Positions 1 through 64,000 of a stretch of DNA of 64,000 nucleotides are shown piece after piece. Every line of letters starts with the position of its first letter. The first letter of the stretch is position 1. The DNA comes from Candidatus Thalassarchaeaceae archaeon (GTDB lineage: Archaea; Thermoplasmatota; Poseidoniia; Poseidoniales; Thalassarchaeaceae), in NCBI GenBank assembly GCA_023268715.1, contig JALRLV010000008.1, positions 1-64,000 on the forward strand, read 5' to 3'. Position numbers and translations under genes: made by a program. The notes beneath the pieces are model-generated. The model searched no databases. It saw only the letters and a list, made by a program, of their open reading frames with translations, and was not told where the DNA came from.

Positions 1-534
1 TCTAGCTATATATTCCTTGAGAATATCATTTTGTACTGTTCCTCTCAAAGCTTTCCTAGGAATACCACATTCATCCGCATAAGCAACATATAGGGCAAAT
101 AAAGAAGTGGCCGGTGCATTGATTGTCATGGATGTAGAAACCTGAGATAGATCAATGCCATTGAATAGTGCCCGAATATCATGAATTGAATCTATTGCTA
201 CGCCTACTTTACCTACTTCCCCTTCCGCTAATTCTGAATTAGAATTCAAACCTAATTGAGTGGGTAAATCGAAGGCCACCGATAGCCCGGATTGGCCATT
301 TTCTAGTAAATCTAAGAATCTTTTATTTGTGGACTTAGCATCCGAAAATCCAGCATATTGCCTCATTGTCCATAACCTATCAAGGTACATATTAGGGTGA
401 ATGCCTCTAGTGTATGGAGGTGACCCTGAATTAGCGTGGATTGGTGTTGAAAACCCCGTGTCTGATAACGTCTCTTTTGAAGGGTGAGTGGACCTCTTGG
501 TGTGTAACTCGTGACCATCACGACTCCCTGTCAT
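1..534 (-). CDS. Methylmalonyl-CoA mutase large subunit, N-terminal part (truncated by window edge)
   Basis: Reverse-strand reading from ATG at 534: [99 protein letters not shown]...[24 protein letters not shown]; typical mutase N-terminal motifs. Not in ORF track because it runs off the edge. Confidence 0.93.
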
Positions 535-585
535 GATTTGTCCGAGAGGGACTCAATGAATGAAGTATATGCTACTATAATACAT

Positions 586-1323
586 TCAACGACGAATGGT
601 GTAGTCATCAACTATAGCTAACAAATTGGTAACTTGATCCTCATCCAAAATACCCTCACTCTGTTTATCCCAAATATATTGCCTGGCTTCGTCAGAGGTC
701 TGTCGCTCCCCTTTGGCCCAAATTGACCCAAGCAAAGATGAACGATGTTCCTCGGCTACGTCTAACTCTTTCAATAAGCCGCGCATCTCGTATTTGTACT
801 CCATATGCCTTGATCTATCAAGTCGTTTCTCCCTGGTAGCGGGTTGGAATTTAGGTTTATTTCTTCCGCTAGGACGTCTTCGAGGTTTCGCTGGTACAGA
901 TTTTTCCGGTTTCGGTTTGGCAACTGGAGCCATTGCATTTGCTCTGGCCTTACTAGCATCAATAATCTGCTGCGCTTTGGTACTTGTTGGGTTACTAACA
1001 ACCTCTTCTACAGGGGGCTCTTTGGATTGAGTGAGTCCTCTAGTAGGTCTTTTTGAGACTCCTAGTAATTGTTCCTCTAAGATGGTATTATCCTCTTCAG
1101 GCTCTATATTATCGGGTTCTTTAGGTATAGCCTGTTTTTGTGTTTTAACCGGTTGTGGTTTAACTGGAATGGGTTTTGATGGAGGTAGGCTAGGCTTAAC
1201 AGAACGTGGTGGTTCTGAGGGGGGTACTCGTCTAGATTTAGGAGGAGATGTAGTAGCCTTTCCGCCGGATGTTTTGTCGAATATATTTCGAGGCTCGCTC
1301 TTAGGCTTCCTACGGCGCTGCAC
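586..1323 (-). CDS. Hypothetical protein: long basic Pro/Lys-rich disordered N-terminal region plus short C-terminal domain
   Basis: 245 aa ORF; low-complexity K/P/R-rich sequence, C-terminal ~80 aa looks folded. Confidence 0.7.
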   Translation of the reverse strand: MQRRRKPKSEPRNIFDKTSGGKATTSPPKSRRVPPSEPPRSVKPSLPPSKPIPVKPQPVKTQKQAIPKEPDNIEPEEDNTILEEQLLGVSKRPTRGLTQSKEPPVEEVVSNPTSTKAQQIIDASKARANAMAPVAKPKPEKSVPAKPRRRPSGRNKPKFQPATREKRLDRSRHMEYKYEMRGLLKELDVAEEHRSSLLGSIWAKGERQTSDEARQYIWDKQSEGILDEDQVTNLLAIVDDYTIRR

Positions 1324-1387
1324 TAAATTTTCGACCTCCTAATATAGGCGCGCGACCGTTGATAGTTAAGACTTCGCAAAATTATGG

Positions 1388-2404
1388 TCAGTCCCAGGTT
1401 ACGACGGTATGATCAGTTCTGAGCGAAGGATTGATACCACTAGAAGCCAAATTTGTCGAATTATTGGTTTCCAGCATCCTTCGTCCCAACTCTGCTATCA
1501 TAGTTCCATTATCAATGCAGTATTGTTTCTCCGGCCAAGTCCCTACAGATCCACGTTGCTCACACATAATCCGAGTCATCTCCCTTATCCGTTCGTTACA
1601 GGCCACACCTCCGCCAAGTAATAATTCAGATTTCCCAGAATGTGCTAGCGCTCTTTCTGCAACCTCAATGCATGCTGAAAAGGCATGCTCTTGAAGCGAC
1701 CAACAGACCGCTCCTAATTCGAACCCTTCGTTGACCTTCTGAATTGCAGCATTTAGTAGCCCTGAAAAATTCAAGTCCATACCTTGAACACTGTAAGGTA
1801 GTTCTACCAAATCAACATTGGCTTCCGGATTATTTTCGTGCCATTCCCGTGCTAATTGTTCTATTTTAGGACCTCCAGGGAAGGCTAAACCTTGGGTCCG
1901 GGCAAATTTGTCCAACATATTGCCAATGCCAATATCCAAGGTTTCACCCAAGACTTGGTAACGATTACCTGCCCTTGCTATAACTTGTGTATTTCCTCCA
2001 CTTACATATAACAAAACGGGATCGATACACCCGGTTTGATTACGACCTATCTCTATGTGTGCAACGCAATGATTAACGCCAACGAGAGGTATTTTCCATT
2101 GGTCTGATAGTGCACGGGAAACATTAGCCCCAATACGTAAACACGGTCCTAAACCAGGCCCCTGACTATATGCTATTGCCTTTACATCATTAGATACTAT
2201 GTTCTGTTCTTCCATTAATCTAGAAATTAATTGGGAAGCGAGATTGGAATGATGGTCTGCGGCCTCCCGTGGATGGATTCCTCCTTCTTCAGGCCGGTAT
2301 AATGCTGAATATGATTTACGAGGTTCTCCGTCTTCTGTGACTAAACCGAATGAGAAAGTATGGGCGGTGCTCTCCACCCCTATGATTACCCCCGACACAT
2401 ACAC
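1388..2404 (-). CDS. kae1: tRNA N6-adenosine threonylcarbamoyltransferase Kae1 (KEOPS), not fused to Bud32
   Basis: IIGVESTAHTFSFG, NHCVAHIEIGR, LYVSGGNTQVIA, GGGVACNERIREM motifs; ends without a kinase domain. Confidence 0.95.
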   Translation of the reverse strand: MYVSGVIIGVESTAHTFSFGLVTEDGEPRKSYSALYRPEEGGIHPREAADHHSNLASQLISRLMEEQNIVSNDVKAIAYSQGPGLGPCLRIGANVSRALSDQWKIPLVGVNHCVAHIEIGRNQTGCIDPVLLYVSGGNTQVIARAGNRYQVLGETLDIGIGNMLDKFARTQGLAFPGGPKIEQLAREWHENNPEANVDLVELPYSVQGMDLNFSGLLNAAIQKVNEGFELGAVCWSLQEHAFSACIEVAERALAHSGKSELLLGGGVACNERIREMTRIMCEQRGSVGTWPEKQYCIDNGTMIAELGRRMLETNNSTNLASSGINPSLRTDHTVVTWD

Positions 2405-2448
2405 TTGAGTCGAGAACTACATATCAATGGAACGTTTCAATTCCCTCC

Positions 2449-3717
2449 ATGCGCCTATTGTTGCTCAATTCCGGACCGGTCGCGACACTAGCAAATGGGG
2501 ACATAAATTCACCCTTGACGGGAATAGAGATGTCCAATGCGGAGGCATTGGTTTTAGAAGGCTGTAATGGAATATTGATAGAGGACGAAATTATTTCTAA
2601 AATCGCATCCTCTGAAGAGTTAGCAAATGAATTTGGTACAGAGGACAATGCAGCGCTCAGAGTTATTGATTGTCAAAGTAAGGCCATAATTCCTGGATTT
2701 GTAGATTCTCATACGCATTTGCTGTGGGGAGGAGATAGAGCTAATGAAATGCAATTACGTCACGACGGTCTAACATATTCTGATATTGCTAAATCTGGTG
2801 GAGGCATACAAAAGACGGTCAAATATACCAGAAACATCAGTAAAGATAGACTCAGCAAGTTAGGCATGAAGAGAATTTCTAGGGCTTTTGAATTTGGCAC
2901 CACTACTATGGAATGCAAAAGTGGCTATGGTTTATCAGTTGATTCTGAATTAAAATTATTACAAGTCAATCAATTATTGTCTGAATTAACCCCAATGGGT
3001 CTTCATTCAACCTGGTTGGGGGCACACGATGTTCCCAAGGGAATGACAATGGAAGATTATGTCGATGAATTAATTCATATTCAATTGCCAGCGATAGTAG
3101 ACCAAGGATTTGCTAGTTACGCTGATGTGTTTTGCGAACCAGGTTGGTTTTCACTTGAAGATACTGAACTAATTGTTAAGGCCGCATCAGAATTAGGTCT
3201 ACCCTCTAGACTTCATGTCGATGAATTTGTAGATGGGGGAGGTTTAGCGTTGGCAAGCGAACTAAGGGCGATTAGTGGCGATCATGTAGGCCATTCTTCC
3301 TCCTCTGCTAGAGAATCGGCATCAAAATCGGGCGTTATGCAAACATTCCTACCAGGGACACCATACATTTTAGGTCATGATTTGACGTCACCATTGAAAC
3401 AATGTATTGACAATAATTGGGCTTTTTCTTTAGCCTCTGATTTCAATCCGAATTGCAGGACTGTATCCATACCCTTTGTCGGAAGTCTAGCTACACATAG
3501 GCTGGGCCTCTCTCCTATTGAAGCGTTAGTAGCAGTTACCAGGAATCCTGCTACAACACTACTCAACTCATCCGATGGACAAGTATGTGGTTCAATTAGG
3601 GAAGGAGGACCCGCAGATTTGTTAATACTCGATTCAGAATACATTGATGCTTGGTGTCAAATGCCCGGTGACAATCCGATTTACAAAACTATGAAATCCG
3701 GCAAGTTTGTAAATTAA
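2449..3717 (+). CDS. hutI: Imidazolonepropionase
   Basis: GFVDSHTHLLWGGDRANE, ATLATDFNPN-like (SLASDFNPNCRT), TRNPATTLL; amidohydrolase family HutI. Confidence 0.93.
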   Translation: MRLLLLNSGPVATLANGDINSPLTGIEMSNAEALVLEGCNGILIEDEIISKIASSEELANEFGTEDNAALRVIDCQSKAIIPGFVDSHTHLLWGGDRANEMQLRHDGLTYSDIAKSGGGIQKTVKYTRNISKDRLSKLGMKRISRAFEFGTTTMECKSGYGLSVDSELKLLQVNQLLSELTPMGLHSTWLGAHDVPKGMTMEDYVDELIHIQLPAIVDQGFASYADVFCEPGWFSLEDTELIVKAASELGLPSRLHVDEFVDGGGLALASELRAISGDHVGHSSSSARESASKSGVMQTFLPGTPYILGHDLTSPLKQCIDNNWAFSLASDFNPNCRTVSIPFVGSLATHRLGLSPIEALVAVTRNPATTLLNSSDGQVCGSIREGGPADLLILDSEYIDAWCQMPGDNPIYKTMKSGKFVN

Positions 3718-4000
3718 TAGTAATAGAAACGTTTTACCTTTTGCCATTACATAATTTTGAGTCAATGATAACTAATTTACAATGCTAAGGAATATTACTA
3801 ACTCCCGAATTATGCCCCTATCCTCGACACACACCCAAATCCTGGCCCCACGTATCTCCGATAATCATGGTTATCAGCCAATATATTCCTAAGGACTATG
3901 TGGGCAGGCTTGCAGTGTGCTGTTTTTGTCAAAATATCAATAAAATCGGAATTTAGCCCTTCATAGGCGGGTTGATATGATTGAGTCTTAGGTGGAGGAC

Positions 4001-4156
4001 ATGGTTGAAGCTGTTACAGGATTCTGTATGAAGTGCAAACAGTCTAGGATCATCGAAAATCCCGTTCACACGACTATGACCAATGGTAGAATTCGAGTAA
4101 GTGGAAATTGTAGCTCAAAGGATTGTTCGGGATCCATATCCAAAATAATATCCTAG
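4001..4156 (+). CDS. Small zinc-ribbon-like protein, DUF5679-like
   Basis: 51-aa ORF below track cutoff: MVEAVTGFCMKCKQSRIIENPVHTTMTNGRIRVSGNCSSKDCSGSISKIIS; CxxC...NGR...G.C pattern resembles DUF5679. Confidence 0.65.
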   Translation: MVEAVTGFCMKCKQSRIIENPVHTTMTNGRIRVSGNCSSKDCSGSISKIIS

Positions 4157-4213
4157 TCAGTATTCCTCACAGAGAATCATTCATGTGGGAGAATAGAATC
4201 CCCGAGTTATTCT

Positions 4214-4289
4214 GGGCTCGTGGTCTAGGGGTTATGACGTCGCCTTGACATGGCGAAGATCGCAGGTTCAATTCCTGCCGAGCCCACCA
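4214..4289 (+). tRNA. tRNA-Val (anticodon GAC), CCA encoded
   Basis: GGGCTCG ... CGAGCCC acceptor stem, TCGCC-TTGACAT-GGCGA anticodon arm, GCAGG-TTCAATT-CCTGC T-arm, then ACCA. Confidence 0.95.
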
Positions 4290-4310
4290 GATGAAACATG
4301 ACACTGTTTA

Positions 4311-5033
4311 TCATTTTACAAAGGTGTAGGAAAACCTAATCCGACCCTTTCCCTTATTCTTCTTTGCAAAAAATTGTATGTTGGGAATATTCGAGGTATT
4401 GTCAACATGTGTCCCTGCACAGGGACATAGATCTACACCCTCTACTTCAACAACCCTTAGATTAGATATCGATTTAGGGATTCTGTCCATAAATTTCGTA
4501 TGCCGCATTTGTTCATGTGATTCTATTTGTTCACGGTCCCATTCATGGATATTAACTGGTATTTGTTTATTGAGAGTAGCATTAACTTCTGCTACTAATT
4601 CTTCAGAGTCAAATACAGTTTTGTCTTCGAATAAAAGGTCCACTCTGGAGTTGTCTGTGGTTAATTGATTTCCCACGGTTTCTGCACCCCATATGTCTTC
4701 TGCTAATGCTGAGACTATATGTTGGGCAGTATGCATCTGAGCATGTAGATTTCGTCGTTCTTGGTCGATTGAACAGATTACTTCATCGCCAACCTCAAAC
4801 AAATCTGGCTCCTCTAAAGGATGGAGTATCATCTCACCAGGCAAGACTTCACCAATTGGAGTGTCAATGTCCCCAGCCACCAAAGTCCCGGTATCTCCAG
4901 GCTGACCGCCACCTCGAGGATAACAGTAAGTTGATTCCAATAGAACATTCGCGTTATGGAATCCTTTTATGATAGTCCTGAAGGGTTCAGGATTGGTTCC
5001 TGGATGATGATTCATATGCAATTTCCGTTGCAT
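4311..5033 (-). CDS. alaX: Alanyl-tRNA editing protein AlaX (trans-editing)
   Basis: YCYPRGGGQPGDTG, HTAQHIVSAL, CPCAGTHV zinc-site motifs; likely start is internal Met (MQRKLHMN) at 5033 rather than track start 5069, which overlaps hutH. Confidence 0.88.
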   Translation of the reverse strand: MQRKLHMNHHPGTNPEPFRTIIKGFHNANVLLESTYCYPRGGGQPGDTGTLVAGDIDTPIGEVLPGEMILHPLEEPDLFEVGDEVICSIDQERRNLHAQMHTAQHIVSALAEDIWGAETVGNQLTTDNSRVDLLFEDKTVFDSEELVAEVNATLNKQIPVNIHEWDREQIESHEQMRHTKFMDRIPKSISNLRVVEVEGVDLCPCAGTHVDNTSNIPNIQFFAKKNKGKGRIRFSYTFVK

Positions 5034-5037
5034 ATTT

Positions 5038-6561
5038 TCACCCAAATATTTCCTGTAGGCTACCATCAAGCAGTTGGTTACTGAGAGTTGTACATTCTTT
5101 GCTCATTACCGAATCTCCATCATATTGGTCAACAAATTTTCTCACCCAAATGTGAATTTCAGCAACGCCTCCCCCTGGCTTATGTGGGATCCTATCGAGT
5201 GCTTCAGTTCCACAAATTAATTCGTTTGCTAATACTTGAGAAAGTAACGCTGTTGATTGTAAACTGCGGAATGTACCTGTGGCCCCCATAGACACGTGGT
5301 CTTCTTTTCCCATACTAACTGGAATATTCGAAGTTGTGACTGGATTTGCCAATAAATGCAATTCAGCTATACATGCTGCAGCAACATACTGGACTATCAT
5401 GTACCCACTTTCCAAACCCTCGTTCTGAGCTAAGAATGGTATTTGGCCACTCCATTGGGGGTCCAAAACTTGGTTAATTCTTCTTTCAGATATGCATGCC
5501 AATTCATGACAAGCAATTGCGATAGAATCACTAGCTAATGCTAGGTTTTGGCCATGGAAATTTCCTCCACTTATGACATCAACATCCTCGCCATCGACAA
5601 AAACCAAAGGATTGTCTGTGGCGCTATTAATTTCTATTTCTAGCATCCTTCTAGTTTCTGTTAGCAGATCTATAACGGGGCCATGTACTTGTGGGGCGCA
5701 TCTAAAACAATAAGCGTCCTGAACCCTATTGCAATCTTCGTGGGAAATCTTGATCTTGGACCCTTTGAGGAAAGCACTTATTCGGGCAGCGGAGATTGCT
5801 TGTCCGCTTTGTGGACGATTATCATGTATCCGTGGGTCAAAGGGGCTATGTGAGCCTTTGATTGCTTCAAGTGACGTTGCAGCGCAAGAATCGGCTGCAA
5901 ACACTAATTTCTCTAGGTTTAGTATTGTCAAGGCTAAGTACGCACACATTTGACTAGTCCCGTTAATCAATGACAGTCCTTCTTTAGCGGCTAATTCAGT
6001 GGGTTCCAAGCCAACGCTATGTAATGCATCGATACTAGACATTGTAACCCATCCAGATTCTTTTCTGACCATTGATTCTCCTTCACCAAGTATTGCTAAT
6101 GACATATGAGAGAGGGGTGCTAAGTCACCAGAAGCACCCAGTGAGCCAATTCGTGGTATAATGGGGGCTATACCGTGGTTTACCATACCTAGCAGTAAGT
6201 CTACGATTTTAGGGCGTATTCCAGATACTCCCCTTGCTAGTGAATTCGCACGAAAAACCATCATCAACAATACATGGTTCGGATCCATCAAATCACCTAC
6301 CCCACAGGCATGACTCTTGATCAGGTTGGATTGCAGTTGTTCGAGATCATCTCCGCCTATTCTAACAGAGGACATTGCCCCAAACCCTGTATTAATGCCA
6401 TAGACAACCTCCCCAGAGTCGATAATTTGCTCCACGCCCTTTCTAGATTCTTCCATCCGCCTACGTGCGGATTTAGCTAGTAGAGCGGTATTGTTACCAT
6501 TGGCTACGGAAATTGCCCCTTCAATGGTCAATGAGTGACCATCAATCTCGACATCTGCCAC
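5038..6561 (-). CDS. hutH: Histidine ammonia-lyase
   Basis: GSLGASGDLAPLSH (MIO-forming ASG), YGINTGFGAMSSV, QVHGPVID. Confidence 0.97.
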   Translation of the reverse strand: MADVEIDGHSLTIEGAISVANGNNTALLAKSARRRMEESRKGVEQIIDSGEVVYGINTGFGAMSSVRIGGDDLEQLQSNLIKSHACGVGDLMDPNHVLLMMVFRANSLARGVSGIRPKIVDLLLGMVNHGIAPIIPRIGSLGASGDLAPLSHMSLAILGEGESMVRKESGWVTMSSIDALHSVGLEPTELAAKEGLSLINGTSQMCAYLALTILNLEKLVFAADSCAATSLEAIKGSHSPFDPRIHDNRPQSGQAISAARISAFLKGSKIKISHEDCNRVQDAYCFRCAPQVHGPVIDLLTETRRMLEIEINSATDNPLVFVDGEDVDVISGGNFHGQNLALASDSIAIACHELACISERRINQVLDPQWSGQIPFLAQNEGLESGYMIVQYVAAACIAELHLLANPVTTSNIPVSMGKEDHVSMGATGTFRSLQSTALLSQVLANELICGTEALDRIPHKPGGGVAEIHIWVRKFVDQYDGDSVMSKECTTLSNQLLDGSLQEIFG

Positions 6562-6581
6562 GCATCAGCGAACAAGGAATG

Positions 6582-8597
6582 TCAAATAGAGTCATCGAGT
6601 CTCTCGCTTAGGTTGCTTAGTATATCCTCATCAACCAAATTAGGGATTGTAACGATTAATTTTGGGTCTAATTTACCAGCCTCTTCAACAGTATCAATAG
6701 CGCCGATATTACGTGCCCAAGATCTACGTGCGAGCCCATTCATTACATCCCAGGAAATCATAGAATGAATATTATTTTCGGATTCTAAACTACCATCTAT
6801 GTACATACCGAATCCTCCGTTAATTACCTCCCCCCAACCAACTCCTCCACCATTGTGTATACTGGTCCAGGTTGCTCCCCTGAATGAGTCTCCTACGAAG
6901 TTATGAATGGCCATATCAGCGGTAAACATTGAACCATCACGGATGTTTGCTGTTTCTCTGTAAGGACTATCTGTACCACCTACATCGTGATGATCTCTAC
7001 CAAGAACGATTGGGGCACTGATTTTGCCCTCCGCTATTGCCCGATTGAATGCTAGTGCTATTTGCAATCGACCTTGTTCGTCTGCATACAAAATTCTGGC
7101 TTTACTGCCTACCACCAAGTCGTGATTTTCGGCTTCGTTAATCCAACGAATATTGTCTTGGTATTGTGTGGAAATTTCTGGCTTACAATCTTCCGCTAAA
7201 TGTGAAAGTATATCAGAAGCGATTTTATCTGAAATTCTCAGGTCTTCATCCGAACCAGATGTACAAACCCAACGAAATGGACCAAATCCATAATCGAAGC
7301 ACATCGGACCCATTATGTTCTCCACATACGAAGGATATCGAAATGACCCGTTGGATTCTATAACTTCGGCACCAGCCCTACTAGACTCTAGAAGAAACGC
7401 ATTACCATAATCCCAGAATATTGTGCCTCGCTCTGTTAATTGGTTTACATAGTCCACGTGTTTTCTAAGGGTCCTTTGTACCTCATTTTTGAATCCCTCA
7501 GGATCGTTGATAATCATCTCTCTACCTTCTTGAAAAGTTATCCCAACTGGCATATATCCTCCCAACCAAGGATTGTGTAGACTTGTTTGATCGCTAGCTA
7601 AATCGGGTGTAATATTCTGCTCAACAAGATATTCAAGTAGGTCCACTATGTTGCCTAGATATCCTATGGATATTGCCTCTTTATTTTCTACTGCTGCTTT
7701 GGACCGTGAAATTACCTTCTCTAAGTCATCATACAATTCTGTTAACCATCCTTGCCGATGCCGTTTATTTGCGGCTATTGGGTCAATTTCGGCTATGATA
7801 CATACAGCCCCTGCGATTACAGCCGCTTTAGCCTGTGCTCCAGACATACCCCCTAATCCAGATGTGACATACAATATTCCACCAAGGTCCGATTGGTTCT
7901 GCAAGTCAAGATATTTTCTGGCCGCATTGAGTATAGTGATTGTAGTCCCGTGAACAATGCCCTGGGGGCCTATATACATGTAGGAACCGGCGGTCATTTG
8001 CCCGTATTGAGAAACCCCGAGGGCATTCATACGCTCATAATCCATCTGAGTGGAATAGTTAGGAATTACCATACCATTGGTTACTATAGCTGTGGGTGAT
8101 TCCTTTGAGGAAGGGAATAATCCCATCGGATGGCCAGAATACATAACGAGAGTTTGATCCTCTTCCATTTTAGTTAGATATTGCATAGTTAGTAGGTATT
8201 GGGCCCAGTTTTGGAAGACTGAACCGTTAGTTCCGTATGTAACTAATTCATGAGGAAATTGAGCGACTCGAGGGTCTAGGTTGTTTTGAATCATTAACAT
8301 CATCGCAGCTGCTTCCCGCGTCTTGGCTTCGTATTCGTAAATCGGCCTTGCATACATTTCGTAATCTGGTCTGAATCTGTACATGTAGATATGACCATAT
8401 CTCTCCAGTTCTGTAAGAAATTCTTCAGCTAGCTCTTGATGCCAATCCTTTGGAAAATATCTCAGTGCGTTTGAAACGGCTAGAACTTTCTCCGATTCAC
8501 TCAACACTTGAGGTCGAATTGGGGCGTGGGGGACGGTTTCATCGAGGTATTTCTTCTTCGGCAATTCCTTCGGTAATCCTTGCCCGAAATTTTCCAT
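6582..8597 (-). CDS. hutU: Urocanate hydratase
   Basis: YSGHPMGLFPS, TSGLGGMSGAQ, RDHHDVGGTDSPYRETANIRDGS, SIHNGGGVGWGE. Confidence 0.97.
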   Translation of the reverse strand: MENFGQGLPKELPKKKYLDETVPHAPIRPQVLSESEKVLAVSNALRYFPKDWHQELAEEFLTELERYGHIYMYRFRPDYEMYARPIYEYEAKTREAAAMMLMIQNNLDPRVAQFPHELVTYGTNGSVFQNWAQYLLTMQYLTKMEEDQTLVMYSGHPMGLFPSSKESPTAIVTNGMVIPNYSTQMDYERMNALGVSQYGQMTAGSYMYIGPQGIVHGTTITILNAARKYLDLQNQSDLGGILYVTSGLGGMSGAQAKAAVIAGAVCIIAEIDPIAANKRHRQGWLTELYDDLEKVISRSKAAVENKEAISIGYLGNIVDLLEYLVEQNITPDLASDQTSLHNPWLGGYMPVGITFQEGREMIINDPEGFKNEVQRTLRKHVDYVNQLTERGTIFWDYGNAFLLESSRAGAEVIESNGSFRYPSYVENIMGPMCFDYGFGPFRWVCTSGSDEDLRISDKIASDILSHLAEDCKPEISTQYQDNIRWINEAENHDLVVGSKARILYADEQGRLQIALAFNRAIAEGKISAPIVLGRDHHDVGGTDSPYRETANIRDGSMFTADMAIHNFVGDSFRGATWTSIHNGGGVGWGEVINGGFGMYIDGSLESENNIHSMISWDVMNGLARRSWARNIGAIDTVEEAGKLDPKLIVTIPNLVDEDILSNLSERLDDSI

Positions 8598-8601
8598 ATA
8601 T

Positions 8602-9219
8602 TCACCAACCTAGCCTATTTGTGTATACTTTTGTAATCTCACTCATTACTTGGGTACATTCTGTTAGTAGATTTTGGGAAACCGTTTGTATAGATTCAAT
8701 GTCGTCTCCCGATAGATGATCTATGTTAATTCGAACGTTAAATTCAGCCATTTTACAAGCCGATAGCCCTAGCTCTGCTGCAGACGCTAAATCTGTTAGT
8801 GCGTTTGCGTTGCAATCGTTCACTAATTTTCTTAATGTATGCATAAATTCTAAGCTCGATTTCATTGTATCTAATGGTGCTTCAGCGGCTTCGAGTGTAG
8901 CATTCCTAATCGCTATAGATTTGACATTGGAGTCTTCTTCATCCTTAGGTAATTTATACGCCGCCATAACACCATCAAAAGCCCTTGAATCATTCATTGC
9001 CAATGTTATGCACTTGGCTATCATATCTTCAGATTGGTTGATTATATTATTAGCTATTAAATGCCCATCAAGCCATTTATCGCTCTTTACCGTAAGTCGA
9101 GAAACCATAACAGAAAGGGAATAACCATGAGCCAATGTTAATGCCGCTACGGAACCTCCACCGGGTGTAGGTTTAGAGGAAGATATAGAATTCAAGATCT
9201 CCAAATATCCTTCATTCAT
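8602..9219 (-). CDS. Formiminotetrahydrofolate cyclodeaminase / methenyl-THF cyclohydrolase (FTCD_C family)
   Basis: SSSKPTPGGGSVAALTLAHGYSLSVMVSRLT motif; next to ftcD in hut cluster. Confidence 0.88.
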   Translation of the reverse strand: MNEGYLEILNSISSSKPTPGGGSVAALTLAHGYSLSVMVSRLTVKSDKWLDGHLIANNIINQSEDMIAKCITLAMNDSRAFDGVMAAYKLPKDEEDSNVKSIAIRNATLEAAEAPLDTMKSSLEFMHTLRKLVNDCNANALTDLASAAELGLSACKMAEFNVRINIDHLSGDDIESIQTVSQNLLTECTQVMSEITKVYTNRLGW

Positions 9220-10291
9220 TTTGTTCCCTCTCTATAGCCCATTCGATAATATTTTGATAGGGATCGAATGATTCAATCCTATCTAACATCAAGCCATCTA
9301 TTGCGTTCGTGACAAGTGTATCAACGTCTTGTATGTTTGTATCTGAATAGAAATTGCCCGCATCAATTATTGCTTGCAACGGAACCAAACCGACCAATTC
9401 TCCCGCTACTGCCTCTAAGCCTAATTTTGATGCCTCAACCTTAATCGTCTCGGTTACGTCATGTAGTCCTGTGACGGAATAATCTAACAAATTCATAGAA
9501 ACCTGAGCAGTATCCTCATTGTACATCCAACCTGCAGCTTGTAGTTTTTCAAACATTCCTGGTATCCTTTGAACGATCCCGTTTTTGTCTCTTACCGTCT
9601 CACCATTTTCGTCTTTTACAATAGTTCCACTAGTACGAATCTTGGACGCTATCGTATTTGCTTTGGATTTATCAGTGGTGTTGAGATTCACATTGTATGC
9701 AATTAGGAAATTCCTTGCCCCGGTGGCAGTTGCGCCCATTGTAGGTTGAAACTTAGCTGGTCCAAAATCGGGCTTCCAATCTGGAGATTCTAATTTCTTC
9801 TGTAATCCTTCATATTCTCCTTTACGGACATCTGGCAAACGAACTCTTGAGGGATATTTCGCTGATTTTGCGTATAAATAAACAGGTAAAGAATGAGCAT
9901 CAGAGACATATTTAGCATATCTATTGGATAATTCAATGCATTCATCCATCGTTACTCCCTTGATTGGGATAAAAGGGACTACGTCAACTGCACCCATTCT
10001 TGCATGTTCACCAGAATGATGCCGCATATCGATTAGTTCCAACGCTATCGAAGTACACTCCGTAACTGTCTGTAGTACTGATTCCGGATCGCCCACCATT
10101 GTCACAACGGTGCGGTTGAAATCTCCGCCCATATCGATATCTAAGAGAGTAACTGACTTGTTATCCAATATAGGCTGAATGATTAAATCGATTATAGCCT
10201 TATCTTGGCCTTCGCTGAAATTAGGCACACACTCAACAAGACGCTGTTCCATCGTCTTGTTGGTAAAATTACCATTGATGAGCCTTGTCAT
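9212..10291 (-). CDS. ftcD: Glutamate formimidoyltransferase
   Basis: MEQRLVECVPNFSEGQD, HHSGEHARMGAVDVVPFIPI, MGATATGARNFLIAYNVNL; true start may be 10252. Confidence 0.93.
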   Translation of the reverse strand: MTRLINGNFTNKTMEQRLVECVPNFSEGQDKAIIDLIIQPILDNKSVTLLDIDMGGDFNRTVVTMVGDPESVLQTVTECTSIALELIDMRHHSGEHARMGAVDVVPFIPIKGVTMDECIELSNRYAKYVSDAHSLPVYLYAKSAKYPSRVRLPDVRKGEYEGLQKKLESPDWKPDFGPAKFQPTMGATATGARNFLIAYNVNLNTTDKSKANTIASKIRTSGTIVKDENGETVRDKNGIVQRIPGMFEKLQAAGWMYNEDTAQVSMNLLDYSVTGLHDVTETIKVEASKLGLEAVAGELVGLVPLQAIIDAGNFYSDTNIQDVDTLVTNAIDGLMLDRIESFDPYQNIIEWAIEREQNE

Positions 10292-11505
10292 TAACCATAC
10301 AGACCTTCATGATTATTTCTTAGAGGGTCTTTTCTATTTTCTTCGATAGTGCTTAGCGCTAGTGAGAAGTCGGATTCAGTCACTGAATCTTGCCCCTCTG
10401 AGATCGCTTTCATTCCGGCTTCCATTACCAAAGCCTTCAATTCAGCGCCGCTAAATCCATCTGTTTTATTTGCAATCTGTTTCAAATTTACTGACTTAAC
10501 CAAGGGCATATTTCGGGTCAAGATTTTGAGAATTTTTTCACGCGCTAAACTATCAGGTAGACCAATCTCAATTATTCTATCAAATCTACCCGGTCTAAGT
10601 AATGCCTTATCCAATAGTTCCGGCCGGTTTGTTGCGGCGATAATTTTCACATTTTGGGTTGATTCAAAACCATCCATTTCAGATAGTAATTGCATTAATG
10701 TTCTCTGTACTTCCCTATCTCCTGATGTAGACGAGTCCAACCTTTTTGAGCCGATAGAATCAATCTCGTCAATGAAGATAATTGCAGGTGATTTTTCTTT
10801 AGCCAGGTCAAATAATTCCCTGACTAACCTCCCTCCTTCCCCTATGTATTTTTGAGCTAATTCGGATCCTACTAAACCTAGGAATGTGGCTGATGTAGAA
10901 TTTGCAATAGCCTTAGCAAGCATGGTCTTTCCAGTACCAGGTGGCCCTGTTAATAGTACCCCTTTTGGAGGAATTAAGCCCATTTTTTCAAATGCTTCGG
11001 GTTTGGTTAAGGGCAATTCGATAGCTTGCCTTATAGAAAGAATTTCTTCCTCCATGCCACCAATGTCGCTAAAGGTTGTTGTGGGTTTCTCGACTATCTC
11101 ACTTGTTGATACGAGTGGGTCCCACCCATCACTAAGGACCTCAATAATGGCCAATGTATCTTGATTTAATGCAACTCTGGCTCCAGGTCTAAGTAACTCA
11201 TGGTCTATTCTTGGATTAATAGAAACTTGAAAGATTGTTCCATTCGAACTACGGACTATCGCATCATTTTCGACTATATCTTGAATAAAACCCACGATAA
11301 ATGGTGGTTCTTTCAAAACTCTAATTTCATCATCCAAACGTGAAACACGTTTTTTTAGTTGGTTAACTTCATTTTCAAGAAATAATTTTTCGGTGAGTAA
11401 TTCTTGAGCATTCCTTGAAAGGTCGTTTACTACTGCTCGCAATTCTATGATGCTGGTTTTGGATGGTTCTGTACCTCTATCGTCTGCACTCGATTCAGAG
11501 GTCAT
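10291..11505 (-). CDS. pan: Proteasome-activating nucleotidase (AAA+)
   Basis: N-terminal coiled coil, OB region, GPPGTGKTMLAKAIAN Walker A, IIFIDEIDSIG Walker B, ATNRPELLDKALLRPGRFDR. Confidence 0.92.
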   Translation of the reverse strand: MTSESSADDRGTEPSKTSIIELRAVVNDLSRNAQELLTEKLFLENEVNQLKKRVSRLDDEIRVLKEPPFIVGFIQDIVENDAIVRSSNGTIFQVSINPRIDHELLRPGARVALNQDTLAIIEVLSDGWDPLVSTSEIVEKPTTTFSDIGGMEEEILSIRQAIELPLTKPEAFEKMGLIPPKGVLLTGPPGTGKTMLAKAIANSTSATFLGLVGSELAQKYIGEGGRLVRELFDLAKEKSPAIIFIDEIDSIGSKRLDSSTSGDREVQRTLMQLLSEMDGFESTQNVKIIAATNRPELLDKALLRPGRFDRIIEIGLPDSLAREKILKILTRNMPLVKSVNLKQIANKTDGFSGAELKALVMEAGMKAISEGQDSVTESDFSLALSTIEENRKDPLRNNHEGLYG

Positions 11506-11581
11506 ATTTCACGTTAATATCAATGTCGTTTTGACCTTTCCGACGCAAAGGTATGATGACCTCCGTTCACTCCCATCGTCT

Positions 11582-12070
11582 ATGAGCACCTGTGAGCTAT
11601 GTGGCACGGACAATGTTACCACCTACAAAACCACAACTTCTGGTGCTCGTGTAGACGCTTGTGCTCGTTGTATAGATAGACTAGGGTTAACAAAGCCAAG
11701 TTCTCCAATCAATCAAGGATTGTCAAATCCCAAACCAACAAAGGTTAGGGTTACTGGATCGAATATTATGCATAAACCAGAACAAGAATTGGCTCCCGAT
11801 TTTCACAAAAGGATAAAAATAGCCAGAGAAGAGAAAGGGTGGGATCAAAGGGAATTCGCTCGAAGAATGAATGAGAGATTGAACATCGTTCAAAGAATCG
11901 AGAATGGGAATCGGCCCACAGACGCTTTGATTAAGAAAATAGAAAAAGTACTGGATGTGGAATTATTGATTGAATCTATTGCTTCGAATTCACGACAGAT
12001 ATCAACTCAGGGCACTAGGAATATGACTATTGGAGACGCGTATGAAAATCTTTTCTCGGGGAGGGAATGA
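11582..12070 (+). CDS. MBF1-like multiprotein bridging factor (N-terminal zinc ribbon + HTH_3)
   Basis: MSTCELCGTDNVTTYKTTTSGARVDACARC + FHKRIKIAREEKGWDQREFARRMNERLNIVQRIENGNRPT; internal Met at 11582 preferred over track start that runs into pan. Confidence 0.9.
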   Translation: MSTCELCGTDNVTTYKTTTSGARVDACARCIDRLGLTKPSSPINQGLSNPKPTKVRVTGSNIMHKPEQELAPDFHKRIKIAREEKGWDQREFARRMNERLNIVQRIENGNRPTDALIKKIEKVLDVELLIESIASNSRQISTQGTRNMTIGDAYENLFSGRE

Positions 12071-12611
12071 TTTGGATGATATCCCTCTCCATGTTATTCA
12101 TTTAAATCAAGACGATCCACGTAAATGCACGAGTCGGAAGTTAGCGAAACGTGGTGAATGTACCCTCCATACGAATCCTAAAAAATCGCCAAAAAGAGGT
12201 TTATTGTTAGACCCCCTATCTGGAATTTTGGTTGGGCCTGATGATCAACAATCAATGGAACGCGGCTCTTCAATCGTCAGCCTAGATTGTTCATGGAAAG
12301 AGATCGAGGGATCCTTGAAACTATTATACAATTCAACAAACCTGGAAGGTCGCACCTTACCTGTAGTATTGGCAGCTAACCCAGTGTCCTGGGGTAAGCC
12401 TGGAAGATTATCTAATGCGGAAGCGTTTGCTGTTTGTTTGGTAATCTTTGATAGGTGGGACCAGGCTAGACAAATCATGGCCCCATTCAAATTTGGGGAT
12501 GAATTCTTCAAATTAAACGAGCTTCCTCTGGAAGCATATTCACAAGCTAAAACGAATTACGAGTTAGCCGAAGCCCAATGGGAATTTTTCGATAAGCCCA
12601 CCGTCGTCTAA
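12042..12611 (+). CDS. tsr3: Tsr3-like 18S/16S rRNA aminocarboxypropyltransferase (DUF367)
   Basis: HLNQDDPRKCTSRKLAKRGE, LDCSWKEIE, LPVVLAANPVSWGKPGRLSNAEAFA, FKFGDEFFKLN. Confidence 0.92.
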   Translation: MKIFSRGGNDLDDIPLHVIHLNQDDPRKCTSRKLAKRGECTLHTNPKKSPKRGLLLDPLSGILVGPDDQQSMERGSSIVSLDCSWKEIEGSLKLLYNSTNLEGRTLPVVLAANPVSWGKPGRLSNAEAFAVCLVIFDRWDQARQIMAPFKFGDEFFKLNELPLEAYSQAKTNYELAEAQWEFFDKPTVV

Positions 12612-14746
12612 CGGACACCAGAACCAGAATCTATGGCTGAATCAGTGGTTAACAGAGTCACTTTACCTTCAGAGTCTTCTGCGGCCAACATCATTCCTTC
12701 GGACATAATTCCCCGTAACTTTCTTGGTTTGAGATTGGCTACAAAGACGACCGATTTACCTATTAGTTCATCCACAGAATAGTGAGATTTCAGCCCAGCG
12801 CAAACGGTTCTCGTTGAATCCGGACCATCCTCTATGGTGACTACGTACAATTTGTCAGCGTTTGGATGATTTTCGACATTGATAATTATGCCTGTTTTCA
12901 TTTCTACTTTCATAAAATCTTCGAATTCGATATAAGGCCCCTCCTGAGTATCAGGGCTTGCTATGTCGGCTTCGTTCTTGAGGATTTCATCAAGGTCGAG
13001 TTTAGCAAACAATGCATTAGGCTTATTTCCAAACCAGTTCAGAGGTTTTTCAAATTCCAAAGCCGAGTCCCACAATTGATCTCCAGCTTGACCTAATTCT
13101 CCTAGGGATTTCCATAATTTCTCCGCTTGGAATGGCATGAATGGAGCGGTTAAAATTGCTAATGATTGGCATGCTCTCCAACATGCACATAAAGAACCGA
13201 GGGAATTTGACTTCTGTTCCGAATCCTCGCTATTCAGATATGCCCATGGTTCAGCCTGTTGGAGATAGGAATTTCCAGATTGGGCGATATTCATAATATG
13301 TCTGAGTGCCTCTTTGAATCTTTGTCGTTCCATTGAATCCATAGCGGATTGGATACACATTCGAATATGGTCGTAAAATTCTCTATGCAACTCTGGATTG
13401 TCAAATTCAATTAATGGGTTGGAGGTCCCTGATTCTAATCGATTTGTCAGGGTCAATACTCTGTGTACAAAGTTGCCATAATTCCCAATTAATTCATTAT
13501 TCACGCGTTCGACATAGTCTTCCCATCTAAAATCGGTATCGTGCCCTTCGGGCATGTTGATAGTTAGGTAATATCTCAATGAATCCGGGTCGTAACGTTC
13601 AAGGAATGCAGGAAGCCAAACCCCATGTTTCCTGGATTTAGAAAATTGACCTCCTTGAAGCATTAGGTATTCATTAGCAGCTACATTATCTTCTAAATGA
13701 AATAATTCCTTGGAATCTCTAGAGCGATTCAATCCCATCAAAATAGCAGGCCAAATTATTGTGTGGAATGGGATGTTATCCTTGCCCATGAAATAAATAT
13801 GTTTGAGTGATTGACCAGGTTTGTCTATCCACCAATTTTCCCATGCAGAATCTCCATCAGGATGTTGTGACGCAAATCTTTCCGACCAAATTCTAGCACA
13901 TGTGTAGTACCCTTGTACTGCTTCAAACCAAACATATACTCGCTTATTGGTCCATTCCGTGTCTTGGATTGGGACATCTATACCCCATTCCAAATCTCTG
14001 GTTACTGCTCGAGGCCTTAGCCCCATATTTAGCCAATTTTTGGTCATAGCTCTAACATTTGGCTTCCAAATATTTTGACGATTGGAGGAATGATTTTCTA
14101 ATTCTGATTGGAATTCATTTAGCTGGTAAAACAAATGTTCCGTATCCCGTATCTCCATCTTGGCGTCGGGATTGGATTTAGACCTAGGATTATTCAGTTC
14201 ATGTGCCTCGTAAGTGGAACCACAAGAATCACATTGATCTCCTCGAGCGTCTTCATTTCCACAAATTGGACAAATTCCCAAAACATATCTATCAGGGAGG
14301 AATTTTACTTCGCCTGATTCATTGACTTCGCAATACTGTTGCATTGTTTGTTTTTGTAAAAGGCCTTCATCCAATAAATCAAGGAAAACCTCCTGCACTA
14401 TCTCCTTGTGCCTTTTATCGGTTGTACGATTATACAAAGCACCACCGAACTCGACGCCCCTTGAATCTATATTAGCATTCCATGAACAACCTAAATCTGC
14501 CAGTGCTTTGGAATTTATGCGATGGAATTCATCAACAACAGCCTGTGGGGAAGTGCCTTGTTCTTCTGCTGTTACTGTTATCGGAGTACCATGTTCATCC
14601 GAACCACTACACATCAGAACTCTTCTACCCCTAGCTCTTTCGTATTTGTATTGAATATCGGCGGGTAACGAATTGCCTGCTACGTGACCAAGATGAAGGG
14701 GGCCGTTAGCATACGGCCAAGCCATGAATATGGTTGTATACTCCAT
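12608..14746 (-). CDS. metG: Methionyl-tRNA synthetase with C-terminal EMAP/Arc1p-like tRNA-binding domain
   Basis: MAWPYANGPLHLGHVAGN (HIGH), GGQFSKSRKHG (KMSKS-like), C-terminal VKTGIIINVENHPNADKLYV-like OB domain. Track ORF extends to 14851; Met at 14746 (MEYTTIF) fits family N-terminus. Confidence 0.93.
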   Translation of the reverse strand: MEYTTIFMAWPYANGPLHLGHVAGNSLPADIQYKYERARGRRVLMCSGSDEHGTPITVTAEEQGTSPQAVVDEFHRINSKALADLGCSWNANIDSRGVEFGGALYNRTTDKRHKEIVQEVFLDLLDEGLLQKQTMQQYCEVNESGEVKFLPDRYVLGICPICGNEDARGDQCDSCGSTYEAHELNNPRSKSNPDAKMEIRDTEHLFYQLNEFQSELENHSSNRQNIWKPNVRAMTKNWLNMGLRPRAVTRDLEWGIDVPIQDTEWTNKRVYVWFEAVQGYYTCARIWSERFASQHPDGDSAWENWWIDKPGQSLKHIYFMGKDNIPFHTIIWPAILMGLNRSRDSKELFHLEDNVAANEYLMLQGGQFSKSRKHGVWLPAFLERYDPDSLRYYLTINMPEGHDTDFRWEDYVERVNNELIGNYGNFVHRVLTLTNRLESGTSNPLIEFDNPELHREFYDHIRMCIQSAMDSMERQRFKEALRHIMNIAQSGNSYLQQAEPWAYLNSEDSEQKSNSLGSLCACWRACQSLAILTAPFMPFQAEKLWKSLGELGQAGDQLWDSALEFEKPLNWFGNKPNALFAKLDLDEILKNEADIASPDTQEGPYIEFEDFMKVEMKTGIIINVENHPNADKLYVVTIEDGPDSTRTVCAGLKSHYSVDELIGKSVVFVANLKPRKLRGIMSEGMMLAAEDSEGKVTLLTTDSAIDSGSGVR

Positions 14747-14904
14747 AAAGACCACCATGCAACGTCTCGGGGACGTTATCCTGTCGGACAGTATCATATT
14801 TATGTCTGCGTCGCTTCGAAGGGATCCGGAGTACGTATTGCCGTGACCCACGCTTTACCATTATTCTATCAGGATTCTAATCTGAATCCAGAGGTGAGAA
14901 GCCC

Positions 14905-15975
14905 TTGAATCCTTGGACACTCTTAGCAATTTACGCTATTCTCGCGATTGGAGTATCCTTCCTTTGTAGCATATTGGAAGCTGTGTTACTCTCAACTACG
15001 AGAGGGCATGTAATGAGTATGACTGAATCCCATCCCAAAACCAGTAAACTATGGACCGGATTCAAAGATGATCCGGAAAAACCTCTCACCGCTATCCTTA
15101 CCCTCAACACGATCGCACACACAGTTGGCGCCCTAGGAGTAGGCGGTCAGGTAGTCAGAATATACGCAGATGACCCAGATATCCATATTATTGAGGGTAT
15201 TGCTGCCGCACTTCTAACATTGGGTGTCTTATTATTTTCTGAGATATTACCTAAAACAATCGGCACATTATATTGGAGAAAACTTACAATTTCCTCTGGT
15301 TATATGTTGAGAAGCTTAATTTTGGTATCATGGATAGTTGTAAGGCCGGTTGAGATTATTCGAGCAATGCTACCGGCAGTAGAGACCGAGACAGTGACTA
15401 GAGATGAGTTATCCGTACTTGCAGACATTGCTGAGGAATCTGATATCATCGAAGAAGATGAAGAAGCAGTAATTCAAAACTTACTGAAGTTAAGAGATTT
15501 AGAAGTTCAAAAAATTATGACTCCTAGAGTTGTAGTAGTTCACGTAACAGCGACCGAAACAATCAGGGAAGTAATGGATAGGATCCCCATAATGATTTAC
15601 GGAAGAATGCCCGTAGTGGATGGCGACATAGACAACGTTACTGGATTAGTATTAAGGAGTGAGATTCTGAGAATAGCGGCTGAGGGCGAATTTGAAACCA
15701 CGATGGCAGATATATCCCGAGAAGCCGTTACTTGCAGATACGATGATTCCGTGGATAAAGCATTAGATATTCTATTAGAAAACAAATCTCAAATTTTAAT
15801 CGTCCGCGATGACTTCGGAGGCACAGTAGGTTTGGTAACTATGGAAGACGTCATTGAGACCCTACTTGGCGTAGAGATTGTCGATGAAGAAGATCAAGAT
15901 GCTATCGAAGAAGGCGCCGCTACCGAAGACCTTCGAGAACTTGCTATGATGCGGAATAACGATAGTGAAGAGTAG
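14905..15975 (+). CDS. CNNM/CorC (HlyC/TlyC-like) membrane transporter with CBS pair
   Basis: DUF21-type TM domain, VQKIMTPRVVVVHVTATETIREVMD, VRDDFGGTVGLVTMEDVIETLLGVEIVDEED; TTG start. Confidence 0.88.
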   Translation: MNPWTLLAIYAILAIGVSFLCSILEAVLLSTTRGHVMSMTESHPKTSKLWTGFKDDPEKPLTAILTLNTIAHTVGALGVGGQVVRIYADDPDIHIIEGIAAALLTLGVLLFSEILPKTIGTLYWRKLTISSGYMLRSLILVSWIVVRPVEIIRAMLPAVETETVTRDELSVLADIAEESDIIEEDEEAVIQNLLKLRDLEVQKIMTPRVVVVHVTATETIREVMDRIPIMIYGRMPVVDGDIDNVTGLVLRSEILRIAAEGEFETTMADISREAVTCRYDDSVDKALDILLENKSQILIVRDDFGGTVGLVTMEDVIETLLGVEIVDEEDQDAIEEGAATEDLRELAMMRNNDSEE

Positions 15976-16025
15976 AAATCTCTCATTTAGAACGTATTTC
16001 TTATTGCAACAAGCACTAGTACAAT

Positions 16026-16034
16026 ATGTATATA
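16026..16034 (+). promoter_or_regulatory. Candidate archaeal TATA box of the aldo/keto reductase gene
   Basis: AT-rich TATGTATATA element centred about 27 nt upstream of ATG 16058; spacing compatible with a leaderless transcript. Confidence 0.4.
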
Positions 16035-16057
16035 CGGCAAGTACTGGTCTATAGTCT

Positions 16058-17149
16058 ATGATTAAACAATTACCGCTAGGAAGTCAAGGTTTCGTTACCT
16101 CTGAACAGGGCCTAGGAATGATGTCAATAGGAATCACCATGGGTAACCGTGATCTTTATGGCAAAAAAAATAATGTTTCGAAAAAGGGTGTAGCCGAATT
16201 AATATCCAGAAGTATCGCGGCTGGAATTACTCACTTTGACACGGCCCAGATATATACCAATTTATCAGGAATGATGATTGGTTCTTGGTTTCCTTTGGCA
16301 AATTCATCAGAGAAGAGGATGAAACTTGGATTATCTGAGAATGTTGGTAAATGGCAGGTCGCTACGAAAGTAATGAATTCAGGTTCTAAACAAAGCGTGA
16401 AAAATGCTTGCTATCGTTCTTTGAGAGATATGGGGATTAATTGTATTGACTTATATTATCTCCATAGAATAGACCCTAAAACGCCAATAGAGGTCATAAT
16501 GGAAGCCATGTTAGAGTTAATAGATGAAGGGAAAATCAAGTATGTTGGTCTATCTGAAGCATCTCCGTCGACAATACGTAGAGCCCATTCCGTATGCCCA
16601 ATAACTTGCGTCCAAATGGAATGGTCTCTGTATTCTAGAGAATTAGAAGATGAGATTGTACCGCTGTGTGCAGAACTTGGTATTGGAATTGTAGCATATT
16701 CACCGATGGGACGTGGTTTGCTAGCAGATACATCGTTACAATTTGATAATTTAAGTCGTATGGATTTTAGAAAGATGGGGGGTGTAGAATATGCCTCAAA
16801 GGAAGGTGAGAGAGATCTAGCTAGAGGATTAGAAAAATTAGCAGAAAACAAAGGTGTTCCATTAAGCGTACTTAGTTTAGCTTGGGTTCACAAGAAGGGA
16901 AGGGATTCGCTAAATGGGGCTGGTGTCGTACCCATCCCTGGCACAGGAAACCCCAATCACATGGAACAGAATTCAACAGCGGTGGAACTTTCTTACAAGT
17001 TAACCGATAAAGATATGCGAGAAATAGAAAAATGCGTACCTAGAGAATCTATGGCAGGACTCTCGCGTTATGGTGGAGCATTGGGGGAGAGAGTCTTCAC
17101 ACTAGAGGAAAACATCACTCTTCAAGAATGGGACAAAAGAAATCAGTGA
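16058..17149 (+). CDS. Aldo/keto reductase
   Basis: GITHFDTAQIY, IDLYYLHRIDPKTPIEVIMEAMLELIDEGKIKYVGLSEAS, VAYSPMGRGLL. Confidence 0.93.
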   Translation: MIKQLPLGSQGFVTSEQGLGMMSIGITMGNRDLYGKKNNVSKKGVAELISRSIAAGITHFDTAQIYTNLSGMMIGSWFPLANSSEKRMKLGLSENVGKWQVATKVMNSGSKQSVKNACYRSLRDMGINCIDLYYLHRIDPKTPIEVIMEAMLELIDEGKIKYVGLSEASPSTIRRAHSVCPITCVQMEWSLYSRELEDEIVPLCAELGIGIVAYSPMGRGLLADTSLQFDNLSRMDFRKMGGVEYASKEGERDLARGLEKLAENKGVPLSVLSLAWVHKKGRDSLNGAGVVPIPGTGNPNHMEQNSTAVELSYKLTDKDMREIEKCVPRESMAGLSRYGGALGERVFTLEENITLQEWDKRNQ

Positions 17150-17187
17150 TGAAATCCTAGAATTCAAAATATTCCAAATCGTTAGAA

Positions 17188-17976
17188 TTATTCTGAGGTT
17201 TCTTGCTCATTAAGGAATCCTTTAGATTCAGTCCAATCACTGACGCTTTCTAGTCGCTTTAGCCATCCCTTAGCCTCTTTGGACTTGGTTGTTCTGACTA
17301 ACCAAACGCCCCCAAAGAGGGTATCCCATAGACCTAAATCTCCTCTAATTCGATACATGATATAGTCAACTAATGGCGGTATAAGACAGAGGAAACCGAG
17401 AGCGTTGAAAATCTGAGCACCCGTTGACTCACCAAAAGAACCTTCAGCCATTACAACGAATAGAACGAATACACCATATAATACAAAGATCGTAGTCATT
17501 CCTTTGACGGCAATATAAATTGAAAATGGAGATTCTCCTCTTGAGTTTATGTATTGGGTACGACTAATCCAATTACCTACGGTACGATTTCCTGCGTAAT
17601 TAGGCATAAACCAAAGATTAAACACGATGAGACCTAAACCTAGCAGTACGAATATTGTAGGATTGAAAAACGCACCCCAAGCTGAAAGAGCGATTAGTGG
17701 TACGGACCAGCCATAATTCACAGTGAAATCGAAGATTCTTCGTATAAATTTCTGGCTTTTCGTGGCAAGTTCAAAGCCATCCGGTAATTCCTTTTTTACT
17801 CGAGGAGTCTTAGGTTTCTTTTCCTTAGGTGGCTTAACTTTCTTAGGTTTTTTAGCCGCCTTTTTTGGCTTCTCTGCTGGCGGTTCTTTTACAGCCTCTT
17901 TCTTAGGTTTTACAACTTTAGTTTCCGGAGGTTTCTCTTCAGCCTCTATGTTGCTGGCTTTTTCTAATAATCCCAT
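17188..17976 (-). CDS. RDD-like membrane protein with Lys/Pro-rich cytoplasmic N-terminus
   Basis: EKPKKAAKKPKKVKPPKEKKPKTP low-complexity N-term; multiple TM helices; GNRTVGNWISRTQYINSRG and RGDLGLWDTLFGGVWLV resemble RDD family. Confidence 0.6.
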   Translation of the reverse strand: MGLLEKASNIEAEEKPPETKVVKPKKEAVKEPPAEKPKKAAKKPKKVKPPKEKKPKTPRVKKELPDGFELATKSQKFIRRIFDFTVNYGWSVPLIALSAWGAFFNPTIFVLLGLGLIVFNLWFMPNYAGNRTVGNWISRTQYINSRGESPFSIYIAVKGMTTIFVLYGVFVLFVVMAEGSFGESTGAQIFNALGFLCLIPPLVDYIMYRIRGDLGLWDTLFGGVWLVRTTKSKEAKGWLKRLESVSDWTESKGFLNEQETSE

Positions 17977-17998
17977 ATTTTTCCCTCATAATATTCGG

Positions 17999-18781
17999 TC
18001 AGGCACCGTAAATTTCACCCATTGATTGGAAGATTGTGAACCCCGGGGACTGGACAAATTCATTTATCTTGTCGTCAGGTAAATCACCGAGAACTCGATT
18101 TATCATCGTGAAGAATTCTTTTCGGGCCTCTTCATCGGCCTCTTTCGGATTATTCCCTACGGATTGGAATAATGAAAAATCATCAGATTCTATGAAGGTG
18201 TTGACGAAATCATCAGGCATATTACCTAACAAGTCATTTACTACTGAGAAGAATTCATCGAATTGGTCTGCACCCTCATTATCTTCCGTTACAGGTTCGG
18301 ACTCCTCTTCTGTTTCATCTTCTTCAAATTCTGTTTCTGGGGCAGAGATAAGTTCGACAGTGGGTTTGATATTACGCATCTCAGCCTGTTGTTTCTTTCG
18401 CAGAACGATAATTTCCCTATCTAATTCTGAGCCGAATCTATCTGAAAAACGGTCCAATAGAGTTCCAACTTCACCTGTTGCTATTCTGTCAATGTGTCCA
18501 TACATCTGATCTCTTTTATCACTTGATAAGGCTGGGTTCTCTTGTTTGCGTTTAGCCCAAGCCGAATTAAAATCCTCGTCCGAATCAGATTCTTCTTCTA
18601 TGGAGGTTGTGGCGGATTCATTTGCTATATCTATACTAGGAGGTGGAGGAGGGCTAGGTAGCGGAGGAATATCGGAAGATTGAGTGCCTATTACGCTTGA
18701 TGGAGGGGGAGGCATAGTAAGCCCGGGAGGGGGAGGTGGAAGCGGTAAATCATTCAAAGAATCATCTTCTTCATCCGACAA
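17999..18781 (-). CDS. Hypothetical acidic protein with oligoproline N-terminus and duplicated C-terminal module
   Basis: PLPPPPPGLTMPPPPSS...PPLPSPPPPP; two ~36-aa units QFDEFFSVVNDLLGNMPDDFVNTFIESDDFSLFQSVG and KEFFTMINRVLGDLPDDKINEFVQSPGFTIFQSMG. Confidence 0.75.
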   Translation of the reverse strand: MSDEEDDSLNDLPLPPPPPGLTMPPPPSSVIGTQSSDIPPLPSPPPPPSIDIANESATTSIEEESDSDEDFNSAWAKRKQENPALSSDKRDQMYGHIDRIATGEVGTLLDRFSDRFGSELDREIIVLRKKQQAEMRNIKPTVELISAPETEFEEDETEEESEPVTEDNEGADQFDEFFSVVNDLLGNMPDDFVNTFIESDDFSLFQSVGNNPKEADEEARKEFFTMINRVLGDLPDDKINEFVQSPGFTIFQSMGEIYGA

Positions 18782-18857
18782 GCGTACACCCCAGCAAAGC
18801 GATGTCTAATGAACCCACTATTCAACATTCTGTGGCTTGGGGTATAGATTTGCTGAC

Positions 18858-20060
18858 TCAGGGGCCGACTATTTCAGCCCAACCTTTGAGGTTAAGGAAC
18901 GTAGACATGGCCTCGCTCACCTCGAATATATCCCCTTTGGAACCAGTAATTTCTGTGCCTTGCAAACTTGCAGTCACGTCATCTCTGATTAATTGAATCT
19001 TAGACCGTTCAGATCCTGAGAATGCCACTGCTTCTACAAGTGGATTGAAGGGATTAGAGCCGTCTGGGTCCAATCTCTCAAAGGGAACTTCTGTGACTCT
19101 TAAACCACATTTTCCATGAAGACTTCCTAAATGTCGTATGACCCGTTTGATATCAACGGTGACATTTTCATCGGTTTCACCGGCTGTACCAAGGACAACA
19201 GATTTGTCAAGTTTAACCAAATCCCAAAATATTGCGGTTTCCTTACCAAAGACTGCTAAATTGTGATCAGCCTTTAATCTGTCAATTCGTTCGTCCGACA
19301 ATACGGATTCTGCCAGTGTAATAATTCGATTTTTACTTGTTCCACGTCCTGAAACATTGGCATTATTTCTATTCAGTAATTGATGAAATTCATCTAAAAT
19401 CTGACGATACCCTGTGGATTTTTCGCCAATAATTTTCAATTTATCTAAAACACTCTGAGTGCCTATCTCAATTCTATTTCTCCAACCACTGTTAGGCCCA
19501 GTTAGTATTGCATTTACTTCCAACCCCTCTCCGCGAATATATGAAACAATTTCTCTTCTGGCGTTTGAGTCTAAACCCATTAAATTTGGATCTCTTACAT
19601 GAATGTGGAATCCTCGGTGGCCAGAAAATGTGAATTGAGCAAATTCCCTTTTCATATCGAATTCCGGTTCCAAGAAATCGTTCCATAAACTCCAGGCTTG
19701 TTCTTGAATTAATGCTATCATGCTTGGGAAATCCGCGTCAGACACACCTGGTAAATGATCGCCATCTAGATCAAAAATTAGGTCAGCCCCCAACCACCCT
19801 TTATCGAACATTTTTCTTTCCATCGGTTTACGATAGTAGGCAGTACTATGAAACGATGAATGAGGACCTCTCTGTTGCAAATATGATAATAACGAGTCTT
19901 CAGAAGTAAACCCACGATGACGGTCAACTGGTTTATCCCCCCACTGTATGAACATCCATTCCCTGTTTCTCAAGCGTGGTGGGGTCCAAAGGTCATCGAC
20001 GGATAAACTAGCATAATACCTGGAGAATCGAAGCGCAAAGCGACTCCATCCTCCGGACAT
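18858..20060 (-). CDS. priS: DNA primase small (catalytic) subunit
   Basis: ADLIFDLDGDHLPG catalytic Asp motif, FTFSGHRGFHIHV, RLRNREWMFIQW. Confidence 0.93.
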   Translation of the reverse strand: MSGGWSRFALRFSRYYASLSVDDLWTPPRLRNREWMFIQWGDKPVDRHRGFTSEDSLLSYLQQRGPHSSFHSTAYYRKPMERKMFDKGWLGADLIFDLDGDHLPGVSDADFPSMIALIQEQAWSLWNDFLEPEFDMKREFAQFTFSGHRGFHIHVRDPNLMGLDSNARREIVSYIRGEGLEVNAILTGPNSGWRNRIEIGTQSVLDKLKIIGEKSTGYRQILDEFHQLLNRNNANVSGRGTSKNRIITLAESVLSDERIDRLKADHNLAVFGKETAIFWDLVKLDKSVVLGTAGETDENVTVDIKRVIRHLGSLHGKCGLRVTEVPFERLDPDGSNPFNPLVEAVAFSGSERSKIQLIRDDVTASLQGTEITGSKGDIFEVSEAMSTFLNLKGWAEIVGP

Positions 20061-20108
20061 AATAATTCGAAATCGAAGGCGGCTGATGAACTCAACGCAA
20101 AGATGGTG

Positions 20109-20303
20109 TCAATCTAGGTTCAAATCCTGAACTTCTTTTCCATCTGTAGAGGGAGCTGCTCCCGTTTTTTCAATATAAGCCTCTATACACAAATATTCTC
20201 CATCCAATACGATGGCCTCTCCGAATGTGAGGGCTTTACCAGTTACGGCACAAACCGGTCCTAATTGACCTGAAGCTGTTGATAGTTTGGATGGGTCTGG
20301 CAT
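20109..20303 (-). CDS. Small hypothetical protein
   Basis: 64 aa: MPDPSKLSTASGQLGPVCAVTGKALTFGEAIVLDGEYLCIEAYIEKTG...; isolated between priS and mqnD. Confidence 0.55.
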   Translation of the reverse strand: MPDPSKLSTASGQLGPVCAVTGKALTFGEAIVLDGEYLCIEAYIEKTGAAPSTDGKEVQDLNLD

Positions 20304-20384
20304 AGTCTACTGGAACAGTAATTGCTTATTGATACTTACTTAGAATCTGATTGCGGAATACAAGTGATTTTCTACTAGAGAGAG

Positions 20385-21263
20385 ATGCCGGGGGTCATGG
20401 AATCGGAAGATATCCACATCCGAATAGGGCATTCCCCAGATCCAGATGACGCATTCATGTTTCATGCACTCACTACAGGAGCAATGGAAACTCCAGGGCG
20501 CCATTACGAGCATGTTCTGTTAGACATCCAAACTCTGAATGAAAAAGCGCTAAACTCCGAATACGAGATATCCGCAGTAAGTATACATTCATTCCCTAAA
20601 ATTATTGAAAATTATGCATTAATGAACTGCGGAGCATCAATGGGGGAAGGATATGGTCCAATGTTAATTGGTAACGAGCAGTTGACTTTACAAGAGGCGA
20701 AATCACGCACAATCGCCATACCTGGATTGGATACCTCAGCCTATCTGGCATTGAGATTAGCTTGGGGTGATGTAGAGGTCGAAGTAGTCCCCTTCGACGA
20801 AATTTTACCATCTGTCGCTGAAGGAAAATATGATGTTGGGTTAATTATTCACGAAGGGCAACTAACGTGGAAAGATGAAGGCGTATACTTAATCCAAGAC
20901 CTAGGAGTATGGTGGAACGACAAAACCGGCTTACCATTACCTCTGGGAGGAAATGTGGTTCGACGTGACTTAGGAGAAGATCTCTGTAAATCATTGGCAA
21001 GCGATGTTAAGAAATCCATAGAGCATTCACTTAAAGACCCAGAAACCGCTTTAGAATTTGCAAAACTATGGGGCAGGGGAATTGATGATGAGACAAACAA
21101 AGAGTTCGTACAGATGTACGTAAATTCACGTACGCTTGATTATGGTCCAGAAGGTAGAGCGGCGGTTCGATTATTTTTGAAAGAGGGACAAAAAATTGGT
21201 TTAGTTGATGGCGGATTAGATACAGACGCAATAGAATTTATTGGGGTGAATGAAGATGACTGA
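20385..21263 (+). CDS. mqnD: 1,4-dihydroxy-6-naphthoate synthase (futalosine pathway)
   Basis: IRIGHSPDPDDAFMFHALTTGAM, EYEISAVSIHSFPKI, GPMLIGNE; MqnD family. Confidence 0.9.
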   Translation: MPGVMESEDIHIRIGHSPDPDDAFMFHALTTGAMETPGRHYEHVLLDIQTLNEKALNSEYEISAVSIHSFPKIIENYALMNCGASMGEGYGPMLIGNEQLTLQEAKSRTIAIPGLDTSAYLALRLAWGDVEVEVVPFDEILPSVAEGKYDVGLIIHEGQLTWKDEGVYLIQDLGVWWNDKTGLPLPLGGNVVRRDLGEDLCKSLASDVKKSIEHSLKDPETALEFAKLWGRGIDDETNKEFVQMYVNSRTLDYGPEGRAAVRLFLKEGQKIGLVDGGLDTDAIEFIGVNEDD

Positions 21264-21735
21264 AGACATACCTGAGAGGTCCGAGTTTGATTCGGTGGAT
21301 CCAGCACCACCTAGCAGTGAACGTAGTATCGCAGATTTGCGCACAGTCCTATGTAATGAGGACGAAAAGATGTTCCAAAGGATGAGGGCATTGTTTGCAT
21401 TGCGCAATATTGGTGGCAAGGATTCGGTGGAAGCATTGGCAGCAGCCTATGAATCTAAATCCGCATTATTGAAACACGAAATAGCCTATGTAATGGGACA
21501 GATGCAAGACCCGCATGCTGTACCTCACTTAATTGAGAGATTGGAAGATGGGGATGAAGATGTTATGGTTCGACATGAAGCTGCTGAAGCATTAGGCGCT
21601 ATTGGTGATAGAACCGCATTAGACGTTCTTGAAAGATTCGTTCATGATGATGAAGTAGTGATTGCGGAATCATGTGAAGTTGCGTTAGACTTGCTGGAAT
21701 GGGTGGCAAGTAAACGCTTGGATTATTCAGATTAA
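21250..21735 (+). CDS. HEAT-repeat protein (deoxyhypusine hydroxylase/PBS-lyase-like repeats)
   Basis: RMRALFALRNIGGKDSVEALAAAYESKSALLKHEIAYVMGQMQDPHAVPHLIERLEDGDEDVMVRHEAAEALGAIGD. Confidence 0.9.
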   Translation: MKMTEDIPERSEFDSVDPAPPSSERSIADLRTVLCNEDEKMFQRMRALFALRNIGGKDSVEALAAAYESKSALLKHEIAYVMGQMQDPHAVPHLIERLEDGDEDVMVRHEAAEALGAIGDRTALDVLERFVHDDEVVIAESCEVALDLLEWVASKRLDYSD

Positions 21736-22542
21736 TTACGATAGTTTAGCCCAAACGGGTTGTTCATTCAACTTGCATACTTCTTTCAAGAATAGGAGTA
21801 AACCCTCTGTTGATTTATCATCTAGAGTATTTCTCACTTCATTGTCAAAATAATATTCCATCCTATTTTGGCCTATACCGGTTTGTTGGGACGAGCTTGC
21901 AATAACTTCGTTTTTCCAATTAGAATCGGTATTGAAGGTTTGATAATTGAGAGTCAAATCGTTGTGTATTTCCTTAATTTGTTCTAAAGGCGCATCCTTT
22001 CTGCAGGCGAAGACACCGAAGACCATTGGTAAGCCAGTCACTTTTGTCCATTCTCCACCCAAATCTAGCGAGACCAGTTCAGGGTATTGGGATGCGGCGA
22101 AAAGTGCCCGATCTCCAATTAAAAGAGCCCCATCACATAGATCAAGCATAGAATTCAGATCAGGTCCAGTTTCTACACATTTAGGGTCCAATCCACGATT
22201 ATTTAGCAACCACCGGAGTAGTACTTTAGAGGTAGAAGAATCTGATGGTAAAGCAATATCACGCATCTGGTCTAAGTCTCTTGAACCAAATAGAATTACT
22301 GAACCTACGGCACCCATCGCAACAATTCCAAGGTCAGGTAGTAACATTAGTTTGTCTGAATGTTTAGCAAAATCCGCTGTAGGTATTGGTGCAGTTAGAC
22401 AGTCCTTACGAAGAACATGACCAGTTAGCCATGCGGGTGGAGCGGATAGTACGGACCAACGTGGATCTAAACCGTAAAACAGTGGATCACAATTAGTGAA
22501 AGCAACCCGGCCCACAACGCTTGTCCACGACATGTTATCCAC
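21736..22542 (-). CDS. mqnA: Chorismate dehydratase (futalosine pathway)
   Basis: VGRVAFTNCDPLFYGLDPRW, CLTAPIPTADFA, IVAMGAVGSVILFGSRDLDQMRDIALPSDSSTS; MqnA/DUF178. Confidence 0.87.
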   Translation of the reverse strand: MDNMSWTSVVGRVAFTNCDPLFYGLDPRWSVLSAPPAWLTGHVLRKDCLTAPIPTADFAKHSDKLMLLPDLGIVAMGAVGSVILFGSRDLDQMRDIALPSDSSTSKVLLRWLLNNRGLDPKCVETGPDLNSMLDLCDGALLIGDRALFAASQYPELVSLDLGGEWTKVTGLPMVFGVFACRKDAPLEQIKEIHNDLTLNYQTFNTDSNWKNEVIASSSQQTGIGQNRMEYYFDNEVRNTLDDKSTEGLLLFLKEVCKLNEQPVWAKLS

Positions 22543-22544
22543 AA

Positions 22545-23789
22545 CTAATTTAGCAGAGGCAAACTGTTAGTCTCATGTTCTTGAGGTCTAGTAATTTCAA
22601 ATTTGGAATATATTGAATTTCTTCTAACTGACAATTGGTTAGTGTCCTCAATTAGCTTCACTAAATCATTCACGCGTGAATCCAAAGGAGTTGTACTTCC
22701 CGCCGAATGCATAATTTCTTCATGACCTACAGTCCCATCAATATCATCTGCCCCTGAAACCAATGCCATCTGTGCTACGTAATCACCAATATTCATCCGA
22801 TAGGCCTTGATATGAGGTATGTTATCTAACATCAAACGGGAAATAGCAATTGTTCGTAATACCTCATTCGAAGTCGCCAATTGCGCTTCGGGTAGTCTGG
22901 TATAATCCGGTAAAAACGGATAAGGGACAAAACACTGGAATCCATTTGTTTCATCTTGCAGTTCCCTGAGCAATTCAAGATGAGTGATCCTGTCTTCAAT
23001 CGATTCAATAGTCCCAAAAAGCATAGTACAATTTGTTGGAATTCCTAATTTATGAGCTTCCCTGTGTATCTCTAAGTATTCACTACTGGTTTCTTTCCCT
23101 CGGCAAATTCTATCTCGAATTTTGTCGACTAGAATTTCGGCTCCGCCACCTGGAATTGAATCTAAACCAGAGGATTGAAGTTTTTTGAGCGTTTCATGTA
23201 CAGATAAATTAGACCTCTTCGCTAGGTGTTTAATCTCAACTGCTGTAAGAGATTTAATGTGAATATGTGGGAATTTCTTTTTGGCACTACTGTATAACTT
23301 TTGATAATGGTCGATTGTCCAAGAAGGGTGTAATCCGCCCACTGAATGGACCTCATCTATTTTATCAGAATAAGGTTCAATTCTATGTAGGTATTCATCA
23401 ACACTCAACTCATAGGCTTCGGAATGTCGTGGACCTTTTCTGAATGCGCAAAATCTGCAGGCCAACACGCAAATGTTTGTTGTGTTTACGTGAAGATTTT
23501 GGTTGAAGAATATTTGATTGTCAAAACGAGATTGTTTCACCATATTAGCGAGGGCAAAAATGGCGTTTAGATCCGCTACCTGAAATATTTCAAGGGCTTG
23601 ATTTCTGTTAATCCTACCATTTAGAATTAATGATTCTAGAGCCTCTTTGAGTACTAAATTGGCGGATACAGAAGCGGGAATTGTCATCGATTTTAGATTA
23701 CTCCGCCAATCTGTGTGTCCGCCTAGAGGCGCTGTGGTCTCAAGCATGGGCCTGTTCACAAAACCCTCCAATAATTCCCCCATATTCAA
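22545..23789 (-). CDS. mqnE: Aminofutalosine synthase, radical SAM
   Basis: HVNTTNICVLACRFCAFRKGPRHSEAYELS (CX3CX2C), VHSVGGLHPSWTIDHYQ, GGGAEIL. Confidence 0.88.
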   Translation of the reverse strand: MNMGELLEGFVNRPMLETTAPLGGHTDWRSNLKSMTIPASVSANLVLKEALESLILNGRINRNQALEIFQVADLNAIFALANMVKQSRFDNQIFFNQNLHVNTTNICVLACRFCAFRKGPRHSEAYELSVDEYLHRIEPYSDKIDEVHSVGGLHPSWTIDHYQKLYSSAKKKFPHIHIKSLTAVEIKHLAKRSNLSVHETLKKLQSSGLDSIPGGGAEILVDKIRDRICRGKETSSEYLEIHREAHKLGIPTNCTMLFGTIESIEDRITHLELLRELQDETNGFQCFVPYPFLPDYTRLPEAQLATSNEVLRTIAISRLMLDNIPHIKAYRMNIGDYVAQMALVSGADDIDGTVGHEEIMHSAGSTTPLDSRVNDLVKLIEDTNQLSVRRNSIYSKFEITRPQEHETNSLPLLN

Positions 23790-23856
23790 TCCATCTGTAA
23801 TTTGATGAAAACTTCAGGCTGGAAATCATCAAAGGCCCTTTTGATTAGCATCAACT

Positions 23857-24678
23857 GTGAAAGGAACTGAAGTATCTGTTCAAAGTTTAGAGAATGTGGC
23901 AAAAAAATGCCGAAGGTCAATAGTTGGCATGATACACAAAGCAGGCGCAGGACACCCAGGTGGATCTTTGTCAGCAATAGACCTAATCGTGGGACTATAT
24001 GGTACTCAACTAAATGTAGATTCTAATAATCCAGATTCAAAAGAAAGAGACCGATTTATCATGAGTAAAGGTCATGCCTCACCAGCCGTATATGCTATTT
24101 TGAAAGAGCACAATTTCCTCCAACAATCAGACTTGGATGGCTTCAGAAGTTTAGGTTCGGTATGTCAGGGTCATGTCGACATGAAATGGACAAATGGTGT
24201 AGACTTCTCGGCAGGTAGTTTAGGCATGGGATTGTCCTTCGGAATAGGGACAGCATTTGCAGCAAAAATGGATAGTTTAGATTTCCAAACTTGGGTAATG
24301 TTGGGTGATGGTGAAACTCAAGAGGGGCAAATTTGGGAAGCATTCATGGCGGCGAGTTACCATAAATTAGACAATTTACACGTTATTATCGATAGAAACC
24401 GAATACAAAACGATGATTTCGTTAATGTCCAAATGGAGATAGGAGACGTTGCCAATAAGGTGGAGGCTTTCGGTTGGTCCGTTAAGGAAATCGACGGTCA
24501 TGACATGGAAGCTATTGTGGAGGCCCTGCAATGGTCAGTGGATACACCAGGTCCATCCGCCATAGTAGCCCACACAGTGAAGGGGAAAGGCGTATCCTTC
24601 ATGGAAGATAACCCGTCATTCCATGGCAAAGCGCCGAATGATGCTGAACTAAAGATGGCCTTGGAGGAGTTAGTATGA
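23857..24678 (+). CDS. Transketolase, N-terminal subunit
   Basis: AGAGHPGGSLSAIDLIVGLYG, SKGHASPAVYAIL, MLGDGETQEGQIWEAFMAASYHKLDNLHVIID. Confidence 0.95.
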   Translation: MKGTEVSVQSLENVAKKCRRSIVGMIHKAGAGHPGGSLSAIDLIVGLYGTQLNVDSNNPDSKERDRFIMSKGHASPAVYAILKEHNFLQQSDLDGFRSLGSVCQGHVDMKWTNGVDFSAGSLGMGLSFGIGTAFAAKMDSLDFQTWVMLGDGETQEGQIWEAFMAASYHKLDNLHVIIDRNRIQNDDFVNVQMEIGDVANKVEAFGWSVKEIDGHDMEAIVEALQWSVDTPGPSAIVAHTVKGKGVSFMEDNPSFHGKAPNDAELKMALEELV

Positions 24679-25613
24679 GCGCACCATCTACTGGCGGAGC
24701 CAGTCGTGACGGCTATGGAGCGGCACTACTCAACCTGGCAGATGACCCACGAGTAGTAGTGATTGAAGCAGACCTAGGTAAATCTACCAAATCTTGCCTC
24801 TTCCGCGAATTGTATCCCGAGCGAACAATTTCTTTGGGAATTGCAGAACAAAATATGGTCCTTGTAGCAGCAGGACTAGCATCTTGCGGAAAGGTTCCTT
24901 TTGCTAGTACATTTGCAATCTTTACAGAAAGAGCCTTTGAACAAGTCAGAAACGGGTTGGCTAGACCTGGTCTCGTCGCCCACATCTGTGGAAGTCATGG
25001 AGGGATTCACACAGGTACAGATGGTAGTAGCGCTCAGTCGATCGAGGATTTAGCTCTCTACAGAACGATTCCTGGAATGACAGTTATCCACCCGAGCGAT
25101 GATTTGTCTGCAACCAAATTGACCGAAGAATTACTCAACCACCCGAATCCATCCTACACAAGAACTGCAAGAAACAAGACTCCTCGAATTTATGATGAGA
25201 ACACTGTAAAATCCATACAAATTGGGAAGGGATCTGTTCTGAAGGAAGGAAATGATGTCGGGATAATAGCAATCGGTGTAATGGTCCATAAAGCACTCGA
25301 AGCCGCGGAAAAATTACACTTAGATGGGATTAATGCGACGGTTGTGGACATGCATACGATCAAACCATTAGACACAGCATTATTGGACCAATTAGCCAAT
25401 TCTGTTTCGGGCATAATTACTGTTGAAGACCACTCAGTCATTGGTGGATTAGGATCTGCAGTAAGCGAATACCTTAGTGAAAATAACCCTACAAAGATCC
25501 GAAAGATAGGTGTGGAAGATAGATTTGGTGAAAGCGGAGATAGTGAAGAACTACTGAGTCTAGTAGGACTAACTGTCGAATCTATTGAAACCGCGGCTAG
25601 AGCAATGTTGTAG
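24675..25613 (+). CDS. Transketolase, C-terminal subunit
   Basis: GIAEQNMVLVAAGLASCGKVPFASTFAIF, SIEDLALYRTIPGMTVIHPSD. Confidence 0.95.
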   Translation: MSAPSTGGASRDGYGAALLNLADDPRVVVIEADLGKSTKSCLFRELYPERTISLGIAEQNMVLVAAGLASCGKVPFASTFAIFTERAFEQVRNGLARPGLVAHICGSHGGIHTGTDGSSAQSIEDLALYRTIPGMTVIHPSDDLSATKLTEELLNHPNPSYTRTARNKTPRIYDENTVKSIQIGKGSVLKEGNDVGIIAIGVMVHKALEAAEKLHLDGINATVVDMHTIKPLDTALLDQLANSVSGIITVEDHSVIGGLGSAVSEYLSENNPTKIRKIGVEDRFGESGDSEELLSLVGLTVESIETAARAML

Positions 25614-25614
25614 A

Positions 25615-26190
25615 ATGGAAAATTTACCCCACAAAATTGGGTTGTATTCAAGAATAATAGGTAATCGTGGTGGCATTGTGTCTTCTCTGGATGATATCAA
25701 GAATCTTCTCGATGGGACACTCAATCCCGAGAATTTAGAAGATAATCCAGAGCTATATGAGATGGCAGAGTCAATTTATGGAAGAGAAGTTTTGGAACAG
25801 ATGGGAGTTGAGGCCCCAGAACGACCTTCTGAGTCAATAGTCCAGCCAAATGGAGATGCGAAGCATGAGGTCCAAATGCCAATTGTACCTATTGCTCCGC
25901 CCGAACGTATTCCAGAAAATCCCAAATCTAGAAGATGGGGTCTGTTTGTTTTCACGACCATTGCAATTATACTAATCATGACCAATTTAGTGGTGGGATT
26001 TGGTTCCTTTATTCCACTTTGTGATGAGCCGGATAGTGAGACAAACTGTGAAGATAAATTAATTCTAAGTGAAATTGCAAATTACCAATCTCCTAATTCC
26101 TGGACAGTCCCGATGGAACTAGAATTTATTGAGATTGGAATCCTTGTTATCCTTACCGCAATATTACTATTTTCACTACGTAAGAAGTAA
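25615..26190 (+). CDS. Hypothetical membrane protein (two TM helices)
   Basis: Met at 25615 just after tktC stop; hydrophobic segments LFVFTTIAIILIMTNLVVGFGSF and IEIGILVILTAILLFSL. Confidence 0.7.
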   Translation: MENLPHKIGLYSRIIGNRGGIVSSLDDIKNLLDGTLNPENLEDNPELYEMAESIYGREVLEQMGVEAPERPSESIVQPNGDAKHEVQMPIVPIAPPERIPENPKSRRWGLFVFTTIAIILIMTNLVVGFGSFIPLCDEPDSETNCEDKLILSEIANYQSPNSWTVPMELEFIEIGILVILTAILLFSLRKK

Positions 26191-26192
26191 GA

Positions 26193-27731
26193 CTAGTACA
26201 TCCTCGCTAAATGCTGTTTCCTTGTTGTCATCCTACCGGTGACTACGCATGGCATAGGCTCACTAAACGAATCAATGCAATCCCCTAAGAAAGTAAGTCC
26301 TGTTGCTTTTTCTAAGATTTCCGCATCGGAATCATTCCCATCAAAGGCTAATTGGTAGACTTTACCATCTTCAATGGGTTTGGTTAATTTCCATCCATCT
26401 GAGGTTTGTTCTATACCGGGGAAGTCTAGTACTAACTTTTCCATATGCACTGCTGCCCGATTCCTAAGTTCAGATTCGGTGGAATCTAGAGAATCCGATA
26501 TCACGTTTAGTAATTCATTCACGTCATGGCTCGCTTTTCCGCCCGTTCTCATGGATAACACAAATTGGCCTGATTTCAGATCTCTAGGGCCTAATTCTAA
26601 TCTAAGTGGAACGCCTTTTATTTCCCAATCGTAATGTTTTGCTCCAGGTCGTATATCCCTGTCATCAACCTTTACTCTGTATCCAGCGGATTTGAGAGTG
26701 TCCGCTATATTGTGGATAGAAGGTATCACATTATCATCTAGATGTTGAGCAACAGGCATTAGGACTATCTGAATAGGAGCAATCTTAGGGGGGAAAATTA
26801 GTCCTGCTTCGTCGCCATGCATCCCTACGACTGCACCCAACATTCTTTCTGACATTCCGAAAGTAGTCTGGTGACAAAACTGAGTTGCGCCCTCAGCATC
26901 TTCGTATTTGAGATCAAACGCCTTAGCCCATTGATCCTTGTAATGATGATAGGTGGCTACTTGTAATGTTCTCCCATTGGGCATTACAACGTCGACAGCA
27001 TTAGAGAACCAAGCCCCTGGGAAGGTATCCCATACTGGTCGCTTGGAAACAATTGCTGGGAAACATAGGTCGTGAAGCAAATTCTGCACGATTACAGCGT
27101 CCTCTTCTATTTGGGCGTCTGCACCTTCTTGATCCTTGTGAGCGGTATGTGCTTCAAAGAAATGAATTTCTCTTACTCGAATGAAAGACCTAGTTTGTTT
27201 AGTTTCATAACGGAAGGTGTTGACAATCTGAAATGTTTTCAGAGGTAAATCTCCATGAGATCTGACCCATAATGGGAACATAGTGTACATTGGAGTCTCG
27301 CTAGTCGGTCTGAGGAACATGGGTAAATCTAACTCATTTTCTCCAGCGTGTTTAACCCAATACACCTCTTTTTTGAATCCGGCTTCTTCTTCATCTAATC
27401 TCAATTCATCAGGATCCACGCCTTCTTCTCTCGCCTTTTTTAACAGAGAGACTAACCGGTTTTCTTTCTCTAACAGATCTTCCGGAACGAGTAGTGGGAA
27501 GTTATACTCTTCGTGGCCTGTACGATCCATCTCGGCACGCGTTAATCCATCAATTAGCATCATTGCCTTCCACCCATATGGCTTCCAGACATCCATACCT
27601 TTGATTGGATATCTCTTGTCAACAAGGTCTGCAATTTCCACGATTGCTGGGTACCAGAGGTTGAAATCCTCCTTAGAAGGTATTCCTCTCTTGGCCTTGT
27701 CGGGACTCGCCATGATTGCCGTCGCCAGCAA
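26193..27731 (-). CDS. proS: Prolyl-tRNA synthetase (archaeal/eukaryotic type)
   Basis: LRPTSETPMYTMFPLWVRSHGDLPLK, HQTTFGMSERMLGAVVGMHGDEAGLIFPPKIAPIQI; class II motifs. Confidence 0.95.
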   Translation of the reverse strand: MLATAIMASPDKAKRGIPSKEDFNLWYPAIVEIADLVDKRYPIKGMDVWKPYGWKAMMLIDGLTRAEMDRTGHEEYNFPLLVPEDLLEKENRLVSLLKKAREEGVDPDELRLDEEEAGFKKEVYWVKHAGENELDLPMFLRPTSETPMYTMFPLWVRSHGDLPLKTFQIVNTFRYETKQTRSFIRVREIHFFEAHTAHKDQEGADAQIEEDAVIVQNLLHDLCFPAIVSKRPVWDTFPGAWFSNAVDVVMPNGRTLQVATYHHYKDQWAKAFDLKYEDAEGATQFCHQTTFGMSERMLGAVVGMHGDEAGLIFPPKIAPIQIVLMPVAQHLDDNVIPSIHNIADTLKSAGYRVKVDDRDIRPGAKHYDWEIKGVPLRLELGPRDLKSGQFVLSMRTGGKASHDVNELLNVISDSLDSTESELRNRAAVHMEKLVLDFPGIEQTSDGWKLTKPIEDGKVYQLAFDGNDSDAEILEKATGLTFLGDCIDSFSEPMPCVVTGRMTTRKQHLARMY

Positions 27732-27768
27732 TAATCGCTTGAATGTGACGCTGGAGGAGGAGTCAATT

Positions 27769-29013
27769 TTACGAGATTATGCCTTGTATCGCCTGTACCA
27801 ATGAAAAATCGTCTTCTATTTCTTGGATTCTTCCATCATCGTGAACTATTCTAGCTCTCACTTTACTTGGGTCGTTCATTTCTTCCATCAAATTGGCAAC
27901 AACCGCGTTAACTCCATACCGTTCAATTTGTGCCTCTGCCCTAAGAATCAGAGTGTCTAATTCTACATCGGTTTCTAACTTGAATCCTATACGGATCGAA
28001 TCTCCAACTAGATCCCTTAATTCTTCGATGTGTTTCCTTCCTGGGTTAAGATTTAGTTGCCAATTATCTTGGCCGCTTGGCTTCTTACCCTGTTCTGGCT
28101 CTGTGAAATAATCCAAAACTGCTGCGGCATGGATCCATACGTCGGGTTTTGACTCCGTGGCTATTTCCTTGCATAATTTAAGCATACCATCTGGGGTCCC
28201 ATCCCTTAACACGTTCGGAAGGGAAAATGAGGGACTAGCAGATGTTTTTCCAGCGATACAAATAACATTATGACCCATACGATGAAGATACTCAGCAATA
28301 ATCCAGCCTGTTCTACCTGATGATGCATTTTGAATGGCTCTAACTGCATCAATTGGCGCCCTATTAGCCCCCATTGTAATAGCAACTAATTTTGAGGATT
28401 GGGATCTATTTGCGATATGACAAACCTCAGCGACAATGGATATTGGATCTGGTTGTTTCAGTTTGCCTTCTTCTATTTCGTTAATTATCACATGGCTACC
28501 TTCGTCGCGTAATGCATCGAGAAGTTCAGTAGTTACCGGATCATCGAATAAATCAGTGTGCATTGATGGGACAAAGCAAAGTGCCGATTTACGACCCCTG
28601 CTTGCGGATAGAGCCATCATCAAAGGTGAGTCCATTATTCCGTGTACGTGCTTTGATATTGTATTCCTTGTAGCAGGTGCAATTAGTGTTACATCAAAGT
28701 CATCTAACTGGGACATCTCACTAGCCCATCCTTGATGGACTATTGTATCGGAGCCCCAACTCACTGCAAGGGGGGTGATTATCTTCGTTGCTTCCTCACT
28801 CATAATCACCGTCAAATCGGCTTGATGCCTGCGTAACTCCCTAGCTAACCTCACAGATTCAACAGCAGCAATCCCCCCGGATATTGCCAATAAGACTCGT
28901 TTTCCGTGTAAAGCATCGCTATGGATTGCGACGCCGGTGTCCCTTGTCACAAGAACTACGAGTAGTATGTCATTCAAGAGTGCGTCGCCGACCGTTTGAG
29001 TCTTAGATGACAA
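27769..29013 (-). CDS. coaBC: Bifunctional phosphopantothenoylcysteine decarboxylase / phosphopantothenate-cysteine ligase
   Basis: VLLAISGGIAAVESVRLARELRR, LIAPATRNTISK, NASSGRTGWIIAEYL, HAAAVLDYF; real start probably internal. Confidence 0.9.
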   Translation of the reverse strand: MSSKTQTVGDALLNDILLVVLVTRDTGVAIHSDALHGKRVLLAISGGIAAVESVRLARELRRHQADLTVIMSEEATKIITPLAVSWGSDTIVHQGWASEMSQLDDFDVTLIAPATRNTISKHVHGIMDSPLMMALSASRGRKSALCFVPSMHTDLFDDPVTTELLDALRDEGSHVIINEIEEGKLKQPDPISIVAEVCHIANRSQSSKLVAITMGANRAPIDAVRAIQNASSGRTGWIIAEYLHRMGHNVICIAGKTSASPSFSLPNVLRDGTPDGMLKLCKEIATESKPDVWIHAAAVLDYFTEPEQGKKPSGQDNWQLNLNPGRKHIEELRDLVGDSIRIGFKLETDVELDTLILRAEAQIERYGVNAVVANLMEEMNDPSKVRARIVHDDGRIQEIEDDFSLVQAIQGIIS

Positions 29014-29028
29014 TACATTCCCAGAATC

Positions 29029-29586
29029 GTGAGTGATTTAGCGGCCAACGACCTGATACGAAGGTTGGCAATATTTGGTGCCTTGAATTTACTGATTTTA
29101 ACTCTAATTTTGGCATCCGTATCAGGGAATGGAAATGAAATATTTCTAGGATTTATACTCGGACTGGGTTTGTTATTGCTTTTTTTTGGAACCATAGTAA
29201 TAGTTGGTTTTTTTCAGAAAAAAAATGGATACGATGTTAGATTAGCGAACTTAGAACAATTTCTTTCTGTAATTTTCCTTTCCGTTGGGTTAATTCAGAC
29301 AATAGTTGGATTAATCGCTATTGAAATATTTCTCATCACACAGGGCTTATTGCTTGTTTTACTCGGCAACTCCACACGAAAACGCGTATCTACTATTAGG
29401 AATCCACAATTTATCGATTGGTATACTAAGGATAAACCATCAGATGTAACGTTGAGGACTGAAGAAGTATACGCTTCCTGCCCACATTGTAGTAGTCTAT
29501 TGGCAGTTATTCCTAATTTATTAGCGCCGCATGACCGTTGTCCCAATTGTGATGGATTACTAGTTAGTTCGATTGAGGAAGAATGA
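29029..29586 (+). CDS. Hypothetical membrane protein with C-terminal zinc ribbon
   Basis: Four hydrophobic segments; CPHCSSLLAVIPNLLAPHDRCPNC. Confidence 0.75.
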   Translation: MSDLAANDLIRRLAIFGALNLLILTLILASVSGNGNEIFLGFILGLGLLLLFFGTIVIVGFFQKKNGYDVRLANLEQFLSVIFLSVGLIQTIVGLIAIEIFLITQGLLLVLLGNSTRKRVSTIRNPQFIDWYTKDKPSDVTLRTEEVYASCPHCSSLLAVIPNLLAPHDRCPNCDGLLVSSIEEE

Positions 29587-29587
29587 T

Positions 29588-30844
29588 TCAATATCTCTCA
29601 AGAGCAGTCGCGATACCCATTCCCCCACCAATACACATAGTAGCCACAGCCTTTTCTTTACCCGTACGGTTGAGAAGTGATGCGGCTTTACAAGTAATCC
29701 TAGCGCCAGAAGCACCTAATGGGTGACCGAGTGAAATGGCTCCACCATCAAGATTAATTTTCTCCATATCAATGCCTAATTCATCAATACATGCTAAACT
29801 TTGAGATGAAAATGCTTCATTCAATTCCCAAATATCTACATCCTCAATAGACCACCCAGCTCTTTCAAGACATAGCCGAGAAGAGGCAATCGGACCCAAA
29901 CCCATTAGTTCCGGAGGGCATCCAGTTACTGATGTGGAAACTATTCTAGCAATTGGATTCAGATCATTTTCTATAGCAAAACTTTCACTGCAAATTATGC
30001 AGAAAACTACACCATCAGTCAATGGTGATGAAGTAGCCGCTGTTACTGTACCGGATTCTTTGAAAACCGGATTTAATCCAGCCATTGACTCAAGTGTACT
30101 CGACGGTCTAATACAACCATCAGACTCAATATTTTCTTCTCCATGAACTATTGGGCAAATTTCGTTTTCAAAATTACCTTCTAATTGAGCCGCATGTGAT
30201 TTTTCGTGGGAAGAAAGAGCAAATTTTTCTTGACGAATGCGACTTATTGAATACTGCTCAGCGACGTTTTCGGCTGTAATTCCCATGTTGATGTAGGCTT
30301 CTGGATATGATTCTTCTAATCCTGGATGAGGGGACCAATTGAAACCCCTCCTCTTTACCCTAGACATTGACTCCATACCCCCAACGAGGAAACAATCACC
30401 AGAACCTGTGGCAATCTTTCCTGCGGCCACATGTATAGCCTCCATTGATGAGCCACACAATCGATTGAATGTGGCACCTGGTACATTATCGGGTAATCCG
30501 CTTAGAAAAGAAACTAGCCTTGCTACATTGTAACCTTGTTCACCTTCTGGGTAAGCACATCCAAGCAAGAGATCGTCAATTTGTTCTGCTAGAATGTTAT
30601 TTCGAGACAATAGGGCTCTAGCCACTTGACCCGCCATTTCATCCGGTCTAACATCCTTTAGAGCCCCCTTGTGCGCCCTATGGAAGGGCGAGCGCATCCA
30701 ATCAACTATGACTACATCCACGATACTCGGCCCGCTATTCGCCCAATAACCATTGAGATAGTGACCTGACAATGTGGTTAGTTGACCGGCGGGTTCATGA
30801 AAGAAACGTAAGTCGCGCGAATCAATGATACGAGAATGCTCCAA
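29588..30844 (-). CDS. Acetyl-CoA acyltransferase (thiolase)
   Basis: NRLCGSSMEAIHVAA, ELNEAFSSQSLACIDELG, GGAISLGHPLGASGAR, TMCIGGGMGIATALE; true start possibly GTG at 30721 (VDVVIVDWMRSPF), which would remove overlap with kptA. Confidence 0.93.
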   Translation of the reverse strand: MEHSRIIDSRDLRFFHEPAGQLTTLSGHYLNGYWANSGPSIVDVVIVDWMRSPFHRAHKGALKDVRPDEMAGQVARALLSRNNILAEQIDDLLLGCAYPEGEQGYNVARLVSFLSGLPDNVPGATFNRLCGSSMEAIHVAAGKIATGSGDCFLVGGMESMSRVKRRGFNWSPHPGLEESYPEAYINMGITAENVAEQYSISRIRQEKFALSSHEKSHAAQLEGNFENEICPIVHGEENIESDGCIRPSSTLESMAGLNPVFKESGTVTAATSSPLTDGVVFCIICSESFAIENDLNPIARIVSTSVTGCPPELMGLGPIASSRLCLERAGWSIEDVDIWELNEAFSSQSLACIDELGIDMEKINLDGGAISLGHPLGASGARITCKAASLLNRTGKEKAVATMCIGGGMGIATALERY

Positions 30845-31511
30845 TCACGGATTCTATGCAGACGACCACCTCTGCCCTGCTTGTAATGCAGAGGGCAGAT
30901 TTATCATGAGAACTGGCGAAAGAAATAGCCTTGCTAGGAAACTAGCATTGGTTCTTAGGCATGCGCCAGAAAAATTTGAGCTAGAAATGGATATTAACGG
31001 TTGGATAGATGTTAAGGATATTATTCGTCAATTCAAGAAAGGTGGCAAAAGATTCCATTGGTTGAGACCACACCATTTCACAGCAATAGCAGAAACTGAT
31101 CCAAAAGGAAGATACGAGGTACGTGGAAACACTATCCGTGCGACCTATGGCCACACGGTTGAAATCGAGCTAGATCTACCCACCGATAACATACCAGATG
31201 CACTTTATTTCCCATGTGACCCAGAACAAGCAGAGAACTTGCTTGAAGTTGGTATTACACCTAGCGGAAGGGCACATGTTCACCTATCAGCAACGATTAG
31301 GAACGCTGCAGAGGCCGGCCACGTCCATTTCAAATTACCAACAATATTAGAGGTAGATACGGCGCAAATGTATGCTGCAGGTGAGACTATTTGGCACGCT
31401 GGAGTGACAGTCTACTTGACTGAAAATGTACCACCTCAATACCTGAGTGTTGTGGATAACGATGACCCGGAATATGTCTTGGCTCGGGCACGATGGCAAG
31501 AAGAAGAGTGA
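30825..31511 (+). CDS. kptA: RNA 2'-phosphotransferase (Tpt1/KptA) with N-terminal zinc finger
   Basis: CSNHGFYADDHLCPAC; LARKLALVLRHAPEKFELEMDINGWIDV; IRATYGHTVEIELD; GRAHVHLS. Confidence 0.92.
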   Translation: MIRECSNHGFYADDHLCPACNAEGRFIMRTGERNSLARKLALVLRHAPEKFELEMDINGWIDVKDIIRQFKKGGKRFHWLRPHHFTAIAETDPKGRYEVRGNTIRATYGHTVEIELDLPTDNIPDALYFPCDPEQAENLLEVGITPSGRAHVHLSATIRNAAEAGHVHFKLPTILEVDTAQMYAAGETIWHAGVTVYLTENVPPQYLSVVDNDDPEYVLARARWQEEE

Positions 31512-31513
31512 AT

Positions 31514-31837
31514 TTACTGATATTCACCACACAAAGGGCAGAACTCTAAGTCGCCTGTAAGGTCGGCTTCACAATTATTGCATATTCCCGTAATAGAACT
31601 TACAGGCTTTACTTCGGATTCATTAACTGCACGTACGGGTTGATCACGTGTCACAAATGGGTTAGCAACTGCCTTTTGAACATTAATCGCTTGTCTGAAG
31701 TTAATACATTCTTGTATCGCATTTTGAATCCTATTCGAAGTTCGTAATCTTTCTTCTACAGATTCAATCTTCTCCGAATCCGCGAGTCTACTTTGTAACC
31801 AACGCTGGAATCTGTCTAGTTCGCCTTCAGCAGTCAT
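31514..31837 (-). CDS. Small hypothetical protein with C-terminal zinc ribbon
   Basis: MTAEGELDRFQRWLQSRL...ICNNCEADLTGDLEFCPLCGEYQ; internal Met at 31837 likely the start (track ORF to 31885). Confidence 0.7.
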   Translation of the reverse strand: MTAEGELDRFQRWLQSRLADSEKIESVEERLRTSNRIQNAIQECINFRQAINVQKAVANPFVTRDQPVRAVNESEVKPVSSITGICNNCEADLTGDLEFCPLCGEYQ

Positions 31838-31948
31838 GTTTGTCGGAAAGGTCGGTGAGCAATGAATCTGACTTAATGGAAACATCTATCATTCATCCAA
31901 TTTATCGGATAACACAAAATGTCTAGTGCCTTGGCCAGCGCGTAAACT

Positions 31949-32740
31949 ATGGCCCATATTCTAATGAAATATGGTGGTGGATTAATCACCACCAAGTCCC
32001 AAATGAAGACCGTAGATAGAGATGCTATATCGAAACTTTCCCGAATCGTTAGCGAATTATCTGGACTCGGGCACAAGGTTACAATAGTACACGGGGCAGG
32101 TTCTTTTGGTCATCTCAAAGCCAAACAATGGAATATTGCCAATGGTGCCCAAGAAGACATCATCGAACAACAAAAAGAGGCAGTCAATTCTATCCGAGAA
32201 GACATGTTGCAATTGAATACCGAAGTTTGCAATTCTTTGTCTAATCACGATATAGAATCCAAAAGTTTCCCTCCCTCTGACTGGGCGAGAGATACTGGAG
32301 CGGATTTTTCCGGAGATTTATCCCCAATCGAAAATTGTTCCGAAGGAGTAGTACCAATCACGTTTGGTGATGTCGTAGATTGTAGTCCTCCAAAATTATT
32401 CGGAATTTTATCCGGAGATGATTTGATGGTAAGGATAGGTAAAGAAATACCAGGAATTACACATTGCATATTCTTGTTAGGAGATACAGAGGGTTTACTC
32501 TCAGCACCCCCCTCTGACCCAAATGCAGCATTGATCCCTGTATGGAAGAAGGATCAGGAAGTATCTGGTGAACATGACACATCCCAAGATGTCACAGGTG
32601 GTATATTCCTAAAATTAGAGTCCGCATCCATGATTTCCACGATAATTCCGAATGTTTGGTTTATCGATGGAAGAAAACCAGAGAGGGTTATCGAATTGCT
32701 GAAAACTGGTACAACAAGAGGCACTCAGATAGTGCAATGA
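31949..32740 (+). CDS. ipk: Isopentenyl phosphate kinase
   Basis: LMKYGGGLITTKS, TIVHGAGSFGHLKAKQW (catalytic His), VTGGIFLKLESA; amino-acid-kinase fold. Confidence 0.9.
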   Translation: MAHILMKYGGGLITTKSQMKTVDRDAISKLSRIVSELSGLGHKVTIVHGAGSFGHLKAKQWNIANGAQEDIIEQQKEAVNSIREDMLQLNTEVCNSLSNHDIESKSFPPSDWARDTGADFSGDLSPIENCSEGVVPITFGDVVDCSPPKLFGILSGDDLMVRIGKEIPGITHCIFLLGDTEGLLSAPPSDPNAALIPVWKKDQEVSGEHDTSQDVTGGIFLKLESASMISTIIPNVWFIDGRKPERVIELLKTGTTRGTQIVQ

Positions 32741-32799
32741 TGTCTGATTAGTACTCTGATATTCCATTTCGATTATATGGTTAATGCTTTTCAAAAGGA

Positions 32800-34497
32800 T
32801 TGTTTGGTATGGTCGTGCCTTCAACTCCCTTAGATGGTCTAGATTTATCACAAGCCGAAATGATGCAAGAATTGGTTCTTTGTCTAGACTCGGACGATAA
32901 TGTGATTGATAGTTCCAGCAAATTCACAACACATCATGGAGAAGGAATTCTTCACAGAGCATTTAGTGTACTGATTTTCGATAGTGAAGGTAGATTATTA
33001 GTGCAACAGAGATCTTCAGACAAAATCACATTCCCAGCAGTTTGGGCTAACTCCTGTTGTAGCCATCCGCTTGACATTGATGGAGAAAATGATGACCCAA
33101 TTGAAGGTGTGATAGAAGCAGCAAGACGGAAATTAGACCAAGAGCTTGGGATTCCAAGAACGATTACAAACGATTGGAAATTCCACCATATTGGAAGATT
33201 TGAATACAAATGCCGATGGGATTCGGATTGGGTAGAGCACGAAATCGACCATGTTCTAATCGTAGAGGCTGATTGTGAAGTAGATTTCAATCGAAACGAG
33301 ATTCAGTCCATTGACTGGCTAGACAATGATTCTTTAATCCAAATGATGGAAAGGAAAGGAAGATGGAAAAGTCAGTTGGTCGCACCATGGTTTGAGGCTA
33401 TTTTCAATAATTATCTTGGGGCTGGTGATTTTTCTGTCGATGGACTTATTTCCAATAAAAGCTCAGAAATTTTCAGGTGTGGAGACTTGACCGTTCAACA
33501 TCCTGAAAATTCTGCGAGTAATGTACTAGCAGCATTGAGTCAGCATAAGGAAATTGTTGAGGAAATTATACAAGAAAACCTATCAAAAATTCAACAAGAA
33601 CGACTACGAGGGGCGATGTCTCACCTTTTTACTGGTGGAGGCAAACGATTACGTGCAATTATGCCAAGACTGGTGGGGGACGCTGTTGGAAATGGACATC
33701 AAGGGCATTATACCCTAGGCGCATGTATCGAAATCATTCACAATTTCACTTTGGTTCATGATGATATAATGGACCAAGACCCGATTCGCAGGGGCTTGGA
33801 TGCTGTACATGTCGCATACGACGACCCTACAGCGATAAATGCTGGAGATGCAATGTTAGCGCTCGGGTTTGAAATGCTAGCTGATAGTACGAATATCCAG
33901 GATTCTCAACTCAGACATGTAGTAAGCGCGATCGGGCAAATGGTACGAAATGTAGCTGAAGGTCAACAAGAAGATTTTGAATTCGAGGATAGAGATTCGG
34001 TTTCCGAAGAAGAATATATCTCCATGATTGCAGGGAAGACTAGTGCAATGTTCGAAACATGTGCAGAAACTGGTGCTATTCTAGCAGGCGCGGATAGTGA
34101 AACTGTTGCAAATATGGCAAATTGGGGTCTTAATTTAGGACTGTGCTTCCAAATAATGGATGATTATATTGACATGACTAGTGATACGGAAACCCTAGGT
34201 AAACCAGCCGGAAGTGATATTGTCCAAGGTAAGAGAACTCTGATTGCCATTCATGCTTTGGAAAGCGGTGCCGATTTGCCTACGTTTCACAAATTGTTCG
34301 GTACTGAATCAACAGATACTTCGGAACTTGCTGTCGCGGTGCAAGAATTGAATGACAATGGTTCAATACAGTATGCTCTGGATAGGGCAATGGAACATCA
34401 CAGAATGGCTCACGGATGCTTAGACAAATTAGATCAGACACCTGCTGTAGATTTACTACGGGATATGACCGACTTCCAATTGGTAAGAATCAATTGA
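32800..34497 (+). CDS. Fused type-I isopentenyl-diphosphate isomerase (Nudix) + polyprenyl (GGPP-type) synthase
   Basis: N-terminal half: FPAVWANSCCSHPL and GVIEAARRKLDQELGI (Idi1 Nudix, catalytic Cys). C-terminal half: GGGKRLRAIMPRL, LVHDDIMDQDPIRRG (first DDxxD), FQIMDDYIDM (second). One uninterrupted 565-codon frame. Confidence 0.94.
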   Translation: MFGMVVPSTPLDGLDLSQAEMMQELVLCLDSDDNVIDSSSKFTTHHGEGILHRAFSVLIFDSEGRLLVQQRSSDKITFPAVWANSCCSHPLDIDGENDDPIEGVIEAARRKLDQELGIPRTITNDWKFHHIGRFEYKCRWDSDWVEHEIDHVLIVEADCEVDFNRNEIQSIDWLDNDSLIQMMERKGRWKSQLVAPWFEAIFNNYLGAGDFSVDGLISNKSSEIFRCGDLTVQHPENSASNVLAALSQHKEIVEEIIQENLSKIQQERLRGAMSHLFTGGGKRLRAIMPRLVGDAVGNGHQGHYTLGACIEIIHNFTLVHDDIMDQDPIRRGLDAVHVAYDDPTAINAGDAMLALGFEMLADSTNIQDSQLRHVVSAIGQMVRNVAEGQQEDFEFEDRDSVSEEEYISMIAGKTSAMFETCAETGAILAGADSETVANMANWGLNLGLCFQIMDDYIDMTSDTETLGKPAGSDIVQGKRTLIAIHALESGADLPTFHKLFGTESTDTSELAVAVQELNDNGSIQYALDRAMEHHRMAHGCLDKLDQTPAVDLLRDMTDFQLVRIN

Positions 34498-36705
34498 TCA
34501 ATCAGTATAGTTTGCCTCGCTAGGAACTTCAGCCTTGAGGCCTTTTCTTTCCCGGATTTCCCCTACTGTTTTCTCGAATAGAGAAATCGGTAGCATTTCA
34601 AATCCTGCATTTTCTGTATTCCAAACTGCTCGACCTTGGCTAGCAGCACGAATGTCGTTAGAGAAACCAAAAGTCTCAGCAACGGGCATCTTTCCAATTA
34701 CAGAAGCCGTTCCACCGTCAACAGGCATATCCTCAATGATTCCCCTTCGGTTGGTAACTTCTCTTGTAACACCTCCAATAACATCGTTTGGCGCGTCTAC
34801 GCGAATATTCTGCATTGGTTCAAGAATAACAGGTCTTGACCTGATTAGAGCTCCCTTGCAGGCATTTCTTACTGCTGGAATAGTTTGAGCGGGTCCTCTG
34901 TGAATCGCGTCTTCGTGTAGTTTAGCATCCACTAGTCGCATCATAACTCCCATCATTGGTTCTTCTGCGACAGGGCCTTTCTTACATACTTCGTTGAATC
35001 CTTCAATAATTAGTTCCCGAGTTTCGTGTAGGTTTTGAATACCCTTTGTATCATTGACCAAGACATTAGTACCATGAATGGCGTAAATTTTCCTCATTAG
35101 GTCTTTATCCATACCATATTCTGCAAATCTATCGCCCACCTGCTTTGCGTCTTTATTTCTGACGGCACCGTCACCAAATACACCTTCTCGGAGGGCTTGT
35201 ATCACCTCTAGAGGTAGTGGTTCTGCCTCAATGTAGAATCTGTTGTGTCGGTTGGGCGACTTTCCTTCGAATGCACGACCGCTGTTGTTTGATTCAATTG
35301 ATTCTCTGTAGACAACTATTGGTTCGCTAACTTTTACCTTAATTCCTTGTTCTTCTTCCAGCCTATATACGGTTATCTCAAGATGCAACTCACCCATACC
35401 TGCAAGCAAAGCCTCACCAGTCTCTTGGTTAGTTAAAACCTGTAGGGAAGCATCAGACTTAGCTAGGCCGCGAAGAGCATCGATGAACTTGGGTAAATCT
35501 TTCATAGCCTTGGGTTCAACTGCTACTGTTACAACCGGTTCTGAATAGTGACGAATTGCTTCGAATGGTTCTGCATCCTTGTCACGGGAAATGGTCACAC
35601 CAGCAGCCGCGCTTCTGATACCCGTAATTGCAGCTATATTTCCTGCGGTTACAGCGGGTACCTGGATTCGATCTCCACCGACCATCATTGCTACCTGTTG
35701 TACTCTTTCTGCCTTGCCGGCTCCAATCGCCCAAAGTGATTCTCCATGTTTGACGGAACCTGAGTAGACACGCCCCACTGCGACTTCTCCTGCATGTGGA
35801 TCCATCCATATTTTCGTAATCATCAACGATAGTGGACCTTCAGCGTCACACTCCATCATTGCTTTACCTTCCGGAGTCTCCAAATCTCCTTGCCAGATGT
35901 TTGGTATACGATATTTCTGCGATACTGCCGGAGAAGGTAGTGTCTCAACTGCCATGTCTAGGAGAACTTGGTGGACTGGGGCTTTCTTTGCTAGACCCTT
36001 CTGATCATCAGCGGCACAATGTTCGAATATATCTTTGAAATTGAGGCCAGATTTTTGCATGTACGGAACAGACATACCCCAATTGTAGTACGCAGACCCA
36101 AATGCAACAGTACCGTTCTGGACAGAAACCTGCCAATCTTTTCTTACGTCTTCAGGGGCGAAAGTCTGAATCAATTTGTTAACCTTGACAATGACTTTCT
36201 CAAATCTAGCCATCATTTCTGGACCATCTATTTGTAGCTCATTGATTAGACGGTCAACCTTGTTGATGAAAAGAACTGGGCGTACCTTTTCTTTCAATGC
36301 CTGGCGGACAACCGTCTCAGTTTGTGGCATTGTACCTTCTACAGCGCAGGCAAGAATGATACAGCCGTCTACGGCTCTCATGGCACGCGTAACGTCGCCT
36401 CCGAAGTCAACGTGACCTGGGGTATCGATGAGGTTGATGAGATAATCTTCATCGCCTACTTTGTGGACCATCGAAGCACTAGCGGCATTGATTGTAATTC
36501 CTCGGGCGCTTTCTTGTTCATCGAAATCCAATACTCGAGATTTTCCAGCTAGGTCTTCTGACATCATGCCTGCCCCCGCGATCAAGTTATCGGAAAGAGT
36601 AGTTTTTCCGTGGTCAATGTGAGCTGCTATCGCTAGATTCCTTATTTTGTCTTGCTGGTGCATGACTTCAGTAGCCCTTGCAATATTGTCTTCCTTACGA
36701 CCCAT
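34498..36705 (-). CDS. fusA: Translation elongation factor 2
   Basis: AAHIDHGKTTLSDNL, DTPGHVDFGGDVTRAMR, FINKVDRL, diphthamide loop LHEDAIHRGPAQ. Confidence 0.97.
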   Translation of the reverse strand: MGRKEDNIARATEVMHQQDKIRNLAIAAHIDHGKTTLSDNLIAGAGMMSEDLAGKSRVLDFDEQESARGITINAASASMVHKVGDEDYLINLIDTPGHVDFGGDVTRAMRAVDGCIILACAVEGTMPQTETVVRQALKEKVRPVLFINKVDRLINELQIDGPEMMARFEKVIVKVNKLIQTFAPEDVRKDWQVSVQNGTVAFGSAYYNWGMSVPYMQKSGLNFKDIFEHCAADDQKGLAKKAPVHQVLLDMAVETLPSPAVSQKYRIPNIWQGDLETPEGKAMMECDAEGPLSLMITKIWMDPHAGEVAVGRVYSGSVKHGESLWAIGAGKAERVQQVAMMVGGDRIQVPAVTAGNIAAITGIRSAAAGVTISRDKDAEPFEAIRHYSEPVVTVAVEPKAMKDLPKFIDALRGLAKSDASLQVLTNQETGEALLAGMGELHLEITVYRLEEEQGIKVKVSEPIVVYRESIESNNSGRAFEGKSPNRHNRFYIEAEPLPLEVIQALREGVFGDGAVRNKDAKQVGDRFAEYGMDKDLMRKIYAIHGTNVLVNDTKGIQNLHETRELIIEGFNEVCKKGPVAEEPMMGVMMRLVDAKLHEDAIHRGPAQTIPAVRNACKGALIRSRPVILEPMQNIRVDAPNDVIGGVTREVTNRRGIIEDMPVDGGTASVIGKMPVAETFGFSNDIRAASQGRAVWNTENAGFEMLPISLFEKTVGEIRERKGLKAEVPSEANYTD

Positions 36706-36756
36706 TCTATCAACCTCTGGATGGCTCGGCGACCTGACATCGGTTCATAAAGCCGA

Positions 36757-36777
36757 TTGTATCACTACGTGATACAA
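36757..36777. repeat. Perfect 9-bp inverted repeat TTGTATCAC-TAC-GTGATACAA
   Basis: Arms 36757-36765 and 36769-36777; lies between rpS7 stop and EF2 start (upstream of EF2). Confidence 0.85.
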
Positions 36778-36809
36778 GTCTGGATGATATACTGAGAGAA
36801 ATGTTCAGA

Positions 36810-37424
36810 TCATCGAGCAGATGCTGCGATGCGCTCTATCTCGTCTTTTTTGCCTACAGCGAACGAGGCAACATCCCCTGCTGCTGCTTTATTTAGTTCG
36901 GAGATTATCCCCTGAGTTAGAGTACGTGTGCTCTTTGCAGTGGCTGAGGCACATCCTTTCGATAAGTTGCGTAGAGCGATATCTAATCTGCGGCTTGGAG
37001 ATGAATCTACGGCCTTAGGTTGACTTACTGCACCGAACTTGATTCTAGTAGTCTCTTCGCAGGGAGCGGAGTTTACAATTGCATCAATGAAATGCTGTAG
37101 CGGATTTTCTCCAGTTCGCTCAGCGATATTGTCTAGCGCAGCCTCGAAGGCTTTAGCACAGTGTTGTTTCTTGCCACTAAACTTTCCAGTTCGCATTAGG
37201 TTGTTGATGAATCTTTCAATGACGGAAAGCTTTGACTTCCCGAACCAAGCATTAGCATGTCTACCGCCACTGTGCGGGGTACCAATAGTTGTGAGGTTGA
37301 TGTAAGGAGCTAGACCGGGGTCGCCGCAAACCACTTCCTGAGCGTCCCACTTACTGAATACCATGGTACCAATACCGGCGATTGGTTGAGCCTGTTGAGT
37401 TTCTTCCTCTGACATGCTGATCAC
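36810..37424 (-). CDS. rps7: Ribosomal protein uS7
   Basis: [73 protein letters not shown]. Confidence 0.95.
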
Positions 37425-37861
37425 CTTACTGGTTTCTCCTTGCGACCGCGAACCATTTCATCTAAAGATACGCCATTTACCTTGATTACTTTGAATCTAA
37501 CACCAGGTAGGTCACCATACGATCTTCCCATTCTTCCACCGATACCTTCCACGAGGACTTCATCGTGTTCATCAATGAAGGAAATAGCCCCGTCTCCCGG
37601 TGCAAAGGCTGTTAATTTGTTGCCTGTTCGAATTAAGGATATCTTGACTGCTTTACGAATACCTGAGTTAGGTTGTTTAGCTTCGATACCAACCTTCTCA
37701 ATCACAATTCCCTTTGCTTGGGTAGACCCTCGTAGAGGATCATGCTTGAGAACACCGCCTTGGCGCCTCTTGGTTTCTCGGTTCTTGAATTTCCTTTCGT
37801 TCCAGCGAAACTTCTTACGATCCTTCTTCATCTTTGGTCCAGAGAACAATCCACGACCCAT
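37421..37861 (-). CDS. rps12: Ribosomal protein uS12
   Basis: [77 protein letters not shown]; internal Met at 37861. Confidence 0.96.
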
Positions 37862-37961
37862 TACAATCACCTCGAAGGAACGCCCCGCCGACCTACCCAC
37901 CATATAAGAGCGTGACGGACTCACCAAAGGTGAGGGAGCAAGTGGCTTAACCTCGCTAACA

Positions 37962-39263
37962 TTGAAGCACGGCGTGCGTCGGGTCGTTCACATGGCCTTT
38001 AGGGACCTGTTGGCTGGGGCTACTGAAATTAACGATGAAATCAGCGTCAATCATGACATGTTGTATCATTCAACATCCATAGACCACAAGGCTATAGTGT
38101 TCAATAATATATCAGAAGCAAAGGGCCTACGTTCCGCAATTAATGTACTAGCACGAGACCGACTATGTTCTATTTTTGATATAACACCAGGAGAACTAAT
38201 TGACACATTGGCGTGGGCAATGGAAAACCCACAAGAACCTGAGATCACTACTCCAGAAAATAGTCCAGTTTTTGAAAATACACAAGATGTTACAGATTTG
38301 ACCAAGATTCCCATCCCATGGCATTATCCCGAAGACAGGGGAAGGTATCAATCAGCATCTGTAATAATCGCGGAATATGATGGAATCCGAAACATGTCAT
38401 TTCACAGACAATTCCTTCGGGATGGTAATCATTGTGTTTCTAGGTTTGTACCCCGCCACCTTCGAACAATGACGGACAAAGCCAGGGAAAATGGTGATGA
38501 GATTAATATCGCCGTTGTAAATGGCCCCGATGCAACTGTCTTGCTTGCAGCGGCAATGTCATTCACCCATGATTTGGACGAATTAACGGTGGCTGCCGCA
38601 TTACACCAAAGATTGCATGGCAAACCACTCGAATTAGTAAGTCTACCAAATGGCATACAGGTTCCAGCAGATTCCGAATTTGCGATGGAAGCAAGGATTA
38701 CATTACAAGATGATGCTGAAGGACCATATGTCGATATTACTGGTACCGTTGATGATGTAAGACAAGAGCCACTTATCGAATATGATGCCGTGCATCACAG
38801 GAATCAAGCCGTATTTCATGCTCTGATTCCGGCAGAAGTTGAACATAGAACTCTGATGGGACTTCCAAGAGCACCCACTATCAAAGCCGCAGTAAACGCA
38901 GTAGTCCCCTGCACTGATGTATACATGACTGACGGGGGTAGCGGTTGGCTTTCAGCAGTAGTTGCCATAGAACCACAAAAACAAGGTGATGGGGTAGCGG
39001 CTATTCATGCCGCTTTAGGGGGTCATGGGTCTATGAAGCAAGTAACAATAGTAGATACTGACATAGATTGTTCTAACCCAGTAAGAGTGGAATGGGCTTT
39101 GATGACGCGTTGGCAACCCGACAAAGATACTGTTATCCTATCTAAACAAAAGGGCTCGAGTTTAGACCCGTCTAGAGATGAAAACGGTCTAACTAGTAAG
39201 ATTGGAATCGACGCTACGTTACCACCAGATATCGAACGAAAGCCCTATGAGAGCGTACTATGA
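37962..39263 (+). CDS. UbiD-family decarboxylase
   Basis: [59 protein letters not shown]; UbiD family, substrate not determined. Confidence 0.88.
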
Positions 39264-39272
39264 GGAGTTACG

Positions 39273-40250
39273 ATGGGCCCAACCGATATCGGTTCTAGCC
39301 TGCAACACCCTCGAAGGAGTCTAGGAAATCGACATAGAAGTCAAGCAGAGAAATTTCTCAAACTATCAAAGGATGATGAGTCAAATCTGTCTTGGGCAGA
39401 GCAAAGTGCTCGTCAAGCAGTATTACACGATTTCACTCACCCTGACAATTGGAGGACTTTGTTAACAATCAAACTGGAGATTGAGGATTATCTAGGCGCC
39501 CGAGCTGTTTTGGATGATTTGTTTTTGATCCTTGGCAGGGATCCAGAACTATTGTCACAATTGGACGGTGTTAACCTAGGAAATGCTGGACTCAGTTTAC
39601 TGGAGGGAGCGCTATCTGTTGACCCTCTAGACCCAGATAATTGGTGGGAATTAACCTCTCAAGAAGGAGGAGTGGGAGCTTTTCTTCACCGCATCCGGAA
39701 TTTGGATTTTACAGATCAGAGAGCGAATATTTTGTTCTCAAGAAGAATGGAAAGATTACTCGATGCTGGATTTGAAGATGAATATCTCGAGTTAACTAGA
39801 AAGTTGCTCGCCCAAAGACCCTCAAACCATGAAGCATGGGAAAAAATGGGCAAATTACACGAAAGAAGAGGAGAATTTGACCAGGCATGGTTATGTTACG
39901 ATCAAGCACAATCCAACTCCACTAATCTAAACTCCCGAGACGATTTCAAAGTAAGAATGGAATCATTAATAGATGGAAAAGGAAAATTAGCTTGGAAAGC
40001 TCCTGACATTTCCGATAGGCTCGATTTCCTAAATCGAATGCAAGTCCTAGCCAGACCGACTTCAGAACTTACGCCAGATGAAAGTCCTGACGAACATAAT
40101 GAATTATCCGAACTAGATTATGCTAGGCAATTATTCGAAAAAGATAGACTATCTGAAGCATTCTTCATCGCCAGAAGACTCGCCACACAAGGAGATGCTG
40201 AGGCAAAATTACTAGCAGAAAAAATCCAGGGGTTGATGGGAAATGAGTGA
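39273..40250 (+). CDS. TPR-repeat protein
   Basis: Helical tandem repeats, e.g. NHEAWEKMGKLHERRGEFDQAWLCYDQAQ. Confidence 0.75.
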   Translation: MGPTDIGSSLQHPRRSLGNRHRSQAEKFLKLSKDDESNLSWAEQSARQAVLHDFTHPDNWRTLLTIKLEIEDYLGARAVLDDLFLILGRDPELLSQLDGVNLGNAGLSLLEGALSVDPLDPDNWWELTSQEGGVGAFLHRIRNLDFTDQRANILFSRRMERLLDAGFEDEYLELTRKLLAQRPSNHEAWEKMGKLHERRGEFDQAWLCYDQAQSNSTNLNSRDDFKVRMESLIDGKGKLAWKAPDISDRLDFLNRMQVLARPTSELTPDESPDEHNELSELDYARQLFEKDRLSEAFFIARRLATQGDAEAKLLAEKIQGLMGNE

Positions 40251-40647
40251 ACTAGAACCTTGGGTCGTAGTATGGGCTGTACCAAAGCAACCCCTAGACT
40301 CTCCTTGTTGGTTAATGGTCAAACATATTGAACGAGGATGGGAATTACCAGGTGGGAAAATAGCCGAAACTGAATCGTTAGATATTACAGCATTACGAGA
40401 ATTATTTGAAGAGGCCGGAGTCCTAGGAACTGCCACCAATTATGATGAAAATATTCTCCCAAAGGGCACTGTAGTTAGAGTAGAAATTGACGAAGAGCCT
40501 CAACCATACGGTTGGGAGTCCGAAGATGAAAAAATCATCGAAGTTGGCTGGTGTGTAGAGATACCGGGCGAATTATATTGGGGAGAAAAAGAGATTCAAC
40601 GCTTATTAGATCACGATTGGAGCACTTCAAGAAGCCTTGCATCTTGA
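40243..40647 (+). CDS. NUDIX hydrolase
   Basis: WELPGGKIAETESLDITALRELFEEAGVLG (Nudix box GX5EX7REUXEEXGU). Confidence 0.93.
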   Translation: MSELEPWVVVWAVPKQPLDSPCWLMVKHIERGWELPGGKIAETESLDITALRELFEEAGVLGTATNYDENILPKGTVVRVEIDEEPQPYGWESEDEKIIEVGWCVEIPGELYWGEKEIQRLLDHDWSTSRSLAS

Positions 40648-41561
40648 ATTTCATTCGCCCTATCTAGCAACGATTTCTTCCATTTCGGATTTCCAATTAT
40701 TTCAGCTGCGTCGAGAATCATTCCCAAATCTGTTCTATCAGAACCGCCTAAATTTCTAGTCAAAATCGGCAATAACCCCTCTACAACATCGTTGACGTCT
40801 TGATAATTAGCAGGTACCCATGATGACCCTGGGACCGAGCGAGGTTCTGCATTCTCTATCCTGTAAAGCATCCTAGGTGCGTCTTGTGTAACTTCCTCTA
40901 AGCCCAAATCTAACCACTCTAGTGAAGCAACTACGGCCTCTGCTTCCATTCCTGCATCAATGAATACTGCTCTGGCGGTCCAGAGGTGTCTCATTGCAGG
41001 GTCTAAATCATCCATAGCAGTCAATATTCGACCTACTTCTAACCTAGATAGCCCTCTAATCTCTGGGGGGAAGCCACTGTCTTTTGTGATTTCAGCGTGA
41101 ATGGCCATCGCCATCATAATTTCTCCACTATTGCTATGCCATGTAGCCTGGTTCAACATAGAAATCCCATGCAGCGCTGTGTTAGGTGCTATAGCCTTGA
41201 GACGTTGAGAACACCATGCCAATTCTTGACCCGATATATCTGGGCCATCAACGGCTAGTAGTGCCCTTTCCATACGAATTCTGACCTCACATTCTAGGTC
41301 ACGTTCTTCTTTAGAACGAGAACGTGTTAGTAATTCCGCACTAGTAATTACCGCGTTGGCTAAATCGCCTTCCATCAGTAAACCTTGGAGGCCCAATACA
41401 TCTCTTTGTAGCGGACTTAATTTTGAGAGTAACTCATCGGGGCCATCTACATCCTCAAACAACATATACGAACATAATTGTAAAACCAAGTCCTCTGGAA
41501 TATCTGATATATTAATTGAGCCTGAATTTAATTGTGATAGTATTTCACGGACATCTTTCAT
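40611..41561 (-). CDS. Hypothetical TPR-like alpha-helical protein
   Basis: 317-codon ORF with alternating helical repeats (GLLMEGDLANAVITSAELL..., LEVGRILTAMDDLDPAMRHLWTARAVF). Confidence 0.7.
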   Translation of the reverse strand: MKDVREILSQLNSGSINISDIPEDLVLQLCSYMLFEDVDGPDELLSKLSPLQRDVLGLQGLLMEGDLANAVITSAELLTRSRSKEERDLECEVRIRMERALLAVDGPDISGQELAWCSQRLKAIAPNTALHGISMLNQATWHSNSGEIMMAMAIHAEITKDSGFPPEIRGLSRLEVGRILTAMDDLDPAMRHLWTARAVFIDAGMEAEAVVASLEWLDLGLEEVTQDAPRMLYRIENAEPRSVPGSSWVPANYQDVNDVVEGLLPILTRNLGGSDRTDLGMILDAAEIIGNPKWKKSLLDRANEIQDARLLEVLQS

Positions 41562-42535
41562 TCTATCAACTCCGCAGAAAGAGTTGCTAACAATACCGAT
41601 TCTAATTCGACTTCGTCACAAATCCCGGACCAACCTGCTGCACCAGCATGGCCGCCGCCGTCTCCACCCAATCGGTGAACGATACTTTCCATTAAATGTC
41701 CCAAATGAATACCCTGATTTGTCGCATTTCTGCTAGCCCTAGCACTTAATCTAAGTCCAGGACTATTTTTCTTGTAAACAAAAGATGCATGGGCACCAGA
41801 AGCCAATAATGCATGTGCAACTACACCTTCATTTGTACCAGCACGGGTAATCGATATCATATATTTTCCAACTTCTTGCATCTTTGATCTAGATACAGCT
41901 TTGTGTATAGATATGCGTTGAGACTGGTTCAAATCTTCTGACTCAATCTGGTCAATAACGTCTACAATATCTAGTCCAGATATTTCACAAATCTCTGCTA
42001 CTCTTCTGTGACATCCGGGTCTACTGTGTTTGAATCGACCAGTATCAGAAATAATTGCGGCTAGGAGAAGTGTCGCTAGGTCTGCCTCTAAGGCAAGTCC
42101 TTGAGGCTTTATCCAATCCCAAACCATTTCGGCAGTAGATGAATAATTACCAGTTAATTCCAAAGTTTTGTCTGGCCATCCGTCTGATGCTGCAGAATGA
42201 TGATCTAAAACACATAATGGCACATCTGGTAATTTGAAACCAATTTGACTAGGTGAAGCACAATCAACCACAATTATTCCAGAAAGTGTTCGAGGTAAAG
42301 ATGGCCTAGTAGCATCGATTTGCTGGTAATCAACTCCCATCCCATTGAGGACTTTTATAGGCAATGAACCAATGTGAATCCCGCAAGCTTTTGCGTTATT
42401 TCCGATAGCCGATGCCAGAACTATTCCAGAGCCGATTGTATCCATATCTCCATTTTTATGAGTAACAACTGCTATTGGGCCATTAGGCGAATGCGATGAA
42501 ATCCAATCGCTAAGTGCATTCAAATCGAAAGACAT
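41558..42535 (-). CDS. DHH-family phosphoesterase
   Basis: VVTHKNGDMDTIGSG, VLDHHSA, DTGRFKHS, GGDGGGHAGAAGW. Confidence 0.93.
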   Translation of the reverse strand: MSFDLNALSDWISSHSPNGPIAVVTHKNGDMDTIGSGIVLASAIGNNAKACGIHIGSLPIKVLNGMGVDYQQIDATRPSLPRTLSGIIVVDCASPSQIGFKLPDVPLCVLDHHSAASDGWPDKTLELTGNYSSTAEMVWDWIKPQGLALEADLATLLLAAIISDTGRFKHSRPGCHRRVAEICEISGLDIVDVIDQIESEDLNQSQRISIHKAVSRSKMQEVGKYMISITRAGTNEGVVAHALLASGAHASFVYKKNSPGLRLSARASRNATNQGIHLGHLMESIVHRLGGDGGGHAGAAGWSGICDEVELESVLLATLSAELIE

Positions 42536-42548
42536 CGAAAATCACCAC

Positions 42549-42851
42549 TCAATTGAGCGACTCAGATGCCTCATTATACTGTGAAATTAACTCCGATTCC
42601 CTAGCATTTAGAGATTCTAAATGAGCTTCAATAGTTTCCTTCGAAGACACTAGGTCTTGAGATAATGATGCTCTGTCACCTACCTCCAACAAAACCCCTC
42701 CAAGAGCTCGATACACTGCCCTATCGGGCGATTGTTCTTTCAGGGCCTCAATAGTTAGCGAGATTTCATTGAATTGGCTAGTCAAGGATTGAATCTGTCC
42801 TCGCACCATTTGTAATTCCTGGACTAGGCTCTGGAGTGCTTGTTGGTCCAT
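42549..42851 (-). CDS. pfdB: Prefoldin beta subunit
   Basis: Two coiled-coil arms flanking AVYRALGGVLLEVGDRASLSQDL; superoperon context. Confidence 0.88.
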   Translation of the reverse strand: MDQQALQSLVQELQMVRGQIQSLTSQFNEISLTIEALKEQSPDRAVYRALGGVLLEVGDRASLSQDLVSSKETIEAHLESLNARESELISQYNEASESLN

Positions 42852-42870
42852 TATTTCTCAACCTCCGGAT

Positions 42871-43107
42871 TTAGTCAACCGCTTTCAAGGCGTCGTATGC
42901 TGCAGAAAGGCCTCTCATTACAGTATTCCAGCGAGCCCGCATATCAACGAATACCGGCTCTACCTCCTCTATAGTGATACAATCACCGCTTCGAGTGACT
43001 TCCGCTTCGGTAACTAACGCCGCCTCTAGCGAACTGGCGTAGGAACTAGAAATTTGCATAGTGAGTTTTACGGAATCACTCTTCTTCGTCGCTGACACTT
43101 TCTTCAC
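42871..43107 (-). CDS. pcc1: KEOPS complex subunit Pcc1
   Basis: Short Pcc1-like protein ending VDMRARWNTVMRGLSAAYDALKAV; conserved position before pfdB. Confidence 0.75.
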   Translation of the reverse strand: MKKVSATKKSDSVKLTMQISSSYASSLEAALVTEAEVTRSGDCITIEEVEPVFVDMRARWNTVMRGLSAAYDALKAVD

Positions 43108-43450
43108 CAGCTAGTTTACGCTCATAATCCAAAGCAGCCTGTTGTGCGATTACCGTCATATCCGTCGCAGTAGCGCCTTCCATTCCGCGTCGAATTACTC
43201 TTGTGTTAGCATCTGTTGCACGAGTAAAAGGCTCCCAAACTCCTCCAGAGAATTTATGCCCACACTTCTTGCACTCCCAGATTCCCGCGACTTGGCGGGT
43301 GACCTTTTGATAATGACAAACTGGACAGGTGTAATTTCGCGACTTTTTCTTGAGTGATGCGCCCGCTCTCCTACGAACACTTACACCGTATCTCGATCCA
43401 TACTTCGCGGTAGCACCGGCCTTCTGTGTTCTCTTTGCCATTTCACTCAC
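43076..43450 (-). CDS. rpl37ae: Ribosomal protein eL43 (L37Ae) with acidic C-terminal tail
   Basis: KYGSRYGVSVRRRAGASLKKKSRNYTCPVCHYQKVTRQVAGIWECKKCGHKFSGGVWEP. Confidence 0.95.
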   Translation of the reverse strand: MSEMAKRTQKAGATAKYGSRYGVSVRRRAGASLKKKSRNYTCPVCHYQKVTRQVAGIWECKKCGHKFSGGVWEPFTRATDANTRVIRRGMEGATATDMTVIAQQAALDYERKLAGEESVSDEEE

Positions 43451-44237
43451 CTTCCAATGCGTTGTTTACCAGATCTCTGAGTTCGGCGCACCTTGAACGA
43501 GCCTGTTCATTGATCTCGGCGAATTCGGCGGCCGTGAAGATTCCCTTTAGACCCTTCTGCAATGAATGAACATGATCATCATCACCTAGGGTGATGTGTA
43601 TTCTTTCATCACCGCCTAATTCTTCCCTCTTATCTGCATCGTAAACAAAGCGACCTCCTACCTTGTGATAGGAACACATTATCGGAGTCTTTGACACATC
43701 AAGCGGCATATCTTCTCCAACCTCAAATCTCTCTGCTGGAACCGTAGCACTTCTTAGTGCTGCAATTGCTGCTAATCCGAAGGCATCGAATAGGTTACCA
43801 TCGTCTGATACTGCAAACACGTCGAGAATCACCTGCCAGGCTTTCTCTCCCGGGATGATACACAAATCCTCTGTGTTTATACAACCAGATTCACGAATTC
43901 CTCTATCAACTACTCGACCTAATTCAATGGACTCGGCACTAGGTGGGCCCGCTTCCCAATTGCGTCCTGCAACCGGCCTTACTTCTGCACTACACATCAA
44001 ACCGCCTTCATTAGGTCGGTCTGGATATGGAGTCATAATCTGGAACTTTACCCCCGCCAGGACGATGGTATCCCCCATTCTGACTCTGGCCGATCCTTCT
44101 GCCCTAGGTAGGCAATTGATTTCCAGTTCCACATCGCGGCCTTGGAATTGTCCACGGCCGTCATGTCTCTTATCTTCACCTGCCAATTCTGCTAGATGAG
44201 CGCGAAGTAGATTAGGGACTAGTGGTATACTCATCAC
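43443..44237 (-). CDS. rrp42: Exosome subunit Rrp42
   Basis: DKRHDGRGQFQGRDVELEINCLPRAEGSARVRMGDTIVLAGVKFQI; RNase PH fold. Confidence 0.95.
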   Translation of the reverse strand: MMSIPLVPNLLRAHLAELAGEDKRHDGRGQFQGRDVELEINCLPRAEGSARVRMGDTIVLAGVKFQIMTPYPDRPNEGGLMCSAEVRPVAGRNWEAGPPSAESIELGRVVDRGIRESGCINTEDLCIIPGEKAWQVILDVFAVSDDGNLFDAFGLAAIAALRSATVPAERFEVGEDMPLDVSKTPIMCSYHKVGGRFVYDADKREELGGDERIHITLGDDDHVHSLQKGLKGIFTAAEFAEINEQARSRCAELRDLVNNALEGE

Positions 44238-44950
44238 TCATCACCTCCCTTCAGGGCGCGAACCATTTCTTTGTGAATCACTTGTGCTGCTTCCATATTG
44301 TAATCCCAAGCCTCTTGGAATTGCTCAGGAGATAGGTCTCCATCCATTTGTAGGAAAACTAGTTCTCCGGTATTTGGCAGAATACCCATTGGTAGATCTG
44401 CTTCACCGTAGTTATCTTCCTCCTTATTCAGATCACAAACTACGATGTCATGCACCTTACCACTTGCAACCGACACTACCATGTCTGTCATTGGTATACC
44501 AGCGTGAGCAAGAGCGACTGATGCTGCAGTGATTCCTGCACACCTTGTTCCTGCTTCGGCGCAAATAATTTCGATCTCTACCCGAATCTTACTTCGTGGG
44601 TATAATTCTGTTAGAACTACACTTTCCAGCGCTTCGGCCGTTACTTTGGAAATTTCTCTACTGCGTCGGTTGAACCCTGGACGGATCCTATCGGTTGTCG
44701 AGAATGGAGCCATATTGTATCTAACGTCCAACACGGCTCGATCTTGTCGCTGTATCTTCCTCGGGTGTGCCTCCATAGGCCCATAAACGGCTGCAATACA
44801 GTCATTTAGACCCCATCGGATTCTAGCAGAGCCATCAGCCACAGGAACTACTCCAGTTTCAATTGATACTGGCCTTACCTCATCTTTGGTTCGACCATCA
44901 AGTCGTATCCCGTTTTCATCAATACACTGTACATCTCCATAGCCACCCAT
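44234..44950 (-). CDS. rrp41: Exosome catalytic subunit Rrp41
   Basis: IRLDGRTKDEVRPVSIETGVVPVADGSARIRWG, AGTRCAGITAASVALAHAGIPMTDMV. Confidence 0.95.
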   Translation of the reverse strand: MGGYGDVQCIDENGIRLDGRTKDEVRPVSIETGVVPVADGSARIRWGLNDCIAAVYGPMEAHPRKIQRQDRAVLDVRYNMAPFSTTDRIRPGFNRRSREISKVTAEALESVVLTELYPRSKIRVEIEIICAEAGTRCAGITAASVALAHAGIPMTDMVVSVASGKVHDIVVCDLNKEEDNYGEADLPMGILPNTGELVFLQMDGDLSPEQFQEAWDYNMEAAQVIHKEMVRALKGGDE

Positions 44951-45660
44951 CAGGCCTCACCTCCAAAATCATCTATTTTCGCTTCGGTTAACAAAGCGTT
45001 TAGCCTGTCTCTAGCGTTGATGATTCCATCAAGGTCACCATCCAACCAAACTCGGCCGTTATCGCCAGCGACTACTCTACACTCTGTATCTTCCTTGAGT
45101 TGTCTGAGGTTATTTCCACCTCTCCCAATAAGACGCCCTAGTAAATGAGGATCGATTTCCTCAATACTACCTGAACGAATTGCACGCAGACCCATTCCTT
45201 TCATCGTAACCACGCTAGAGTGATTTTCTTCTACCTCTTGAACTCGGCAAAGGATAGCATCCCCTATATCGAGGACCTTTCTGATTCCACCAAATTCTGC
45301 CTTAGATGGCCCAAGGCTCATCGGTAATATGGCATTGAATGGCCCACCTATGTCGACGAACCAGATATTGCTGGTACATCCCTCGATGTAGCCTATCACG
45401 AGGTCACTAGGCCGCGGCACGTACGCAGTGCGTCGCGGCTCGATCGAGACAGTACCGCCTCGATTGTTCATTCTTCCTTGCTTCAAAGCACGTAGCCGGC
45501 CGTTTATGGCAAGAACGCCATGTCCAGCTTCGTACTCCCCAGAATCGCCTAGGTCGTCCCCAGGGGCGACAAGCAGGGGTGCTTGTCGGGATCTGCGCGG
45601 TCCGTCCGCGCCATTGTCTCCACTCATGTTATCGAGCCGCGCGACCGACCCACCCTTCAT
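44950..45660 (-). CDS. rrp4: Exosome cap subunit Rrp4 (S1/KH)
   Basis: LLVAPGDDLG...S1-like VGYIEGCTSNIWFVDIGGPFNAILP, KH GRLIGRGGNNLRQL. Confidence 0.93.
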   Translation of the reverse strand: MKGGSVARLDNMSGDNGADGPRRSRQAPLLVAPGDDLGDSGEYEAGHGVLAINGRLRALKQGRMNNRGGTVSIEPRRTAYVPRPSDLVIGYIEGCTSNIWFVDIGGPFNAILPMSLGPSKAEFGGIRKVLDIGDAILCRVQEVEENHSSVVTMKGMGLRAIRSGSIEEIDPHLLGRLIGRGGNNLRQLKEDTECRVVAGDNGRVWLDGDLDGIINARDRLNALLTEAKIDDFGGEA

Positions 45661-45703
45661 AACCGTATATGCTCACACCTACGGTGTGTAGAAAGTTGAT
45701 TCC

Positions 45704-46393
45704 TCAATCTAATTCTTTCACATCTAATCCCGATGCACGTTTCGAGACACGGCTAATTAGGTCTGATTTCATTCCACCGGGGCATTCTACCACGCAAGCC
45801 CAAGAACCATCTGAAAGCCACTCTTCACGTTGAAGTGAATCTCTGAGCAATTGGTGCACTCCCCCGTAGTCTTTTCCTTGAATTCGAAATGCCAACCTTA
45901 CTGTAATGAATTGCAGAGGGATTAACGAGCGAATTGCATCTACTGCGTCTTGTACCTGACGTTCAACTGAAAGGAAAGGATCTACGCTAAATCTAGCTTC
46001 GGATAATGCGTTTTCAATCCTAGTAGGTGGATGAGGCCCACGGGTTTTCGGATCGGTAGCAGTAGTTGCTATAGCATTGATAATTTGTTTGCGTTTGTCC
46101 TCCACCATTTGCTTTCTTTGATTAGTAGTCAATTGTATGCTTCCTTCAACTAATATTTTCTTCACACAAGTGTGTAAATCCGTGCTACCAAAGATATTCT
46201 CCAAAGCATCAGACGTAGGCCTATCTCCTGCTTTTACATCTGACCATATTTCATCTGTAGCCAACATGTCCTCCATTTCCACGGAATTGTTGTCTTCTTT
46301 CCACTGAGAGACTAAATCGGGGTCGACGAGGATTTCATACCGATTCCCACCTTTTTCAAGGCGGGCAATCACTGCATCATCAAGACTGACCAT
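45704..46393 (-). CDS. Ribosome maturation protein SBDS/SDO1
   Basis: ARLEKGGNRYEILVDPDLV, VWSDVKAGDRPTSDALENIFGSTD-like, VEDKRKQIINAIATTATDPKTRGPHPPTRIENAL. Confidence 0.95.
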   Translation of the reverse strand: MVSLDDAVIARLEKGGNRYEILVDPDLVSQWKEDNNSVEMEDMLATDEIWSDVKAGDRPTSDALENIFGSTDLHTCVKKILVEGSIQLTTNQRKQMVEDKRKQIINAIATTATDPKTRGPHPPTRIENALSEARFSVDPFLSVERQVQDAVDAIRSLIPLQFITVRLAFRIQGKDYGGVHQLLRDSLQREEWLSDGSWACVVECPGGMKSDLISRVSKRASGLDVKELD

Positions 46394-46444
46394 GAACGGC
46401 GAGCCTCGCCTAAGCCCTTAGAGCAATCGGGATTGTGTTCCCAA

Positions 46445-47155
46445 TCAACTTAGCTTACCAAGATGGGCTAATGTGTCTTCTTTGCTCATCTTTGTATATC
46501 CATTTCCATCTACGATTGCTATCTCTACTGCGTCGTGATTCAAATCTTCATCAATCGATTCCCTTAGGGCTTCAAGGCCCATCTTGATAGCAGCATTCTG
46601 AGTCATGTTTGCCTTCCAGTTAGCCTCGAAATGGTCGATTACGGTAGACCTTCCTCTACCAATTGCTCCGGCGTGATACGATTGGTATGCTCCAGACGGA
46701 TCAGTTTCAAACAGATGTACTCCGTCAGAGTCTACTCCAGCGATTAGTAGAGCGGTTCCAAATGGTCTGGCCCCACCGTATTGAGTAAATGATTGCATGT
46801 AATCACACATTTTCTTGACCAATGTAGTAACCGGAATTGCATCACCATATGTCATTCGATTTACCTGACATTGAACACGGGCCCGATCAACTAGCTGGCG
46901 GGCGTCTGCGACTAGTCCAGATGTTGTGAATCCTACGTGGTCATCGATTTGATACATTTTTTCTATAGAATCGATGATTACCAACTTGCTTGAGATTCTT
47001 TTATCGACAATTAAAACAACTCCATCTCGGAACTTTAGTCCGACTGTAGTTGTGCCTCTTTTGACAGATTCTCGAGCATACTCTACCTGATACAATCGTC
47101 CATCAGGAGAGAAGGTAGATACTCCATGGTCATATCCTCGTCCGCTCGGCTGCAT
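46445..47155 (-). CDS. psmA: Proteasome alpha subunit
   Basis: GYDHGVSTFSPDGRLYQVEYARESVKRGTTTVGLKF. Confidence 0.97.
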   Translation of the reverse strand: MQPSGRGYDHGVSTFSPDGRLYQVEYARESVKRGTTTVGLKFRDGVVLIVDKRISSKLVIIDSIEKMYQIDDHVGFTTSGLVADARQLVDRARVQCQVNRMTYGDAIPVTTLVKKMCDYMQSFTQYGGARPFGTALLIAGVDSDGVHLFETDPSGAYQSYHAGAIGRGRSTVIDHFEANWKANMTQNAAIKMGLEALRESIDEDLNHDAVEIAIVDGNGYTKMSKEDTLAHLGKLS

Positions 47156-47212
47156 GATTATCGGGTTGAGTCCTAAGCCGGTCTCTTATCAACCTTGACC
47201 GGTACGTCGTCT

Positions 47213-47232
47213 CATGATTGCTGAAAATCATG
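47213..47232. repeat. 7-bp inverted repeat CATGATT-6nt-AATCATG in psmA/dph6 divergent promoter region
   Basis: Read directly; short, so may be chance. Confidence 0.5.
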
Positions 47233-47284
47233 TAACATAAACAGACCAATTTTGTGATGGATGTATAGTCTATTTGATGGATAC

Positions 47285-48055
47285 ATGCGATATCCGAAGA
47301 ACGTGCGTGTAGCAGTTCTGTCCTCGGGGGGGAAGGATTCCACCTATGCATGCTGGTGGGCAATCATGCAAGGCTGGCAGGTCCAAGTTATGGTCACTGT
47401 TCACATAACTAGTGACGACTCAATGATGTTTCAATTACCAAATACCTCCCTCGCAGGTCTTCAAGCCCATTCGATTGGAACCTCATGGTTGCCCATTTTA
47501 TCGGATGGAACAGAAAACGACGAAATCCAAGACCTCGAAAATGGCATCAGAGGAACAACTAATGTCAACGCAGCATTTGACAAGGTAAAAAACGATACAG
47601 AATCAATAAATTTCCCTTCTGATTTAGTTCTTCAGACAGAAAATCTAGAAATTGATGCGTTAGTAGTCGGAGCATTACGTTCGGATTACCAAAAAACTCG
47701 TATTGAGCGTATGTGTGAAAAATTAGGATTGATCTCATACTGTCCTCTATGGCACCATAACCCTGAGGAACATATGAATTCACTAATTGAGCATGGATTT
47801 GATGTTAGATTAGTTTCAGTATCTACTGATGGCCTAGGTAGGGAATGGCTGGGAAAGAAAATCACCCAAGAATCACTAGAGGAACTAACTAGAATTTCCA
47901 ACAAATATAGGTTCAACTTAGACGGAGAGGGCGGAGAATTCGAGACAATCGTTGTTAACGCCCCGCATATGAACCAAGAAATCGAAGTTTCGGGTCATTC
48001 CAATTGGAAAGGAAATAGAGGCTCTTGGATTCTAGATTCAGCAGAATTATCATAA
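47285..48055 (+). CDS. dph6: Diphthine-ammonia ligase
   Basis: VRVAVLSSGGKDSTYACWWA PP-loop; LVVGALRSDYQKTRIERMCEKLGL; GEGGEFETIVVNAPHM; Met at 47285. Confidence 0.92.
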   Translation: MRYPKNVRVAVLSSGGKDSTYACWWAIMQGWQVQVMVTVHITSDDSMMFQLPNTSLAGLQAHSIGTSWLPILSDGTENDEIQDLENGIRGTTNVNAAFDKVKNDTESINFPSDLVLQTENLEIDALVVGALRSDYQKTRIERMCEKLGLISYCPLWHHNPEEHMNSLIEHGFDVRLVSVSTDGLGREWLGKKITQESLEELTRISNKYRFNLDGEGGEFETIVVNAPHMNQEIEVSGHSNWKGNRGSWILDSAELS

Positions 48056-48134
48056 TCGGATTATTTTTTTCATGACTTTTCTCATCCGCTAGTCTCAAGG
48101 GGGGTAGTCAAGTCGGCGGCACACGGGGAACGCT

Positions 48135-49481
48135 GTGTCAGTCTCACCGCTAGATTACCGATATGGACGACCTGAGGCTAAAGAAATCTGGTCGAGAGAA
48201 GGTCGACACAGCAGACAATTAGAGGTAGAAAGAGCCCTTGTATGGGCTCATTGCCAACTTGGACGAGTATCTGCCGAACACTACGATATGATTGCTGACA
48301 TCTCAGACCCAGGTATTGTGACCGCTGATAGGGTTGACGAAATCGAAGCCGAAACACGACATGATATCATGGCACTAACAAAGGCTATGGCAGAAAAGGC
48401 CGGAGAAGCAGCTTGGTGCATACATTTGGGTGCAACAAGCAATGATATTGTGGATTCGGCCGTAGCCCTACAAATTAGGGATTCTATCAAATTACAAAGA
48501 CAGAGTTTGAAGACTCTACTAGCTACTCTATGTGATTTAGCAGAAAGAGAAAGGGACACAGTCATGCTTGGTAGAACTCATGGACAAGCCGCTGTGCCGA
48601 TTACTTTCGGCCTTAAAATAGCAGTTTTTGTTGATGAGTTCAGAAGACATCTAGTAAGGTTAGATGAATTGGAATCGAGAGCGATAACCGGCAAATTCCT
48701 AGGAGCGGTCGGTACAGGAGCAGCGCAAGGTGAGAACGCAAAAGAATTGCAACAATTAATTCTTCAACACCTTGGATTAACCGTGCCAGTAGCGACAACA
48801 CAAGTAGTCGGGAGAGATCGATACATCGAGTGGGTTGGATGGATGGCTAATGTCGCGGCCTCAGTCGAAAAGCTCCTACAAGAAGTAAGGAATCTACAAC
48901 GATCAGAAATAGCCGAGGTCGGCGAGTGGTTTGACGTCGAAAAGCAAGTTGGTTCATCCACAATGGCGCACAAAAGGAATCCGATTACTGCTGAGAATGC
49001 TTCTGGTTTAGCACGTATCGTTCGAGCAATGATTATCCCTTCATATGAAAATGCTTTATTGTGGCACGAGAGGGATTTGGCTAATTCTTCGAGTGAGAGA
49101 TTCACCCTATCTCATGCAATGATCCTATTGGATGATATTCTCGCCAAATCCGACAGAGTCATGGGTAAATGCGTGGTTGATGCTGAAAGAATGTTAGCAA
49201 ACATAGAATCTCAAAATGGCCTTGTAATGGCTGAGAAGATAATGTTAGCATTGGTTGATGAAGGTATACACAGAGACCAAGCCCACGAAATTCTACGAGC
49301 AGCTTCAATGGTTGCTGTTGCCGAAAATCGCCATCTTCGGGAGATTTGTGGTGAAGATGAGTCCGTAACTAGCGCCTTTACCTCAAAAGAATTAGACCAA
49401 CTATTCGACCCTTCAAGTCACCTTGGAGTTAGTGGTGAAATTGTAGACGAAACAATTGCACTAGCAAGGGCGATGATTTAG
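48135..49481 (+). CDS. purB: Adenylosuccinate lyase
   Basis: SPLDYRYGRPEAKEIWS, GSSTMAHKRNPITAEN signature; GTG start. Confidence 0.95.
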   Translation: MSVSPLDYRYGRPEAKEIWSREGRHSRQLEVERALVWAHCQLGRVSAEHYDMIADISDPGIVTADRVDEIEAETRHDIMALTKAMAEKAGEAAWCIHLGATSNDIVDSAVALQIRDSIKLQRQSLKTLLATLCDLAERERDTVMLGRTHGQAAVPITFGLKIAVFVDEFRRHLVRLDELESRAITGKFLGAVGTGAAQGENAKELQQLILQHLGLTVPVATTQVVGRDRYIEWVGWMANVAASVEKLLQEVRNLQRSEIAEVGEWFDVEKQVGSSTMAHKRNPITAENASGLARIVRAMIIPSYENALLWHERDLANSSSERFTLSHAMILLDDILAKSDRVMGKCVVDAERMLANIESQNGLVMAEKIMLALVDEGIHRDQAHEILRAASMVAVAENRHLREICGEDESVTSAFTSKELDQLFDPSSHLGVSGEIVDETIALARAMI

Positions 49482-49524
49482 CAATAGTAATGCTAATTCA
49501 CCCTGAGTTTTTCAAATTAGAATA

Positions 49525-50094
49525 ATGCTCGACCTAGATTCCGGTCCGGTCCACGTTTCAGTGGAGGAGGGAATAGGAGGAACTAGCCTCTGTCTAAGCC
49601 TTTCAGTAGAGGTGTTACAGTCTAATTCTCGGGTAGTTTGGTTAGGTAGAAATTCGTTAGACCCGAAAAGGACTAAGGAGATTTTGAAAGGACTTAATGA
49701 GCCTTCATTAGAGAGATTTTTTGTCCTAGAGTTTGGCACAAATTTGCTTACTAGGGTCAATGCTTTGAGACCCCTAATCGATAGATTAGACGATACGGAT
49801 TTGATTGTCGTTGATGATTGGTGCCCATCTTCAGGCCGAGCACCCGCAGATGATCTACAGGCGATACGTAATTTACTTTCTAGAACCAAAAATACCAGGA
49901 TAATCTTGACGTCAAAGGCATATGAATCGCCATCGGGTGAGGGAGAAAAATGGAAAAGTCGGGGTTCTCAATTGTCCGAATTAAGGCAAGTGTGGTTATT
50001 GAGAGAAGAAGGCATCAGAAATTATCGAAAACTAGTTGATCAAGAGATAGAAACCAGATTGATATTGAAAGAATCTGGATTCACCATCGCTTAG
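49525..50094 (+). CDS. RecA/RadB-like P-loop-fold protein with degenerate Walker A
   Basis: VHVSVEEGIGGTSLCLSLSVEVLQSNSRVVWLGR ... LIVVDDWCPSSGRAPADDLQAIRNLL ... RIILTSKAYESPSGEGEKWKSRGSQLSELRQVWLL; RadB-like layout, no GK[ST] lysine. Confidence 0.45.
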   Translation: MLDLDSGPVHVSVEEGIGGTSLCLSLSVEVLQSNSRVVWLGRNSLDPKRTKEILKGLNEPSLERFFVLEFGTNLLTRVNALRPLIDRLDDTDLIVVDDWCPSSGRAPADDLQAIRNLLSRTKNTRIILTSKAYESPSGEGEKWKSRGSQLSELRQVWLLREEGIRNYRKLVDQEIETRLILKESGFTIA

Positions 50095-50095
50095 T

Positions 50096-50326
50096 TCATT
50101 CTTCTGAGTCGAACTCTTTTGAAAGCAAACGGTCTAAATCTTCCAATGCTTCCTGGTCTGGATCCATCAATTTTTCAGGGTTCCTTGCCATTCCGCTGTA
50201 ATCTACTGAATCCTCAAGGGCACTTATACGCCGTTTCTGCCGTAATCCCAAGATATACCAAATTAACAATCCTGCGGAAATTGTCAATAGGACCTCTAGA
50301 ATGTTTTGAGTATTAGCCATAAACAC
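50096..50326 (-). CDS. Small membrane protein
   Basis: 76 aa; one TM helix (ILEVLLTISAGLLIWYILGL) then charged tail. Confidence 0.6.
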   Translation of the reverse strand: MFMANTQNILEVLLTISAGLLIWYILGLRQKRRISALEDSVDYSGMARNPEKLMDPDQEALEDLDRLLSKEFDSEE

Positions 50327-50338
50327 GCGAAGGAACTC

Positions 50339-51616
50339 TTAGCCTTGACTGTTCTGTGCTGTTGGTAAACCCCTTTGCAATGGTTTTGCTAAATGCCTTC
50401 TATTTGCTGGATTGGGTTCAACCCATCCTTGATATGGTGATTCAAATGAAACTAATTGACTGACCCAAGCCTTTGCCGATAATTTTCCACATTCTTTGCA
50501 TCGTAGGCCTTGGCCTACGCCGGCACTTCTCATAGCTTTACCACAACATTCCGGCCTCTTACCGATTCTAGGGCTGGTTGATTTCACTCTGAGCCTCTCT
50601 AAATGTACTTCACGGGAGGGCGAGATTAACCCCATCCATTCGATTATATCACCTGGGTACAATTGCCTTAGCAATGTATTGACTTTGCCACTTTCCGCGA
50701 ATGCAACTAGTGTATGTGATGCGGACCCAGTCCAAACTACGATTGAGGAATGTCCACCTTGAACCTCCAGTGGCTGGGTAGTAACAATTCCGGTTATAGA
50801 ACCAAGTAAATGGTCGTCTGATACTTGATTAGTTCTATGGATTGCCCAGGAATCAGATTTCTCGACGTCTGTTCTACATTGTAGGAATTCATGCGCAGAT
50901 TGTAATTCTTGAGTCGACTCGGCTCTAATTCCGTATAATACAGGACAATTAGTCCGTGGCATAATCAAACCTCTACCTGTAGTTGGGTCCCTATTTGCGA
51001 AAGTGGTTGGGAATTGGTTTGACATCGATACAATGGCTTCTATCGAGACATCCCTCTCTTTTCCAATCTTCTCAGTTTGTCTCCATGCGATTAATTCCCA
51101 AGTATTATTTTCAGATGGATTCCAAGCGATGGCAGCAGATGCCCCGACGATGCCATTCGGATTTTCTTGTATAGAGTAAATTTTACTGGATTGAGGTAAT
51201 TTAGCTAGAGCAGTTCCGAGGGAAACTTCTCCTCTGACCGCCTCCCAATACAATGATTCGGGAACTTCTTCAGTAGCGATTATGAGACAAGGGGAAGGAT
51301 TCTGGCCTGTATCAGGGTAACTTTCTAGGATCTCTCTATCCAAATCTTCCATGAATTCTTGGCAAATTGATTCAAGGTAAATCTGGTTAGTAATATCTGT
51401 CCGACAAATTGCAGAAAGTGCCGCATTCCCCCGGGTTCTCTTAGGGGCGAACGGCCAAAGTCGTACGAGTCTCCTTTCTAAAATCTCGAAATTATCAATC
51501 GATTCCATCAACCCGCTAAGTAAACGGTTGAAATGTTCGGTAGTGCAGGCATAATCGACATGGTCTGTGTCATCCAATCCTATTCGGATGACACTTTTCG
51601 CATGGATGTCGCTCAC
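50339..51616 (-). CDS. tiaS: tRNA(Ile2) 2-agmatinylcytidine synthetase
   Basis: VIRIGLDDTDHVDYACTTEHFN; C-terminal OB and zinc ribbon CCGKAMRSAGVGQGLRCKECG. Confidence 0.92.
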   Translation of the reverse strand: MSDIHAKSVIRIGLDDTDHVDYACTTEHFNRLLSGLMESIDNFEILERRLVRLWPFAPKRTRGNAALSAICRTDITNQIYLESICQEFMEDLDREILESYPDTGQNPSPCLIIATEEVPESLYWEAVRGEVSLGTALAKLPQSSKIYSIQENPNGIVGASAAIAWNPSENNTWELIAWRQTEKIGKERDVSIEAIVSMSNQFPTTFANRDPTTGRGLIMPRTNCPVLYGIRAESTQELQSAHEFLQCRTDVEKSDSWAIHRTNQVSDDHLLGSITGIVTTQPLEVQGGHSSIVVWTGSASHTLVAFAESGKVNTLLRQLYPGDIIEWMGLISPSREVHLERLRVKSTSPRIGKRPECCGKAMRSAGVGQGLRCKECGKLSAKAWVSQLVSFESPYQGWVEPNPANRRHLAKPLQRGLPTAQNSQG

Positions 51617-52269
51617 GCGACACCCCCCAGTATTGAATCAACAACTCCGGAGATACCAGTGTCTGGGTCACAGCGAATGCCTCTGACTCCAAAGTTTTCT
51701 GCAGCGGCCATATCGACTCCTCTGTCGCCCACCATGAATGAGGTTGACTCATCAGGCCTTTCGACCCATTCAGCATCATAAAGCAGTTTGATGCTCGCGA
51801 AATCGGCATTTGATGAGGCGGCGTCCATTAGTTGCCTGCCTGCCTCTAGCATTCCGGAATTCGGCTTTCGTGCCCAAGCACCTTCCCAAGGAGCATATGG
51901 TGAAAATAATATCAAGTCTAGATGAGCATCTGAGTCTTCAAGTAGTAATCTACTCCTTATTTCTGAATGTATATCATCTAAATTGTCTGAATCCCAATGC
52001 CCTCTGCCAATAGGTGATTGATTAGTAACTACCACTATTCTATATCCCGCCCTACGCAATTTCCCAATTGCTAAGCCCGCATCTGGCAACAATTCGACTT
52101 CCGCAGGAGAATTGACGTATTTTTCACTTCCAACATTGATTACACCATCTCGGTCAAGATAGGCAATTCTTCCATCCCAACTTTTACCGCTCGGTAAATC
52201 AAGTAATTCCAGAGGGGCGGTTAATTCCGCAGACTCGCGGTGAGGAGGTAGCATTGTATCACCGCTCAT
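51613..52269 (-). CDS. HAD phosphatase, GmhB-like (histidinol-phosphatase/heptose-bisphosphatase family)
   Basis: IAYLDRDGVINVGSEKYVNSPAEVELLPDAGLAIGKLRRAGYRIVVVTNQSPIGRG, ARKPNSGML, FMVGDRGVDMAAAENFGVRGI. Confidence 0.88.
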   Translation of the reverse strand: MSGDTMLPPHRESAELTAPLELLDLPSGKSWDGRIAYLDRDGVINVGSEKYVNSPAEVELLPDAGLAIGKLRRAGYRIVVVTNQSPIGRGHWDSDNLDDIHSEIRSRLLLEDSDAHLDLILFSPYAPWEGAWARKPNSGMLEAGRQLMDAASSNADFASIKLLYDAEWVERPDESTSFMVGDRGVDMAAAENFGVRGIRCDPDTGISGVVDSILGGVA

Positions 52270-52861
52270 TATTGGTCTTGGACGCTTCTTTAACGATGTG
52301 ATTAATGATTAATTGCATGTCTTCGATACGCTCCATGGAAGTAGTAGGAACAACAATTGCAACATCAACCATTTGGGCTAATTGCCCACCCCCTCCACCC
52401 TTGTAATCACCGGTTACAGCTGCTGTTCTACAACCCGCTTCTTTGGCTGCAGTAATTCCGTTTAGCACGTTGGGCGAATTTCCTGAACCTGAATATGCGA
52501 TAACAAGGTCGCCTGATTTTGCAAAAGTGGATAATTGCCCAGCGAATACATTTGCGTATTCGGTATCATTAGCCCATGCAGTGAACGAAGATATGTTGTC
52601 AGTATGAGCAATGGTAGGAATACCTAGTTCCTTTGACCAATCTCCTGCACTATGGGAAGGTGTTGCGGCGCTTCCACCATTGCCAATCATGTGGATACTA
52701 CCTCCTCTTTCCGCAACCGCAGTTAATTCCAACCAAAGGGCTTCAATTTGCGATTTAGAGACCTCTGAAAGGGTTCTTCGCAAATCACTGAGGTAATCCT
52801 CCGCGAATGATTCGAATTCGAAGCCCATGTGTCTCCCAAAGCAAACCGGTGAGGGCATCAT
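52259..52861 (-). CDS. GmhA-like SIS-domain phosphoheptose isomerase
   Basis: IHMIGNGGSAATPSHSAGDWSKEL, DLVIAYSGSGNSPNVLNGITAAKEAG; start probably internal (MGFEFESF). Confidence 0.88.
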   Translation of the reverse strand: MMPSPVCFGRHMGFEFESFAEDYLSDLRRTLSEVSKSQIEALWLELTAVAERGGSIHMIGNGGSAATPSHSAGDWSKELGIPTIAHTDNISSFTAWANDTEYANVFAGQLSTFAKSGDLVIAYSGSGNSPNVLNGITAAKEAGCRTAAVTGDYKGGGGGQLAQMVDVAIVVPTTSMERIEDMQLIINHIVKEASKTNNER

Positions 52862-52870
52862 ATTTACGAG

Positions 52871-53881
52871 TTGATGGCTGGAGTCGACTCGATGGAGGAG
52901 CCTGTAGGAGTCGCCTTAGAGTCTATTGCAGGCTCAATTGGCACCTCTGGGGAAGCACTCAGATTATTAATCGGGATATCAGGTATGGCTTTTCTAGCCA
53001 CCTCTTTCTCTAATTCAAAGGCTGAATGGTCAGGGCGAATCGCAGGCGCTGGTTGGGTATTTCTAGGCCTCTTCATTTACCTACTATCCGAATATTATGT
53101 GAAAATTGGAGATCCTGTTCTAGTCATGATGACTGCTGGGGCCTTACCCGGAGGTATTTTGCTTGCTTTGCTTGAGACCCAAAGGTTCAGCCAATTGAAA
53201 GAAGAAACCAGACAATCCCTAGTCTGGTTACGTGGAATGGTCGCTTGGTCAATGATCCCCTACCATGTAGTGTACTGTATTCCTTACCTCAACATCGCTT
53301 TTGTTATGCTAACAGCACACAGTGCTGAGTGGATGTTAGAATTTGTTGGATTAGGGTCTTACACAATGGGGGAAGTAATGGTCGATATAAACGATGGAGG
53401 AGAGGTTCCATTGAGTGATTGGGAGGGAAGTATGTTGCTTCTCACTCAACCACTAGGTGATGGAGGTTTCTTCATCCCAATGTATCATTCTACCGGCGAA
53501 GAGGTCAATATTGGGTTCATCCTAAGTTGCTCCGGTCTGCAGTCAATGATTATCTTTGTAGGAGCGATAGTGGCGCTACAAACCGTCCCCTGGAATCGAA
53601 GGATTCGAGGATTGTTGATTTCAGTTCCAACTATCCACATCCTGAACACATTCCGGAATGCAGGAATCGTTTGGTTGACAGACAACTATCGAAATTGGCA
53701 ATTCTTAGGATTGGATATGTTCGATTTCTCCCATAGCTATGCTGCAAAGGCCGCTAGCCTTTTCGCAATGTTTCTATTGGCGATTGCACTATTCGATTTA
53801 CTGCCAGAATTGCATAGAAATATAATGCTACTATTACCTGAAAAATTGAGAGGAAAAGATAATTCTTCAACGACTTCTTAG
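52871..53881 (+). CDS. Archaeosortase/exosortase-family transmembrane protein
   Basis: Multi-TM protein with SCSGLQSMIIFVGAI (Cys), RIRGLLISVPTIHILNTFRNAGIVWL (Arg), DFSHSYAAKAAS (His) in the family order. Confidence 0.8.
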   Translation: MMAGVDSMEEPVGVALESIAGSIGTSGEALRLLIGISGMAFLATSFSNSKAEWSGRIAGAGWVFLGLFIYLLSEYYVKIGDPVLVMMTAGALPGGILLALLETQRFSQLKEETRQSLVWLRGMVAWSMIPYHVVYCIPYLNIAFVMLTAHSAEWMLEFVGLGSYTMGEVMVDINDGGEVPLSDWEGSMLLLTQPLGDGGFFIPMYHSTGEEVNIGFILSCSGLQSMIIFVGAIVALQTVPWNRRIRGLLISVPTIHILNTFRNAGIVWLTDNYRNWQFLGLDMFDFSHSYAAKAASLFAMFLLAIALFDLLPELHRNIMLLLPEKLRGKDNSSTTS

Positions 53882-56800
53882 TCGCTCGTATAGCTTTCCT
53901 TTCAGTGGCATATCATGCTCCCAAGCAAATTCTTTCATTACTCTCAATGCTTCTTTTTCTAAGTCAGAATCCCCAACGAAATCAGTGATGTGAATTACAC
54001 CTTCCCTGGTATTTGCCTTGAATGCCGCTACTGGTTCCTCTCTGTGGAATACGAGATATGCAGAACCATATCCGAATCTCTCTCTCAATAAGCTACCATA
54101 GTAGTGAATGAGTGGATCAGAAGGTGGGATTACCAAATCTCGAGTTTTAGTTAGTACATCTGACCCTTCTAACAGGTCATGACGGCCCCAACAAACGTCG
54201 TGCATATCGTCTACAAGGAAACCTTTGATGAGCGTGTCATCTTCTTCGAATTCACGCATAACATCAGATATTTCTTCTGCCGAAAAGGGTGACCCCGCTA
54301 ACCTCTCAACTTGTTTCAAAGTGATTACTGGGTAGTCTTTCACAAGGTCTCGCAAATAATCTCGCTTAACCTCCCATAGATCAGAGGTGGCTAAGGGTTC
54401 AACTGCCTTGAAACCCCCGCGATAATCCTGCACAAGGTGTCCGCTTCGGACTAATGGAGAGATTAGTTTGCGGAATTCACCACGACGCATCGCATGGCGC
54501 TCCATGAAAATCGCAGGGTCGTGGTGTTCCCTGAAGAATTGCAATATATCCTCGTCTTCTTCAGGAGCCTGTACATTTCGGATGGTCAATAATTTTTGGA
54601 AGTGAGGCATTTTTGCCCAGACCAAATGACCTCTAAGATTCGTTCCTTGGTGCAATTGGTGAGCCGCGGCCATTGATTTCAGGTCAACACGGAACATCTC
54701 ACAACGTCCGCGTAATGCGAAATCGTCTCTTAATTCATCAAGGTGGTCGAGTGCGATTGTTTCATTTTCATGTCGAGTCTTTTGATGAAGGGAATGGTGG
54801 TGGAAAAGAATTCTGTTAATCTTCTTTCGAGGCATTGGGTCTACAACACCACCTCGGATGTATCTCTCTCCATCTCCCATTGACTCGAAGCCTAGGTCGG
54901 AGAGAATCTGTTGCACATTTTCATCGCAATCATGCACAGGCACACCGTTGAATGCGTGAATAACAGAGACATCGATTAACCTATCACGATAATTTTCTAG
55001 CAATTCATCAAATGTGTCTTTGAACTCATCTAAGTATGAATGTGGGATGTTAATATCTTTGATATCTAGGTAATCATTTACCACGAACATCAGAATTCTA
55101 CCAACTGGATCAACGCCTTTGAAAACGGGATGATACCAACCTTGTTTCAACATCAGCCGAACTTCTTGGATAAATCTGGAACAGAATGGATCGGATTGCG
55201 ATACTATTCTCATTTTGCGATCTTCTGCCATTGGAGAGAGAAGTTTCTCTGCGTCTTCATGGCTTGAGTAGTAATCTGTTGGATCTGGTTGAAGGGCTAC
55301 TATGCGGGCAATTTTCCCAGAATTTTCCAAATCTCGAAGAGTCTCGGCTAATTCCTCAACCGGGCGTGAAACAAAGAATCTCAAAGTGTGCAGTCGAACG
55401 GGGCCAATTCTCTCAATGAGGTTTTTCACGGCCTCATCGAATTTCATCGGCTTGACTCTTCCATGAATTTTATGGAATACTGCGAGTGAACGTTTACGAT
55501 TAGGTAACTCGATGTATTTCTTTCCAATGACTAATTGCCTTTCTAGATTGGAAAGAGCACTTTTTAGAGACCTTTGGATATGAGCGTTTTCTTTGCCTTT
55601 TGGGTAATCGTCAAATAATTCTATTCGACTTATTCCATCCTTAGGTATCTTCTCCAATAGTTCTTCTTCTAGTGGACCAAGCCAAGGGTCACCCCTCAGA
55701 CCCAGCACCAACGGAAGTTGATCCTCCATTGTGTATCCTACACGATTGTGCAATAATCGACCATTGATGACATCCGGATCGTGTTTAATGTCCTTCCAAT
55801 CACGGAATCTGTAATCCTTCACACGATGTAACATTTCGTCTCTTCGTTGGACCAAAATGAGATTTCTAATCGCATCAGCGGGTTCTACATATTGTGTGAA
55901 CGATTTGTGGAGAATCAAGGTTTGAAGTGTTCTGTAATCTACTACCTCGACCTGACCTCCTGTTATTCGATATTCGTCAACTCTCAGGATGTATTCTCCA
56001 TCTTCTGTTTGAGTGAAGAAGCCTATCGAGACGAGATTTCTCATCTCCAGTTCTTGCAGTACCGATTCAACTTGGCCTCGAGGGAATGGTAATCTGTCTG
56101 CTAATTTGTCTAGAGTTCGAGGTCCTTCCGAACCCAACATATCCAGCAATTTGAGCCTCAGACAATCCATTGGGTCCGAAAGATAGGTCTCCTTCCAAGT
56201 AGCCGGCTGGCCTTCTTTGAAATCAACACCCATTTCGAATGTTAGACCTCCAGTGTAAAGGGAGCGAAGGTCGTCCATTTCATCCGCACCAGATACGGCT
56301 AGACACCCTAGTGTACCATGTACCCCAGCCATTCTTTCGGAGAACCATTTATCATCGATTTGTTCATGACCTGTATTTCGTACCTTAGTGATTAGGCCTC
56401 GCTCAGCCAATTCGTAAACCCAGGCTCGTAATTGATCAAACTCTACGTTCTTCAATTTTTCAGAATACAAAGGGTGAGTTAGAGATTTCTCTAAGCCACC
56501 ACCCATGTCCATCAGACGCAGTAAACCAGCTGGAGAGTCTGGTACTGCGACCTTGTCTTGGTAGTATTTTGCCAACCGTTCACGGTCTAAATCGGTAGCA
56601 AGGGAACGTGCTCCGAGAAGTCTTCGCAGAATCTCTGGATCTATGTCTTTAATCAAGTAAGCACGAGTTCGTAGGCTCAACAGGTCTTCAAATGAGGACA
56701 TGAAGAGAGTCATGCCAAGAGGAGATGGCATCTTCACCTTACGATGGACAATGCGTACATTTTCACTGTCCATTCTGGCGATGAAATCAGCTAATTCTTT

Positions 56801-59158
56801 CATCTCCAAGTCCGTGTTCATAATCTCATTCATTGCTTCTCGGATAACTACCGAATCTTCCAATTGCCTGTGTGCTCGCAATATTTGTTCGGCGCGATTT
56901 TGGAATTGTTTCGGGCTTACTTCATCAGCGCCAATTCTGCGTGGATTTAGCATACTTCGACTCGACACCTCACGGAACCTCTTAGCGAATAATTGTGAAT
57001 CGAGCATGTATCTTTGGAGAACTTCTCGACTAGAGTCATCTCTGAATAACTCAGGAATTTTTGAAATCTCTACCTCGTGACTTAATTTTATCATGAAACC
57101 ATTTTCATCAAAAGAAATCTCGTTAACCAATACATTGTCTCTAACTGCAATACCTGCGAAAAGATAGCCTAGAGCGAGGTTGAAAGCTCGACCTCTGCAG
57201 GTAGTTACGATATAGGTCGGCAGAGGTGCGGCTACCTGTTCTACAATTATTCGATCTCGACTCGGTACTTGGAAGGTTGTCGCACAGTGCTCATCGAGAT
57301 AATTAGCTAGAGCATTCGCAATTGGTTTGTTAAGGCCATATACATCCAACAGAAGAGGTCGAACATCTCGCCCCATTCTAACCATATGCGAAGCGTGCTC
57401 CAGAACATCTAGGACTTCGTAACTCAGTTCATTGGACCTTGAATTAGCCTCTCCGGCCCATGATGGGATGGTGGGCCTGTAACCTGTTGCAGAAGTAACG
57501 TTTACTCTTGTTCCTTGAACACTTGATACTCTGTATGTAGAACCTCCAAGAAGGAACACATCACCATTTCTTAAACTAGCAACGAAGCCACTGGAAAGTT
57601 GACCTACTAGAGTCCCGTCGGATGTGAAAACTAGGTAATTATTGTCCGGAGCAATAGTACCTATATTTGTGTAGTAAATCATCTGAGCGTAACCGCGCTT
57701 TCCGAAGCGATTGTCTTCCCAATCAACCCAAACTCGCCTTTCTTCCTCTAGTAGGTCTAATACCTCGATATAATCATCATAAGGTAGGGATCGATAAGGC
57801 CAAGCAGCAGTAACTAACTCATAGCCATCGTCAATATCCCATTCTTGAATAATCGTCAGGCCAATCATAAATTGGGCTAAAACATCTAACGAATTTTCGG
57901 GGAATTTTAGAAGGTCCATAGAGCCACGCAGAATACCATTTTGGAGTGCGACTAGTTCAAGCAAATCCTGTGGGGATGTAGGTAGAAATCGGGCTCTTGG
58001 TAGACCTCCCACTTGGTGACCTGCACGCCCGATTCTTTGTAGGGCAGTGGCAATCGAGCCTGGACTACCCACCTGTACAACACAATCTACTGAACCGATA
58101 TCGATACCCATTTCAAGAGAGGAAGAAGATACTACGCATCGAAGATGACCATTCTTTAGCCGTTGTTCAACATCTAAACGAATCGCTTTGTCCATTGAAC
58201 CATGGTGGCCTTCGACACCTGCAGTACCTAATATTTTCAATTTCTGAACCGTGGTTTCTGTCATCTGTCTGGTGTTAACGAAAACCAATGTAGTTGTATG
58301 GGCCTCAACAATTTCCTTAATCCTCTCAACGTTATGTTCGAGAACCTCCTTTATTGGTAACGAAGAAAACCTTGGAGTTGGTAAAATAATGTCAAGGTCT
58401 AATTTTCGAGCTCCTGAAACCTTAGCGATTGCAACATGTTGGGGCTCGGTATCACTTTCCCTTGAATCGGAAGCTACCAAAAATTCTGCGACCGCTTCTA
58501 GGGGCTCCATTGTAGCAGAAATTCCTATCCTTTGGACATCAGAATCGATTACACTGTCCATCAATGCAAGACTCAGAGCAAGGTGGGTTCCCCTTTTGGT
58601 TGGGACCAGTGAATGCATTTCATCGATTACCATCCATTTCATGTCATTCAATAATGGCCTGAATCTCTTCGATGCAAGGGCCAAACCGAGAGATTCTGGT
58701 GTAGTAATCAAAATGTGAGGAGGAGCCCTTAGCATCCTTTCTCTTTCTTTCTGGGGAGTGTCGCCTGTTCGCAGACCTACTTTGATTTCCTTTGCCCTGC
58801 TTGGAAGATATTTTTCGCGAATTTCAGTCAAGGGTCCAATCAGATTTTTCTGGATATCATTTGCGAGCGCTTTGATAGGTGAAATGTAAATGCACTGAAC
58901 TGATTTATCCAAACTTCCATCCAATGAGCGGCGTACTAAATCATCGATTATTGATAGGAAGGCAGTCAAGGTTTTTCCAGACCCTGTTGGTGAACATAGC
59001 AGCAAATGTTCGCCATTAAGTATCCTAGGTATTGCTAGTTTTTGTGGGTCTGTGAAGTCAGGAAATTTATCCTTAAACCAATTTCGCACTGGCGGAGATA
59101 GGCTCTCGAGTAGTTGCTCGGTTTCCCAAGAATCTTCTACATACTCTATTTTGGGCAT
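53867..59158 (-). CDS. lhr: Lhr-type DEAD/DEAH-box helicase, 1763 aa
   Basis: LLCSPTGSGKTLTAFL Walker A, MVIDEMHSLVPTKRGTHLALSL, SSSLEMGIDIGSVDCVVQVGSPGS, QRIGRAGHQVGG; long C-terminal extension. Confidence 0.93.
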   Translation of the reverse strand: MPKIEYVEDSWETEQLLESLSPPVRNWFKDKFPDFTDPQKLAIPRILNGEHLLLCSPTGSGKTLTAFLSIIDDLVRRSLDGSLDKSVQCIYISPIKALANDIQKNLIGPLTEIREKYLPSRAKEIKVGLRTGDTPQKERERMLRAPPHILITTPESLGLALASKRFRPLLNDMKWMVIDEMHSLVPTKRGTHLALSLALMDSVIDSDVQRIGISATMEPLEAVAEFLVASDSRESDTEPQHVAIAKVSGARKLDLDIILPTPRFSSLPIKEVLEHNVERIKEIVEAHTTTLVFVNTRQMTETTVQKLKILGTAGVEGHHGSMDKAIRLDVEQRLKNGHLRCVVSSSSLEMGIDIGSVDCVVQVGSPGSIATALQRIGRAGHQVGGLPRARFLPTSPQDLLELVALQNGILRGSMDLLKFPENSLDVLAQFMIGLTIIQEWDIDDGYELVTAAWPYRSLPYDDYIEVLDLLEEERRVWVDWEDNRFGKRGYAQMIYYTNIGTIAPDNNYLVFTSDGTLVGQLSSGFVASLRNGDVFLLGGSTYRVSSVQGTRVNVTSATGYRPTIPSWAGEANSRSNELSYEVLDVLEHASHMVRMGRDVRPLLLDVYGLNKPIANALANYLDEHCATTFQVPSRDRIIVEQVAAPLPTYIVTTCRGRAFNLALGYLFAGIAVRDNVLVNEISFDENGFMIKLSHEVEISKIPELFRDDSSREVLQRYMLDSQLFAKRFREVSSRSMLNPRRIGADEVSPKQFQNRAEQILRAHRQLEDSVVIREAMNEIMNTDLEMKELADFIARMDSENVRIVHRKVKMPSPLGMTLFMSSFEDLLSLRTRAYLIKDIDPEILRRLLGARSLATDLDRERLAKYYQDKVAVPDSPAGLLRLMDMGGGLEKSLTHPLYSEKLKNVEFDQLRAWVYELAERGLITKVRNTGHEQIDDKWFSERMAGVHGTLGCLAVSGADEMDDLRSLYTGGLTFEMGVDFKEGQPATWKETYLSDPMDCLRLKLLDMLGSEGPRTLDKLADRLPFPRGQVESVLQELEMRNLVSIGFFTQTEDGEYILRVDEYRITGGQVEVVDYRTLQTLILHKSFTQYVEPADAIRNLILVQRRDEMLHRVKDYRFRDWKDIKHDPDVINGRLLHNRVGYTMEDQLPLVLGLRGDPWLGPLEEELLEKIPKDGISRIELFDDYPKGKENAHIQRSLKSALSNLERQLVIGKKYIELPNRKRSLAVFHKIHGRVKPMKFDEAVKNLIERIGPVRLHTLRFFVSRPVEELAETLRDLENSGKIARIVALQPDPTDYYSSHEDAEKLLSPMAEDRKMRIVSQSDPFCSRFIQEVRLMLKQGWYHPVFKGVDPVGRILMFVVNDYLDIKDINIPHSYLDEFKDTFDELLENYRDRLIDVSVIHAFNGVPVHDCDENVQQILSDLGFESMGDGERYIRGGVVDPMPRKKINRILFHHHSLHQKTRHENETIALDHLDELRDDFALRGRCEMFRVDLKSMAAAHQLHQGTNLRGHLVWAKMPHFQKLLTIRNVQAPEEDEDILQFFREHHDPAIFMERHAMRRGEFRKLISPLVRSGHLVQDYRGGFKAVEPLATSDLWEVKRDYLRDLVKDYPVITLKQVERLAGSPFSAEEISDVMREFEEDDTLIKGFLVDDMHDVCWGRHDLLEGSDVLTKTRDLVIPPSDPLIHYYGSLLRERFGYGSAYLVFHREEPVAAFKANTREGVIHITDFVGDSDLEKEALRVMKEFAWEHDMPLKGKLYERLRSR

Positions 59159-59380
59159 TATTCTCCCCTCGCACTATGTCCTCACAGGAGAATAATTCCG
59201 TAAATGAATACTTCGTTTGGATAAGCATACAGTACTTTGTACTAAATAGAAGAAAATATACTCAAATTTTCAAATTTTGCGGGATTTGATAAAAATTACA
59301 GGAGTAGTTAGTTTAGCCTTCTAAGTCAGTTACTTGCGGATGGCTTGAAAGACAGACGAACACTCCCCGCGCTGTTGGAT

Positions 59381-61096
59381 ATGTCTGACGAGCGTAGATT
59401 AGAGAGGTTGTCTGCGATGCTGAGGCGTCGAGGAGTAGTACTTCCTGCATTCGATATCTACGGTGGAGTTTCCGGGTTAATCGACTACGGACCTGTAGGA
59501 GCCGCAATTAGAAGGCGCGTAACTCAGAAATGGGTAGATCATTGGTTGAGCCATGGAGATATTGTTGAAATCGATTCTCCAACAATTACCCCCGAGTCCG
59601 TACTGTTAGCCAGCGGCCATGTTGGTGAGTTCAACGATCTAATGACTGAGTGCAAGGCCTGTGGCTCTATATTTCGCGCTGACCATTTAGTGGAGCATTT
59701 GCACCCTAATGCAGATGCCTTGAACTCTGATGAAATCGATAATTTACTATCCACTGGAATCCAGTGTCAATCCTGTTCCGAATCGGTATGGACTCCTGCT
59801 CAGCCGATGAATTTGATGTTCTCCACGACCATCGGAGCAATGAGCACTGGAAGAACGGCCTACATGAGGCCTGAAACCGCACAAGGTATGTTCATGCTAT
59901 ATCCAGCATTATACCGACACTTTAGGCAAAAATTACCATTCGGTGCGATACAAACAGGTAAAGGATACAGAAACGAAATCAGCCCTAGACAAGGAATGAT
60001 TCGTCTAAGGGAATTTAATATGGCAGAGCTAGAATATTTCATCGACCCAGAAAATCCTCCAATCGCCGACTTAAATCGTAGAACAGAGATAATTAGCCTG
60101 ATTCCTGATCCAGATGGCCCTCACGCTGGCGAGGCCCGAATGAGTTTCGGGGCAGCCCTAGATGCTGGAATCATACGCCATCCAACCGTTGCTTGGTTTT
60201 TGGCTAGGACCTGGGATTTCTTGGTAGAAGTAGGAATTAACCCCGCGAAGATGCGGTTCCGACAACATGCTAGTACCGAAATGGCTCACTATGCGGAAGA
60301 TTGCTGGGATTGTGAGATTCATGGAGAACATGGTTGGATAGAATGTGTTGGAATCGCTAACCGAACTTGCCACGACTTACAGAGTCATGAATCTCATTCT
60401 AAATCTAAGTCGCTTAGGGCTTGGAGGCAATTTGCTGAACCTCGGTCACAAACCATAGACAGATTAGCACCCAATGGGGCAGTAATCGGTCCAACCTTTA
60501 GAGGAGATGCGGGTGATGTAGTTGCTGCTCTAGAGTCTCTTACCGATTTACCTGATTCGTTCCCATTTGAATTAACACTGAAAGACGGACGGACGGTTAC
60601 AATAGAGGAAGGCATGGTAGAAAGAAGAATTGAGACCGTGAATGTCAGTGGGGAATGGTTCACACCTCATGTTATTGAGCCTGCATTTGGAGTTGACCGA
60701 ATTATCTGGCACGTACTCGATCACGCCTACGAAGAAGCTGAAAAGGAAGGAGAGGCTTACACATTCCTTAGACTCGCTGAAGGGATTTCTAGCGTCGACT
60801 GTGTTGTACTCCCATTATTCGACAAAGAAGGAATGCCCGAATTAGCAAGAGAGATTACTTCAGCGATAAATTCACTCCCACATTCTAGAGCAGAGATGGA
60901 CTCAAGCAAATCTATTGGCCGAAGATACGCACGGGCTGATGAAATTGGAGTACCTTGGGCATTGACCGTCGACCATACATCTCTGGAAGACGGTAGTGTG
61001 ACGATTAGGCGTAGGGATGACCAATTACAGGTACGAGCCTTTGTCGACGAGATTCTAACTCGAATGACTAACGGAACCATGCAAGAATTGTTCTAA
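59381..61096 (+). CDS. glyS: Glycyl-tRNA synthetase (archaeal/eukaryotic alpha2 type)
   Basis: VLPAFDIYGGVSGLIDYGPVGAAIRRR, MRPETAQGMFMLYPALYRHFRQKLPFGAIQTGKGYRNEISPRQGMIRLREF; Met at 59381. Confidence 0.96.
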   Translation: MSDERRLERLSAMLRRRGVVLPAFDIYGGVSGLIDYGPVGAAIRRRVTQKWVDHWLSHGDIVEIDSPTITPESVLLASGHVGEFNDLMTECKACGSIFRADHLVEHLHPNADALNSDEIDNLLSTGIQCQSCSESVWTPAQPMNLMFSTTIGAMSTGRTAYMRPETAQGMFMLYPALYRHFRQKLPFGAIQTGKGYRNEISPRQGMIRLREFNMAELEYFIDPENPPIADLNRRTEIISLIPDPDGPHAGEARMSFGAALDAGIIRHPTVAWFLARTWDFLVEVGINPAKMRFRQHASTEMAHYAEDCWDCEIHGEHGWIECVGIANRTCHDLQSHESHSKSKSLRAWRQFAEPRSQTIDRLAPNGAVIGPTFRGDAGDVVAALESLTDLPDSFPFELTLKDGRTVTIEEGMVERRIETVNVSGEWFTPHVIEPAFGVDRIIWHVLDHAYEEAEKEGEAYTFLRLAEGISSVDCVVLPLFDKEGMPELAREITSAINSLPHSRAEMDSSKSIGRRYARADEIGVPWALTVDHTSLEDGSVTIRRRDDQLQVRAFVDEILTRMTNGTMQELF

Positions 61097-61161
61097 ATTT
61101 TTGATAGTTCCAGTAGAATTAGCCCACCAATCTTCAAGAGGCTCCAAGATAGGATAGGTGT

Positions 61162-62697
61162 GTGAACGAAGCCGGGGCCATCGAGGATTGGACGGAGAAA
61201 TATCGTCCAACCAGTATGTCTCAGATGGAGGGTAATGATTCCCAACTTCGTATGATTGCTCAATGGTTGGACAGATGGTCAACAGGAAAGATTCCAGACA
61301 AACGTGGATTACTTCTAGTTGGCCCACCAGGAGTCGGTAAGACTACTCTTGCCAAGGCGGTTGCAAAAGAGCGGGGCTGGTCGATTATTGAATTGAATGC
61401 CTCAGAAGAAAGGAATGCAGCAGCCATTAGAAGAGCGGCGACGCGTGGGAGTCAGCACATCTCACTTTCTGCTTTTTCTGGAGGAGGAGATGTTGGCGAG
61501 AAAACGGTAGTTTTACTCGACGAAGTCGACCACTTATCTGGCGGCTTCGCTCAAGTCTCCGAAGATAAAATCGACAAAATACTCTCGCCTGAAGAAGAAG
61601 AAAAAGCCAGTATTAAAGGAGATTCAGGTGGTAAGGCTGAACTTTTGAATTTACTCAAAATTACCGAACAACCTGTGATACTGACTTGTAATGATGCCAT
61701 GAGATTGTGGGGCTCTGGAAGGCAATGGCGTCGGAATAGAGACCGGGTAATGCGATTGGCAGAAAATATCCAATTCAAACGAGTTGGAAAACTGCATATG
61801 AGAAGGATTGCAAATAGGGTATTAGATGGTGAGCAACTATCTATGGATCCTGGAGCGGTAGAGGCACTTATCAAAAATAATCCGGGCGATTTACGAGCAT
61901 TAATTCGAGATTTGCAAGCTGCGGCCGCAATAGGTGGAGAACACATCGCTCTAGAGGATGTTAATGCATTGGCCGAGGTTGCGGAGAGAGATTCACAAAT
62001 CGATGTGTTCAGGGCGCTTCGAGAAGTATATGCTGCAAATAATGGGTATGAAGCCAATCAATTGCTAATGAATTCGGACAAGGACCCTGATGAGATGTTA
62101 GCATGGTTTGTATGGAATAATCAATCGGTTTTCGATACTAGAGAATTGTCTGAAATTTCTAAGGCGATGGTGCTTGCTGATCGCGCTTTGGCGACCAAGT
62201 TTACCAACAGAGCATATCGTTCGTGGTATTGGGGTTCTTCTCTTTCATCTCAAGCAGCAGTATCAGCAAAAAGAGAAGATCCTGCTTCCGACCCTTTCCT
62301 AACTTATCCTAACTTCCTAAGAAGAGGAGGGGAGGCATGGAGAACCTCTGGTGTTGTAGCATCTCTAGCAGAACAGTCAGGAGCGAGTAAAGCGGCTGTT
62401 AGAGAAGACCTCTGGCCCAACCTCTTAGCAGTTCACGATGAATCGCTTGGTGGGAATCCAGACGACTTTTCTTTGGCTATGAATTTGGGGTTGAGTGGCG
62501 AAGACCACCTATCTTTGCACGGGATTCCTAAATCAAGAAGGGAGGCAAAGAAAATTCTAGCGGCCTTCGATGATTCCCTGCCTAAGGATGATTGGCAAGA
62601 AATCCCTCAACCAATCCAACAAATCGAAGAGACTAATTCTGAATCCACAAAAGAAGAAGAGGATGAATCCACTCAATTTTCTCTTGATTCATTTTGA
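61162..62697 (+). CDS. rfcL: Replication factor C large subunit
   Basis: WTEKYRPTSMSQMEGN, LLLVGPPGVGKTTLAKAVAKERGWSIIELNASEERN, VVLLDEVDHL; GTG start. Confidence 0.95.
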   Translation: MNEAGAIEDWTEKYRPTSMSQMEGNDSQLRMIAQWLDRWSTGKIPDKRGLLLVGPPGVGKTTLAKAVAKERGWSIIELNASEERNAAAIRRAATRGSQHISLSAFSGGGDVGEKTVVLLDEVDHLSGGFAQVSEDKIDKILSPEEEEKASIKGDSGGKAELLNLLKITEQPVILTCNDAMRLWGSGRQWRRNRDRVMRLAENIQFKRVGKLHMRRIANRVLDGEQLSMDPGAVEALIKNNPGDLRALIRDLQAAAAIGGEHIALEDVNALAEVAERDSQIDVFRALREVYAANNGYEANQLLMNSDKDPDEMLAWFVWNNQSVFDTRELSEISKAMVLADRALATKFTNRAYRSWYWGSSLSSQAAVSAKREDPASDPFLTYPNFLRRGGEAWRTSGVVASLAEQSGASKAAVREDLWPNLLAVHDESLGGNPDDFSLAMNLGLSGEDHLSLHGIPKSRREAKKILAAFDDSLPKDDWQEIPQPIQQIEETNSESTKEEEDESTQFSLDSF

Positions 62698-62734
62698 ATC
62701 AGAGGGTACCCTCTGACAAGGTTTGAATCAGAGG
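62693..62734. repeat. 13-bp direct repeat TTTGAATCAGAGG at 62693 and 62722
   Basis: Two exact copies, 29 bp start to start; first copy overlaps the palindrome and the rfcL 3' end. Confidence 0.85.
62699..62716. repeat. 18-bp perfect palindrome TCAGAGGGTACCCTCTGA
   Basis: Self reverse-complementary with no spacer; immediately 3' of rfcL stop. Confidence 0.9.
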
Positions 62735-62834
62735 TAAATCATAGGGTATGTTTGTACTCTAGTCTCTGTTTCGCAAAAGCTCCACCAGTTGCAATCGCCT
62801 AAATCTTTATTCAGCAGCATTACACCTACGAATT

Positions 62835-63482
62835 ATGGCATCCACAGAGAGGCTTGTTGAAGACGCCGAAAAAGAATGGCTTGAGAAATGGGTGGCTGGA
62901 CCCGGAGACGATAGGTCGAAACCTCTCGATAGGGGGGCCAGCGCACCTGAACTAGAACTCCTCGATTACACTGGCACCCCTCGTCGGCTGTCTTCATTCT
63001 GGTCCGATGGCCCGGCACTGTTGATGTTCTGGCGGCACTTCGGTTGCGGGTGCGGCCTCGATAGAGCATCAAGACTCAGTGAGGAGTACGAAGACTACCT
63101 AGCGGCCGGAATCAATCCTGTCATTATAGGCCAGGGTGAGCCTGAGAGAGCCGCTGAATATCGTGAAAAGTACAACATCTCATGCCCGATTCTGTGTGAT
63201 CCTGATTATGCCGCCTACGCCGCCTACGGACTCGCAAACTTCGGTGTTGAGCAAGTCCTCTACGACGCTCCCGAGGAAACATGGTGCCATTCAAAGGATA
63301 TCGGGCTGGAATTCCAGGAAGCGAGGCGCGCCATCGAACGCCCTCTCGTCGACAATCCGTGGATGTCTACGGGAGAGTTCCTCGTGGGGCCATCGGGCAC
63401 GATTCGTGTCACCTATGCCTACCAATACTGCTCTGACTACCCCGATGCGAGAGTATTCACCACCGCAGCCAAGATTCTCTGA
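62835..63482 (+). CDS. Peroxiredoxin-like (AhpC/TSA_2-type thioredoxin fold) protein
   Basis: ASAPELELLDYTGTPRRLSSFWSDGPALLMFWRHFGCGCGLDRASRL, GISVIIGQGEPERAAEYREKYNISCPILCDPD-like segment; distinctly GC-rich. Confidence 0.8.
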   Translation: MASTERLVEDAEKEWLEKWVAGPGDDRSKPLDRGASAPELELLDYTGTPRRLSSFWSDGPALLMFWRHFGCGCGLDRASRLSEEYEDYLAAGINPVIIGQGEPERAAEYREKYNISCPILCDPDYAAYAAYGLANFGVEQVLYDAPEETWCHSKDIGLEFQEARRAIERPLVDNPWMSTGEFLVGPSGTIRVTYAYQYCSDYPDARVFTTAAKIL

Positions 63483-63504
63483 GTCAAGGGCTACTCTTTG
63501 CTTC

Positions 63505-63750
63505 ATGATAAATCAGGGGGAGGATCTTCTACCTCAGAATTCAAGATTCTCTCCCCTATCCGACTCCATGAGCGGCAATCATCCATCCGCCATACCAGCG
63601 ATAATTTTCTCTGTGCTCAGCCTAGCAATTCTTTCAATGATTTACGAGGGTTGGCTTTTCGGTGGAGTTTCTTTTCAACAAACAACAGTAGGCGGTCCTG
63701 TATGGTACATTACCCAAAGATTGGTTGATTTGATTTATCCATCGACTTGA
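63505..63750 (+). CDS. Small single-pass membrane protein
   Basis: MINQGEDLLPQNSRFSPLSDSMSGNHPSAIPAIIFSVLSLAILSMIYEGWLFGGVSFQQTTVGGPVWYITQRLVDLIYPST; alternative start 63568. Confidence 0.55.
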   Translation: MINQGEDLLPQNSRFSPLSDSMSGNHPSAIPAIIFSVLSLAILSMIYEGWLFGGVSFQQTTVGGPVWYITQRLVDLIYPST

Positions 63751-63826
63751 TTTCCATTTTGACAAACGAGCATAATCACATATGCCGACTGACACAGGGG
63801 CGACTCATTCCCTAGCCCTTGATTCA

Positions 63827-64000
63827 TTATGAACTAGGTACTGAGGAATGATGAAGACAAATTCGTAAATTACCTTCACTGTCTTTTGTATATGCAAATG
63901 AATACTCTACTTTGACCTCTTCACCTTCGGGATTTGTAAAGAAGTAATTACCCATAGCCAATGCAGTTGAACCGTGGATAATGATGTCATCATTCTGAAA
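63827..64000 (-). CDS. CaMKII-association-domain/SnoaL-like protein, C-terminal part (truncated by window edge)
   Basis: Reverse-strand reading FQNDDIIIHGSTALAMGNYFFTNPEGEEVKVEYSFAYTKDSEGNLRICLHHSSVPSS*; AMGxYxFxxxxGxxxxVEYxFxYxKxxxGxLxIxLHHSS pattern. Confidence 0.75.
   Translation of the reverse strand, partial: FQNDDIIIHGSTALAMGNYFFTNPEGEEVKVEYSFAYTKDSEGNLRICLHHSSVPSS

Follow-up and report, generated by a model that had tools for sequence, protein, structure and literature searches.

The fusion gene and its neighbours

The window, the whole stretch of 64,000 nucleotides analysed here, comes from a Candidatus Thalassarchaeaceae archaeon. Positions 32800–34497 of its forward strand form a single open frame of 565 codons plus stop. 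TTG 32800 is a possible start codon of this frame; ATG 32809 is the likelier one: AAAGGA precedes it by 9 nt, and sequence similarity to close relatives sets in at residue 3 or 4. The gene would then occupy 32809..34497 (+). By its sequence the frame is a type I IPP isomerase (IDI1) and a geranylgeranyl-diphosphate synthase (GGPPS) in one chain. The isomerase domain together with its own C-terminal tail (residues ~11-230) is encoded at 32830..33489, a short linker (residues ~231-240) at 33490..33519 and the synthase domain (residues ~241-565) at 33520..34494, all on the + strand. The N-terminal domain scores 139.6 bits against TIGR02150 IPP_isom_1 (curated cut-off 105.8) and matches the Pfam family NUDIX at 7.5e-13; the C-terminal domain matches polyprenyl_synt (PF00348) at 3e-67. 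The preliminary description had reported both enzymes on one polypeptide in an unbroken frame, with the motifs NSCCSHPL, DDIMD and DDYID, and an isomerase of a type unusual for archaea; the open frame, the profile matches and the motifs all bear this out.

The gene for isopentenyl phosphate kinase (IPK; 263 aa, 31949..32740, +) adjoins the fusion upstream, as had also been noted; the gap between them is 59 bp if the fusion starts at TTG 32800 and 68 bp if it starts at ATG 32809. Its product scores 159.8 bits against NF040647 IPPK_Arch (cut-off 120) and matches the solved IPKs 7lnt, 3lkk and 3ll9. IPK is the same-strand upstream neighbour in 59 of the 60 fusion loci with enough upstream sequence, and a convergent EF2 gene follows the fusion in 61/63 loci. 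The gene order DFP-thiolase-KptA-IPK-IDI1/GGPPS-EF2-S7-S12-UbiD, found in the window at 27769-39263, is conserved across the order Poseidoniales. The UbiD-family decarboxylase gene (37962..39263, +; PF01977/PF20696), which is syntenic with the fusion across the order, is a candidate for an anhydromevalonate-phosphate decarboxylase supplying isopentenyl phosphate.

The archaeal modified mevalonate route leads to isopentenyl phosphate (PMC10040528). AcnX (phosphomevalonate dehydratase) was found in 34 of 39 relatives and this, together with the UbiD gene in the window, makes an isopentenyl-phosphate route plausible. Such a route can, to judge from the genes present, lead to isopentenyl phosphate, IPP and then GGPP in the fusion. 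IPK would convert isopentenyl phosphate to IPP; the metal-dependent Nudix-type isomerase domain would turn part of the IPP into DMAPP primer, to which the C-terminal all-trans prenyltransferase domain would add three IPP, yielding GGPP (C20) for ether lipids. Bifunctional IPP-to-GGPP synthesis by the fusion appears very likely. We infer that both domains are active and that the product is GGPP, and likewise the supply role and the sequence of events set out below. The large part and the swivel small part of AcnX are themselves joined in one 599-aa frame (L176:1582-3378; G000:C11:118581-120377), and AcnX frames of similar length (about 540-640 aa) recur across the order; the Aeropyrum phosphomevalonate dehydratase consists of two subunits (PMC10040528).

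Linker, synthase and isomerase

An AlphaFold2 model of the fusion built on a 66-row alignment has a mean pLDDT of 92.2 and a pTM of 0.69. The linker (block pLDDT 65) is the sole low-confidence stretch between the domains; the domain orientation is thus not fixed, and their relative placement in the predicted model is uncertain. In both domains dN/dS is about 0.03-0.06, indicating strong purifying selection, and in the tail and linker (206-240) it is above that of either domain.

What the shared chain provides is probably only co-expression at a fixed stoichiometry, without kinetic coupling of the two domains, an arrangement compatible with bifunctionality. The short low-confidence linker and the unfixed orientation (pTM 0.69) are consistent with this. 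GGPPS enzymes are usually homodimers, and the fusion may just put two isomerases on each dimer. Unfused overlapping pairs already give co-expression; however, the fused form is retained almost order-wide, with the unfused state in one genus only, which hints at a benefit beyond co-expression. Fixed stoichiometry or a local supply of DMAPP is a plausible benefit. Direct channelling, in which DMAPP would pass from the active site of the isomerase straight to that of the synthase, is rather unlikely. The two steps are consecutive, lie on one chain and have been kept together order-wide, but the predicted structure gives no support for facing active sites, and IPP would still enter from the bulk three times per GGPP.

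The best solved sequence match of the C-terminal domain is the archaeal GGPPS 5jfq (6e-62), to which Foldseek also aligned the synthase half of the predicted model with a TM of 0.94 of target. The first Asp-rich motif, DDIMD (33760..33774, +), retains D321, D322 and D325 in 87/87 distinct fused proteins. The second, DDYID (34159..34173, +), retains D454 and D455 in 87/87 and D458 in 86/87, the sole exception being an Asp-to-Glu change. The two motifs and the all-alpha fold are those of the short-chain trans-prenyl diphosphate synthases of PF00348. In archaeal GGPP synthases chain length is linked to position -5 relative to the first Asp-rich motif, and Phe there predicts a C20 product. This bulky residue is present as Phe316 in 86/87 distinct fused proteins, the other one having an unread residue. 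None of the narrow NCBIfam GGPPS/IdsA equivalog models was passed (best NF040698 IdsA_Meth, 279.5 against 468; NF041003, 256.4 against 500), so we only infer GGPP as the product, a prediction of length from one determinant residue and homology. In the second prenyl synthase of the genome the -5 residue is Ala, as long-chain enzymes typically have, and the fusion is probably the only C20 synthase of the cell. A C15, C25 or mixed product is decidedly unlikely. Few residues set chain length, archaeal synthases of this family vary and the equivalog scores lie below cut-off; against this, Phe stands at -5 in every readable fused protein, archaeal GGPP synthases are the best matches in both sequence and structure, and the other synthase of the genome looks long-chain.

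Human IDI1 is the best solved sequence match of the N-terminal domain (7e-39), and Foldseek aligned the isomerase half of the predicted model to human IDI1 2i6k with a TM of 0.88 of target. The catalytic residues Cys87 (33058..33060, +) and Glu148 (33241..33243, +), which align with E. coli Cys67 and Glu116, are invariant in the 87 distinct fused proteins (87/87 each). The same holds for His45, His52 and Glu146 (87/87), and His89 is kept in 86/87, with an unread residue in the remaining one; in the alignment these four correspond to E. coli H25, H32, E114 and H69. The domain therefore has the catalytic Cys and Glu of IDI1, and its metal ligands, three His and a second Glu, are likewise present.

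The type II isomerase (IDI2, TIGR02151) passes its cut-off in 131/194 genomes of the phylum, which is 131/141 of those outside the class Poseidoniia. A separate idi2, raised in the preliminary description as a possible functional isomerase, has no match in the window's own genome, and the profile exceeds its cut-off in 0 of the 53 Poseidoniia genomes tested, where the strongest match is 5.7e-8; incompleteness of MAGs could hide single cases, hardly all 53. IDI1 was detected in all three Poseidoniia families. A second IDI-like Nudix protein (C11) was rejected as an isomerase; SVSGHV stands where IDI1 has its catalytic Cys, and the Nudix box is still of the hydrolase type. On sequence grounds the N-terminal domain is the only credible IPP isomerase of the cell. 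That it is instead a dead or regulatory Nudix domain, with isomerisation done by something else, is very improbable. The Nudix box is degenerate relative to hydrolases, but this is normal for IDI1, and the second Nudix protein of the genome lacks the catalytic Cys. Also against inactivity, which the preliminary description had itself considered, are the retention of Cys87, Glu148 and the other metal ligands throughout, the low dN/dS of the domain and the absence of IDI2.

Poseidoniales, which are uncultured, rank with the most abundant archaea in surface seawater; their membrane lipids are disputed (PMC6962369, PMC6461757). Their C20 chains are probably started by a metal-dependent isomerase and not by the flavin enzyme usual in archaea. 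The fusion is also a candidate for a natural catalyst that would produce GGPP with IPP as the sole substrate.

Distribution and origin of the fusion

The sample comprised 390 genomes of the phylum. Families f1 and f2 make up the window's order Poseidoniales (Marine Group II), with 127 genomes; f1 is Thalassarchaeaceae and f2 appears to be Poseidoniaceae. The other family of the class Poseidoniia (f3, a sister order) is probably Marine Group III. Counted from the search table, 113/127 Poseidoniales genomes encode both domains in one frame. Among the other 14, 11 are without the gene or have it cut at contig ends, one is apparently frameshifted and two, of genus g20, are truly unfused. Database records named Thalassarchaeum, Thalassarchaeaceae, Poseidoniales and Marine Group II also carry the fusion. 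The survey proposed in the preliminary description thus found the architecture, but not as a one-off: it is nearly order-wide, unfused precursors exist and a plasmid carries an independent fusion.

The chance that an assembly or frameshift artefact joined two genes is negligible: the genes are separate and overlapping in relatives, but the same single frame occurs in those 113 genomes from many projects, no frameshift was found between the domains in close relatives, and the architecture in dozens of independently assembled genomes together with strong purifying selection on both domains rules out assembly error. No match was found in IMG/VR, and phage carriage was rejected, the listed phage-collection matches covering the synthase half only. 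One contig titled Pedosphaera sp., a bacterium (L081, NYYT01000056.1), has the full Poseidoniales order DFP-thiolase-KptA-IPK-fusion-EF2-S7-S12-UbiD; the contig is misnamed or misbinned.

In 7 of the 8 loci examined for IDI2 in other Thermoplasmatota, the gene order is IPK, IDI2, GGPPS, with the genes overlapping or almost touching; the eighth has IDI2–GGPPS with no recognised IPK beside it. Long open frames in other families (G347, G087, G213, G266, G027) were considered as IDI2–GGPPS fusions and rejected, the genes being separate, overlapping or adjacent. In f3 a stand-alone IDI1 takes the place of IDI2 and overlaps GGPPS, with an ATGA overlap in 4/5 loci; no IPK was found near IDI1/GGPPS in the f3 loci. 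In g20, within Poseidoniales, IPK, IDI1 and GGPPS are separate genes and the IDI1/GGPPS overlap is again ATGA. The tail of the free f3 IDI1 (…HHMGDCE, stop) can be matched by eye to the linker in fused proteins (…IHDMGDVS…), which indicates that the natural end of IDI1 was joined to the start of the synthase. In the ancestor of Poseidoniia an IDI1 gene would thus have replaced the flavin-dependent IDI2 gene beside GGPPS, giving an IDI1/GGPPS pair with an ATGA overlap that was later fused at the natural IDI1 C-terminus. Replacement of IDI2 by IDI1 in place, with fusion afterwards, is likely. Living relatives still show the swapped isomerase, the overlapping genes and the fused gene side by side, which makes the successive steps of a non-homologous replacement and gene fusion traceable and testable. 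We consider it highly probable that the protein serves the archaeal mevalonate route as a bifunctional enzyme, one that arose by replacement of IDI2 with IDI1 beside GGPPS and subsequent fusion.

In an EF2 tree rooted on f3, all sampled fused lineages form one clade with g20 and f3 outside it (support 95/100); the same fused clade was recovered with other sampling (85/100). The most parsimonious account is one fusion after the g20 lineage had diverged. A later split of the gene in g20, or two fusions, may instead have occurred, since a clade of f2 including g20 is not rejected on EF2 (AU p 0.26) and the enzyme's own tree does not resolve one fusion event from two.

The synthase half looks native; its best matches outside the order are from other Thermoplasmatota. 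The IDI1 of Poseidoniia scores 137–171 bits against human IDI1 and 47–60 against enterobacterial IDI1. Small trees, with one eukaryote only and too thin for donor or direction, group Poseidoniia and human IDI1 against bacterial IDI1 (98/98) and, with haloarchaea included, at 89/83, where one haloarchaeal row (L228) is a wrong-frame ORF on a very long branch. A more extended proposal is unlikely: that the fusion works as one kinetic unit, its synthase being primed with DMAPP from the attached isomerase domain before that DMAPP can escape, and that IDI1 moved between eukaryotes and the Poseidoniia ancestor, displacing the flavin enzyme in place, with the unfused intermediates living on in Marine Group III and one Poseidoniales genus. 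A few other Thermoplasmatota without IDI2 (L152, L153 (G040, G101), L154 (G037)) have a stand-alone IDI1 that falls outside the Poseidoniia/eukaryote group; these are separate replacements.

Archaeal IDI1 was recorded earlier in haloarchaea and Thaumarchaeota and ascribed to transfer from bacteria (PMC3533463). No IDI1 fusion was evident in Halobacteriota, where IDI1-like matches occur in 63/295 genomes, none of them reaching the cut-off; the frames concerned span 169-515 aa, most being close to 200 aa long. Three of these haloarchaeal proteins (L219, L222, L237) read GTVASHP at the catalytic Cys site; with Cys replaced by Ala, their isomerase activity seems doubtful.

Related systems

The closest solved relatives of both halves are stand-alone enzymes. 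Human and other eukaryotic IDI1 is nearest to the isomerase domain in both sequence and fold; the archaeal GGPP synthases of Geoglobus (5jfq) and Pyrococcus (1wy0) are nearest to the C-terminal domain but start from supplied DMAPP. The archaeal IPK–IDI2–GGPPS string of other Thermoplasmatota has the same three functions, adjacent and in the same order; it differs in using the non-homologous, flavin-dependent type II isomerase and in being made as separate proteins.

Searches of the open-access literature, covering papers on Poseidoniales genomes and a survey of archaeal mevalonate pathways from 2024 (PMC6336850, PMC6461757, PMC6962369, PMC11052028), turned up no mention of the Poseidoniales fusion; an earlier report may exist elsewhere. 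The diatom Phaeodactylum has a natural IDI–squalene synthase fusion, PtIDISQS (PMC12168105), which likewise joins an IPP isomerase to a later isoprenoid enzyme in one chain. Its partner is squalene synthase and not a DMAPP-using chain-elongating synthase, whereas the partner here belongs to PF00348 and is not of the diatom squalene-synthase type; PtIDISQS is also eukaryotic and a separate event.

Another natural IDI fusion is the plasmid protein WGP08112.1 (L239:4983-6614; CP123774.1, recorded as Bacillus subtilis DK01), a 543-aa chain with NUDIX and polyprenyl_synt domains that is annotated only as idi. It has IDI1 followed by a prenyl synthase, the same domain order as in Poseidoniales. Unlike the Poseidoniales enzyme, its IDI part groups with bacterial IDI1 and its occurrence is scattered, not clade-wide, and we take its origin to be independent. 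Its gene neighbours are UbiA, another prenyl synthase and an FAD monooxygenase, which suggest a prenylated secondary metabolite; the host name Bacillus subtilis may be wrong. On a plasmid of Arthrobacter sp. StoSoilB13 (L240:2989-4664) a stand-alone IDI1 overlaps the next prenyl synthase frame, a precursor-type arrangement like that of Marine Group III.
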